In this document: positions 1 to 48,484 of the stretch, in pieces
Layout of the letters: every line of letters begins with the position of its first letter
Numbering within the stretch: the first letter of the stretch is position 1
Assembly (NCBI GenBank): GCA_025350145.1
Contig: JANXYH010000164.1
Span: 1-48,484 of the forward strand
Reading direction: 5' to 3'
Length of the DNA: 48,484 nt
Source: Burkholderiales bacterium
GTDB taxonomy: Bacteria > Pseudomonadota > Gammaproteobacteria > Burkholderiales > Burkholderiaceae_C
The notes under the pieces: generated by a model
What the model saw: only the letters and a program-made list of their open reading frames with translations
Databases searched by the model: none
What the model was told of the DNA's origin: nothing
Translations under genes and position numbers: made by a program

Positions 1-712
1 CGCCGTGGAAGGTGCCCATGATGCCGCCGGCTTCCGTGACCAACAGCGAACCGGCCGCCATGTCCCAGGGTTTCAAGCCTTTTTCGAAAAAGCCGTCCAG
101 TCGCCCGGCGGCGACATACGCCAGGTCGAGCGCGGCCGCGCCCGGGCGGCGCACCCCGGCACATTGGCGCGTCACCGCCTCGAACATCTTCAGGTAGCGC
201 CCGAAGTCGTCGCCCTGACGGAACGGAAAGCCGGTGCCGATCAGCGCCTCGGCCAAACGGACCCGCTTGGACACCCGCAACCGCTTGTCGTTGAGGAAGG
301 CGCCGCGCCCGCGCGAGGCAAAGAACAGGTCGTTGCGGGTCGGGTCGAACACCACCGCCTGTTGCACCACGCCCTTGAAGGCCAGCGCGATCGAGACCGC
401 GTAGACCGGAAAGCCGTGCAGGAAGTTGGTCGTGCCGTCGAGCGGGTCGATGATCCAGACGAAATCGCTGTCGCGCGCGCCGTGGGTGCTGCCCGACTCC
501 TCGGCCAGGATGCCGTGGCCGGGGTAGGCGCTGAGCAGCACGTCGATGATCGCCGCCTCGGCGGCCCGGTCGACCTCGCTGACGAAATCGTTGTGGCCCT
601 TGCGCGTGACCTTCAGCAGATCCAGGTCCAGCGAGCCCCGGTTGATAACCGCCCCAGCCGCGCGCGCGGCCTTGATGGCGATGTTGAGCATGGGGTGCAG
701 TGATTGCGACAT
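1..712 (-). CDS. suhB: Inositol monophosphatase family protein SuhB (3' end cut by window edge)
   Basis: The reverse strand encodes 237 residues starting [20 protein letters not shown] and running off the left edge without a stop. The family signature is complete: the Glu-Glu metal site (about residues 71-72, ILAEESG), the DPLDGTT motif (about 89-95) and the C-terminal WDMAAG segment. Members hydrolyse inositol-1-phosphate with Mg2+; in enterobacteria SuhB also joins the rRNA antitermination complex, which cannot be judged from sequence. About 30 C-terminal residues should lie outside the window. The gene diverges from trmJ, leaving about 95 bp between the two starts. The ATG at 710-712 is chosen because the conserved N-terminal helix begins there. 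Confidence 0.93.
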
Positions 713-807
713 GGGCGGGCTTTGCAAGGCAGGGGCCTTGCCGGGGTGAAAGAGCGGCGGCCGACGCCGACAATGGCGCTCCGACTGAATGCCGCAATTT
801 TAGCCGC
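713..807. promoter_or_regulatory. Divergent suhB/trmJ intergenic region
   Basis: This is the only non-coding stretch between two divergent genes, so it should hold both promoters. On the reverse strand a TAAAAT hexamer (797-802) could be the -10 of suhB, with a leader of about 80 bases. No convincing -35 is seen for either direction. The same TAAAAT hexamer occurs ahead of dctP and purL in this window. This is inference from position and motif only. Confidence 0.35.
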
Positions 808-1602
808 GTGCCCCCTGCTCCCCGCGCCCCTGCCGACAGCACCCGCTTCGTGCTGCTGCACACCAGCCATCCCGGCAATGTCGGGGCGGCGGCGCGGGCG
901 ATGAAGGTGATGGGCTTCGCCGACCTGGTGCTGGTGCGACCACGGTTTGCCGACGTGCTGGTGCAGGAGGAGACCGTCGCCATGGCCAGCGGTGCGGCCG
1001 ACATCCTGGTGCGGGCGCGGGTGGTGCAGACGCTGGAGCAGGCCCTGGTCGGCATCGACCATGCCTGCGCTACGGCGATGACGCCACGCGACTTCGGCCC
1101 GCCGACGCTGGCCCCGCGCGACCATTTCGCGCGCCTGGCGCCACTGGCCGGCGCCGGTCGACAGCGTGTGGCACTGGTCTTCGGCGGTGAGCGCTTCGGC
1201 ATGGCCAACGCCGATGTCTGGCGCTGCCACGCCTGTTTGAGCATCCCCACCCACCCCGGCTACGGTTCGCTCAACCTGGCCCAGGCGGTGCAGTTGATCG
1301 GCTACGACTGGCGCCAGGCGCTGGGTGGCTTCGACCTGCCGGCCAGCGGCCCGGCGCCGGCCCAGCCGGCGACCATGGACGCCGTGACCGGTGCCCTTGA
1401 GCACTGGCAGCGGGTGCTGACACAGATCGGCTTTCTCGACCCGGCCGTGCCCAAGCGGCTGCTGCCGCGGCTGCAGCAACTGCTCAACCGCGCCGCCTTG
1501 AGCGCCGACGAGATCCATATCCTGCGCGGCATCGCCAACGCCGTCGACCATGCGCTGAAGCCTGAGCTCCGGCCGCAGGCCGACGCTAACCTCCGACAAT
1601 AG
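808..1602 (+). CDS. trmJ: tRNA (cytidine/uridine-2'-O-)-methyltransferase TrmJ
   Basis: 264 residues of the SPOUT (TrmH/SpoU) superfamily; TrmJ makes 2'-O-methyl C/U at position 32 of tRNAs using S-adenosylmethionine. Family motifs are visible in order: the N-terminal [16 protein letters not shown] segment, the FGGERFGM motif, and the trefoil-knot SAM motif [11 protein letters not shown]. The reading frame is open back to 700, but the first 36 codons lack family similarity and overlap the suhB 5' end, so the GTG at 808-810 ([18 protein letters not shown]) is preferred. It lies upstream of cysE in the same direction. Many proteobacteria place trmJ and cysE ahead of the isc genes; no isc genes follow here. 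Confidence 0.9.
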
Positions 1603-1685
1603 GCCCGTCACGGCCAAGGCCGAAACCGCCTCGCTACACTGACTCGGCCCTCCCGCCCGCCCGACCTTTGCCCTTGCCAGACACC

Positions 1686-2465
1686 ATGTTCAGCCGCCTG
1701 CGTGAAGACATCGAATGCATCCGCGAGCGCGACCCTGCGGCGCGCTCAGACTGGGAGGTTCTGAGCTGCTATCCCGGTCTGCACGCCCTGATCTGGCACC
1801 GCTGGGCACACCGTGCCTGGGGCGCCAACCTGAAGACGCTGGGCCGATTCCTGTCGCACCTCGGGCGCTTTTTCACCGGCATCGAGATCCACCCCGGTGC
1901 GACCATAGGCCGGCGGGTCTTCATCGACCATGGCATGGGCGTGGTCGTCGGCGAGACCGCTGAAATCGGCGATGGCTGCACCATCTACCAGGGCGTGACG
2001 CTGGGCGGCACCTCGCTCGGACGCGGCAGCAAGCGCCACCCGACCCTGGGCCGCGACGTGATCGTCGGCGCCAACTCGCAGGTGCTGGGCGGCTTCACGG
2101 TCGGCGACGGTGCCCGTGTCGGCTCGAACGCGGTGGTGCTCAAGCCGGTGCCGGCAGGCGCCACGGCGGTCGGCAACCCGGCCCGCATCATCCTGGCCGA
2201 CCTGGAGCGGGCGCGCGAGGACGCCGCCGCCAAGATGGGCTTCTCGGCCTACGGCGTGACCCAGGGCGACGACCCGCTGGCGCAGGCGATGAAGGGCCTG
2301 ATCGACAGCGCCTCGGGCCACGAGCACCAGATCGCCCTGCTCTGGCATGCGGTCGAGAAACTGGCGACGGTGTCGCGTGAACTGCCGGCCGGTGACTGTG
2401 TGCCGGAGGACGCGCACACCAGCGAGCACTTTGACGCCGACGGCCTGAGCCGGATGGTCAAGTAG
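1686..2465 (+). CDS. cysE: Serine O-acetyltransferase CysE
   Basis: 259 residues. It transfers acetyl from acetyl-CoA to L-serine, giving O-acetylserine, the first step of cysteine synthesis. The N-terminal helical domain ([20 protein letters not shown]) is followed by a left-handed parallel beta-helix of hexapeptide repeats with [18 protein letters not shown] and [20 protein letters not shown], where the catalytic Asp-His pair and the substrate site lie in the family. The open frame extends to a TTG at 1668, but the ATG at 1686 matches the family start. About 70 residues follow the beta-helix. It converges with mog, and the two stop ends overlap by 8 bases. Confidence 0.95.
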
Positions 2466-3054
2466 CCGGTCTGGCGCGCTGTGCCGACTTTGGCCTGAAC
2501 GCCTTGCAGACAGCCGCGTCGGTCTCCAGGTAGGGCCCGCCGATCAGGTCGATGCAGTAGGGCACGGCGGCGAAGATCCCGGGCACGCCCAGGTCGGGCA
2601 GGCCTTGCAGGGTCTCGGCGATCGATTTGGGCTGGCCCGGCAGGTTCATCAGCAGCGCCTTGCCACGGATCACCGCCACCTGCCGGCTGAGGATGGCGGT
2701 CGGCACGAAGCGCAGGCTGATCTGGCGCATCTGCTCGCCAAAGCCGGGCAGCAGCCGGTCGGCCACCGCCAGCGTCGCCTCGGGCGTCACGTCGCGCGGC
2801 GCCGGGCCGGTACCACCGGTGGTCAGCACCAGGTCGCAGCCGGCCTGGTCGACCAGTTCGCGCAGCGCGGCGCTGATCTTGTCCTGCTCATCGGGGACGA
2901 GTCGGGTTTCCCAGGTAATTGGGTTGTGCAGCGCACGCCCCAACCAGGCCTGCAGCGTCGGGATGCCCTGGTCGGGGTAGACACCGGCCGAAGCGCGGTC
3001 GCTGGCCGAGACCAGGCCGATGCGGATCGGCTCAAGCTCAGGCCTTGTGGTCAT
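2458..3054 (-). CDS. mog: Molybdopterin adenylyltransferase (MogA/MoaB family)
   Basis: 198 residues. The enzyme adenylates molybdopterin before molybdenum insertion in molybdenum-cofactor synthesis. Visible signatures are the N-terminal [20 protein letters not shown] and the [17 protein letters not shown] loop that binds MPT/ATP, then the conserved LPGQPKSI segment. The start is taken at the ATG 3052-3054 ([13 protein letters not shown]); an in-frame ATG 15 bases upstream is an alternative. Either start overlaps the 3' end of yjgA, so the two are probably co-transcribed and translationally coupled. No other cofactor genes are in the window. The high similarity to the MoaB/Mog fold leaves MoaB as a possible alternative name. 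Confidence 0.88.
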
Positions 3055-3649
3055 CGTCAAGGTCGCCATCACGCTTGTAGTCGCCAGGGGAGTCGCCGGC
3101 ATCCGGCGCGTCAGCGTCCAACCACGGTTTGACGAACTGGAACAGCGCCCGGTAGCCACGGCCGCTGCGCTGCTCGGGCGCACGGGCGGTGTCGGTGCGT
3201 GCGGTGCGCACCAGGCTGCGCAACTGCTGCAGGTCGCTGCCGGGATGCTCGCTGGCCCAGCGCGTCAGCGCCTCGTCGCTGGCCACCATCTGGTCGCGCC
3301 AGCGCTCGGCCAGGTGCAGCCTCAGGCTGTCCTTGGCCGAACCCAGCTTGAACGCCGCCACCGCCTCGCGCAGCGGCGCATCGTCAGCGGCGCGCATCTG
3401 TTTGCCGATGTACTGCATCTGCCGCCGCTTGCCCTCGAAGCTGCGGGTGCGGTGGTACTCGGCGATGGCCTCGCGCAGTCGCTCCGGCATCGCCGTCTGG
3501 GCCAGGCGCGTGGCCGGCATGTCGCAGAGCTCCTGGCCCAGTGTCTGCAGGTCCAGCATCTGCGCCTTGAGCTGGGTGCGGCTGGGGCGGGTGTCGGGCA
3601 CCTCGCCCTCGATGGCGTGGCGGCGGGGCGGGCGGGCGTAGGCAGGCAT
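3038..3649 (-). CDS. yjgA: Ribosome-associated protein YjgA (DUF615)
   Basis: 203 residues. The DUF615 family associates with the large ribosomal subunit late in assembly. Characteristic segments are PSRTQLKAQMLDLQTLGQEL near the N-terminus, RSFEGKRRQMQYIGKQMR in the middle and ERWRDQMVASDEALTRW toward the end. The C-terminal tail is acidic and Asp-rich ([10 protein letters not shown]). The frame is open far upstream, but the ATG at 3647-3649 is the last plausible start before the divergent pmbA gene. The yjgA/pmbA head-to-head pair is a common proteobacterial arrangement, which strengthens both calls. The 3' end overlaps the start of mog. Confidence 0.9.
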   Translation of the reverse strand: MPAYARPPRRHAIEGEVPDTRPSRTQLKAQMLDLQTLGQELCDMPATRLAQTAMPERLREAIAEYHRTRSFEGKRRQMQYIGKQMRAADDAPLREAVAAFKLGSAKDSLRLHLAERWRDQMVASDEALTRWASEHPGSDLQQLRSLVRTARTDTARAPEQRSGRGYRALFQFVKPWLDADAPDAGDSPGDYKRDGDLDDDHKA

Positions 3650-3703
3650 GCACTGAAGGGGTCGATGGCATGATTGTCGCCCACGACCGTCTCCCGCCTG
3701 CCC

Positions 3704-5077
3704 ATGCCCGCCTCCAGTGCCGACCCCGGATTTGCCTACACCCGTGCCCAGTTCCAGCAGATCATCGAGGACACGCTGGTGATCGCCCGTGAGATGGGCG
3801 CCAGCGACGCCGCTGCCGAGGTGTCCGAGGGGGTCGGCCTGTCGGTGTCGGTGCGCCACGGCGAGATCGAGAACGTCGAGCGCAACCGCGACAAGTCGGT
3901 CGGCGTCGGCATCTACCTGGGCCAACGCCGGGGCAACGCCAGCACCTCGGACTTCTCGCGCCAGGCGCTGACCGAGACGGTGCGCGCCGCCTACGACATC
4001 GCCCGGTTCACGGCCGAGGACCCGGCCGCCGGCCTGCCCGAGGCCGATGAGTTGGTCGGCGCCGACGAGGCCGGCCGCGACCTCGACCTGTTCCACCCCT
4101 GGGTGATTGACGCTGCCGGCGCGGCGGCGCTGGCCGGGCGCTGTGAGGCCGCCGCGCTGGCCACCGACCGACGCATCAGCAACAGCGATGGTGGCGCGAC
4201 CTCAGCCCAGCAGTCGCACTTCTGGGCCGGCAACAGCCGCGGCTTTCGCGCCGGCTATGCCAGCTCGCGGCATTCGATCTCGGTCGGCGTGATCGCCGGC
4301 AAGGGCGCCCAGATGCAGCGCGACGGTTGGTACAGCTCGATGCGCCGGGCGCTGGCTCTGTCGTCGCCCGAGGCGGTTGGCCGCTATGGTGCCGAGCGCA
4401 CGCTGGCCCGGCTCAAGGGCCGCAGCGTGCCGACCTGCGAGGTGCCGGTGCTGTTCGAGTCGACCCAGGCCGCCGGCATCCTCAGCGCCTATGTCCAGGC
4501 CACCAGTGGCGGCGCGCTCTACCGCCGCGCCAGTTTCTTGCTCGACAGCCTGGGCAAGCCGGTACTGGCCGAGCACCTGGACCTGGACGAATCGCCGCAC
4601 CTGCTGCAGGGCAAGGCCAGCGCGATGTTCGACGACGAGGGCGTGCGCACCCGCGACCGCCGGGCGGTAGACGCCGGCGTGGTGCAGGGCTACTTCCTGT
4701 CGACCTATTCGGCGCGCAAGCTGGGCATGAAGACCACCGGCCATGCCGGCGGCTCGCAGAACCTGCGGCTGTCCAGCCGCCTGACCCAACCCGGCGACCA
4801 CCTCGAAGAGATGCTGCGCAAGCTCGGCCGCGGACTGTTCGTCACCGACCTGATGGGCCAGGGCGTCAACGGCGTCACCGGCGACTATTCGCGCGGCGCG
4901 GCCGGCTTCTGGGTCGAGGGCGGGCGCATCGTCCACCCGGTCCACGAGGTGACGATCGCCGGCAACCTGGCGCAGATCTTCCGCCAGATCGTCGCCCTCG
5001 GCGCCGACGAGTACACCCAGGGCGGCAAGACGGTGGGCTCGATGCTGGTCGAGCGGATGAAGGTCGCCGGGAGCTGA
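3704..5077 (+). CDS. pmbA: Metalloprotease PmbA (TldE), TldD/PmbA family
   Basis: 457 residues. PmbA (TldE) partners TldD in a metal-dependent protease that degrades unfolded small proteins and matures peptide antibiotics such as microcins. The sequence carries the family N-terminal helical region (FAYTRAQFQQIIEDTLVIAR), the GVGIYLGQRRGNAST strand and the C-terminal glycine-rich segments GHAGGSQNLRLSS and GLFVTDLMGQGVNGVTGDYS. PmbA itself lacks the catalytic HEXXXH of TldD, and none is seen here, as expected. The ATG at 3704 is preferred over a TTG 30 bases upstream. No tldD gene is in the window. Confidence 0.93.
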   Translation: MPASSADPGFAYTRAQFQQIIEDTLVIAREMGASDAAAEVSEGVGLSVSVRHGEIENVERNRDKSVGVGIYLGQRRGNASTSDFSRQALTETVRAAYDIARFTAEDPAAGLPEADELVGADEAGRDLDLFHPWVIDAAGAAALAGRCEAAALATDRRISNSDGGATSAQQSHFWAGNSRGFRAGYASSRHSISVGVIAGKGAQMQRDGWYSSMRRALALSSPEAVGRYGAERTLARLKGRSVPTCEVPVLFESTQAAGILSAYVQATSGGALYRRASFLLDSLGKPVLAEHLDLDESPHLLQGKASAMFDDEGVRTRDRRAVDAGVVQGYFLSTYSARKLGMKTTGHAGGSQNLRLSSRLTQPGDHLEEMLRKLGRGLFVTDLMGQGVNGVTGDYSRGAAGFWVEGGRIVHPVHEVTIAGNLAQIFRQIVALGADEYTQGGKTVGSMLVERMKVAGS

Positions 5078-5234
5078 CCCGCTGCTGCCGCCGCCGCCGC
5101 CGCGCCTGCGGGCTTTCACTGGCTGCGGCCGCGACCCGCCTCCCTAAAATCGGCCGGTCGTTGTTCGTCGACCCGGCCCTGTTTGGCCCACACCTGCGGC
5201 CAGTAACGGCCACCACTTCCCACAGGAGACTTGA
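5078..5234 (+). promoter_or_regulatory. Leader/promoter region of dctP
   Basis: This 157-base gap follows pmbA. It opens with a run of CTG/CCG triplets (about 5081-5103). A TAAAAT hexamer at 5145-5150, preceded by C, is a candidate -10 with a leader of about 80 bases. A strong ribosome binding site AGGAGA (5224-5229) sits five bases before the dctP ATG. No convincing -35 is seen. Confidence 0.45.
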
Positions 5235-6317
5235 ATGGAACGTCGTCACTTTGTTCGCGGCGCTGGCCTGGCCGGCGTCTTGGCCGCCGGTGTCGCGCCG
5301 GCCATCGTCCACGCCCAGGCCAGCCTGCGCTGGCGCCTGGCATCGAGCTTCCCGAAGTCGCTGGACACGCTGTTCGGTGCGGCCGAGGTGTTTGCCAGGA
5401 AGGTCAGCGACCTGACCGGCGGCAAGTTCGTCATCAGCACCCATGCCGCCGGCGAATTGATGCCGGCCTTTGGCGTGGTCGACGGGGTGCAGAACGGCAC
5501 GGTCGAGATGGCCAACACCGCGCCGTACTACTTCTTCGGCAAGGACGAGACCTTTGCCCTGGGCTGCGCCATCCCGTTCGGCCTGAACAGCCGGCAGATG
5601 ACGGCCTGGATGTACGAAGGCAACGGCCTGAAGCTGATGCGCGAGTTCTACAAGAACTACAACATCATCAACTTCCCGATGGGCAACACCGGCGCGCAGA
5701 TGGGCGGCTGGTTCCGCAAGGAGATCAAGTCGCTGGCCGACTTCAAGGGCCTGAAGTTCCGCGTCGGCGGCTTTGCCGGCAAGGTGGTCGAGCGCCTGGG
5801 CGGGGTGCCGCAGAACATCCCCGGCGGCGAGATCTACCAGGCGCTGGAAAAAGGCACGATCGACGCGGCCGAGTGGGTCGGCCCCTACGATGACCAGAAG
5901 CTGGGCTTCAACAAGGTCGCGCAGAACTACGCCTACCCGGGCTGGTGGGAGGGTGGCCCGCAGTTGGACCTGTATGTCGGCACCAAGGCCTACGACAGCC
6001 TGTCGGCCGAGTACAAGGCGGTGATCGAGTGCGCCTCGGCCTACGCCCACCTCGACACGCAGGCCAAGTACGACGCGCGCAATTCCTCCGCGCTCAAGCA
6101 ACTGGTCGGCGGTGGTGCCAAGCTGTTCCCCTTCCCCAAGGACCTGATGGACACGGCCTTCAAGGAATCGATGGCGCTGTACAGCGAGCTGTCGGCCAAG
6201 AACGCCAACTGGAAGAAGGTCTACGAGGACTACTCCACTTTCCGCAAGGATGCGAACCTGTGGTTCCAGTTCACCGAGGCTGGTTTCGACACCTTCATGC
6301 AGCGCCAGAAGCTCTGA
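5235..6317 (+). CDS. dctP: TRAP transporter substrate-binding protein (DctP family, TakP-like)
   Basis: 360 residues. A periplasmic solute-binding protein that hands a carboxylate substrate to a DctQM membrane pair driven by the sodium or proton gradient. The N-terminus MERRHFVRGAGLAG is a twin-arginine-like signal followed by a hydrophobic stretch and an Ala-Gln cleavage site near residue 28, so folded export is possible. The mature start SLRWRLASSFPKSLDTLF, the segment FKGLKFRVGGFAGKVVERLGG with the substrate-clamping Arg, and EWVGPYDDQKLGF resemble the 2-oxoacid-binding TakP branch. Substrate identity is inference. It is convergent with dctM-dctQ and separated from them by a bidirectional terminator. 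Confidence 0.92.
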   Translation: MERRHFVRGAGLAGVLAAGVAPAIVHAQASLRWRLASSFPKSLDTLFGAAEVFARKVSDLTGGKFVISTHAAGELMPAFGVVDGVQNGTVEMANTAPYYFFGKDETFALGCAIPFGLNSRQMTAWMYEGNGLKLMREFYKNYNIINFPMGNTGAQMGGWFRKEIKSLADFKGLKFRVGGFAGKVVERLGGVPQNIPGGEIYQALEKGTIDAAEWVGPYDDQKLGFNKVAQNYAYPGWWEGGPQLDLYVGTKAYDSLSAEYKAVIECASAYAHLDTQAKYDARNSSALKQLVGGGAKLFPFPKDLMDTAFKESMALYSELSAKNANWKKVYEDYSTFRKDANLWFQFTEAGFDTFMQRQKL

Positions 6318-6357
6318 AACCAGGCTTTTGCGCTTAGCCCGCCAAGCCAGCGGCAGC

Positions 6358-6389
6358 AAAAAAAGGGCCCCTTGGGGCCCGTTTTTTTT
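6358..6389. terminator. Bidirectional rho-independent terminator between dctP and dctM
   Basis: A run of seven A (6358-6364), a GC-only stem GGGCCC / GGGCCC (6365-6370 and 6375-6380) with a four-base CTTG loop, then a G and eight T (6382-6389). The A and T tracts on either side make it competent in both directions, as expected between two convergent genes. Confidence 0.9.
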
Positions 6390-6400
6390 GCCCGTGGCGG

Positions 6401-8086
6401 CTACTTCTTCTGCTCCTGCTGCAAGGCCCGGCGCACCGACTCCATCGGGTCCTCGTCCTTGGCGGCCGGATCGGCCGGCGCGCGGCTCTCAATCTTGACG
6501 TTGCTGGTGTCCATCTCTTCCTTCTTGCCCAGCCCGCCCGAGACCAGGTTGGGGAAAGCGATGATCAGCCCAACCATGAGGATCTGGATCAACACGAAGG
6601 GCACCGCGCCCCAGTAGATCTGGCCGGTCGTGACCTTGGCCGTGAGCTTGCCGGTCAAGCGATCCTTGTAATCGTCGACCGGCGCGACGCTGCGCAGGTA
6701 AAACAAGGCAAAGCCGAACGGCGGGTGCATGAACGAGGTCTGCATGTTGACCGCCAGCAGCACGCCAAACCAGACCAGATCGATACCGAGCTTCTCCGCC
6801 ACCGGGCCGATCAGCGGGATGACGATGAAACTCAGCTCGAAGAAGTCGAGGAAGAAGGCCAGCAAGAAGATCAGGATGTTGACGACAATCAGGAAGCCGA
6901 GTTGGCCGCCGGGCAGGCTGGTGAGCAAGTGCTCGACCCATTTGGGCCCGTCCACGCCCTGGAACGACAGGCTGAAGACGGTCGAGCCGAGCAGGATGAA
7001 GACGACGAAGCACGACAGCTTCATGGTCGTGTCCATGGCCTGGCGCATCAGGTGCATGTCCAGCCGCTTGCGCGCGATGGCCATGATGAGCGCGCCCACG
7101 GCACCCATCGCGCCGCCCTCGGTCGGCGTGGCCACGCCCAAGAAGATCGTGCCCAGCACCAGGAAGATCAGCGCCAGCGGCGGAATCAGCACGAAGGTGA
7201 CGCGCTCGGCAATGCGCGACAGCAGTCCCAGCTTGAACAGCTTGTTGACCACCGCCAGGACGAAGGCCAGGCCCACACCCAGGCTCATGCTGACCACGAT
7301 CAGTTCGTCGGTCGGGGTGCTGTCCGGCTGGCGCTGGGCAAAGACCACGCCGCAGACCACGCACAGCACGAACAACACGCCCAGCGAGCGCAGTCCGGGG
7401 CTGCCGTTGTCCTCGCGGATGGTGCGCGCCTCCTTGGGCAGGGCCGGCACATAGGCCGGGCGCCAGAGGCTGACGCCGAGCACGAACAGGATGTAAAGCC
7501 CGGTCAGCACGAATCCGGGAATGAAGGCGCCCTTGTACAGGTCGCCCACGCTCTTGCCCAACTGGTCGGCCAGGATGATCAGCACCAGCGAGGGCGGGAT
7601 GATCTGCGCCAGCGTGCCCGAGGCGGCGATCACCCCCGAGGCGACGCGCCGGTCGTAGCCGGTGCGCAGCATGATGGGCAGGGCGATCAGGCCCATCGCG
7701 ATCACCGAGGCGGCGACCACGCCGGTGGTGGCTGCCAACATTGCGCCGACCAGGATCACGGCGTAGGCCAGGCCGCCGCGAATCGGGCCGAAGAGCTGGC
7801 CTATCGTCTCCAGCAGGTCCTCGGCCATGCCCGAGCGCTCCAGGATCAGCCCCATGAAGGTGAAGAACGGGATCGCCAGCAGGGTGTCGTTCTGCATGAT
7901 GCCGAAGATGCGCAGCGGCAGCGCCTGCATCAGCGAGGCCGGCAGCATGCCCAGCTCGATGCCGATGAAGCCGAACATCAGGCCGCAGGCGCCCAGCGAG
8001 AAGGCCACCGAGAAGCCCATCAGCAGGAACACGATCAGGCCGGCGAACATCACCGGCGCCATGTAGGCGTTGAGGAACTCGATCAC
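6401..8086 (-). CDS. dctM: TRAP transporter large permease DctM
   Basis: 561 residues of strongly hydrophobic sequence with a dozen or so membrane segments, the large (12-TM) subunit that carries out ion-coupled transport. Family landmarks are IPFFTFMGLILERSGMAEDLL, the GAMLAATTGVVAASV hairpin, and ATPTEGGAMGAVGAL. Compared with the usual ~430-residue DctM it has an enlarged central loop (KEARTIREDNG.. to ..QRQPDSTPTDE) and a charged C-terminal tail of about 50 residues rich in Glu, Lys and Asp; both are features of the larger, TakM-like subfamily. The start is GTG (8084-8086), overlapping the dctQ stop by four bases (GTGA), so translation is coupled. Confidence 0.93.
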   Translation of the reverse strand: MIEFLNAYMAPVMFAGLIVFLLMGFSVAFSLGACGLMFGFIGIELGMLPASLMQALPLRIFGIMQNDTLLAIPFFTFMGLILERSGMAEDLLETIGQLFGPIRGGLAYAVILVGAMLAATTGVVAASVIAMGLIALPIMLRTGYDRRVASGVIAASGTLAQIIPPSLVLIILADQLGKSVGDLYKGAFIPGFVLTGLYILFVLGVSLWRPAYVPALPKEARTIREDNGSPGLRSLGVLFVLCVVCGVVFAQRQPDSTPTDELIVVSMSLGVGLAFVLAVVNKLFKLGLLSRIAERVTFVLIPPLALIFLVLGTIFLGVATPTEGGAMGAVGALIMAIARKRLDMHLMRQAMDTTMKLSCFVVFILLGSTVFSLSFQGVDGPKWVEHLLTSLPGGQLGFLIVVNILIFLLAFFLDFFELSFIVIPLIGPVAEKLGIDLVWFGVLLAVNMQTSFMHPPFGFALFYLRSVAPVDDYKDRLTGKLTAKVTTGQIYWGAVPFVLIQILMVGLIIAFPNLVSGGLGKKEEMDTSNVKIESRAPADPAAKDEDPMESVRRALQQEQKK

Positions 8087-8691
8087 TTCGCACCCCCGGC
8101 CGCCAAGGCAGCATCTTCGCGTTGGCGGATCAGGTCGGCCAGTTCCTCCTCGGCCGTCTTGGACTGCTGCTTCTTGGTCGGGTCAGCGATCAGGCCGGCC
8201 AGGAAGGCGCCACGCTTGATGAACTCCGACAGTCCCTGCAAGCCCAGCAGGCCAAAGCCCAGCGGCACCAGGGCAAATACCGGCCAGCGGATCAGGCCAC
8301 CGGCGTTGGACGACATTTCGCCCGAGTAGAAGGCCTTGGTCACCAGCGGCCAGACCAGGATGACCACGGTGAACACAAACGGCATCAGGAAGATGGCGAT
8401 GCCGAACATCTCGATCTTGATCTGGGTGGGCTTGCTGAAATGGCTCAGGACCACATCGATCTTGACGTGCTCCTGGCGCAGCATGGTGTAGCCGGCGGCG
8501 AGCAAGAACACGGCGGCGAACAGGTACCACTGGATCTCGAGGAAGCCGTTGGAGCTGAAGTTGAAGGCCTTGCGCACCACCGCGTTGATGGCGCTGACCA
8601 GCACCGCCGCCAACACCAGCCAGGATATCCAGCGGCCGACGAATTCATTGAGCCGGTCTATGGCTCGTGAGAGTTGCAGCAATGCGCTCAC
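8083..8691 (-). CDS. dctQ: TRAP transporter small permease DctQ
   Basis: 202 residues with four predicted membrane helices (WLVLAAVLVSAINAVV, WYLFAAVFLLAAGYTML, IFLMPFVFTVVILVWPLV, FALVPLGFGLLGLQGL) and the family segment RQEHVKIDVVLSHFS. DctQ is the small subunit that pairs with DctM. The C-terminal 40 residues are cytosolic and charged (KKQQSKTAEEELADLIRQRE). The frame is open further upstream, but the GTG at 8689-8691 (MSALLQLSRAIDRLNEFVGR) fits the family start. It is the first gene of a dctQ-dctM operon. A short CGTAC-T-GTACG inverted repeat (8734-8744) lies about 43 bases upstream and might be an operator. Confidence 0.9.
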   Translation of the reverse strand: MSALLQLSRAIDRLNEFVGRWISWLVLAAVLVSAINAVVRKAFNFSSNGFLEIQWYLFAAVFLLAAGYTMLRQEHVKIDVVLSHFSKPTQIKIEMFGIAIFLMPFVFTVVILVWPLVTKAFYSGEMSSNAGGLIRWPVFALVPLGFGLLGLQGLSEFIKRGAFLAGLIADPTKKQQSKTAEEELADLIRQREDAALAAGGAK

Positions 8692-8820
8692 CGGCGTCTC
8701 CAGGGGTGGTCTGAGGGGAAGGGCGATTCGATGCGTACTGTACGGACGCGACGGCGCCGGCCGGGCGGTAGAAGCCCCGACTAGGGAAAGCACCGAGAGC
8801 TTGCCCCCGGTGCGGCTGCC

Positions 8821-9183
8821 TCAGGCCCTGAGCGCCAACTGGTACAGGTTGGCCGAGCGGTTGCCGGTGCGGCAGAAGGCCAGGATGGGGCGAGGCAACT
8901 CGGCCAGCAGGGCCGCCATCGCGGCGGCTTCCTCGGGCGACTGGTAGCCGCCGGCCACCGGCAGGAAGCGGTACTCGAGCCCGGCGGCAGCGGCTGCTGC
9001 GGCGATCGCCGCGTGGGTAGGCTGGTCAGGGCCGAACTCGAAGTCGGGCCGGTTGTTGACCACGCTCTTGAAGCCCAGCGCCGCGACCTCGGCCATGGCC
9101 TCGGGGCCGAGTTGCGGGGCGACACAGACGTCGGTGGCGATCTGGCGCAAGGCTATGGAGGTGTTCATGTCGGCTGGGTTCAT
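8821..9183 (-). CDS. DUF442 / TIGR01244-type phosphatase- or rhodanese-like protein
   Basis: 120 residues. The fold is that of small dual-specificity phosphatases; relatives include the N-terminal domain of the beta-lactamase-hydrolase-like (Blh) sulfide-responsive proteins. The conserved nucleophile loop FCRTGNRSANLYQL is near the C-terminus and the segment ALGFKSVVNNRPDFE near the N-terminus matches the family. The start overlaps the yqeY stop by four bases (ATGA at 9180-9183 on the reverse strand), which supports MNPADMNTS over the internal ATG. Whether it is a phosphatase or a sulfur transferase cannot be decided from sequence. It ends about 130 bases before dctQ. Confidence 0.82.
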   Translation of the reverse strand: MNPADMNTSIALRQIATDVCVAPQLGPEAMAEVAALGFKSVVNNRPDFEFGPDQPTHAAIAAAAAAAGLEYRFLPVAGGYQSPEEAAAMAALLAELPRPILAFCRTGNRSANLYQLALRA

Positions 9184-9626
9184 TTGGACAGAGCGGCTTT
9201 GACGGCGGCCGAGACCTGGCCCATCTCGGCCTTGCCGGCCAGCAGGGATTTGGCGGCGGCCATGACTCTACCCATGTCGGCAGGGCCGCTGGGTTGGAGT
9301 TCGGCCACCAAGGCGGCCACGGCGGCAGCCACTTCCTCGGCCGACAGGCGCTGCGGCAGGTAGGCCTGGAGCACGGCCATCTCGGCGCTTTCCTTGTCGA
9401 CCAGGTCCGCGCGGCCACCCGCGGCAAAGGCGCTGATCGAGTCCTTGCGCTGCTTGATCAGTTTGTCAATGATGGCCGTGATCGCGGCGTCGTCGAGCAT
9501 GATGCGCTCGTCCACCTCGCGCTGTTTGATCGCGGCCAGCAGCATCCGGATGGTCAACAGCCGGGCGCTGTCCTTGGCGCGCATGGCCGCCTTCATGTCG
9601 TCGTTGAGCGTGTTTTTCAGGAGCAT
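9180..9626 (-). CDS. yqeY: GatB/YqeY domain protein
   Basis: 148 residues. The YqeY family resembles the tRNA-binding tail of the GatB subunit of the amidotransferase that makes Gln-tRNA; the molecular role of the stand-alone protein is uncertain. Typical segments are MKAAMRAKDSARLLTIRMLL, KQREVDERIMLDDAAITAII, KQRKDSISAF and the C-terminal LLAGKAEMGQVSAAVKAAL. The ATG at 9624-9626 is used, since the open frame upstream crosses the terminator-like hairpin. It follows rpsU, an arrangement common in betaproteobacteria, but the usual next gene dnaG is replaced here by the DUF442 gene. Confidence 0.9.
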   Translation of the reverse strand: MLLKNTLNDDMKAAMRAKDSARLLTIRMLLAAIKQREVDERIMLDDAAITAIIDKLIKQRKDSISAFAAGGRADLVDKESAEMAVLQAYLPQRLSAEEVAAAVAALVAELQPSGPADMGRVMAAAKSLLAGKAEMGQVSAAVKAALSK

Positions 9627-9670
9627 GGCGAGGGGCTGGAGGGCAGGTGGAGTGTGGGCGACAGGAACGC

Positions 9671-9702
9671 AAAACGCCCGCTGCGGCAAGCCGCGCGGGC
9701 GT
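9671..9702 (-). terminator. Hairpin downstream of rpsU
   Basis: Read leftward, ACGCCCGC (pairing of 9695-9702 with 9674-9681) encloses a second perfect GCGGC/GCCGC stem (9683-9687 with 9690-9694), making a long nearly perfect stem with a two-base loop. On the reverse strand it is followed by four T (complement of AAAA 9671-9674). The short T run suggests partial termination, letting some transcripts continue into yqeY. Confidence 0.7.
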
Positions 9703-9728
9703 CAGGTCAAACAGTGGATGCGAAGCGC

Positions 9729-9941
9729 TTAGAACAGCTTCTTCGGCAACTGCATGCTGCGCACGCGCTTGTAGTGGCGCTTGACCGCAGCCGCCTTCTT
9801 GCGCTTGCGCTCGGCGGTGGGCTTTTCATAGAACTCGCGGGCGCGCAGGTCGGTCAGCAGGCCGAGCTTTTCAATCGTGCGTTTGAAGCGGCGCAGCGCC
9901 ACATCAAAAGGCTCGTTTTCTTTGACGCGAATCGTGGTCAT
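9729..9941 (-). CDS. rpsU: 30S ribosomal protein bS21
   Basis: 70 residues, full length for bS21. It sits on the small subunit near the anti-Shine-Dalgarno end of 16S rRNA and helps mRNA selection. The start [20 protein letters not shown] and the very basic body ([18 protein letters not shown]) are diagnostic. A GAGGACC tract lies about 13 bases upstream of the ATG, a little far for a strong Shine-Dalgarno. The upstream region, which should hold the promoter, contains a four-copy 11-bp tandem repeat (10011-10054). A hairpin terminator separates it from yqeY. Confidence 0.97.
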
Positions 9942-10010
9942 GTAAAGGTCAGGTCCTCAGGTGTTGCGCCAGCTCTGCTGATTGCGCCTAGGCTTAGCCG
10001 CCAAGCTCGG

Positions 10011-10054
10011 CCACTAAACGGCCGCTAAACGGCCACTAAACGGTCGCTAAACAT
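10011..10054. repeat. 11-bp tandem repeat, four copies, upstream of rpsU
   Basis: Four head-to-tail units: CCACTAAACGG (10011-10021), CCGCTAAACGG (10022-10032), CCACTAAACGG (10033-10043) and TCGCTAAACAT (10044-10054). Each keeps the core GCTAAAC or ACTAAAC. The period is close to one turn of DNA, so the cores lie on one face of the helix. It is 70-113 bases upstream of the rpsU start codon and is not coding in any supported gene. Confidence 0.9.
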
Positions 10055-10082
10055 CTGCGCAGCCGCCTTTGGCGCTCAGCGC

Positions 10083-10099
10083 GTTGGGCAGGGCCCAAC
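10083..10099. other. Perfect inverted repeat (stem-loop) after the CoA-transferase gene
   Basis: GTTGGGC (10083-10089), loop AGG, GCCCAAC (10093-10099). It lies about 80 bases past the CoA-transferase stop in the 239-base gap before rpsU. There is no T run on either side, so it could be a rho-independent-like 3' end, an RNA processing stem or an operator. Nothing else is recognised in the rest of the gap (10055-10180). Confidence 0.45.
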
Positions 10100-10180
10100 T
10101 TCGCGCATGGCTTTTGGCAAAGACAATGATTCTACTTCGGAATTTGACCAACGGCCAAGGCAGCAGACCGGAGCCCGCCT

Positions 10181-11596
10181 TTATCGCCCCGGCCAGGCTG
10201 GCGGATGCGTGCCCGGCCGAACCGAGGGTCTGTCCCAGCCCGCAGGGGTGTGGCTGAACCGGGCCGCGTGGCGTGCGGCCACCAGCTTGCCCCACCCGGA
10301 TTCGGTGGTTTCCAGATAGGGTTTGATGGAGGGCTTGATGGCGGCCAGGCCATTGGCCACGCGACCCAGGCTGCGCAGCCAATGGCCCGTCTGCGCCAGG
10401 CTCAGGCGGACCAGCCAACTGCCACCCTCGCGGGCCTGGCGCAGCCGCGCGGCCTGGGCCGCGAAGGCCATCAGCAGGCCGGTGGCGCAATCCAGGATCT
10501 GGGTCGGCAGTGCCTTGGGGGCATCGGCGCCGGCCGCCATGCGCTCGGCCTCGTTGAAGCCGCTGGCGCTTTGCACCAGCGAGTCGAACGCCCGCCGGCC
10601 GGACCAGGGGCCGACATGGCCGTAGGCCGACAAGCTGATGCAGACGATGCCGGGGCGGATCTGCGCCACCTGCTCGGGGCCGAAGCCCAGCGCCGCCAGG
10701 CCGCCCGGGCGGTAGCCCTGGACGAAGACATCGGCCTCGGCCAGCAGGGCCCGCAGCGCCGCCTGGCCCGCCGGCTCGCGCAACTCCAGATGGCATGAAA
10801 GCTTGCCGCGGCTGGTCTCGATGATGCTTTCGATGTTCGGCAGCGCCGGCGAATTGACCAGCAGCACGTCGGCACCGTAGGCCGCCAGGGTGCGGCCGCA
10901 GATCGGCCCTGCCAGGATGCGCGTCAGGTCGAGCACCCGCAGCCCGCTCAGGGGGCGCTGCTCGGTGGCCAAAGGCGCCCAGGGCAGCGGCGGCGCGTCG
11001 CCCAATTTCTGCCAGACCAGCAGCGGCAGGCCGGCCACCGCCTGGCCCTGGGGGTGGGCATCCCAGTCGGCGACGCTGCGTACCGCCGCAACGACCAGTT
11101 GGGCATCGGCGGCGGCCTGCTCGAACGCCAGCGCGCTGCGTGGCGCCAGTGCGGCCTCGACCGCACTGCGCGGTGTCTGCGCGCCCTCGGGCAGGCCGAG
11201 CAGGCGCAACACGCCATCGCGGTGGTGGGCAAAGTTGGTGTGCACCCGGACCCAGCCATCAGCACAGCGGTACAGGCCCGAGAGCTTGTCCCAGGCCTCG
11301 GGTGTGCGGCCATCGATGCTGAACCAATTCAGGCATTCCAGCGTGGCTGCTGTGATGTCGACCGCCACGTCCTGCGCCAGGCCGTTGCGCACCCGGCCGA
11401 TCTGGCTGGCCGCCAGCGCTGCCGCTGCCAACGCCGCCTGCGCGACTGTGCCCACCGCAAAGGTCGATGGCAGCACCGGGTCGGCGCCGATCAGGCTCAG
11501 CCGCGCCAGCGCCGACCGCGGCAGCGCCGCGTCGGCCCAGAGACATTCAAGCGCCTGGCGGGCGGACGTCAATGCAGACAGGGCTGGCGGTTCCAT
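10181..11596 (-). CDS. CoA-transferase of the CaiB/BaiF (family III) type, permuted layout
   Basis: 471 residues. Family III enzymes move CoA between carboxylic acids through an aspartyl-CoA intermediate. The classic N-terminal signature SGLRVLDLTRILAGPICGRTLAAYGADVLLV is found at about residues 217-247 instead of near residue 5, followed by YGHVGPWSGRRAFDSLVQSASG and the likely catalytic Asp369 in QILDCATGLL. Residues 40-205 instead resemble the middle and C-terminal parts of ordinary members (FSIDGRTPEAWDKLSGLYRCADGWVRVH). The order therefore looks permuted or partly duplicated, and the first module lacks the Asp. The start is three bases after the osmC-like stop, so it is the third gene of a purL-led leftward run. 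The substrate is unknown. Confidence 0.82.
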   Translation of the reverse strand: MEPPALSALTSARQALECLWADAALPRSALARLSLIGADPVLPSTFAVGTVAQAALAAAALAASQIGRVRNGLAQDVAVDITAATLECLNWFSIDGRTPEAWDKLSGLYRCADGWVRVHTNFAHHRDGVLRLLGLPEGAQTPRSAVEAALAPRSALAFEQAAADAQLVVAAVRSVADWDAHPQGQAVAGLPLLVWQKLGDAPPLPWAPLATEQRPLSGLRVLDLTRILAGPICGRTLAAYGADVLLVNSPALPNIESIIETSRGKLSCHLELREPAGQAALRALLAEADVFVQGYRPGGLAALGFGPEQVAQIRPGIVCISLSAYGHVGPWSGRRAFDSLVQSASGFNEAERMAAGADAPKALPTQILDCATGLLMAFAAQAARLRQAREGGSWLVRLSLAQTGHWLRSLGRVANGLAAIKPSIKPYLETTESGWGKLVAARHAARFSHTPAGWDRPSVRPGTHPPAWPGR

Positions 11597-11599
11597 TCT

Positions 11600-12088
11600 T
11601 CACTCCTGGGGTGATGGCGCGTGGACCACCTCGGCCTGGCAGGCCAGCTCGAAGTTGACCGAATTGGCGATGAAGCACAGCGCATGCGCCTCGTGGTGCA
11701 GCGCCTGTGCGCGGGCCAGGTCGTCGCCGGCCCGGATGCTCACCTGCGGCCGCAACAGCACTCGGCTGAAACGGCCGCCGCCATTGCCCTGCTCATGCAT
11801 CGTGCCGATGGGCAGGTCGCGGTAGGCCAGCACCGCAATGCCCGCAGCGCTGGCCAGGTGCAGGTACCAGAGTTGGTGGCAACTCGACAGGCTGGCGACC
11901 AGCAGCTCTTCGGGATTCCAGCAGGCCGCGTCGCCGCGAAAGGCGGGGTCCGAACTGGCGGCGATGTCGGCCTTGCCGGGCGCCGACAGGCGGTGTTCGC
12001 GGCCATAGGCGGTGTAGCCCGAGGTGCCACTGCCGCGGTTGCCGATCCAGTCCAGTTGCAGGCGGTAGAGGTGCTCGCGGTCGGTCAT
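11600..12088 (-). CDS. OsmC/Ohr-family peroxiredoxin-like protein
   Basis: 162 residues. OsmC and Ohr proteins reduce organic hydroperoxides with a pair of cysteines. Both are present: Cys70 in the helix NPEELLVASLSSCHQLWYL and Cys138 in HEAHALCFIANSVNFE. The length and the WIGNRGSGTSGY start fit the OsmC-like subgroup rather than Ohr. No signal peptide; cytosolic. It sits 41 bases after purL and three bases before the CoA-transferase, so the three are probably one transcript. Its actual substrate is not shown by the sequence. Confidence 0.88.
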   Translation of the reverse strand: MTDREHLYRLQLDWIGNRGSGTSGYTAYGREHRLSAPGKADIAASSDPAFRGDAACWNPEELLVASLSSCHQLWYLHLASAAGIAVLAYRDLPIGTMHEQGNGGGRFSRVLLRPQVSIRAGDDLARAQALHHEAHALCFIANSVNFELACQAEVVHAPSPQE

Positions 12089-12129
12089 GGTTGATCCTCA
12101 GCCGGGGTAGTGCCTGCACGGCGGCGGCG

Positions 12130-16152
<4,023 letters not shown>

Positions 16153-16210
16153 CTCGGGCCAGTCCAGGGGTACGCCCGCGATTTTAGGGCGCGGTGGGAT
16201 AATTCGACCC
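16153..16210. promoter_or_regulatory. Short divergent purL/map promoter region
   Basis: Only 58 bases separate two start codons. Rightward, GATAAT (16198-16203) is a good -10 whose start point would fall about at 16210, right at the map ATG, implying a leaderless or nearly leaderless map mRNA; no Shine-Dalgarno precedes the ATG. Leftward, TAAAAT (complement of 16181-16186) could be the -10 for purL. The -35 boxes are not convincing. Purine-responsive operator sequences were looked for and not recognised. Confidence 0.5.
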
Positions 16211-17044
16211 ATGGCCATCACCCTCAAGACTGCCGCCGATCTGGCCGGCATGCGCATCGCCGGCCGGCTGGCCTCGCAGGTGCTGGACATGCTGACGCCG
16301 CATGTCCGCCCGGGGATCAGCACCGAACAGCTCGACAAGCTGGCGCATGACCACATCGTCCAGGTCCAGGGCGGCATCCCCGCGCCGCTGAACTACGCCC
16401 CGCCGGGCTATGTGCCCTACCCGAAGTCGATCTGCACCTCGATCAACCACCAGGTCTGCCACGGCATTCCCAACGACCGGGCGCTGAAGAGTGGCGACAT
16501 CGTCAACATCGACGTGACCGTGATCAAGGACGGCTGGCACGGCGACACCAGCCGCATGTTCGTCGTCGGCGAGGGTTCGATCGCCGCCAGGCGGCTCTGC
16601 GCCCTGACCTACGAGGCAATGTGGCTGGGCATCAGCCGGGTGCGGCCGGGCGCGCGCCTGGGCGACATCGGCCATGCGATCCAGACCTTTGCCGAGCGCC
16701 AGGGCCTGTCTATCGTGCGCGAATTTTGCGGCCACGGCATCGGCCGCAAGTTCCATGAAGAGCCGCAGGTGCTGCATTACGGCAAGCCGGGCACGCTCGA
16801 CGAACTGGTGCCGGGCATGGTCTTCACGATCGAGCCCATGGTCAACGCCGGCCGGCGCGAGATCCGTGAGGCCGGCGACGGCTGGACCATCGTCACCCGC
16901 GACCGTTCGCTCTCGGCGCAATGGGAGCACACCGTGGTCGTCACCGAGACCGGCTACGAAGTGTTGACGCTGTCGGCCGGCAGCCCGGCCGTACCGGCCT
17001 TCGTCACCCCGGTCAGCAGCGTCGTACAGCCGGCCACGGTGTGA
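16211..17044 (+). CDS. map: Methionine aminopeptidase type I
   Basis: 277 residues. It removes the initiator methionine from new proteins as a di-metal enzyme. All five metal ligands are visible: Asp101 (IVNIDVTV), Asp112 (WHGDTSRM), His175 ([10 protein letters not shown]), Glu208 (FTIEPMVN) and Glu239 (QWEHTVVV), plus the substrate His84 (VCHGIPND). The C-terminus has about 30 residues beyond the catalytic core, rich in Val, Pro and Ser. It heads a rightward operon: its stop overlaps the glnD start by four bases (GTGA). Confidence 0.96.
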
Positions 17045-19671
17045 GTCGGCGGGGCGCCTTGACGGCCGTGCCCGACGCGCCTGCAGCGGCCGAATCCCTG
17101 GCCACCTTGCGGGCCCAGTTCCGCGACGGCAAGCAGGCGCTGATCGCCCGTTTCATGGCCTCGCGCGCCAGCGCGCCGGCCGCCACACGCCTGCTCAAGG
17201 CCTTGTGCCGCCATGTCGACGCCAGCTTTGCCACGCTCTGGCGCCAGGCCGAACTGCCGCCGACGGTGGCCCTGGTCGGGGTCGGCGGCTATGGCCGGGG
17301 CGAGCTGTTCCCGTACTCCGATGTCGACGTGCTGCTGCTGCTGCCCGACGCCGCCACCTTGGAGCAGCACCAGGCCCGGATCGAGGCCTTCGTCAGCGGC
17401 TGCTGGGATGTCGGGCTGGAGATCGGCTCGGCGGTGCGCACGCTCGACGACTGCGTGGCCGAGGCCAGGGCCGATGTCACCTCGCAGACGGCGATGCTCG
17501 AATCACGCTGGCTGGCCGGCAGCAAGCGCCTGGTGGCGCAGTTCCAGACGCTCACTGCCCAGGTGCTCGAACCGGCCGCCTTCCTGCGCGCCAAGACCCT
17601 GGAGATGCGCCAGCGCCACACCAAGTTCGAGGACACGCCCTACGCGCTGGAGCCGAACTGCAAGGAAAGCCCGGGTGGCCTGCGCGACCTGCAACTGGTG
17701 ATCTGGGTGGCGCGTGCCGCCGGCCTGGGCCGCAGTTGGGCCGAGCTGGCTGCCAACGGCTTGATCACGCCCTTCGAGGTGCGCCAGTTGCAGCGCCACG
17801 AGGGCACGCTGCGGCTGATCCGCGCCCGTTTGCACGCCGTCGCCGGGCGGCGCGAGGACCGGCTGGTGTTCGACCTGCAGACCGCCGTCGCCGAGAGCTT
17901 CGGCTACAGCCACAGCCGCGCCCAACGAGCCTCTGAGGTGCTGATGCACCGCTACTACTGGGCGGCCAAGGCGGTGACCCAGCTCAACCAGATCCTGATG
18001 CTCAACATCGAGGAGCGGGTCAACGCCAGCGAGGCGGCGCCGATGCGCCAGATCAACGCCCAGTTCTACGACCGTGCCGGCATGCTCGAGGTGGCGCACG
18101 ACGGGCTCTACGCCGAGAACCCGCACGCGATCCTCGAAACCTTCTTGATCTTTCAGCAGACGCCGGGCATCAGCGGGCTGTCGGCACGCACCCTGCGCGC
18201 GCTCTACAACGCCCGCAATCTGATGGACAGCGGGTTCCGCCACGACCCGTTCAACCGCGCGCTGTTCGGCGAGATCCTGCGCCAGCCGCAGGGCATCACC
18301 CATGCCTTCAGGCTGATGAACCAGACCTCGGTGCTGGGGCGCTACCTGTGGGTCTTCAGGCGCATCGTCGGGCGGATGCAGCACGACCTGTTCCATGTCT
18401 ACACCGTCGACCAGCACATCCTGATGGTGCTGCGCAACATGCGCCGCTTCTTCATCCCCGAGCATGCCCACGAGTATCCCGGCTGCTCGCAATTGGCGGC
18501 CGAATGGGACCGGCCCGAGCTGCTCTACATCGCCGCGCTGTTCCACGACGTGGCCAAGGGCCGCGGCGGCGACCACAGCACCCTGGGCGCAAAGGAGGTC
18601 AGGCACTTCTGCCGCGACCATTGCCTGGCCCGCGAGGATTCGGCGCTGATCGAGTTCCTGGTCCGGCACCACCTGACGATGAGCACCGTGGCGCAGAAGG
18701 AGGATCTGTCCGACCAGGCGGTGATCCATGCCTTTGCCGCCACCGTCGGCGATGTGCGGCGCCTCTCGGGGCTTTACCTGTTGACCGTGGCCGACATCCG
18801 CGGCACCAGCCCCAAGGTCTGGAACGCCTGGAAGGGCAAGCTGCTCGAAGATCTGTTCCGCCTGACCCGCCGCGCCCTCGGTGGCGCCAAGCCCAACCTC
18901 GACGCCGACATCGCCGCGCGCAAGCAGGAGGCGATCCAGTTGCTGGCGCTGTACAGCAAGCTGCCCGGCACCGAGGACCCGCTCTGGCGGACGCTGGAGC
19001 TGAGCTACTTTGCACGCCACGACGCCAGCGAGATCGCCTGGCACACCCGGGCCCTGTGGCGCTGCGTCGACTCGGCCGTGCCGGTGGTCTGTGCCCGGCC
19101 CTCGCCGGTCGGCGACGGCCTGCAGGTGCTGGTCTATTCGCCCGACCGCAGCGACCTGTTCGTGCGCATCTGCGGCTACTTTGACCGCGCCGGCTTCTCG
19201 ATCCAGGACGCCAAGGTACACACCAGCCGCACCGGCTTTGCGCTCGACACCTTCCAGGTCATACACCCGCAGTGCGAGGTCGGTGACCCGAGCGGCTACC
19301 GCGATCTGATCTCGCTGGTCGAGACCCAGCTTGCGGCGGCGATCAACAGCCAGGCGGCGCTGCCCGAGCCCGGCCACTTCCGCATGTCGCGTCGGGTCCG
19401 GTCGTTTCCGATCACGCCCCGGGTCTCGCTGCGACCGGACGAACGTGGCCAGCGCTGGCTGCTGTCGGTCAGCACCAGCGACCGCAGCGGCCTGCTCTAC
19501 GGCATCGCCCGGGTGCTGGCGCAGCACAAGGTGAACCTGCAACTGGCCAAGGTGACGACACTGGGCGAGCGGGTCGAGGACACCTTCTTGATCGACGGGC
19601 CGGAGCTGCAGCAGACCCGGGCGCAGTTGCAGATCGAGTCGGAATTGCTCGACGCCCTGGCGCCGGCCTGA
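17041..19671 (+). CDS. glnD: [Protein-PII] uridylyltransferase / uridylyl-removing enzyme GlnD
   Basis: 876 residues. It is the nitrogen sensor that uridylylates PII when glutamine is low and removes the group when it is high. Domains in order: nucleotidyltransferase with GGYGRGELFPYSDVDVLLLL (about 82-101), the GlnD linker region, the HD domain with FHDVAKGRGGDHS (His502-Asp503) for uridylyl removal, and two C-terminal ACT domains for glutamine sensing (VYSPDRSDLFVRICGYFDRA and SVSTSDRSGLLYGIARVLA). The GTG at 17041 overlapping the map stop is preferred; TTG 17059 or GTG 17068 are alternatives. It is followed after one base by mnmH. All domains look intact. Confidence 0.96.
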   Translation: MSRRGALTAVPDAPAAAESLATLRAQFRDGKQALIARFMASRASAPAATRLLKALCRHVDASFATLWRQAELPPTVALVGVGGYGRGELFPYSDVDVLLLLPDAATLEQHQARIEAFVSGCWDVGLEIGSAVRTLDDCVAEARADVTSQTAMLESRWLAGSKRLVAQFQTLTAQVLEPAAFLRAKTLEMRQRHTKFEDTPYALEPNCKESPGGLRDLQLVIWVARAAGLGRSWAELAANGLITPFEVRQLQRHEGTLRLIRARLHAVAGRREDRLVFDLQTAVAESFGYSHSRAQRASEVLMHRYYWAAKAVTQLNQILMLNIEERVNASEAAPMRQINAQFYDRAGMLEVAHDGLYAENPHAILETFLIFQQTPGISGLSARTLRALYNARNLMDSGFRHDPFNRALFGEILRQPQGITHAFRLMNQTSVLGRYLWVFRRIVGRMQHDLFHVYTVDQHILMVLRNMRRFFIPEHAHEYPGCSQLAAEWDRPELLYIAALFHDVAKGRGGDHSTLGAKEVRHFCRDHCLAREDSALIEFLVRHHLTMSTVAQKEDLSDQAVIHAFAATVGDVRRLSGLYLLTVADIRGTSPKVWNAWKGKLLEDLFRLTRRALGGAKPNLDADIAARKQEAIQLLALYSKLPGTEDPLWRTLELSYFARHDASEIAWHTRALWRCVDSAVPVVCARPSPVGDGLQVLVYSPDRSDLFVRICGYFDRAGFSIQDAKVHTSRTGFALDTFQVIHPQCEVGDPSGYRDLISLVETQLAAAINSQAALPEPGHFRMSRRVRSFPITPRVSLRPDERGQRWLLSVSTSDRSGLLYGIARVLAQHKVNLQLAKVTTLGERVEDTFLIDGPELQQTRAQLQIESELLDALAPA

Positions 19672-19672
19672 G

Positions 19673-20740
19673 ATGGCGCTGCGCCAGATCGACATGGCCG
19701 AGGCGGCGAACGGCCTGGCCCGCTTCGACAGCATCATCGACGTGCGCTCGCCGGCCGAATTCGCCGAGGACCATCTGCCCGGTGCGCTCAACTGGCCGGT
19801 GCTCGACGACGCGCAGCGCCGCGAGGTCGGCACGCTGTATGTGCAGACCTCGCCCCTGGCGGCGCGCAAACTGGGCTCGGCGCTGGTGGCGCGCAACATC
19901 GCCGACCACATCCAGCGCCACCTGGCCGACAAGCCGCGCGAGTGGCAGCCGCTGGTCTATTGCTGGCGTGGCGGCCAGCGCTCGGGCGCGCTGGCCTGGT
20001 TTCTCGACCAGATCGGCTTTCGCGCGACCAAGCTCGGTGGCGGCTACAAAGCCTTTCGTAGCCAGGTGCGGGCCGACCTGGCAGCCTGGCCGCAGCGCCT
20101 GAGCCTGCAAGTGCTGGCCGGGCGCACCGGCAGCGGCAAGACCCGGCTGCTGCAGGCCCTGGCCGAGGCCGGCGCGCAGGTGCTCGATCTGGAGGCCCTG
20201 GCCTGCCACCGCGGCTCGATCCTGGGCGGGCTGCCGGGCACGCCGCAGCCTTCACAGAAGCGCTTCGACACCTTGCTGTGGCAGGCGCTGGCGGCGCTCG
20301 ATCCGGCCCGGCCGGTGTTCGTCGAGAGCGAGAGCCGCAAGATCGGCGCGCTGCAAGTGCCCGAGGCGCTGCTGACCCATATGCGCACCGATGGCCACTG
20401 CCTGCGGGTGGAGATGGACGACGCGGCGCGGCTGCAACTGCTGGTCCAGGAGTACGGCTTCTTTGCCCAACAGCCGGCGCGGTTCTGCCAACTCCTGGAT
20501 GGCCTGGTGACGCTGCGTGGCCGCGAGCAAGTCGAAGCCTGGCAGGCGCAGGCCAATGCCGGTGACTGGCCGGGCGTCTTCGCCGATCTGATGCGCCAAC
20601 ACTACGACCCGCTCTACAACCGCTCGATAGCACGGAACTTTGCCGGCTACGCCAGCGCGCTGTCGGTGCCGCTGGCCGACGGCGGCCCGACGGCCGTGGT
20701 GGCAGCGGCGCGCGACCTGCTCGATCGCCTGGCGACATGA
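19673..20740 (+). CDS. mnmH: tRNA 2-selenouridine synthase MnmH (SelU/YbbB)
   Basis: 355 residues. It replaces sulfur by selenium, through a geranylated intermediate, at position 34 of tRNAs. The N-terminal rhodanese domain carries the catalytic Cys97 (VYCWRGGQRSGAL); the C-terminal half is a P-loop domain with GRTGSGKT (150-157). Selenophosphate is the selenium donor, so a selD elsewhere in the genome would be expected; none is in the window. It starts one base after glnD and its stop overlaps the start of rmuC (ATGA), so it belongs to the map-glnD operon. Confidence 0.94.
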   Translation: MALRQIDMAEAANGLARFDSIIDVRSPAEFAEDHLPGALNWPVLDDAQRREVGTLYVQTSPLAARKLGSALVARNIADHIQRHLADKPREWQPLVYCWRGGQRSGALAWFLDQIGFRATKLGGGYKAFRSQVRADLAAWPQRLSLQVLAGRTGSGKTRLLQALAEAGAQVLDLEALACHRGSILGGLPGTPQPSQKRFDTLLWQALAALDPARPVFVESESRKIGALQVPEALLTHMRTDGHCLRVEMDDAARLQLLVQEYGFFAQQPARFCQLLDGLVTLRGREQVEAWQAQANAGDWPGVFADLMRQHYDPLYNRSIARNFAGYASALSVPLADGGPTAVVAAARDLLDRLAT

Positions 20741-22224
20741 GCGACTGGCTCCTGCCCGCCCTCCTGTTGCTGGCCGCTCTGGCGCTGCTGAACCTGGCGG
20801 CGCTGCTGGCCTGGATGTGGCGACAGCGGGCCGGCGACGCGGGCATGCAGCCCCTGCATGACGCGCTTGAGGCCCAGGCCCGCAGCCAGGGCGAGGCGGC
20901 CGAGCGCCTGGCGCAGGCCCAGCGCAGCGAGTTGCACGACAGCGCCCGCGCCACCCGGCAGGAGCTGCAGCACAGCCTGGGCCTGTTCCAGCAGGGCCTG
21001 CAGGCCCAGGCCGGTGACCTGGCGCGGACCCAGAACGAGCAGACCGCAGCGCTGCGCGGCGCCGTCGCGCAGCAGCTTGGCGCGGCCCGCGACGCCCAGG
21101 ACGCGGCGACGCAGCGCCTGGGCGCCGCCCAGACCGAGGCGCTGGCCCGATTGGGCAGCACCCTGGCCGAGCAGTTGCGCGGGCTGTCCGAGGCCAACGA
21201 GCGCCGACTCGGCGAGTTGCGCCAGTCGGTCGAGGGCCGCTTGCAGGCGCTGCAGGCCGGCAACGAGGCCAAGCTCGAACAGATGCGGGCGACGGTCGAC
21301 GAGAAGCTCCACGCCACGCTCGAACAGCGCCTGGGCGAGAGCTTCAAGCAGGTCGCCGAGCGGCTGGAGCAGGTCCACAAGGGGTTGGGCGAGATGCAGG
21401 GTCTGGCGCGCGATGTCGGCGCCTTGAACCGGGTGCTGACCAACGTCAAGACCCGCGGCATCTACGGCGAGGTGCAGCTCGCCGGCCTGCTCGAACAGGT
21501 GTTCACGCCCGAGCAGTACGCGACCAACATCGCCACCGTGCCGGGCAGCAACGAGCGGGTGGAGTTCGCCATCCGCCTGCCCGGCCAGCGCGCCGACGGC
21601 GTGCCGCTGTGGCTGCCGATAGACGCCAAATTTCCGCGCGAGGACTACGAGCGCCTGGTCGACGCCCAGGAGCGGGCCGACGCCGCTGCCGCCGAGGTTG
21701 CGGCCAAGGCGATCGAGATGCGGCTGCGGCAAGAGGCCAAGACGATTCGCGACAAGTACGTCGCGCCGCCGCACACCACCGACTTTGCGATCCTGTTCCT
21801 GCCGACCGAGGGCCTTTATGCCGAGGCGCTGCGCCGGCCGGGACTGCTCGAAGCCCTGCAGCGCGAGCACAAGGTGATGCTGGTCGGCCCGACCACGCTG
21901 CTGGCCACCCTGACCAGCCTGCAGATGGGCTTTCGCACCCTGGCGCTGGAAAAGCGCAGCGCCGAGGTCTGGGAGGTGCTGGGCGCGGTCAAGACCGAGT
22001 TCAGCAAGTTTGGCGAAGTCCTGGCCAAGACCAAGAAGAAGCTCGACGAAGCCAGCAGCACGATCGAGGCTGCCGGCGTCCGCACCCGGGCGATGGCGCG
22101 AAGTCTGAAGTCGGTCGAGGCCCTGCCCGAGGGCCGCAGCCGACAACTCCTGCCTGGGCTGGAGATTGACGGCAGTGACGCCGAGGACGGCGGCGCGGCG
22201 CTGCCGTCCGAGCCGGGTGGCTGA
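20737..22224 (+). CDS. rmuC: DNA recombination protein RmuC
   Basis: 495 residues. The RmuC family limits inversions and other rearrangements at short inverted repeats and is thought to act as a nuclease. The layout is typical: an N-terminal membrane anchor (WLLPALLLLAALALLNLAALL), a long Gln/Glu/Ala-rich coiled coil (about residues 40-230), then the conserved nuclease-like core with IYGEVQLAGLLEQVFTPEQY, LPIDAKFPREDYERL and AILFLPTEGLYAEAL. It overlaps the 3' end of mnmH by four bases and probably the start of the MFS gene by eight. Confidence 0.93.
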   Translation: MSDWLLPALLLLAALALLNLAALLAWMWRQRAGDAGMQPLHDALEAQARSQGEAAERLAQAQRSELHDSARATRQELQHSLGLFQQGLQAQAGDLARTQNEQTAALRGAVAQQLGAARDAQDAATQRLGAAQTEALARLGSTLAEQLRGLSEANERRLGELRQSVEGRLQALQAGNEAKLEQMRATVDEKLHATLEQRLGESFKQVAERLEQVHKGLGEMQGLARDVGALNRVLTNVKTRGIYGEVQLAGLLEQVFTPEQYATNIATVPGSNERVEFAIRLPGQRADGVPLWLPIDAKFPREDYERLVDAQERADAAAAEVAAKAIEMRLRQEAKTIRDKYVAPPHTTDFAILFLPTEGLYAEALRRPGLLEALQREHKVMLVGPTTLLATLTSLQMGFRTLALEKRSAEVWEVLGAVKTEFSKFGEVLAKTKKKLDEASSTIEAAGVRTRAMARSLKSVEALPEGRSRQLLPGLEIDGSDAEDGGAALPSEPGG

Positions 22225-23443
22225 AGCCGCCGCCGCCGTCACGGCCCGTGGCCGGATCCTGCCGGCCCTGATCGCCGGCCAGGTGGCGATGCATTCGGCG
22301 ATGGCCGGCCAGCGCCTGGCGGCACCTTTGCAGGCCCTGCACCTGGGTTACGCCCCCTGGGCCGTGGGCTTGCTGCTGGCGCTGTTCGCGGCGCTGCCGG
22401 TGCTGATCGCGCTGGCCGCCGGCCGCCTGGCCGATCGCCATGGCTACCACCGGCCGGTGCAGCTCGCGGTCGGCCTGACCATGCTCGGTGCGGCGCTGGC
22501 GCTGGCCGCCTGCGCCCTGTCCGGCGGCTGGCAGTTCGGCCTGCTGTGCCTGGGTGCGAGCCTGTCCGGCGCCGGCACCAACATCGGCTTGATCGTGGTC
22601 CAGCGTACCGCCGGGCTGATGGTCGCGGACCCCACCGAGCGGCTGCGGGTGTTCAGTTGGCTGGGCATGGCGCCGGCCCTGGCCAATGTCGTCGGACCGG
22701 TCTCGGCCGGCTTCATGATCGACGCCGGCGGATTTGCCTGGGCCTATGCGCTGATGCTGGTGCTGCCGCTGGCCAGCCTGTGGGTCGCCCGCCGGGTGCC
22801 GGCCACGCCCGACGCGGCGTTGGCGCTGCCGCAGGCCGAGGCGGGCAGCAGTTGGGCGCTGCTGCGCCTGCCCGGGATGCGGCGGCTGCTGACGGTCAAC
22901 TGGCTGCTGTCGGCGAGCTGGGATGTGCACAGCTTCGCCGTGCCGGTGCTGGGCCACGCGCGCGGCTACAACGCCTCGACGATCGGTCTGGTGCTGGGCA
23001 GCTTTACCTTGGCCGTGACCCTGGTGCGCTTTGCCATACCCTTGCTAGCGCACCGCCTCAACGAGATCACGGTGCTGCGCAGCGCGATGCTGCTGACCGG
23101 CTGCGTCTTCATGCTCTACCCGTTTGCCGCCACCGCCTGGCTGATGGGCGTCTGCGCCTGCCTGTTGGGGTTGACCCTGGGCGCGGTCCAGCCGATGGTC
23201 ATGTCGACCCTGCACCACCTGACGCCGCCCAGCCGCCACGGCGAGGCGATTGCGCTGCGCTCGATGGCCATCAATGCCAGCTCCAGCCTGATGCCGCTGG
23301 CGTTCGGCCTGGCCGGCAGCGCGGTCGGCCCGGCGGTGATGCTCTGGGCCATGGGCAGCGCGGTCGGTGGCGGCAGTTGGGCCGCCGGTGGTCTGCGCCA
23401 GGCCTTGGCCGGCGCGACAGCGGCCGACCCCGACCGGCGTTAG
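22217..23443 (+). CDS. Major facilitator superfamily transporter
   Basis: 408 residues with about 12 membrane helices. The loop AAGRLADRHGYHRPVQLAVG between helices 2 and 3 is the MFS signature (G-x-L-a-D-r-x-G-r-r form). The substrate is not indicated; the sequence looks like a general efflux-type carrier. The frame is open 17 codons further upstream, but the GTG at 22217, overlapping the rmuC end by eight bases, is preferred because earlier codons encode Arg-rich sequence within rmuC. It ends the map-led operon and converges with the next gene, the two stop codons sharing TTAG (23440-23443). Confidence 0.82.
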   Translation: MAEAAAAVTARGRILPALIAGQVAMHSAMAGQRLAAPLQALHLGYAPWAVGLLLALFAALPVLIALAAGRLADRHGYHRPVQLAVGLTMLGAALALAACALSGGWQFGLLCLGASLSGAGTNIGLIVVQRTAGLMVADPTERLRVFSWLGMAPALANVVGPVSAGFMIDAGGFAWAYALMLVLPLASLWVARRVPATPDAALALPQAEAGSSWALLRLPGMRRLLTVNWLLSASWDVHSFAVPVLGHARGYNASTIGLVLGSFTLAVTLVRFAIPLLAHRLNEITVLRSAMLLTGCVFMLYPFAATAWLMGVCACLLGLTLGAVQPMVMSTLHHLTPPSRHGEAIALRSMAINASSSLMPLAFGLAGSAVGPAVMLWAMGSAVGGGSWAAGGLRQALAGATAADPDRR

Positions 23444-24123
23444 AAGCGAACGCTGCCCGGGGCGACCTCGGGTGCCGGCGCGGCCTCGTTGGCCGGTGCT
23501 GCGGGCTGGGCGGGTGCCGGCTCGGCAGTCGCCGGGCGGGGGGTCAGCGGCGTGGCCAGCGCCACCGGCCAGTCGCGCGGCAGGCGCGACTGCTGCGGGT
23601 AGCCGGCCAGGTCGAGGTTGGCCGACCATTCGCTGTCTGACCAGCCGCGGCTGACTTGGCTGCCCACGCTCAGCACCGGCACGGTGCGGGCGCCGCTGAC
23701 GCCGGCCAGCGCCTGCTGGTCCTCCTCGGTCTGGATCAGCCGCTCGGTGTAGGGCACGCCGCGCCGCAGCAGCAGGCGCCGGCCGGCGTCGCAGGGCGCG
23801 CAATCGGCGCTGGCGTAAAGCACCACCGCAAAGCGCTCGGCGACCTGGCGCAGTTCGTAGGGCAAGCGGGCCAGGCTGGCAGCGGTAGCGGTGCCTGCCG
23901 AGGTCGAGGCCGCTGGCCCGGGCGCCTGCGCCGACAACGCTGAGGCATCCTTGCGCAACTGCGTCACCTTGCTGCCCGGGGAGGCGGCCGGCCGGTCGGT
24001 GTAGGTGACCGTGCCGTCGGGGGCGACGACCTTGAATTGCGCCAGCGCCGGGCCGGCGCAGGCCAGCAGCAGCGCCAGCGGCAAGGCGCCCCAACAGTGG
24101 GCAAGTGGGGTGGGCTGGCGCAC
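23440..24123 (-). CDS. Exported DUF4124 / glutaredoxin-like fusion protein
   Basis: 227 residues with a GTG start. A signal peptide (PLALLLACAGPALAQ, cleavage near residue 29) leads into a DUF4124 module (FKVVAPDGTVTYTDRP), a linker rich in Ala and Ser, then a glutaredoxin-like domain starting VVLYASADCAPCDAGRRLL with a CAPC pair (Cys108, Cys111), and a low-complexity Ala/Pro C-terminal tail (residues 195-227). Export predicts a periplasmic thiol-disulfide role, but the partner is unknown. It lies 26 bases after the prlC stop in the same direction and may be co-transcribed with folD-prlC. Confidence 0.8.
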   Translation of the reverse strand: MRQPTPLAHCWGALPLALLLACAGPALAQFKVVAPDGTVTYTDRPAASPGSKVTQLRKDASALSAQAPGPAASTSAGTATAASLARLPYELRQVAERFAVVLYASADCAPCDAGRRLLLRRGVPYTERLIQTEEDQQALAGVSGARTVPVLSVGSQVSRGWSDSEWSANLDLAGYPQQSRLPRDWPVALATPLTPRPATAEPAPAQPAAPANEAAPAPEVAPGSVRF

Positions 24124-24149
24124 AGCAGCGAGGTTAGCAGTTCAGGCGC

Positions 24150-26177
24150 TCAGGCCATGCCGTGGTGGCGCAGCAAAGCGTCTATCGTCGGTGCTCTGCC
24201 ACGGAAGGCCTTGAAGCTCTCCAGTGCCGGGCGGCTGCCGCCGACCTCGAGCACCGACTGGCGCCAGCGCCGGCCAGTGGTGAGGTCGCCGATGCCGGCT
24301 TCCTCGAACGCCGCAAAGGCGTCGGCTGACAGCACCTCGGCCCACTTGTAGCTGTAGTAGCCGGCGGCGTAGCCGCCATCGAACAGGTGGCTGAAGCTGT
24401 GCAGGTTGCGGTTGTAGGCGGCCTGCGGCAGCACCGCGCATTCGGCCCGCACCTCGTCGCTGATGCGGTCGACGGCCTGCGCAGCGCCGGGCTCGGTGTG
24501 CAGGCGCATGTCGGTGAGGGCGAATTCCACCTGGCGCAGGGTGGCGATGCCGCTCTGGAAGTTGCGCGCCGCCAGCATCTTGTCGAACAGGTCGCGCGGC
24601 AGCGGCAGGCCGGTGTCGACATGCGCCGAGAGCTGCGACAGCACCGGCCACTCCCAGCAGAAGTTCTCCATGAACTGGCTGGGCAGTTCGACCGCGTCCC
24701 ACTCGACCCCGGAGATGCCGGCTACCGCCAGTTCATTGACCTGGGTCAGCAGGTGGTGCAGGCCGTGGCCGAACTCGTGGAACAGCGTGACCACGTCGTC
24801 ATGGGTCAGCAGCGCCGGCTGCTCGCCGACCGGGGCGGCGAAGTTGCACACCAGTTGCGCCACAGGTGTCTGCAGCGCGCCGGCGGCGTCGGGGCGGGCC
24901 CAGCGGCTGCGCACCACGTCCATCCAGGCGCCTGGGCGTTTGCCCGGCCTGGCGTAGGGGTCGAGGTAGAACTGGCCGACCAATTCGCCGCCACACTCGA
25001 TCCGGAAGAACCGCACGCTGGCGTGCCAGACCTCGGCGGTGTCGGGCAGGATGCGCACTTCGAGCAGGCGCTCAATCAGGTCGAACAGCCCGGCCAGCAC
25101 CCGCGGTTCGGTGAAGTAGGCCTTCAGCTCTTGCTCACTGAAGGCATAGCGCGCCTGCTTCAGCCGCTCGCTGGCGAAGGCCACGTCCCAGGGTTGCAGT
25201 TCGGCCAGGCCGAGCGCGCTGGCGGCGAATTCGCGCAGTTCGGCGACATCGCGCTCGGCATGCGCCCGGGCACGGCTGGCCAGGTCGCGCATGAAGGCCA
25301 TGACCTGGCCGGGCGACTCGGCCATCTTGGGCACCAGCGAGAGCGCGCCGTAGCTGCCGTAGCCGAGCAAAGCGGCCTCCTCGGCGCGCAGCGCCAACAG
25401 CTCCTGCATCAGGGCGCTGTTGTCGCGCTCGGGTGGCCCGAATGCGCTGGCCCGGGTCTGGTAGGCGCGGTGCAGTTGCGCCCGCAGGTCGCGGTCCTGG
25501 GCATGGCGCATGACCGGCAGGTAGACGGGGATGTGCAGGCTCAGCAGGTGGCCGCTGGCGTTCCCGGCGGCCTGCGCGGCGTCGCGACTGGCCTGTTGCA
25601 CGTCGGCCGGCACACCGGCCATCTGCTCGGCGCTGGCCAGCAGGCTGAAGCTGTCGGTGGCGTCGAGCACATGTTCGGAGAACGCCTGGCTGAGCTCGGC
25701 ACTGCGGTTCTGGATCGCGGTGAATCGCGCCTTGGCTGCGCCCTGCAACTCGGCGCCGCCGAGCACAAAGTCGCGGATCGCGTGGTCCAGCGCGGCCCGT
25801 CGGGGCGGGCTCAGGCGGGCCTCGTCGGCACCCTGGTGGATCGCCCGGTAGCGGGCAAACAGCCGCGCGTCGGCGCCGATGCGGGTGTGCAGGTCGGTGA
25901 CGCGGCCGAGGTTTTCGTTGTAGGCGGCGCGCAGTTCGGGCGTGTCGGCGACTTCGTTGAGGTGGCCGACCGCGCTCCAGGCCCGGCTCAGCCGCTCCAG
26001 CGGCACATCCAGGATCAGCGCCAGGGCGTCGAAGTCGGCCGGGCAATCGGCACCGACGGCACGCTCCAGGGCGGCATCGGCCTGGGCCAGCAGGACGTCC
26101 AGCGCCGGGCCGATGTGCGCCGGGCGGATGGCTGCGAACGCCGGCAATTCGGCGCCGCTGAGGAGTGGGTTGGTCAT
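24150..26177 (-). CDS. prlC: Oligopeptidase A (M3 family metallopeptidase)
   Basis: 675 residues, normal for this cytosolic zinc peptidase that degrades short peptides, including cleaved signal peptides. The zinc motif [10 protein letters not shown] (His467-Glu468...His471) is complete and is followed by the family segments [20 protein letters not shown] and [23 protein letters not shown]. The ATG at 26175-26177 overlaps the folD stop by four bases, so folD and prlC are translationally coupled. Confidence 0.95.
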
Positions 26178-27061
26178 GTCGAGGTGATGGTGTGGGCGGT
26201 AGAGGTGAGGTTGGCAGCGGCGCGCTCGGCCGATTCCAAGGTGTTGACCAGCAGCATCGTGATCGTCATCGGCCCGACCCCGCCAGGAACCGGCGTGATC
26301 CAGCCCGCCAGCGGCGCGACACCGGCGAAATCGACGTCGCCGCAGAGTTTGCCTTCGTCATTGCGGTTCATGCCGACGTCGATGACGATGGCGCCGGGCT
26401 TGACCATGTCGGCGCTGAGCAGGTTGCGCCGGCCGACCGCGACCACGACGATGTCGGCCATGCGGCTGTGGCGACCGATGTCGGGCGTGCCGCTGTGGCA
26501 GACCGTGACCGTGGCATTGGCCTGCAGCAACAGCAGCGCCATCGGCTTGCCGACGGTGTTGCTGCGGCCTATCACGACGGCGTGCTTGCCGGCCATGGGC
26601 TGGCCAGTGGCCTCGATCAGCTTGATGCAGCCATAGGGCGTGCAGGGCCTGAAACCGGGCAATCCGGCCATCAGGTCGCCGGCACTCTGGACCGAATAGC
26701 CGTCCACGTCTTTGGTCGTGGCGATGGTCTCGATCACGCGCTGTGGCCGGATGTGCCTGGGCAGCGGCATCTGCACCAGGATGCCGTGGATGCTGGGGTC
26801 GTCGTTCAGCAGCCGGATGCGCGCGAGCAACTCGGTCTCGGGCAACGTGGCGGGGTGGCGCTCTAGGTGTGAGTGCAGGCCGTGCTCGGCGCAGGCCTTG
26901 ACCTTGTTGCGCACGTACACCGCCGAGGCCGGGTCGTCGCCGACCAGGATCACCGCCAAGCCGGGGGTGACGCCGCGCGCGCTCAAGGCAGCCGCACGTT
27001 GTCCGACTTCAGCCCGGATCTGCCGCGACAGCGCGGTGCCGTCGATCAAATGCGCACTCAA
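26174..27061 (-). CDS. folD: Bifunctional methylenetetrahydrofolate dehydrogenase/cyclohydrolase FolD
   Basis: 295 residues. It interconverts 5,10-methylene-THF, 5,10-methenyl-THF and 10-formyl-THF with NADP. Signatures: the catalytic lysine region [40 protein letters not shown] and the NADP-binding [15 protein letters not shown], ending [15 protein letters not shown]. The open frame reaches a TTG at 27076. I prefer the TTG at 27059-27061 (reading [15 protein letters not shown]), because a GGGAG ribosome site lies eight bases before it and family members start this way. The stop overlaps the prlC start. Confidence 0.92.
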
Positions 27062-27080
27062 ATCTTCAACTCCCAACGAA

Positions 27081-27106
27081 CGAGGCCGCTGGGGTCAGCG
27101 GCCTCG
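27081..27106 (-). terminator. Perfect 11-bp hairpin between the response regulator and folD
   Basis: CGAGGCCGCTG (27081-27091), loop GGGT, CAGCGGCCTCG (27096-27106): eleven uninterrupted base pairs. Read leftward it follows the regulator stop by about 30 bases and precedes folD by about 20. The downstream T content is low (TTCGTTGG), so termination may be partial; attenuation ahead of folD is another reading. Confidence 0.65.
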
Positions 27107-27136
27107 GCAAATCGACATGCGCAGGCCGCAGTGGCA

Positions 27137-27778
27137 TCAAACCTTGGCCGCAGCGGGGTGTGCGCTGACCGCACCGAGCGCGATCTTGAGCAGATCGGCG
27201 ACGGTGTTGGCGTTGAGCTTTTCCATGATGTTGGCGCGGTGCGCCTCGACCGTCTTGATGCTGATGCCCAGGTCGTCGGCGATCTGCTTGTTCAGCCGGC
27301 CGGCGACGATGCGCTCCAGCACCTGCGACTCGCGCGTGGTCAGGCGCTGCAGCAGCGCGTCGCGGCTGGCTTGTTCCTGGTGCTGGCTGAAGGCGCTGCG
27401 CGCTTGCTCAAGCATGCGCTCGACCAGACTCGTCAGGTCGTCTTCCTTGAAGGGCTTCTCGATGAAATCCATCGCCCCCTTTTTCATCGTGGTGACAGCC
27501 ATGGGAACGTCGCCGTGGCCGGTGATGAAGACCACCGGCAGCGGACTCCTGCGTTCGAGCAGCCGGTCTTGCAGTTCCAGGCCACTCATGCCGTCCATGC
27601 GGATGTCGGCGATCAGGCAGGCGACTTCGCGCGGGTCGAATCGGGAGAGGAAGGATTCGGCCGAATCGAAACACCGCACCCGGTAGTCCTTGCCTTCGAG
27701 CAGCCATTGCAAGGAATCGCGAACCGCCTCGTCGTCATCGACCACGTAGACGGTTCCCTTTTTGGGGATCAAGCTCAT
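27137..27778 (-). CDS. FixJ/NarL-type response regulator
   Basis: 213 residues. The N-terminal receiver domain has the acidic pocket YVVDDDEAVRD, the phospho-acceptor Asp58 (CLIADIRMDGMSG), the FITGHGD segment and the EKPF lysine. A LuxR/FixJ-type helix-turn-helix follows (LTTRESQVLERIVAGRLNKQ; SIKTVEAHRANIMEKL). This close match to FixJ and TtrR suggests a phosphorylation-dependent activator. The ATG overlaps the stop of the sensor kinase gene by four bases (ATGA), so the pair is one unit. The divergent aceE operon is the obvious candidate target, but that is inference. Confidence 0.92.
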   Translation of the reverse strand: MSLIPKKGTVYVVDDDEAVRDSLQWLLEGKDYRVRCFDSAESFLSRFDPREVACLIADIRMDGMSGLELQDRLLERRSPLPVVFITGHGDVPMAVTTMKKGAMDFIEKPFKEDDLTSLVERMLEQARSAFSQHQEQASRDALLQRLTTRESQVLERIVAGRLNKQIADDLGISIKTVEAHRANIMEKLNANTVADLLKIALGAVSAHPAAAKV

Positions 27779-30402
27779 GCGGCGCCCTTCGTGGCGGGGC
27801 CAGCGTCGGCGCTGAGTGCTGCGAGTCCGGACGGGCTGGACAGCGTTGTCTCCTCATGCCGTGCCGAGGTGGTTTCGACGGGCAGGGTGAAGGCGAACCT
27901 ACACCCTACAACTAGGGCCCCATTGTAGAGGTTCTGTGCCTTGATCCGGCCCCGGTGGGACTCGACGATCGAGCGGCACAGGGACAGGCCGATGCCCATG
28001 CCCTCGGCCTTGGTCGAGAAGAACGCCTCGTACAGCCGCGCCAGCACATCCTCGGGGATGCCCGGCCCCATGTCGTTGACGGTGAACTCGATCACCCCGC
28101 CTTCCTCGGGCGTGTGGCGCGGGATCACGCGCAACTCGATGTGCCGGCGCGAGCCCGGCAGCTTGGCGTTGTCGATCGCCTCGGCGGCGTTCTTCAGCAG
28201 GTTCAGCAGCACCTGCTCGATCAGGATCGGGTCGCACCTGAGCAGCGGCAGGCGCTGCGCGACATAGTGGTGGATCGCCACATTGCGCCGCCGCAACTCG
28301 ATGCTGGCGAGTTCGACCGCGTCCTCGACGATGTCCTTGGCGTGGGCCGGCTGGCGCTGCGGCTCGCTCTTTTTCACGAACGCGCGGATGCGGTGGATGA
28401 TCTGCCCGGCGCGTTCGGCCTGGCGCGCGGTTTTGCCCAGCGCCGACAGCAGGGCCTCGCGGTCGATGGTGTCGGCCTTGACGCGCGAGACCATGCCGTT
28501 GCAGTAGTTGGTGATCGCGGTCAGCGGCTGGTTCAGTTCATGCGCGACCGACGAGGCCATTTCGCCCATGGTGATCAAGCGGCTCGACACCTGGGCCTTC
28601 TCGGCCTGCTGGGCTGCCAGCTCGTCGGCGCGGCGCCGGGTGGTGACGTCAGTGGCGATCACCATCTGGGCCAGCCGGCCATCGGTCCATTGCAGGTAGC
28701 GGGCGCGAACATCGAACCACTTGTCCAGCGCCGGGGCAAAGACTTCGCGCGGGTTGGCACCCAGGCCAGCCAGTTCCTGGGTCGGCAGACCGGAGAGGTT
28801 GTCGATCTCCTCGTCGGCGTCGGCCTGGTACGGCAGCGGCGAGGCGGAGCCGCTGGCCAGCAGGGCATGGCCATGGCCTTCGGCCCCGAACCACAGGCGG
28901 TAGGAGCGGTTGGCAAAGAGCAACTCGCCGTTCTGCACTGACTGCACCGACACGGAAGCTTCGAGGCCCTCCAGCACGGTCGTGAAGCGCTCGTGCGAGG
29001 CGGTGAGCTGGTCGCGGATGCGCTTGGCCTCGGTGATGTTGGTCATCGAGGTCATCCAGCCGGTCTGGTGGCCGCGCGCGTCGACCAGGGGCGAGACGTA
29101 CATCCGGGCGTCGAACAAGGTGCTGTTCTTGCGCATCACCTTGACCTCGATGCCGCCGGCCGGGCTGCGGCCCTGCAGCTCTTGCTGCAATAGCCGGTTG
29201 TTCTCGTCAACCCGGTCGTTGGGCCAGTAGGGGTAGGGCGGCGAACGGCCGATCAACTCGCTCTCGGCAAACCCGGTCATCGCGCAGAACGCCGGGTTGA
29301 CGTAGGTGACCCGGCCCTGCACGTCCATCGCCCGCATGCCGGTGAGCATCGAGTTTTCCATCGCCCGGCGGAAGTTGGTCTCCTGCACCAGCGCGTTCTG
29401 GATCTGCCCACGCCGGCGCATGTGGCGCCAGGTGCCCAGCAGCATCCACAGCGTCAGCACCGACAGCGCCACCACCATCCAGAACAAGGTATTGCCGATC
29501 AGGCCGACCGAGGTGCGGTAGCCGGTCGAGCGCAGCACCAGGCCGTTGGCGGCCGGGGCCAGCGGTACATCGTGCAGGATCGCGTTGCGGGCGCGCTTCA
29601 AGCCCGGCATCAGCATGACCGAACTGGCAATGGTCTGTTCGCGGTCGTCGATCACAGCCAGCGCGTGGCGCCGGGTCACCTCGGGCGGCACGAAGTGGCG
29701 CAGCAACTGGTCGATCGCATAGTCCACCTGCAGGTCGCCACTGAAGCGCCCCTGGTCGAGCATGGGCACATGCAGTTGGAACACCATCAGCCCGCTGTGG
29801 TCCATGAAGGCGCGCGAGTAGATCGGCTGACGCAGGTCGCGGGCCGCGACGAAGGCCCATTCCGATTCGTTTCGCACCGCCGACGCTCCGCCCGTTGCCG
29901 GCTCGACCGCAGGCAGCACGGCGCTGGCGTTTTCGTCGCGGCCTGCGGCCAGGTGCCTGGCCCGGCGCTGGCGTTCGGCGCTCAGCCAGTTGATCTGGGT
30001 GATTTCGGGTCGGGTGGCGGCAAACGCCGCCACCTGGGTCGCGAAGTCGACTCTGCGGCTGTCCGGGCTGCTGAGGTCGCGGGCGATCCGTACCAGCGTC
30101 TCCTGGTTCTCGATCAGGCGCAGGCGAATCTGCTGCTGGGCAATCTCGGCGTCGCGGTGCACGGCCTCGGTCTCGCGCTCGATCTCCTCGTTGCGCAGGT
30201 ACCAGAACGCGGCCACGATCGCCGCCAGAAACAGCAGCACCGACGCCAGCGGCGCGCCGGCCGCCAGCCGGTCCTGCTGGGCCGGCGACTGCTGGCGCCA
30301 CCAGCGGCCGATCATGCGCCGCCGGCCAATCGCAGGCATGCCGGCGGCGCCGGGCGGGTCGGTCAAGGCGCCGGGTGGGCTGGCAAGATCCGCCATCGTC
30401 AT
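27775..30402 (-). CDS. Membrane sensor histidine kinase with two PAS domains (DctB/FixL type)
   Basis: 875 residues. A transmembrane helix (about 51-69), a periplasmic sensor region of about 230 residues, a second helix (about 300-322), a PAS domain (about 345-455, AMDVQGRVTYVNPAFCAMTGF), a second PAS-like domain (about 470-590), then HisKA with phospho-acceptor His621 (SVAHELNQPLTAITNY) and HATPase with NLLKNAAEAI, NDMGPGIP and GMGIGLSLCR. The layout suits a kinase reading an external organic acid plus an internal signal. The ATG at 30400-30402 (GGATAA seven bases upstream) is preferred over a GTG at 30462 that lies inside the promoter palindrome. It is divergent from aceE and coupled to the regulator gene. 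Confidence 0.9.
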   Translation of the reverse strand: MTMADLASPPGALTDPPGAAGMPAIGRRRMIGRWWRQQSPAQQDRLAAGAPLASVLLFLAAIVAAFWYLRNEEIERETEAVHRDAEIAQQQIRLRLIENQETLVRIARDLSSPDSRRVDFATQVAAFAATRPEITQINWLSAERQRRARHLAAGRDENASAVLPAVEPATGGASAVRNESEWAFVAARDLRQPIYSRAFMDHSGLMVFQLHVPMLDQGRFSGDLQVDYAIDQLLRHFVPPEVTRRHALAVIDDREQTIASSVMLMPGLKRARNAILHDVPLAPAANGLVLRSTGYRTSVGLIGNTLFWMVVALSVLTLWMLLGTWRHMRRRGQIQNALVQETNFRRAMENSMLTGMRAMDVQGRVTYVNPAFCAMTGFAESELIGRSPPYPYWPNDRVDENNRLLQQELQGRSPAGGIEVKVMRKNSTLFDARMYVSPLVDARGHQTGWMTSMTNITEAKRIRDQLTASHERFTTVLEGLEASVSVQSVQNGELLFANRSYRLWFGAEGHGHALLASGSASPLPYQADADEEIDNLSGLPTQELAGLGANPREVFAPALDKWFDVRARYLQWTDGRLAQMVIATDVTTRRRADELAAQQAEKAQVSSRLITMGEMASSVAHELNQPLTAITNYCNGMVSRVKADTIDREALLSALGKTARQAERAGQIIHRIRAFVKKSEPQRQPAHAKDIVEDAVELASIELRRRNVAIHHYVAQRLPLLRCDPILIEQVLLNLLKNAAEAIDNAKLPGSRRHIELRVIPRHTPEEGGVIEFTVNDMGPGIPEDVLARLYEAFFSTKAEGMGIGLSLCRSIVESHRGRIKAQNLYNGALVVGCRFAFTLPVETTSARHEETTLSSPSGLAALSADAGPATKGAA

Positions 30403-30453
30403 GGGCGGATTATCCGGTGGCCGCTGTGCCGCAAGAGCGCAGGGCTTGGTTTG

Positions 30454-30474
30454 TGATTTCACTATACGAAATCA
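30454..30474. promoter_or_regulatory. Palindromic operator candidate in the kinase/aceE divergent region
   Basis: TGATTTC (30454-30460), spacer ACTATAC, GAAATCA (30468-30474): a perfect 7-7-7 inverted repeat in an AT-rich patch of an otherwise GC-rich window. It lies between the kinase start (30402) and the aceE start (30559), about 85 bases from aceE. A dimeric regulator could bind here; the FixJ-type regulator next door or a GntR-type pyruvate sensor are the natural candidates. It does not obviously match the enterobacterial PdhR site. Confidence 0.6.
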
Positions 30475-30558
30475 ACTTGCACCATTTGGAAGTGCTCTGG
30501 TTTTGTGCGAGACTGTGTGCAGTTCCTGAACAACACCCTCACCGACGAGGAGACACGC

Positions 30559-33173
30559 ATGTCTGCCCTGCCGCAAAGTTTTCTAGGCGCCGCCGCCAAC
30601 GACCCTGACGCCCAGGAGACCCGTGAATGGATGGACGCACTGAGCGCGGTCATCGCCAGCGAAGGCCCGGCCCGTGCCCATGACCTGCTGGAGAGGCTGA
30701 TCGACCAGGCCCGCCAGGCCGGCATCGACCTGCCGTTCTCGGCCACCACCGCCTACGTCAACACCATTCCCACCGACCAGGAAGAGCGCTGCCCCGGCAA
30801 CCTCGAGATCGAGGAGCGGTTGCGCGCCTACATGCGCTGGAACGCGATGGCGATGGTGGTCAAGGCCAATCGCCATGACCCGGCCGACGGCGGCGACCTG
30901 GGCGGGCACATCTCCTCGTTCGCCTCGGTGGCGACGATGTTCGGCGCCGGCTTCAACCACTTCTGGCATGGCGCCACGCCCGAGCATGGCGGCGACCTGC
31001 TCTACATCCAGGGCCATTCGGCGCCCGGCATCTATGCCCGGGCCTTCCTCGAAGGCCGGATCAGCGAGCAGCAGTTGCTCAACTTCCGCCAGGAGGTCGA
31101 CGGCCAGGGCCTGTCGAGCTACCCGCATCCGAAGCTGATGCCCGAGTTCTGGCAGTTCCCGACAGTGTCCATGGGTCTGGGGCCGCTGATGGGCATCTAC
31201 CAGGCGCGCTTCCTCAAGTACCTGCATGCCCGCGGCATCGCCGACACCAGCCGGCGCAAGGTCTGGGTCTTCTGCAGCGCCTGGACGGCCCGGTGCGTGG
31301 CAACGGCAAGATCATCCAGGAGCTCGAAGGCGAGTTCCGCGGCTCGGGCTGGAACGTCATCAAGCTGCTCTGGGGCGCCTACTGGGACCCGCTGCTGGCG
31401 CGCGACAAGGACCACAGCCTGCGCAAGATCATGATGGACACGGTCGACGGCGACTACCAGGCGATGAAGGCCAACAATGGCGCCTTCGTCCGCGAGCATT
31501 TCTTCGGCCAGCACCCCAAGACCGCAGAGATGGTGGCCAAGATGAGCGACGACGACATTTGGCGCCTGAACCGCGGCGGCCATGACCCGCAGAAGGTCTA
31601 TGCCGCCTACCACCGCGCGGTCAACCACAAGGGCCAGCCGACGGTGCTGCTGATCAAGACCGTCAAGGGCTTTGGCATGGGCAAGGCCGGTGAGGGCAAG
31701 AACACCGCGCACCAGACCAAGAAGCTGACCAACGACGACATCAAGAGTTTCCGCGACCGCTTCAACATCCCCGTCAATGACGCCCAGATCGACGCCGGCA
31801 TCCCGTTCTACAAGCCGGCCGACGACACCCCCGAGATGCGCTACCTGCAGCAGCGCCGGGCGGCGCTGGGCGGCTATCTGCCGGCGCGCCGGCCCAAGGC
31901 CGACGAGCAACTGAGCGTGCCGCCGCTGAGCAGCTTCCAGGCCACGCTGGACGCCACCGCCGATGGCCGCGAGATCAGCACCACCCAGGCCTTTGTGCGC
32001 TTCCTGACGGCGCTGCTGCGCGACAAGCAGGTCGGCCCGCGGACCGTGCCGATACTGGTCGACGAGGCCCGCACCTTCGGCATGGAAGGCCTGTTCCGGC
32101 AGATCGGCATCTACAACCCGGCCGGCCAGAACTACACCCCGGTCGACAAAGACCAGGTGATGTACTACCGCGAAGCGGTCGACGGCCAGGTGCTGCAGGA
32201 GGGCATCAACGAGGCCGGCGGCATGTCGAGCTGGATCGCGGCGGCCACGTCCTACGCCACCAATAACCGCATCATGGTGCCGTTCTTCGTCTACTACTCG
32301 ATGTTTGGCTTCCAGCGCATCGGCGATCTGGCCTGGGCGGCGGGCGACATGCAGGCGCGCGGCTTCTTGCTCGGCGGCACCTCCGGCCGGACCACGCTCA
32401 ACGGCGAGGGCCTGCAGCATGAGGACGGCCACAGCCATATCCTGGCCGGCACGATCCCCAACTGCGTGTCGTATGACCCGACCTTCGCCCACGAGGTCGG
32501 GGTGATCCTGCACCACGGCTTGAAGCGCATGGTCGAGCAGCAGGACAACGTCTACTACTACATCACCCTGCTCAACGAGAACTATCCCATGCCCGGCCTG
32601 AGCGCCGGCACCGAGGCGCAGATCATCAAGGGCATGTACTTGCTGCAAGATGCCAAGCCGACCCAGGCGCAACCGGTCGTCAACCTGCTCGGCTCGGGCA
32701 CGATCCTGCGCGAATCGATGGCGGCCAAGAAGCTGCTCGAGGCCGACTGGGGCGTAGCCGCCAGGGTCTGGAGCTGCCCCAGCTTCAACGAACTGGCGCG
32801 CGACGGCCAGGACGCCGAGCGCTGGAACCTGCTGCACCCGACCGCCACGCCGCGCCAGTCCTTCGTCAGCCAGCAGCTCAGCGGCCACGCCGGCCCTGTG
32901 ATCGCCAGCACCGACTACATCAAGGTCTATGCCGAGCAGATCCGCGCCTACCTGCCCAAGGGTCGGACCTTCAAGGTGCTGGGCACCGATGGCTATGGCC
33001 GCAGCGACTTCCGCGGCAAGCTGCGCGAGCACTTCGAGGTCAACCGCCACTACGTGGTCGTGGCGGCGCTGAAGACCCTGGCCGACGAGGGCACGGTGCC
33101 GGCGACGCGGGTCGCCGAGGCGATCGCCAAGTACGGCCTGAACACCGAAAAGATCAACCCCCTGTACGCCTGA
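30559..33173 (+). pseudogene. aceE: Pyruvate dehydrogenase E1 component AceE, broken by a ~100-base internal deletion
   Basis: Homodimeric-type E1 of pyruvate dehydrogenase. A good ribosome site (GAGGAGA, 30547-30553) precedes the ATG. The first frame gives 238 normal residues (MSALPQSFLG... to ...DTSRRKVWVF at 31272), then nonsense to a stop at 31432-31434. The correct protein resumes in another frame at QRLDGPVRGNGKIIQELEGE (31275 on) and continues for 632 residues to the stop at 33171-33173. About 33 residues are missing, the block that in AceE reads GDGEMDEPES...NCN and holds the thiamine diphosphate/Mg2+ ligands. Adding it back gives about 904 residues, the normal length. The protein as written cannot be catalytic. 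Confidence 0.9.
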
Positions 33174-33193
33174 GATTGAGGCTGGAGACGACG

Positions 33194-34837
33194 ATGGCAT
33201 TGGTGGAAGTCAGCGTTCCCGACATTGGGGACTTCAAGGACGTGGCGGTGATCGAACTGCTGGTCAAGGTCGGCGACACGGTCAAGGTCGAACAAAGCCT
33301 GGTCACGGTGGAGAGCGACAAAGCCTCGATGGAGATCCCGTCCAGCCATGCCGGGGTGGTCCGGGCACTGCGGGTGGCGCTGGGCGACGTGGTCAACCAG
33401 GGCAGCCCGCTGGTCGAGCTGGAGGCCGCAGCCGTGGCGGCAGCGCCGGCCCCGGCCCCGGCGGCGGCGGCACCGGCAACGCCAGCCGCAGCCGCACCGG
33501 CACCGGCTCCAGCCGCCGCCGGCTCAGGCCGGGTCGAGGTGCAGGTGCCCGACATCGGCGACTTCGATTCGGTCGCGGTGATCGAGGTGATGGTCAAGGT
33601 CGGCGACACGGTCAAGGTCGAGCAAAGCCTGATCACGGTCGAGTCGGACAAGGCCTCGATGGAAATCCCGTCCAGCCATGCCGGCACGGTCCGCGAGATC
33701 AAGGTCAAGCTCGGCGACAAGGTTGCCCAGGGCTCGGCCGTGCTGGTCCTGGACGGCGTGGCCGGCGCGGTCGCCGCTGCGCCGGTCGCCGTGGCCGCGG
33801 CTGCGGTTGCGGCAGCGCCAGTCGCGGCGCCCGCAGCAGAGCGCACGCCGCCCACCGCCGCGCTGCCGCCGCATGAGCCGACGGCGCTCAAGGCGGCGCT
33901 GCCACATGCCTCGCCCTCGGTGCGGCGCTTTGCCCGCGAGCTTGGTGTGCCGCTGGACGAGGTCCGCGGCAGTGGCCCCAAGGGCCGGATCACCCAGGAC
34001 GATGTGCAGGGCTTCGTCAAGGGCGTGATGGCCGGCGCGACCCAGACCAACGCGCAGAAGGCGGTCGCGCCCAAACCCGCGGCGGCGGCGACCGGTGGCG
34101 GCATCCCGGGCCTGCTGCCCTGGCCGAACGTGGATTTCGCCAAGTTCGGTCCGGTCGAGCGCAAGGACCTGTCGCGGATCAAGAAGATCAGCGGCGCCAA
34201 TCTGCACCGCAACTGGGTGCTGATCCCCCACGTCAGCCACCATGACGACGCCGACATCACCGAGCTGGAGGCCTTCCGTGTCCAGACCAACAAGGACAAC
34301 GAGAAGGCCGGCATAAAGGTCACGATGCTGGCCTTCATGATCAAGGCGGCGGTTGCAGCGCTGAAGAAGTTCCCCGAGTTCAATGCCAGCCTGGACGGTG
34401 ACCAACTCGTCTACAAGCAGTATTTCCACATCGGCTTTGCCGCCGACACGCCCAACGGCCTGATGGTGCCGGTGCTCAAGGACGCCGACAAAAAGGGCAT
34501 CGTCCAGATCAGCACCGAGATGGGCGAGTTGGCCAAAAAGGCCCGCGACGGCAAGCTCGGCCCGGCCGACATGAGCGGCGCCTGCTTCTCGATCAGCTCA
34601 CTCGGCGGCATCGGCGGGCGCTACTTCACGCCGATCATCAACGCCCCCGAAGTCGCCATCCTGGGCGTGGCCAGGAGCCAGACCGAGCCACGCTGGGACG
34701 GCCGTGCATTCCAGCCGCGGCTGATGCTGCCGCTGTCGCTGTCCTATGACCACCGCGTCATCGACGGCGCCAGCGCGGCGCGTTTCTCGGTCTACTTCGC
34801 CAGCCTGCTGGCGGATTTACGCCGCATCGTTCTCTGA
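33194..34837 (+). CDS. aceF: Dihydrolipoamide acetyltransferase (pyruvate dehydrogenase E2)
   Basis: 547 residues. It forms the core of the complex and passes the acetyl group to CoA. Domains: lipoyl domain 1 (Lys43 in VESDKASMEIP), an Ala/Pro-rich linker, lipoyl domain 2 (Lys153 in the same motif), a second linker, the E3/E1-binding domain (about 239-276, SPSVRRFARELGVPLDEVRG), and the catalytic domain ending SLSYDHRVIDGASAARFS with His520. The ribosome site GGAG is six bases before the ATG, 20 bases after aceE. The two lipoyl domains share long nearly identical DNA tracts. Intact throughout. Confidence 0.96.
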   Translation: MALVEVSVPDIGDFKDVAVIELLVKVGDTVKVEQSLVTVESDKASMEIPSSHAGVVRALRVALGDVVNQGSPLVELEAAAVAAAPAPAPAAAAPATPAAAAPAPAPAAAGSGRVEVQVPDIGDFDSVAVIEVMVKVGDTVKVEQSLITVESDKASMEIPSSHAGTVREIKVKLGDKVAQGSAVLVLDGVAGAVAAAPVAVAAAAVAAAPVAAPAAERTPPTAALPPHEPTALKAALPHASPSVRRFARELGVPLDEVRGSGPKGRITQDDVQGFVKGVMAGATQTNAQKAVAPKPAAAATGGGIPGLLPWPNVDFAKFGPVERKDLSRIKKISGANLHRNWVLIPHVSHHDDADITELEAFRVQTNKDNEKAGIKVTMLAFMIKAAVAALKKFPEFNASLDGDQLVYKQYFHIGFAADTPNGLMVPVLKDADKKGIVQISTEMGELAKKARDGKLGPADMSGACFSISSLGGIGGRYFTPIINAPEVAILGVARSQTEPRWDGRAFQPRLMLPLSLSYDHRVIDGASAARFSVYFASLLADLRRIVL

Positions 34838-34855
34838 GCTGAAAGCGCAACCCAC

Positions 34856-36661
34856 ATGGCACTGACAGAAGTCAAGGTCCCCGACATCGGCGACTTCAAG
34901 GACGTGGCGGTGATCGAGATCCTGGTCAAGCCCGGCGACCGCATCGCCCTGGAGCAAAGCCTGGTCACGGTCGAGTCCGACAAAGCGTCGATGGAAATCC
35001 CGGCCAGCGTCGCCGGCGTGGTCAAGGAAATCAAGGTGGCGCTGGGCGACAAGCTCAACCAGGGCTCACTGCTGTTGACGGTGGAGGCAGACGCGGCGGC
35101 TGCCGCGCCAGCAGTTTCATCCGCGCCCACGCCAGCGCCTGCGCCAATCCTTTCTGCCGCGCCGGCCGCCGCCAGCTTCAGCGGCGTCGCCGACCTCGAA
35201 TGCGATCTGCTGGTCCTGGGCGCCGGCCCCGGCGGCTATTCGGCCGCCTTCCGTGGCGCCGACCTGGGCCTCAAGGTCGTCATCGTCGAGCGCTATGCCA
35301 CCTTGGGCGGCGTCTGCCTGAACGTCGGCTGCATTCCGAGCAAGGCCTTGCTGCATGTGGCGGCGGTGATGGACGAGGTCAAGCACTTCGCCGACCTGGG
35401 TGTCTCGTTCGCCGCGCCGCAAGTCGATCTGCCCAAGCTGCTGGGCCACAAGAACAAGGTGGTGGGCAAGCTCACCGGCGGGCGGGCGGCAATGGCCAAG
35501 ATGCGCAAGGTGACGGTGCTGCGTGGCCACGGCAGTTTTGCCGACGCCCAGCACCTGACGGTTGAGGAGACCTCGGGCAGCGCCCAGGCCAAGACCGGCA
35601 AATCGCAGACGATCCGCTTCAAGCAGTGCATCATCGCCGCCGGCTCGCAGGCGGTGCGCCTGCCGTTCCTGCCCGACGATGCGCGCATCGTCGACTCGAC
35701 CGGGGCACTCGAATTGCGCACCGCGCCGAAGAAGATGCTGGTCATCGGCGGCGGCATCATCGGTCTGGAAATGGGCACGGTCTATTCCACCCTGGGCGCC
35801 AGGCTGGACGTGGTCGAGATGCTCGACGGCTTGATGCAGGGTGCCGACCGCGATCTGGTCAAGGTCTGGCAGAAGATGAACGCCGGCCGCTTCGACAAGC
35901 TGATGCTCAAGACCAAGACGGTGGGCGCACAGGCCTCGGACCAGGGCATTACGGTGCAGTTCGAAGGCCTGGACGGGGCCAAATCTGAGGCCACTTACGA
36001 CCTGGTGCTGCAGGCCGTGGGCCGGGTGCCCAATGGCAAGAAGATCGGCGCTGACAAGGCCGGCGTCGCGGTTGGCGAACGCGGCTTCATCCCAGTCGAT
36101 GTGCAGATGCGCACGAACGTGGCGCACATCTTCGCCATCGGCGACATCGTCGGCCAGCCTATGCTGGCGCACAAGGCGGTGCACGAGGCCCATGTCGCGG
36201 CCGAAGTTGCGGCCGGCGCGGTGCTCGGCGACGCCTCGTTGGCCAAGTCGCGGTTCGACGCCCGGGTGATCCCCAGTGTCGCCTACACCGACCCCGAGGT
36301 GGCCTGGGTCGGCCTGACCGAGGACGAGGCCAAGGCCCAGGGCATCCGGGTCAAGAAGGGCCTGTTCCCCTGGACCGCTTCGGGCCGGGCGATTGCCAAT
36401 GGCCGCGACGAGGGCTTCACCAAGCTGCTGTTCGACGACTCGGAGCAGGCCCACGGCCATGGCCGAATCCTCGGCGGCGGCATCGTTGGCACCCATGCCG
36501 GCGACATGATCGGCGAGATCGCCCTGGCCATCGAGATGGGCACCGACGCGGTCGATATTGGCAAGACCATCCACCCGCACCCGACCTTGGGCGAATCGAT
36601 AGGCATGGCCGCCGAGGTGGCGCACGGCACCTGCACTGACCTGCCGCCGGCCCGGCGCTGA
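34856..36661 (+). CDS. lpdA: Dihydrolipoamide dehydrogenase (E3) with an N-terminal lipoyl domain
   Basis: 601 residues. It reoxidises the lipoyl groups, passing electrons to FAD and NAD+. An extra N-terminal lipoyl domain (residues 1-80, Lys43 in VESDKASMEIP) and an Ala/Pro linker precede the flavoprotein: FAD motif LLVLGAGPGGYSAA, redox disulfide GGVCLNVGCIPSK (Cys154, Cys159), NAD motif MLVIGGGIIGLEMGTVYS, and the C-terminal active-site HPHPTLGESIG. The lipoyl domain is very like those of aceF. It lies 18 bases after aceF and ends at a strong terminator, closing the operon. This N-lipoylated E3 is a known beta-proteobacterial pattern. Confidence 0.96.
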   Translation: MALTEVKVPDIGDFKDVAVIEILVKPGDRIALEQSLVTVESDKASMEIPASVAGVVKEIKVALGDKLNQGSLLLTVEADAAAAAPAVSSAPTPAPAPILSAAPAAASFSGVADLECDLLVLGAGPGGYSAAFRGADLGLKVVIVERYATLGGVCLNVGCIPSKALLHVAAVMDEVKHFADLGVSFAAPQVDLPKLLGHKNKVVGKLTGGRAAMAKMRKVTVLRGHGSFADAQHLTVEETSGSAQAKTGKSQTIRFKQCIIAAGSQAVRLPFLPDDARIVDSTGALELRTAPKKMLVIGGGIIGLEMGTVYSTLGARLDVVEMLDGLMQGADRDLVKVWQKMNAGRFDKLMLKTKTVGAQASDQGITVQFEGLDGAKSEATYDLVLQAVGRVPNGKKIGADKAGVAVGERGFIPVDVQMRTNVAHIFAIGDIVGQPMLAHKAVHEAHVAAEVAAGAVLGDASLAKSRFDARVIPSVAYTDPEVAWVGLTEDEAKAQGIRVKKGLFPWTASGRAIANGRDEGFTKLLFDDSEQAHGHGRILGGGIVGTHAGDMIGEIALAIEMGTDAVDIGKTIHPHPTLGESIGMAAEVAHGTCTDLPPARR

Positions 36662-36708
36662 CCTGTCGCACTCGCCATCGCTTGGTTGGCCGGGCTGCGG
36701 CCTGGCTT

Positions 36709-36730
36709 AAACCGCTCGAAGCGGTTTTTT
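36709..36730 (+). terminator. Rho-independent terminator of the aceE-aceF-lpdA operon
   Basis: AAACCGCT (36709-36716), loop CGA, AGCGGTTT (36720-36727), then further T to 36730 (six T in a row overall). Eight-base-pair stem, 47 bases past the lpdA stop. Confidence 0.92.
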
Positions 36731-36786
36731 GCGGCGTCGGCCGACCAGGCCGGTGGCAGGTACGGCCGCTGGGGTCGAGTCCGCCG

Positions 36787-37704
36787 TCAGGCCAGGAATG
36801 CCTCCAGCGCCTGCGCCAGGGCCACCGGCTGGTCGTGGTGCAGCATGTGTCCCGCTTTGGCCAGCACCACCTGCTTGACGTCGCCGACATGGCCCAAGCG
36901 CTGCTGGAATTCGGCCCGGCTGTAGCGGCCGCGCCACCAGCGTTCAGCGGGGGTCTCGTTGCCTTCCACCCAAAGCACGGGGGCGGCGATGGCCGACCAG
37001 ATGGCGATGGCCTGGGCGGCGTTGTAGGGCACCGGGTTGATGCGCTTGTGGGCGCTGTCGGCACGCAGATGCCATTGGCCGTCGGTGCCGGGCTCGGCCC
37101 AGTGGCCGGCCAGGAAGCGGGCCTTGTCGGCGTCCAGCCGCGGGTTGCTCTGGCGCATGCGCTCGGCGACTTCGGCCAGGCTGGCGTAGGGGCGCAGGCG
37201 CTTGGGTGATTTCAACTCGTCCAGCCATTTGGCCATGCGCTGGCCGGCTTCGTGGGCGTGAAAGTCGGGCAGGCCGAAGCCTTCTAGGTTGACCAAGCGG
37301 CGGATGCGCTTGGGGCGGATGCCGGCGTAGGTCATGACGACATTGCCGCCCAGGCTGTGTCCGAGCAGGTCGATGGGCGCGTCCGGGCTGAGCGCCTCGA
37401 CCAGCGCATCCAGGTCGCCCAGGTAGTCGGCGAACCAATAGGCGTCTGTTGCGGGCGGCGCGACGGTCTGGCCAAAGCCGCGCCAGTCGGGGGCGATGAT
37501 CTGGCGCTGCGCGGCGAAGCCCTCATCCAAGGCGTCGACGACGAACTGGAACGATGCGCCCACATCCATGAAGCCATGCATCAGCAGCAGCGGCGGCGGC
37601 CCACCGACGCTGGCCTGGCCCCAGACGGTGAGGTGGTAGCGCAGGCCGCGCAGGTCGACAAACTGGCTGCGGCCGGGGCGGCGGGGGGCGTAGGTCTCGG
37701 GCAT
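36787..37704 (-). CDS. Alpha/beta-fold hydrolase
   Basis: 305 residues. Oxyanion motif LLLMHGFMDVGASF, nucleophile elbow DLLGHSLGGNVVM (Ser of GHSLGG) and a C-terminal His in AKAGHMLHHDQP, with an acid expected around WVEGNETP, make a complete hydrolase triad. The substrate is unknown; esterase or epoxide/haloalkane-type relatives are all possible. The open frame runs back to 38175, but the ATG at 37702-37704 (MPETYAPRRPGRSQFVDL) gives the family length and leaves 69 bases to the divergent GNAT gene. Confidence 0.87.
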   Translation of the reverse strand: MPETYAPRRPGRSQFVDLRGLRYHLTVWGQASVGGPPPLLLMHGFMDVGASFQFVVDALDEGFAAQRQIIAPDWRGFGQTVAPPATDAYWFADYLGDLDALVEALSPDAPIDLLGHSLGGNVVMTYAGIRPKRIRRLVNLEGFGLPDFHAHEAGQRMAKWLDELKSPKRLRPYASLAEVAERMRQSNPRLDADKARFLAGHWAEPGTDGQWHLRADSAHKRINPVPYNAAQAIAIWSAIAAPVLWVEGNETPAERWWRGRYSRAEFQQRLGHVGDVKQVVLAKAGHMLHHDQPVALAQALEAFLA

Positions 37705-37773
37705 GGCGCACTGTAGGCCGGCATACCGGCTGCCGACTGCCCTGGCGGCGACAGCGGCTGCCAGAATCAGCCG

Positions 37774-38265
37774 ATGCTGAACTTCACCCTGCGCGCGGCC
37801 GAGCCGCAAGACACTGCGGCCATCGTCGGCCTGATCACTGAATTGGCCGAGTTCGAGCAACTCAGCCACTTGCTCGAAGTCACGCCGGACAAGCTGCGGC
37901 CGCAACTGTTCGGGCCGCGCCCGGTGGTCGAAAGCGTGGTTGCGGTGGTCGACGGTGGGGTGGTGGCCTTTGCCCTGTACTTCACCAACTTCTCCACTTT
38001 TCTGGCCAAGCCAGGCCTGTACCTGGAGGATTTGTACGTGCAACCCGCGCGTCGTGGCGCCGGCATCGGCAAGGCGCTGCTGCGCCACCTGGCAGCGCTT
38101 GCGCTGCAGCGTGGCTACGGCCGATTCGAGTGGAGCGTGCTCGACTGGAACGCCAACGCGATCGCCTTCTACCAAGGCATGGGCGCGACCGTGATGCCGG
38201 ACTGGCGCATCTGCCGCGTGACTGGGCCGTCTCTGGCGCGGCTGGGCGCCGCTGAACTGGGCTGA
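37774..38265 (+). CDS. GNAT-family N-acetyltransferase
   Basis: 163 residues. The acetyl-CoA-binding motif A reads YLEDLYVQPARRGAGIGKALLRHLA, followed by motif B (WSVLDWNANAIAFYQGMGA). The early segment LITELAEFEQLSHLLEVTPDKL and overall length resemble the diamine/polyamine N-acetyltransferase branch, but the substrate is not fixed by the sequence. It ends one base before the convergent HD-GYP gene. Confidence 0.88.
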   Translation: MLNFTLRAAEPQDTAAIVGLITELAEFEQLSHLLEVTPDKLRPQLFGPRPVVESVVAVVDGGVVAFALYFTNFSTFLAKPGLYLEDLYVQPARRGAGIGKALLRHLAALALQRGYGRFEWSVLDWNANAIAFYQGMGATVMPDWRICRVTGPSLARLGAAELG

Positions 38266-38266
38266 G

Positions 38267-39406
38267 CTAGAGCACCATCGAGATCAGTTGGTCGGGCGCG
38301 ACGCTGGCCGGCAACGGTGGGTTGCCGACCACGCTGACGATGGCGAATTGCCGGTCGTGGGTGTCGCGGCGCAGCGGTTCGACCAGTCGCACGCCCTTGG
38401 CCGAGGTCAGGACCGAGACGACAGGTGTGGTCACGGTCGCGCCGCGCCGCGCGACGATGCCAAGTTCGCCCGAGGCCAGGCGGACGAAGGCGCCCGGCGG
38501 GTAGACGCCAAACTCCTTGATCAGTGCCGCAGTCATCGGGTGGCCGGGCTCGTGGATGAACATCGTGCGCCCGGCCCGGTCGGCCGTCATGGCTTCGCGC
38601 GACCGGCGTGGGCTGAGCTTGGTGGCGTAGATGTCGGCGCGGCGCACCAGGGCAGCGATCATGTGGACGTCGCGCAGCCCGCGCGGGTAGCCGCTGCCGT
38701 CGGCGACCTCGTGGTGTTGGGCGACGGCGTCGAGCCAGTCCTGGTCCTTGACCCCAGACATCGCCAGCATCTCGGCGCTGAACTTGGGGTGTGCCTTGAT
38801 CGCCAGCATCTGCTCCTGGGTCGGTGGCTGCTCGCTCAACGCCAGGTGGCCTTGCAGCTCCAGCATCGAGATGTTCATGGTCAGCGCCACCTTGAAGCCG
38901 CGCTGGATCTCGGCCGAGGTCCAGCCCAGTCGATCGGCCACCAAGTAGGTGACGATCGCCGTGCGCATCGAGTGGTTGACGCCGTATTGCAGCAGCGGGT
39001 TGATGCCCTGGCGCAGCACCTGGAAGATCGCCAGGTCCTTGTCGCGCTCGACCAGCGCCATCACCGACGGCGCCGACTTGTCCACCGCGTCGACAAAGCG
39101 GGCGTCGCCCGAGTCGCGCAGGGCGTTGCCCAGTTCGTCCAGGCAGGCCGACCACAGCCCGGGCAATTCACCCGGTGCGGCGCGGCGGATCTTGTCCTCT
39201 GCCGTCTGCAATTCCGCCAAATCCACCAGTGCGCCGCGCCTGAAGAGCGCCTGCATCTGGTCCTGGGTGGCGACGATCTGCCCGCGCGCCAACATCAAGG
39301 TCTTGTCGGCGTCACGGACATTGAACGGCAGCGGGCGCCCGACCGCGAGGCGGTCCTTGACCTGGGACAAGGGGGAACATTGCATGGCGATGGCGACCGG
39401 TGGCAT
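38267..39406 (-). CDS. HD-GYP domain protein with degenerate HD pair
   Basis: 379 residues. An N-terminal region (1-130), possibly a PilZ-like or unknown input domain, precedes an HD-GYP-type domain: His145 (YGVNHSMRTAIVT), then HHEVADGSGYPRG (231-243, including the GYP) and ADIYATKLSPRRSREAM (257-273). The metal-binding HD pair normally found as LLHDIGK is replaced by VALTMNISM (about 173-181). Catalysis of cyclic di-GMP hydrolysis is therefore doubtful; a binding or scaffold role is more likely. Two in-frame ATGs (39404 and 39383) are possible starts. It converges with the GNAT gene. Confidence 0.8.
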   Translation of the reverse strand: MPPVAIAMQCSPLSQVKDRLAVGRPLPFNVRDADKTLMLARGQIVATQDQMQALFRRGALVDLAELQTAEDKIRRAAPGELPGLWSACLDELGNALRDSGDARFVDAVDKSAPSVMALVERDKDLAIFQVLRQGINPLLQYGVNHSMRTAIVTYLVADRLGWTSAEIQRGFKVALTMNISMLELQGHLALSEQPPTQEQMLAIKAHPKFSAEMLAMSGVKDQDWLDAVAQHHEVADGSGYPRGLRDVHMIAALVRRADIYATKLSPRRSREAMTADRAGRTMFIHEPGHPMTAALIKEFGVYPPGAFVRLASGELGIVARRGATVTTPVVSVLTSAKGVRLVEPLRRDTHDRQFAIVSVVGNPPLPASVAPDQLISMVL

Positions 39407-39599
39407 TGGAGTTGTTGGGGCAGGGCGTCGAGACAGTGGCGCCGCCTGGCCAGTTTTTCGACCCTGCCGACCTGAACTTGAGATGGTCTGCAGTGGTGTC
39501 CGGCGCTGCCGCTCCCAAGTTCACGCTTAAGCTTGCGGCCATGAATCGCCCCCTTGATCATTCGTTGATCGCCGCAGTGCGCCGCAGCGGACCTGGCCG

Positions 39600-41402
39600 A
39601 TGAGTCCGCCGCACCTGACCCCAGAGCCTGCGGCCAGCCGCCCCGGCGCGGCAGACCGCCACGCCGAGCTGCATGGCGGATTCCATTGGCAGGTGCCCGA
39701 GCGTTTCAACATTGCCCAGGTCTGCTGTCGGCGTTGGGCGCTGGCCACGCCACGAGCCGTGGCCATGCGTTGCGAGGATGCTGCGGGCCGGCGCGGGCGC
39801 TACAGCTACGCCCGCCTGCAGGCCGATGCCGATCGGCTCTCGCGGGCGCTGCTGTGCCTGGGCGTGGCCCGTGGTGACAGGGTCGCGGTGGTGCTGCCGC
39901 AGTGCTTCGAGACCGCCGTGGCGCACATCGCGGTCTACCAGATCGGGGCAGTGGCGATGCCCCTGTCGATGCTGTTCGGGCCCGATGCGCTGGCCTACCG
40001 CCTGGCCCATTCGCAGGCCAAGGTGGCGATTGCCGATGCCACCGCGATGCCCGGATTGCGCAGCGTGCGCGGCCAGTGCGACGATTTGGCGGCGGTGATC
40101 GTCGTCGGCCAGCCCGCCGCCGACGGGCCCGCCGTCGGTGCATCGGGCACGGAATTGGCCTGGGCCGACACATTGGCCGCGCGCCGCAGCGGCCCGCGTT
40201 TCGTGCCCGCCGACACCGCCGCCGATGACCCGGCCGTGCTGATCTACACCAGCGGCACCACCGGTCCACCCAAAGGCGCGTTGATCCCGCATCGTGCGCT
40301 GATAGGCAACCTCAGTGGCTTCATGTGCAGCCAGAACTGGTTCGGCTTCGGCCGTGCGGGCCGCTGGGGCTCGGCGGCGGTGTTCTGGTCGCCGGCCGAT
40401 TGGGCCTGGACCGGCGGCCTGATGGACGCCCTGCTGCCGACGCTGTATTTCGGCCGCGAGATCATCGGCTACGACGGCCGCTTCACGCCCGAACTGGCGT
40501 TCACGCTGATGCAGCGCTACAAGGTCAGCCACACCTTTTTGTTCCCGACGGCACTGAAGGCGATGATGAAGGCCGAGCCAGCGCCGCGGTGCCGCTATCG
40601 GCTGCGGCTGCAGGCGGTGATGAGCGCTGGCGAGGCGGTCGGCCAGACCGTGTTCAGTTGGTGCCGCGACGCGCTGGGGGTGCGGCTCAACGAAATGTTC
40701 GGCCAGACCGAGATCAACTACATCGTTGGCAACTGCGGCCGCTCGCTCGATGCCCATGGCCAGCAGGTTGCCGGATGGCCGGCACGCCCTGGCAGCATGG
40801 GCCGGGCCTACCCGGGCCACCGGATCGCCGTGATCGACGACAGCGGCCAGGAGTGCCCGCGCGGCACACCAGGCGATGTCGCGCTGCACCGCCGCGACGT
40901 GCACGGCGCGCTGGACCCGGTGATTTTCCTTGGCTACTGGCGCGACGATCAGGCGACGCGGGCAAAGTACACCGGCGACCCCGACAACAGTTGGTGCCGC
41001 ACCGGCGACACCGCCGTCATGGACGCTGACGGCTACCTTTGGTACCAGGGCAGAAGCGACGACGTCTTCAAGGCCGCCGGCTACCGGATCGGGCCGAGCG
41101 AGGTCGAAAACTGCCTCGTCAGCCATCCGGCGGTGGCCAATGCCGCGGTGGTGCCCAAGCCCGATCCGCAACGCGGTGCCTTGGTCAAGGCCTATGTCGT
41201 GCTCGCCCCCGGCGTGCTGGGCGACGACGCTCTGGTCGCGGCGCTGCAGGCCCATGTCAAGGGCCGGCTCGCGCCCTACGAGTACCCCAAGGAGATCGAA
41301 TTCATCGACGCCTTGCCCATGACCACCACCGGCAAGGTCCAGCGCCGCCTGCTGCGCCTGCAGGAGCAGGAGCGCGCCCGCGCTGCGGGGCAGTCGGCAT
41401 GA
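39600..41402 (+). CDS. AMP-binding acyl-CoA synthetase (acetyl/medium-chain type)
   Basis: 600 residues of the ANL superfamily, which activates a carboxylate to acyl-AMP and then to acyl-CoA. The P-loop motif LIYTSGTTGPPKGALIPH, the NEMFGQTEINYIVGNC adenine-binding loop, GYWRDDQATRAKY, CRTGDTAVMDADGYLWYQGR and the C-terminal catalytic lysine (MTTTGKVQRRLL) are all present. The sequence is like medium-chain or acetyl-type synthetases rather than long-chain FadD. The preceding 193 bases (39407-39599) hold no gene I can support; a small frame there ends by overlapping this ATG (ATGA). Confidence 0.9.
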   Translation: MSPPHLTPEPAASRPGAADRHAELHGGFHWQVPERFNIAQVCCRRWALATPRAVAMRCEDAAGRRGRYSYARLQADADRLSRALLCLGVARGDRVAVVLPQCFETAVAHIAVYQIGAVAMPLSMLFGPDALAYRLAHSQAKVAIADATAMPGLRSVRGQCDDLAAVIVVGQPAADGPAVGASGTELAWADTLAARRSGPRFVPADTAADDPAVLIYTSGTTGPPKGALIPHRALIGNLSGFMCSQNWFGFGRAGRWGSAAVFWSPADWAWTGGLMDALLPTLYFGREIIGYDGRFTPELAFTLMQRYKVSHTFLFPTALKAMMKAEPAPRCRYRLRLQAVMSAGEAVGQTVFSWCRDALGVRLNEMFGQTEINYIVGNCGRSLDAHGQQVAGWPARPGSMGRAYPGHRIAVIDDSGQECPRGTPGDVALHRRDVHGALDPVIFLGYWRDDQATRAKYTGDPDNSWCRTGDTAVMDADGYLWYQGRSDDVFKAAGYRIGPSEVENCLVSHPAVANAAVVPKPDPQRGALVKAYVVLAPGVLGDDALVAALQAHVKGRLAPYEYPKEIEFIDALPMTTTGKVQRRLLRLQEQERARAAGQSA

Positions 41403-41435
41403 TGCAATCTGAAGATCCTCCACCCTTGCCCCGCC

Positions 41436-42299
41436 ATGAACTCAGCCTTGATTTCTGCCACCGAACTGGCCGCGCGCTTGCATGCCGGCGGCCCGTCGAC
41501 CCTGGTCGTCGACTGCAGCTTTGACCTGAGCGATCTGCAGGCCGGCCGGCGCAGGTTCGAGGCTGGCCACATCCCGGGCGCGCAATACCTGGACCTGGAC
41601 CTGGTTCTGGCCCAGCCGCCGGCGCAACGCGATGGCCGAGGCGGGCGGCATCCCTTGCCGCAGGCCGAACGACTGGTGGCCGATTTGGCTGCCGTCGGCG
41701 CCGCCGACGACAGCCTGATCGTCGCCAGCGACGCATCTTTCGGCGTCTACGCGGCGCGCCTGTGGTGGCTGGCACGCTGGCTGGGCCACGACCGGGTCCA
41801 GGTACTGGACGGCGGTGCCGCAGCCTGGCGTACGGCCGGCGGTGCATTGCAGGCAGGGCCGGCCGACGCCGTTGCGCCGGGTCGGTTCAGCCAACGCCCC
41901 AGCCTGACCCGCAGTGTTGACCTGGCCGATGTTCGGTCCACCCTGGGGCAAGGCCCGCGACTGCTGGTGGACGCCCGCGCTGCGGACCGCTTCCGCGGCG
42001 AGAACGAAGTGTTGGATCCGGTGGGCGGGCACATCCCGGGATCGGTCAACCGCTGGTTCCGCGACAACCTGGCCGCCGATGGCCGCTTCAAGCCGGCGGC
42101 GCAATTGCGCCAGGACTGGCTGGCGCTGATGGGCGCGCGGCAGCCAGCCGATCTGGTTCAGAGCTGTGGCTCGGGCGTGACCGCCTGTCACAACTTGCTG
42201 GCCATGGCCGTGGCGGGGCTGCCCGGGGCGGCCTTGTTTCCGGGATCGTGGAGCCAGTGGTGCGCGCAAAGCGACGCGCCCATGGCGGTCGGCGATTGA
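41436..42299 (+). CDS. sseA: 3-mercaptopyruvate/thiosulfate sulfurtransferase (two rhodanese domains)
   Basis: 287 residues with an inactive N-terminal rhodanese domain and a C-terminal catalytic one. The active-site loop is VQSCGSGVTACHNLL with Cys244; the CG-S-G-V-T form is that of mercaptopyruvate sulfurtransferases (SseA/TST-MPST), rather than CRKGVT of thiosulfate rhodaneses. It would pass sulfur from 3-mercaptopyruvate, a cysteine breakdown product, to a thiophilic acceptor, releasing pyruvate. It follows the acyl-CoA synthetase gene by 33 bases and precedes ybaK by 13. Confidence 0.88.
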   Translation: MNSALISATELAARLHAGGPSTLVVDCSFDLSDLQAGRRRFEAGHIPGAQYLDLDLVLAQPPAQRDGRGGRHPLPQAERLVADLAAVGAADDSLIVASDASFGVYAARLWWLARWLGHDRVQVLDGGAAAWRTAGGALQAGPADAVAPGRFSQRPSLTRSVDLADVRSTLGQGPRLLVDARAADRFRGENEVLDPVGGHIPGSVNRWFRDNLAADGRFKPAAQLRQDWLALMGARQPADLVQSCGSGVTACHNLLAMAVAGLPGAALFPGSWSQWCAQSDAPMAVGD

Positions 42300-42312
42300 G
42301 AGTCCGGTCGGC

Positions 42313-42807
42313 ATGGCCCGCAAGGAAAGGCATGTCAGCCTGACGCCGGCCTCGCAGGCCCTGCGCGCTGCAGGCGTGGCTTACACCGAGCATGTCTACG
42401 ACTACGTCGAGCACGGCGGCACCGCAGAGTCGGCGCGCCAGTTGGGCGTAGACGAGCATGCGGTGGTCAAAACGCTGGTGATGCAGAACGAACGGGCCGA
42501 GCCGCTGGTCGTGCTGATGCATGGCGACGCCAAGGTCAGCACCAAGAATCTGGCCCGCGCGATCGGCGCCAAGTCGGTCGAGCCGTGTCAGCCCGAGGTG
42601 GCCCAGCGCCACAGCGGCTATTTGGTCGGCGGCACCTCGCCATTCGGCATGCGCAAGGCGATGCCGGTGTACGTGCAAACCTCGGTGCTGGACTTGCCGC
42701 AGATCTTGATCAACGGCGGGCGCCGCGGCTATTTGCTGGGCCTGTCGCCGACGGTGTTGACGGCGGTGCTGGGCGCTACTGCGGTCGACTGCGCCATCAG
42801 CGCTTGA
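42313..42807 (+). CDS. ybaK: Cys-tRNA(Pro)/Cys-tRNA(Cys) deacylase YbaK
   Basis: 164 residues. It edits mischarged Cys-tRNA(Pro). The catalytic lysine (Lys53, EHAVVKTLVMQN), the GDAKVSTKNLARAIGAKSVEP segment and VGGTSPFGMRKAMPVYVQTS are the family hallmarks. Its last codons and stop lie in the first copy of a 23-bp tandem repeat (from 42791), so the C-terminal AISA comes from repeat DNA. The neighbouring sulfurtransferase is also a cysteine-linked gene. Confidence 0.93.
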   Translation: MARKERHVSLTPASQALRAAGVAYTEHVYDYVEHGGTAESARQLGVDEHAVVKTLVMQNERAEPLVVLMHGDAKVSTKNLARAIGAKSVEPCQPEVAQRHSGYLVGGTSPFGMRKAMPVYVQTSVLDLPQILINGGRRGYLLGLSPTVLTAVLGATAVDCAISA

Positions 42808-42876
42808 AAGGCCGCGCCATCAGCGCTTGAAAGGCTGCGCTATCAGCGCTTGACAGGTCGCGCCATCAGCGCTTGA
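42791..42876. repeat. 23-bp tandem repeat, about 3.7 copies, between ybaK and a small gene
   Basis: Units GCGCCATCAGCGCTTGAAAGGCC (42791-42813), a near copy ending in T (42814-42836), a third with two or three changes (42837-42859) and a partial fourth (42860-42876). Each has the core CATCAGCGCTTGA or TATCAGCGCTTGA. The first copy provides the ybaK stop (TGA), the last provides the stop of the convergent small gene on the other strand. No spacers, so not a CRISPR. Confidence 0.92.
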
Positions 42877-43159
42877 CCGTGCCAGCGCGATGCAGCAACG
42901 GGTTGTAGGCGATTTGGTGCAGGCTGCCAGCCTCCAGCGGCCGGCCGGACGCTGCAGTGGCGGCTATGCCCTCGGCCTCAGCAGCGCTGGCCACGGTCAC
43001 CGGCTGTGTTTGGGCGTCGCCACTGTCGGGGCTGAACGGCGTTGCACCACCGGGACGCTGTTGCGCCGACCAGAAGGTGATGGCCAGAAGTGCCACCAGG
43101 GTCAGCGCGTTGGCCTGCCAGGGTGAACTGGTTCGGCGCAAATTGTTGTACTGCATCAT
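42866..43159 (-). CDS. Small membrane-anchored protein of unknown function
   Basis: 97 residues, not recognised. One hydrophobic helix (about residues 17-31, NALTLVALLAITFWSA) behind a basic-aromatic start (MMQYNNLRRTSSPWQ), then a Gly/Pro/Ser-rich spacer and Ala-rich region and a conserved-looking end (HQIAYNPLLHRAGTVKR). Probably N-in with an external tail. The ATG at 43157-43159 is followed by a second ATG. The stop lies in the last copy of the 23-bp repeat. The open frame extends further upstream but overlaps the next gene's end. It may be a spurious call, but the membrane segment and the distinct tail argue for a real gene. Confidence 0.5.
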   Translation of the reverse strand: MMQYNNLRRTSSPWQANALTLVALLAITFWSAQQRPGGATPFSPDSGDAQTQPVTVASAAEAEGIAATAASGRPLEAGSLHQIAYNPLLHRAGTVKR

Positions 43160-43254
43160 GGTGCGAGAGTCTCGTTGACCGAGATGACAGTCTGTGCCGA
43201 AAAGCCCAGCTTGGGCGCCGCCACCTCCCCCTGAGTCGCGGGGGTCGCAGGGCA

Positions 43255-44670
43255 TCATTTGGTGTGCACGCGTAACTTGTGCACAAACCAGCCGACGCCC
43301 AGGAAAATCGGCACCACGGCCACACCGACGACCAGCTCCGGCGAGGGCAGCCACTCGGCCGCGCCAGGCAGCGCCTTGGCGGCCTTTGCGAAATAGCCGA
43401 CCAGTCCCAGCGCGTAGTAGCTGATCGCCACCACCGACAGGCCCTCGACGGTTTGCTGCAACTGCAACTGCTGCTTCTGGCGTTGCGCCTGGGCGCGGAA
43501 AAGCTGCTGGTTGGCGGCTTCACGGCGTGCCTCCAGCCGTACCCGGGCCAGGCCGACCGCGCGGTTGATGCGGTCGGCGAGATCACTCAGCCGCGCATCG
43601 GTGCTGGTGCAGAACGCCATCGCGGGGGCGAAGCGACGACGCAGAAAGCCGCTCAGGGTCTGCACGCCGTCGATGCGTTGCTCGCGCAACTCACCCAGCC
43701 GCGCCTCGACGATACGGTGGTAGGCCTGCGTGGCAGAGAACCTGTAGCGGGTACTGGCGGTACTGTGCTCGACCGCCGCCGCGAGCTGGCTGAGGCTGTC
43801 AAATGTGCTGCCTTCATCACCTGGCTCGGCGTGCGCCATGGTGTCAACCGTGGCGAGCAACTGGCGCTCGAGTTCGGCCAGCGAGGCAGACGCCTTCTGT
43901 GCCAGCGCAAAGCCTTGCATCGCCAGCATCCGGTAGGCCTCGATCTCGCACAGGCGCTGTGCCTCGCGCGAGGCCTGGTCGCCGTCAAGCCCGAAGTCCA
44001 GCAGCAGAAAGCGGACAAAGCCGTCTGGCCCCAGGCGCAGGTGGGTCAGCAGCGCAGCGCGTTGGCCATCGCCGATGTAGGCGCCCATCACCGGTGCCGC
44101 GCCTGCGCTGTCGTTGGATGGGTCACCGAGGCTGGGTCCGGCCTGTGCGGCCAGCATGTCCTGGCACGCGCGCAGCACCTGCGCGCCGGTCTGGCCACGC
44201 TCGGCCAGATCGGCTGCGGTCGCCCGCAACAGCACGACGTGCGCTGCGGCCAACAGTTGACCGCTGTCGGCCGCCGACAAATGGGCCACGAAGGCGGCGG
44301 GCAAGGCGTCGAGCGCGCTGCTGGACTGCACCGCGCGACGCACGCCATCCGCATCTTGGAGATCGGCGGATGCCGGCAGCGGCCGGCTGACTTGCCAACT
44401 GACAAACTCGCCATGGCGCTCGAACTTGAGCGAAAAGCCGCCAGCGTGCAGCACATGGTGGCGCACATCGGGGGCCGGTCCGGCGGCGCCTGCGGCCAGA
44501 CAAATCGTGGTCAGCGCCTGCTGCGCCCGAGCCGCCGACATGCCGGCATTGACCCAATACGAGACCACGCAAGGCGAGCGCGCCGGCAAGGCTGGGCGGG
44601 CATGAAGCTCCTGGTGCAGCTCCAGCATTTGGCGCAACGGAAACGGTACGCCGTGGGGTGGTGTGTCCAT
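43255..44670 (-). CDS. DUF3422 family membrane protein
   Basis: 471 residues. The opening PFPLRQMLELHQELHARPALP is the DUF3422 hallmark, and the family ends in two membrane helices, seen here at VAISYYALGLVGYFA and VVGVAVVPIFLGVGWFV, preceded by a coiled-coil-like Gln/Arg-rich segment (REAANQQLFRAQAQRQKQQLQLQ). Function unknown; the layout suggests a large cytosolic domain tethered to the inner membrane. The ATG at 44668-44670 is preferred over an upstream start 17 codons earlier. The 137-base gap to yhbY shows no recognisable feature. Confidence 0.85.
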   Translation of the reverse strand: MDTPPHGVPFPLRQMLELHQELHARPALPARSPCVVSYWVNAGMSAARAQQALTTICLAAGAAGPAPDVRHHVLHAGGFSLKFERHGEFVSWQVSRPLPASADLQDADGVRRAVQSSSALDALPAAFVAHLSAADSGQLLAAAHVVLLRATAADLAERGQTGAQVLRACQDMLAAQAGPSLGDPSNDSAGAAPVMGAYIGDGQRAALLTHLRLGPDGFVRFLLLDFGLDGDQASREAQRLCEIEAYRMLAMQGFALAQKASASLAELERQLLATVDTMAHAEPGDEGSTFDSLSQLAAAVEHSTASTRYRFSATQAYHRIVEARLGELREQRIDGVQTLSGFLRRRFAPAMAFCTSTDARLSDLADRINRAVGLARVRLEARREAANQQLFRAQAQRQKQQLQLQQTVEGLSVVAISYYALGLVGYFAKAAKALPGAAEWLPSPELVVGVAVVPIFLGVGWFVHKLRVHTK

Positions 44671-44807
44671 GCCGTTGCGCTGGTGGGCGGGGTTCGTCAG
44701 CGGCTGTCGCCTAGGCCGCAATCCCGACAGGCACGGCGGCGGGGCCGGGCGGGCGAAGTCGATGGGCCTTCAGGTGGAGGCACGGGCCCGCCAGGTCTGC
44801 CAAGGCG

Positions 44808-45281
44808 TCAGCCCGGGGCCAGTTTTTTGACGCTGCTGACCCGCTTCTTGGCACGCTTGACCGAGCCGCCTGCGGTCAGCCGCTGGTTGCCCAGCACCCG
44901 TACCTTCTTGACCTGCGGCCGGTGGTTGCCGCTCTTGGAGAATTTCAGGATCTTCACGATCCGAGGTCCGGCCGCCTTGCCTTCGTTGGCCGGCTTGGGT
45001 TTGTCAGGCATCGGACGCCAAAGCACCAGCAGCTTGCCGATGTGTTGCACCGGCGCCGCGCCGAGCTGGTCGGCCAGTTGCAGCAGGGCAGCTTCGCGCG
45101 CCTCGCGCTGGTCGGAAAACATCCGCACTTTGATCAGGCCATGGGCATCGAGCGCGGCGTCGGCTTCTTTCAGCACGGCGGAGGTCAAGCCGTCATTGCC
45201 GATCAGAACCACCGGATCGAGGTGGTGGGCCTCGCCGCGTTTATCCTTGCGTTGGGCGGGCGTCAGTGAGATTGCGGGCAT
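44808..45281 (-). CDS. yhbY: Ribosome assembly RNA-binding protein YhbY (CRM domain)
   Basis: 157 residues. The CRM/YhbY domain (residues 1-95: [26 protein letters not shown]) binds pre-50S RNA. The family protein in enterobacteria is about 97 residues; here a basic C-terminal tail of about 60 residues ([20 protein letters not shown]...) is added. It diverges from rlmE with 20 bases between the ATGs, a classic pairing in this group. Confidence 0.93.
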
Positions 45282-45301
45282 CGCCGTATTATCCGCGCCC
45301 G
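45282..45301 (+). promoter_or_regulatory. Minimal yhbY/rlmE divergent region with a -10 element
   Basis: Only 20 bases lie between the two start codons. TATTAT (45287-45292) is a fair -10 for rlmE; transcription would start near 45299-45300, giving a leaderless or near-leaderless mRNA. No Shine-Dalgarno precedes the rlmE ATG. The -35 would lie inside yhbY. Confidence 0.45.
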
Positions 45302-45970
45302 ATGAAGATCAACACCAAGAGCAAGAAGGTCAACAAAGCATGGATGAACGACCATGCCAATGACCCCTATGTCAAGTTGGCGCAGCGTGAGGGTTACCGG
45401 GCGCGGGCGGCCTACAAGCTCAAGGAGATCGACGAAGCCTTGGGGCTGATCCGGCCCGGCCAGTTGGTCGTCGACCTGGGCTCGACGCCCGGCGCCTGGA
45501 GCCAGTACCTGCGGCGCCGGTTTGCCCCCCGCGCGGCCGGCGCAGGAGGCGCTGCGGCGGGCGAACTCGATGGCCGGATCATCGCGCTGGACATTCTGCC
45601 GATGCTGGCGATCGAAGGTGTCGAGTTCATCGAGGGCGACTTCCGCGAGGACGCGGTCGGGCAGCAACTGCACGATCTGCTGGACGGCAGACCGGTGGAC
45701 CTGGTGGTGTCAGACATGGCCCCCAACTTGTCCGGCATTGCCGCCTCGGACAGCGCGCGGATCGCCCACTTGGTCGAACTGGCGATCGAGTTCTCGGTCA
45801 ACCACCTCAAGGCCGACGGCGCCTTGGTGGCCAAGGTTTTCCACGGCAGCGGTTACAGCCAACTGGTCGAGCAGTTCAAAAGAACCTTTCGCGTGGTCAA
45901 GCCGATCAAACCCAAGGCTTCGCGCGACAAGTCCGCCGAGACCTTTCTGGTCGGCCTGGGTCTGAAGTAG
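45302..45970 (+). CDS. rlmE: 23S rRNA (uridine2552-2'-O)-methyltransferase RlmE (FtsJ/RrmJ)
   Basis: 222 residues. A heat-shock rRNA methyltransferase acting on the A loop of the 50S subunit. SAM motif [13 protein letters not shown] (56-68) and the complete K-D-K-E catalytic tetrad: Lys39 (AAYKLKEID), Asp138 ([11 protein letters not shown]), Lys178 (LVAKVFHG) and Glu213 (SAETFLVG). A short Ala/Gly-rich insertion (about residues 75-88) lies between the SAM motif and the [11 protein letters not shown] strand. ftsH follows after 224 bases. Confidence 0.95.
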
Positions 45971-45994
45971 CCGGGCCTGAAATACCGAATTCGC

Positions 45995-46106
45995 GCCCAA
46001 TTCGACCTGTAGTTGGGCGACCGGCGGCCCACCCCAGGCCGGCGCTGATGGGCTTGTGTCGAATAGAATTGGCCCCACCTGTTGGACCTGCTGGGTCGAA
46101 TTGGGC
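45995..46106. repeat. 13-bp perfect inverted repeat flanking the ftsH promoter candidate
   Basis: GCCCAATTCGACC (45995-46007) and its exact reverse complement GGTCGAATTGGGC (46094-46106), 86 bases apart. A second partial stem CGCCCAA/TTGGGCG (45994-46000 with 46013-46019) overlaps the left arm. A related GAATTGG tract lies between at 46066-46072. Confidence 0.85.
46053..46080 (+). promoter_or_regulatory. Heat-shock (sigma-32-like) promoter candidate for ftsH
   Basis: CTTGTGT (46053-46059), 13 bases, CCCCACCT (46073-46080). The enterobacterial sigma-32 consensus is CTTGAAA, 11-16 bases, CCCCATNT; the -10-like box differs at one position and the -35-like box at two or three. It lies in the 224-base gap before ftsH, whose heat-shock control is well known in other proteobacteria. 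Transcription start would be near 46087. Confidence 0.6.
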
Positions 46107-46194
46107 CGCTGTACGCATCGGTCGGCGTTGCCTTCGATCAGGGTGCATTTTTCAGATGCCGGGGTCATGACGGCGAAGGGCTTAAGGAGCCGAA

Positions 46195-48102
46195 GTGAAC
46201 AATCAATGGTTCTCAAAGGTCGCTGTCTGGCTGGTGATCGCGCTGGTGCTGTTCACGGTCTTCAAGCAGTTTGACCGCGGGGTGTCTGCCGGTACGCAGG
46301 TCGGCTATTCAGACTTTCTCGAAGAGGTGCGGGCCAAGCGCATCAAGGTCGTCACGCTGCAGGAAGGCAATGGCGGAACCGAGATCATCGCCCTGACCAC
46401 CGACGACAAGCGCATACGCTCCAACGCCACTTACCTCGACCGTGGCCTGGTCGGTGACTTGATCAACAACGGCGTGAAGTTTGACGTCCGCCCGCGCGAA
46501 GAGCCGTCCTTGATGGTCAGCCTGCTGATCTCCTGGGGCCCGATGCTGCTGCTGATCGGTGTCTGGGTCTACTTCATGCGCCAGATGCAGGGCGGCGGCA
46601 AGGGCGGCGCGTTCAGCTTCGGCAAGAGCAAGGCGCGGATGCTCGACGAAGCCAACAACGTCACGACCTTTGCCGACGTGGCCGGCTGCGACGAAGCCAA
46701 GGAGGAGGTCAAGGAACTGGTCGACTTCCTCAAGGACCCGCAGAAGTTCCAGAAGCTGGGCGGCCGCATTCCGCGCGGGGTGCTGCTGGTCGGCCCGCCC
46801 GGAACCGGCAAGACCTTGCTCGCCAAGGCGATTGCCGGCGAAGCCAAGGTGCCGTTCTTCTCGATCTCTGGCTCAGACTTCGTCGAGATGTTTGTCGGTG
46901 TCGGCGCAGCCCGGGTGCGCGACATGTTCGAGCAGGCCAAGAAGAGCGCGCCCTGCATCATTTTTGTCGACGAGATCGATGCGGTCGGTCGCCACCGCGG
47001 TGCCGGGCTGGGCGGCGGCAACGATGAACGTGAGCAGACCCTGAACCAGATGCTGGTTGAAATGGACGGTTTCGAGACCAATGTGGGGGTGATCGTGATG
47101 GCCGCCACAAACCGGCCGGACATCCTCGACCCGGCGCTGCTGCGGCCGGGGCGATTCGACCGCCAGGTCTATGTCACCCTGCCCGACGTGCGTGGCCGCG
47201 AGCAGATCCTCAACGTCCACATGCGCAAGGTGCCGATCGGGCAGGACGTGCGGTCTGACATCCTGGCCCGCGGCACGCCCGGGTTCTCGGGCGCGGACCT
47301 GGCCAACCTGGTCAATGAATCGGCATTGTTTGCCGCGCGGCGCAACGGTCGGGTGGTGGAGATGGTCGACTTCGAGAAGGCCAAAGACAAGATCATGATG
47401 GGCCCCGAGCGCAAGTCCATGGTCATGCCCGAGGACGAGCGCAAGAACACCGCCTACCACGAGGCCGGCCATGCCCTGGTTGCCAAGCTAATGCCCAAGA
47501 CCGACCCGGTACACAAGGTCACCATCATCCCGCGTGGCCGGGCCCTGGGCGTGACCATGCAGTTGCCCGAAGGCGACCGCTACAGCCTCGACAAATTGCG
47601 CATGTTGTCGACCATCTCGGTGCTGTTCGGCGGACGCATCGCCGAAGAGGTGTTCATGCAGCAAATGACCACGGGCGCGTCCAATGACTTCGAGCGCGCC
47701 ACTCAGATTGCCCGCGACATGGTCACGCGCTACGGCATGACCGACGAACTCGGGCCGATGGTGTACGCCGAAAACGAGGGCGAAATATTCCTCGGCCGCT
47801 CGGTGACCAAGACCACCAACATGTCGGAAGAGACGATGCGCAAAGTCGATGCGGTGATTCGCCGCATCATCGACGAGCAGTATGGTGTCGCCCGCAAGTT
47901 GATCGAAGACAACCAGGACAAGATGCACGCCTTGGCCGGCGCCTTGCTGGAATGGGAGACCATCGATGCCGAGCAGATCGAGGACATCATGCAGGGCAAG
48001 CCCCCGCGTGCCCCGCGCGACCTGTCGCCAAGCGCCTCCAAGACCGGCGGCGGAACCAGCGGTGGCGCCACGCCAGAGTCCGCCCCGGTAGCGGCGGCCT
48101 GA
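46195..48102 (+). CDS. ftsH: ATP-dependent zinc metalloprotease FtsH
   Basis: 635 residues. A membrane-anchored AAA protease that degrades regulators and damaged membrane proteins. Two N-terminal membrane helices ([15 protein letters not shown] and [18 protein letters not shown]) flank a periplasmic region; the AAA module has Walker A GPPGTGKT (200-207), Walker B IIFVDEID and the second-region-of-homology RPGRFDRQ; the protease has the zinc motif HEAGH (422-426). The start is GTG with ribosome site AAGGAG five bases upstream (46184-46189). The C-terminus ends in a Gly/Ala/Ser-rich tail. A heat-shock-like promoter lies upstream. Confidence 0.97.
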
Positions 48103-48160
48103 GGCTTCATCGCCCGGGCCGCCCGGGTCGACAGCCTCACGCCCAGCCACGGCTTGGCGC

Positions 48161-48484
48161 ATGTACTGGCAGACCAGTCGATTCCGGATTGACCTGTCAC
48201 GCCCGCGCGTGATGGGCATCGTCAACCTCACGCCCGACTCGTTCTACGATGGTGGCTGCGACGCACTCCGTGGGATTGCGCACGCCGAACAGTTGCTGGC
48301 CGAGGGCGCCGACATCCTCGACCTCGGCGGCGAGTCGACCCGACCAGGTGCAATGCCGGTCGACCCAGATCAAGAGACGGCCCGCGTATTGCCGGTGTTG
48401 CGCCATGTGCTGCGCCTGGGCGTCCCGGTCTCGGTCGATACCAGTCAGCCGGCGCTGATGCAGGCCGCGCTCGACTTGGGGGCC
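48161..48484 (+). CDS. folP: Dihydropteroate synthase FolP (cut by right window edge)
   Basis: 108 residues before the edge. It joins p-aminobenzoate to the pterin diphosphate in folate synthesis and is the sulfonamide target. Motifs: [15 protein letters not shown] and [12 protein letters not shown], then [15 protein letters not shown]. The ATG at 48161 ([21 protein letters not shown]) is chosen; a GTG further in (48210) is the only rival. The 58 bases after ftsH hold no terminator I can see, so it may be read from ftsH. In many proteobacteria glmM follows. Confidence 0.92.

Follow-up and report, generated by a model that had tools for sequence, protein, structure and literature searches.

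The locus studied here raises the question of whether a bacterium has lost the E1 component of its pyruvate dehydrogenase or whether a draft genome has lost part of an intact gene. We analysed a stretch of 48,484 nt (hereafter the window; bases 1–48484 of contig C92) from the draft of a Burkholderiales bacterium (genome G000, 4.56 Mb in 211 contigs) in which the AceE frame from the ATG at 30559 reads through ...RRKVWVF (TTC at 31270–31272), after which QRLDGPVRGNGK restarts AceE at 31275 in a different frame that runs to the stop at 33171–33173. The aceE profile TIGR00759, 885 positions long, is accordingly matched by hmmscan in two pieces and two frames rather than at full length in a single open frame (Table 1).

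Table 1 Features of the aceE locus and of other E1-like genes in the same draft
Feature	Position	Strand	Remarks
aceE as a whole	30559–33173	+	without 100 nt at 31272–31275
aceE, N-terminal piece	30559–31271	+	238 residues to ...RKVWVF, last codon ends 31272; TIGR00759 positions 3–224
Junction CTGC	31272–31275	+	ambiguous point of the 100-nt loss versus 80 relatives
aceE, C-terminal piece, other frame	31275–33173	+	632 residues plus stop; TIGR00759 positions 259–884, 989 bits
Out-of-frame tail if read on from ATG 30559	31276–31434	+	first stop ends 31434; ORF 30505–31434, frame of 30559
aceF, pyruvate dehydrogenase E2, intact	33194–34837	+	TIGR01348 723.4 bits, cut-off 552.1
lpdA, E3 with N-terminal lipoyl-like part, intact	34856–36661	+	TIGR01350 458.4 bits, cut-off 408.8
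AceE-like E1 of contig C152, intact	L007:2023–4656 (G000:C152)	-	878 aa, GDGEMDEPES and NCN
Fused alpha-beta 2-oxoacid dehydrogenase E1-like protein of contig C112	L128:2973–6121 (G000:C112)		below cut-offs of matched families

To size the loss, the locus was compared with 80 fetched relatives, which are the best 80 of at least 586 matching stretches and not a random sample. When losses of 97 to 103 nt were tried, 100 nt fitted best for 80/80 relatives, sharpening the estimate of the initial annotation (about 100 bases, 3n+1). The spacing from VF to LQRLDG is exactly 33 residues in all 80, and the aceE frame is open at full length in 77 of them, the remaining three beginning at a contig end. 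In these relatives the 33 residues that join the two halves hold the GDGEMDE and NCN motifs, which supports the proposal that a single 100-nt event removed the thiamine diphosphate (ThDP) motif; relative to its relatives, the 100-nt deletion is a fact of the sequence record. The codon after VF is TGC in 60 of the 80, and if the lost codon was TGC as well, CTGC is common to both ends and the exact breakpoint is ambiguous over five positions, from 31271/31272 to 31275/31276. A CTGC microhomology involving a lost Cys codon, as initially suggested, is therefore possible. The closest AceE proteins among the listed matches are from Burkholderiales, with records titled Rubrivivax, Methylibium, Piscinibacter and Azohydromonas among them. 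Also among the closest listed is a metagenome bin titled Bordetella parapertussis (L009), whose AceE C-terminal part is 86% identical to that of the Rubrivivax-like window; judged by this sequence, the label is probably wrong.

The ThDP motif GDG...NCN that characterizes AceE (TIGR00759) is absent from the aceE of the window. The stretch includes the counterparts of Asp230 and Asn260, which we take to be the Mg2+/ThDP ligands of the E. coli E1. By a count along an alignment in which the C152 paralogue stands in for the window aceE, it corresponds to residues 228–260 of the solved E. coli enzyme (PDB 1l8a), and the numbering of both residues given at the outset agrees with the chain positions of that structure. 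Because the lost residues are 228–260 of the solved enzyme, the sequence as it stands should not encode a working E1. Ribosomal frameshifting was rejected as a rescue, in line with the initial annotation, because the motif itself is missing.

We then considered how widely the 100 nt are carried. In a genus sample of 20 other genomes, one per species and all of different species, 19 carry the site, the remaining genome (G017) being cut by a contig end before it. In 17 of the 20 a single open AceE covers the query completely or with only the first residue missing, and in G002 aceE is open but begins at a contig end. In the family sample (completeness of at least 90%), 117 of 119 other genomes are continuous across the site; of the exceptions, G103 gave no match and G126 (C234:7641–8396) matched residues 1–252 of the 327-residue query, a stretch that extends past the site. 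In the comparison with relatives advised in the initial annotation, all 80 fetched relatives carry the missing stretch with its motif, and no relative with a motif-less architecture was seen among these or the 117 continuous family genomes. No other genome examined shows the loss.

One genus member, G014, carries the 100-nt site but has a different aceE lesion, in which 40 residues (443–482 of the G003 protein) are gone in frame. This 120-nt gap lies in L187 (G014:C11:22600–25600), near 1491–1500, between FNIP and the EQ..VP..LETF stretch; GAGCAGCT flanks both sides of the missing stretch in G003, again a short repeat, and the gap may be either an artefact or a deletion. In a control with purL, a match was obtained in 18 of the 21 genus genomes and none of the 18 had such a gap. 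In G009 and G013 the purL match fell into two pieces that share a single open frame, in G010 the pieces lie on two contigs, and in G002 the gene begins at a contig end.

The quality of the draft bears directly on the question. Its completeness is 98.04% and its contamination 0.63%. With 211 contigs, a smallest noted contig of 2,621 bases and no 16S match (a weak sign, as 5 of 14 control genomes likewise lack one), it looks like a metagenome bin. Disrupted frames were sought with our own codon-usage frame model, which was trained on the sequences scanned and is blind to in-frame losses. From 38 stretches of the draft (572,108 bases, about one eighth of the genome) it returned three frame-switch candidates, compared with two from 24 stretches of relatives (480,000 bases). 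Two of the 38 stretches are short contigs consisting entirely of N (5,307 bases); these excepted, no N runs were present in the stretches read. The first candidate is aceE itself, with the switch called at 31271 and the next stop 161 nt later. The second lies in what by eye is a PAS/sensor-kinase-like gene on the minus strand (G000:C2, near 35449; L148:15449), where an apparent 4-base TGTC tandem, also judged by eye, seems to break the frame, and the third is short and close to a contig end. No wave of frame-breaking errors runs through the portion of the genome read, and with just three candidates in 572,108 bases a systematic assembly error is unsupported. In a protein comparison for larger gaps, aceE was the sole split gene, just 64 of 358 relative ORFs having matched at 60% or more, many of them from one operon. 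Apart from the aceE split, the same comparison gave seven internal gaps of 12–26 residues in the window; two fall within the aceF stretch, and one belongs to an alignment that ends at the aceE N-terminal part. The reverse comparison (own ORFs against relatives) gave no gap among the 20 of 346 own ORFs that matched.

We further examined the ends of the loss. When the 100-nt loss is set right after VF, 52 of the 80 relatives show an ambiguity of 4 or 5 nt and the other 28 one of 1 to 3 nt, and an overlap of at least 4 nt arises by chance in 2.6% of cases (random places and lengths of 60–159 nt in one relative's gene). The ends agree over CTGC, and over 7 of 8 bases with one mismatch in five of the six relatives displayed. 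The right end falls at the 31-mer most widely common to the reference gene and the relatives (30 of 76 others; position 810 versus a break near 817), a post hoc observation; a community assembly graph may tangle at such a 31-mer, a suggestion equally post hoc. Shared k-mers are enriched over the lost stretch, both as 21-mers (9.1 versus a mean of 3.7) and as 31-mers (3.1 versus a mean of 1.1). Extreme DNA conservation as the cause is unsupported, as 35% of windows are equally conserved.

If aceE had been inactive for long, its remnant might be expected to show it. In an invariant-column test of the window against 80 others (77 fetched relatives plus G003, G005 and G012), the N-terminal piece departed from none of 83 invariant columns and the C-terminal piece from 2 of 299, a slight excess on the side of a real deletion that 6 of the 80 relatives equal or exceed in leave-one-out comparison. 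We also compared the non-synonymous/synonymous ratio in 24 trios, each made up of the window, a near relative and an outgroup. It is greater on the window side than on the sister's in 10 of these trios, which overlap and cannot be counted as independent. The result varies by relative, the window being higher in 7 of 8 trios for L133 and L008, which again speaks for a real deletion, and in 3 of the 16 trios built on the remaining four relatives. Taken as sequence, the remnant gives no clear sign of long neglect. Very recent inactivation would leave no signal of relaxed selection, and the lack of clear decay is compatible with an artefact and equally with a deletion of very recent date.

The surroundings of the gene are those of a pyruvate dehydrogenase operon, with E2 and E3 genes alongside and the stretch aligning with G003 and G005. 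As the initial annotation had it, aceF and lpdA are intact, each scoring above its family cut-off; the lipoyl-like part of lpdA (residues 5–105) matches TIGR01348 below the cut-off of that family. A promoter/terminator scan returned six terminator-like sites, all upstream of aceE, and no promoter-like sites.

The initial annotation had left a recent loss, a different E1 or pyruvate route, and a faulty assembly as options. The search for a second E1 or another pyruvate route that had been recommended yielded candidates on contigs C152, C112 and C158. Apart from the aceE flank, the only match to the missing stretch in the available genome sequence is the diverged C152 paralogue, on which ground we rejected, for that sequence, a move of the piece to another place; the motif DNA pattern too has its single occurrence in this paralogue. 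The C152 paralogue scores 1465 bits against TIGR03186 (AKGDH_not_PDH; cut-off 1408.3) and 1304.9 against the aceE profile TIGR00759 (cut-off 859.9), and so by profile score it is nearer to the former; no E2 or E3 was seen among the ORFs in the 6 kb read around it. That it might act on pyruvate is a guess. Of the 20 other genus genomes, 7 carry diverged AceE paralogues whose identity to the AceE of G003 is 49–56%; G014 is one of the seven (53%). The C112 protein adjoins one with a weak E2/lipoyl match, likewise below family cut-offs. Contig C158 carries a 2-oxoacid:acceptor oxidoreductase alpha subunit (OAFO_sf) above cut-off with a beta subunit below it, and the search for a NifJ-type pyruvate:ferredoxin oxidoreductase gave three weak C158 matches, none above cut-off. 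The matches to PF00676 comprise the C112 protein, SucA on contig C2, which also carries SucB, a DXS on C42, just below its cut-off and cut by a contig end, and a transketolase on C131.

On balance we lean slightly towards the aceE gap being an artefact of the draft or library, or a minor variant, because aceE is central, no second genome examined shows the loss and the remnant looks as if under selection; losing E1 should come at a cost to a bacterium of this kind. A single join at short homology would have skipped exactly 100 nt by bringing the CTGC of the F-TGC codons onto the CTGC of LQRLDG, and through it the contig would come to display an aceE null allele. The join would have arisen during the making of the draft, whether a short overlap led to a chimeric or low-coverage join or a minor variant was adopted as the consensus; in the living population aceE would mostly be normal. 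Assemblers seldom make such joins without supporting reads, and real deletions also use short direct repeats; both points count against an artefact, as do the otherwise clean assembly sample and the lost 100 nt not being exceptionally conserved as DNA. In the portions of the literature available, low-coverage assemblies are described as producing spurious pseudogenes and frameshifts (PMC11017572) and chimeric reads are described as arising via microhomology in formalin-fixed samples (PMC8674242), and the sources returned by a literature search, to the extent of their accessible text, held no publication on this case.

A real and very recent deletion is a serious candidate to which we give somewhat less than even chances, a standing it owes to the short repeat at the ends and to an assembly that is otherwise clean in the portion read. 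On this view slippage or end joining would have used two CTGC copies spaced 100 nt apart. AceE would be dead, with acetyl-CoA coming from another enzyme, perhaps the C152 E1 working on the intact AceF/LpdA or the C158 oxidoreductase, or perhaps from acetate and fatty acids. This reading draws on one exact 100-nt event with a 4-nt repeat, on the intact, motif-bearing C152 paralogue that exceeds both cut-offs, on the OAFO_sf protein and on the paralogues of other genus genomes, but it has to contend with a loss seen in one genome alone and without clear decay, with a C152 paralogue closer to TIGR03186 and lacking a visible E2/E3 in its 6 kb, and with a C158 beta subunit and a C112 protein that stay under the cut-offs of their matched families. 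We regard as improbable the more specific proposal that the deletion is real and fixed and that pyruvate dehydrogenase is run by the AKGDH_not_PDH-type E1 of C152 docked on the intact AceF/LpdA; were it true, the genus would have been caught replacing its main E1, and G014, with a paralogue and another aceE gap, would be a second such step. That both pieces are still in use, as a motif-less functional protein (a structural E1 or a regulator) or as a two-chain E1 re-initiated at GTG 31293, is hardly credible: both are conserved and split transketolases exist among solved structures (6yaj, 6yak), but the motif-bearing architecture is universal in the 80 relatives, the N-terminal frame continues out of frame to 31434 and the two chains combined would still be without the cofactor site.

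Whether deletion or artefact, the aceE gap is an ordinary kind of event, and its meaning differs between the two. As the artefact towards which we lean, it would indicate that species-representative drafts may drop about 100 bases of core genes and so falsely suggest missing pathways, a caution to which the in-frame aceE gap of G014 gives weight. As a real deletion, it would make an environmental bacterium a natural aceE null and would allow a test of pyruvate as a substrate for the second AceE-like E1 of several genus genomes.

Compared with known systems, the locus resembles the homodimeric E1 AceE (TIGR00759; E. coli 1l8a) in that its two pieces jointly match the profile nearly end to end and stand before aceF and lpdA, and differs from it in lacking the 33 residues of the ThDP/Mg2+ motif and in being out of frame thereafter. 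It likewise resembles the real and spurious bacterial pseudogenes described in the accessible text of PMC11017572, being a core gene disrupted in a draft and intact in relatives; that text deals with frameshifts and internal stops in general terms, whereas the aceE of the window shows one clean loss of 100 nt.
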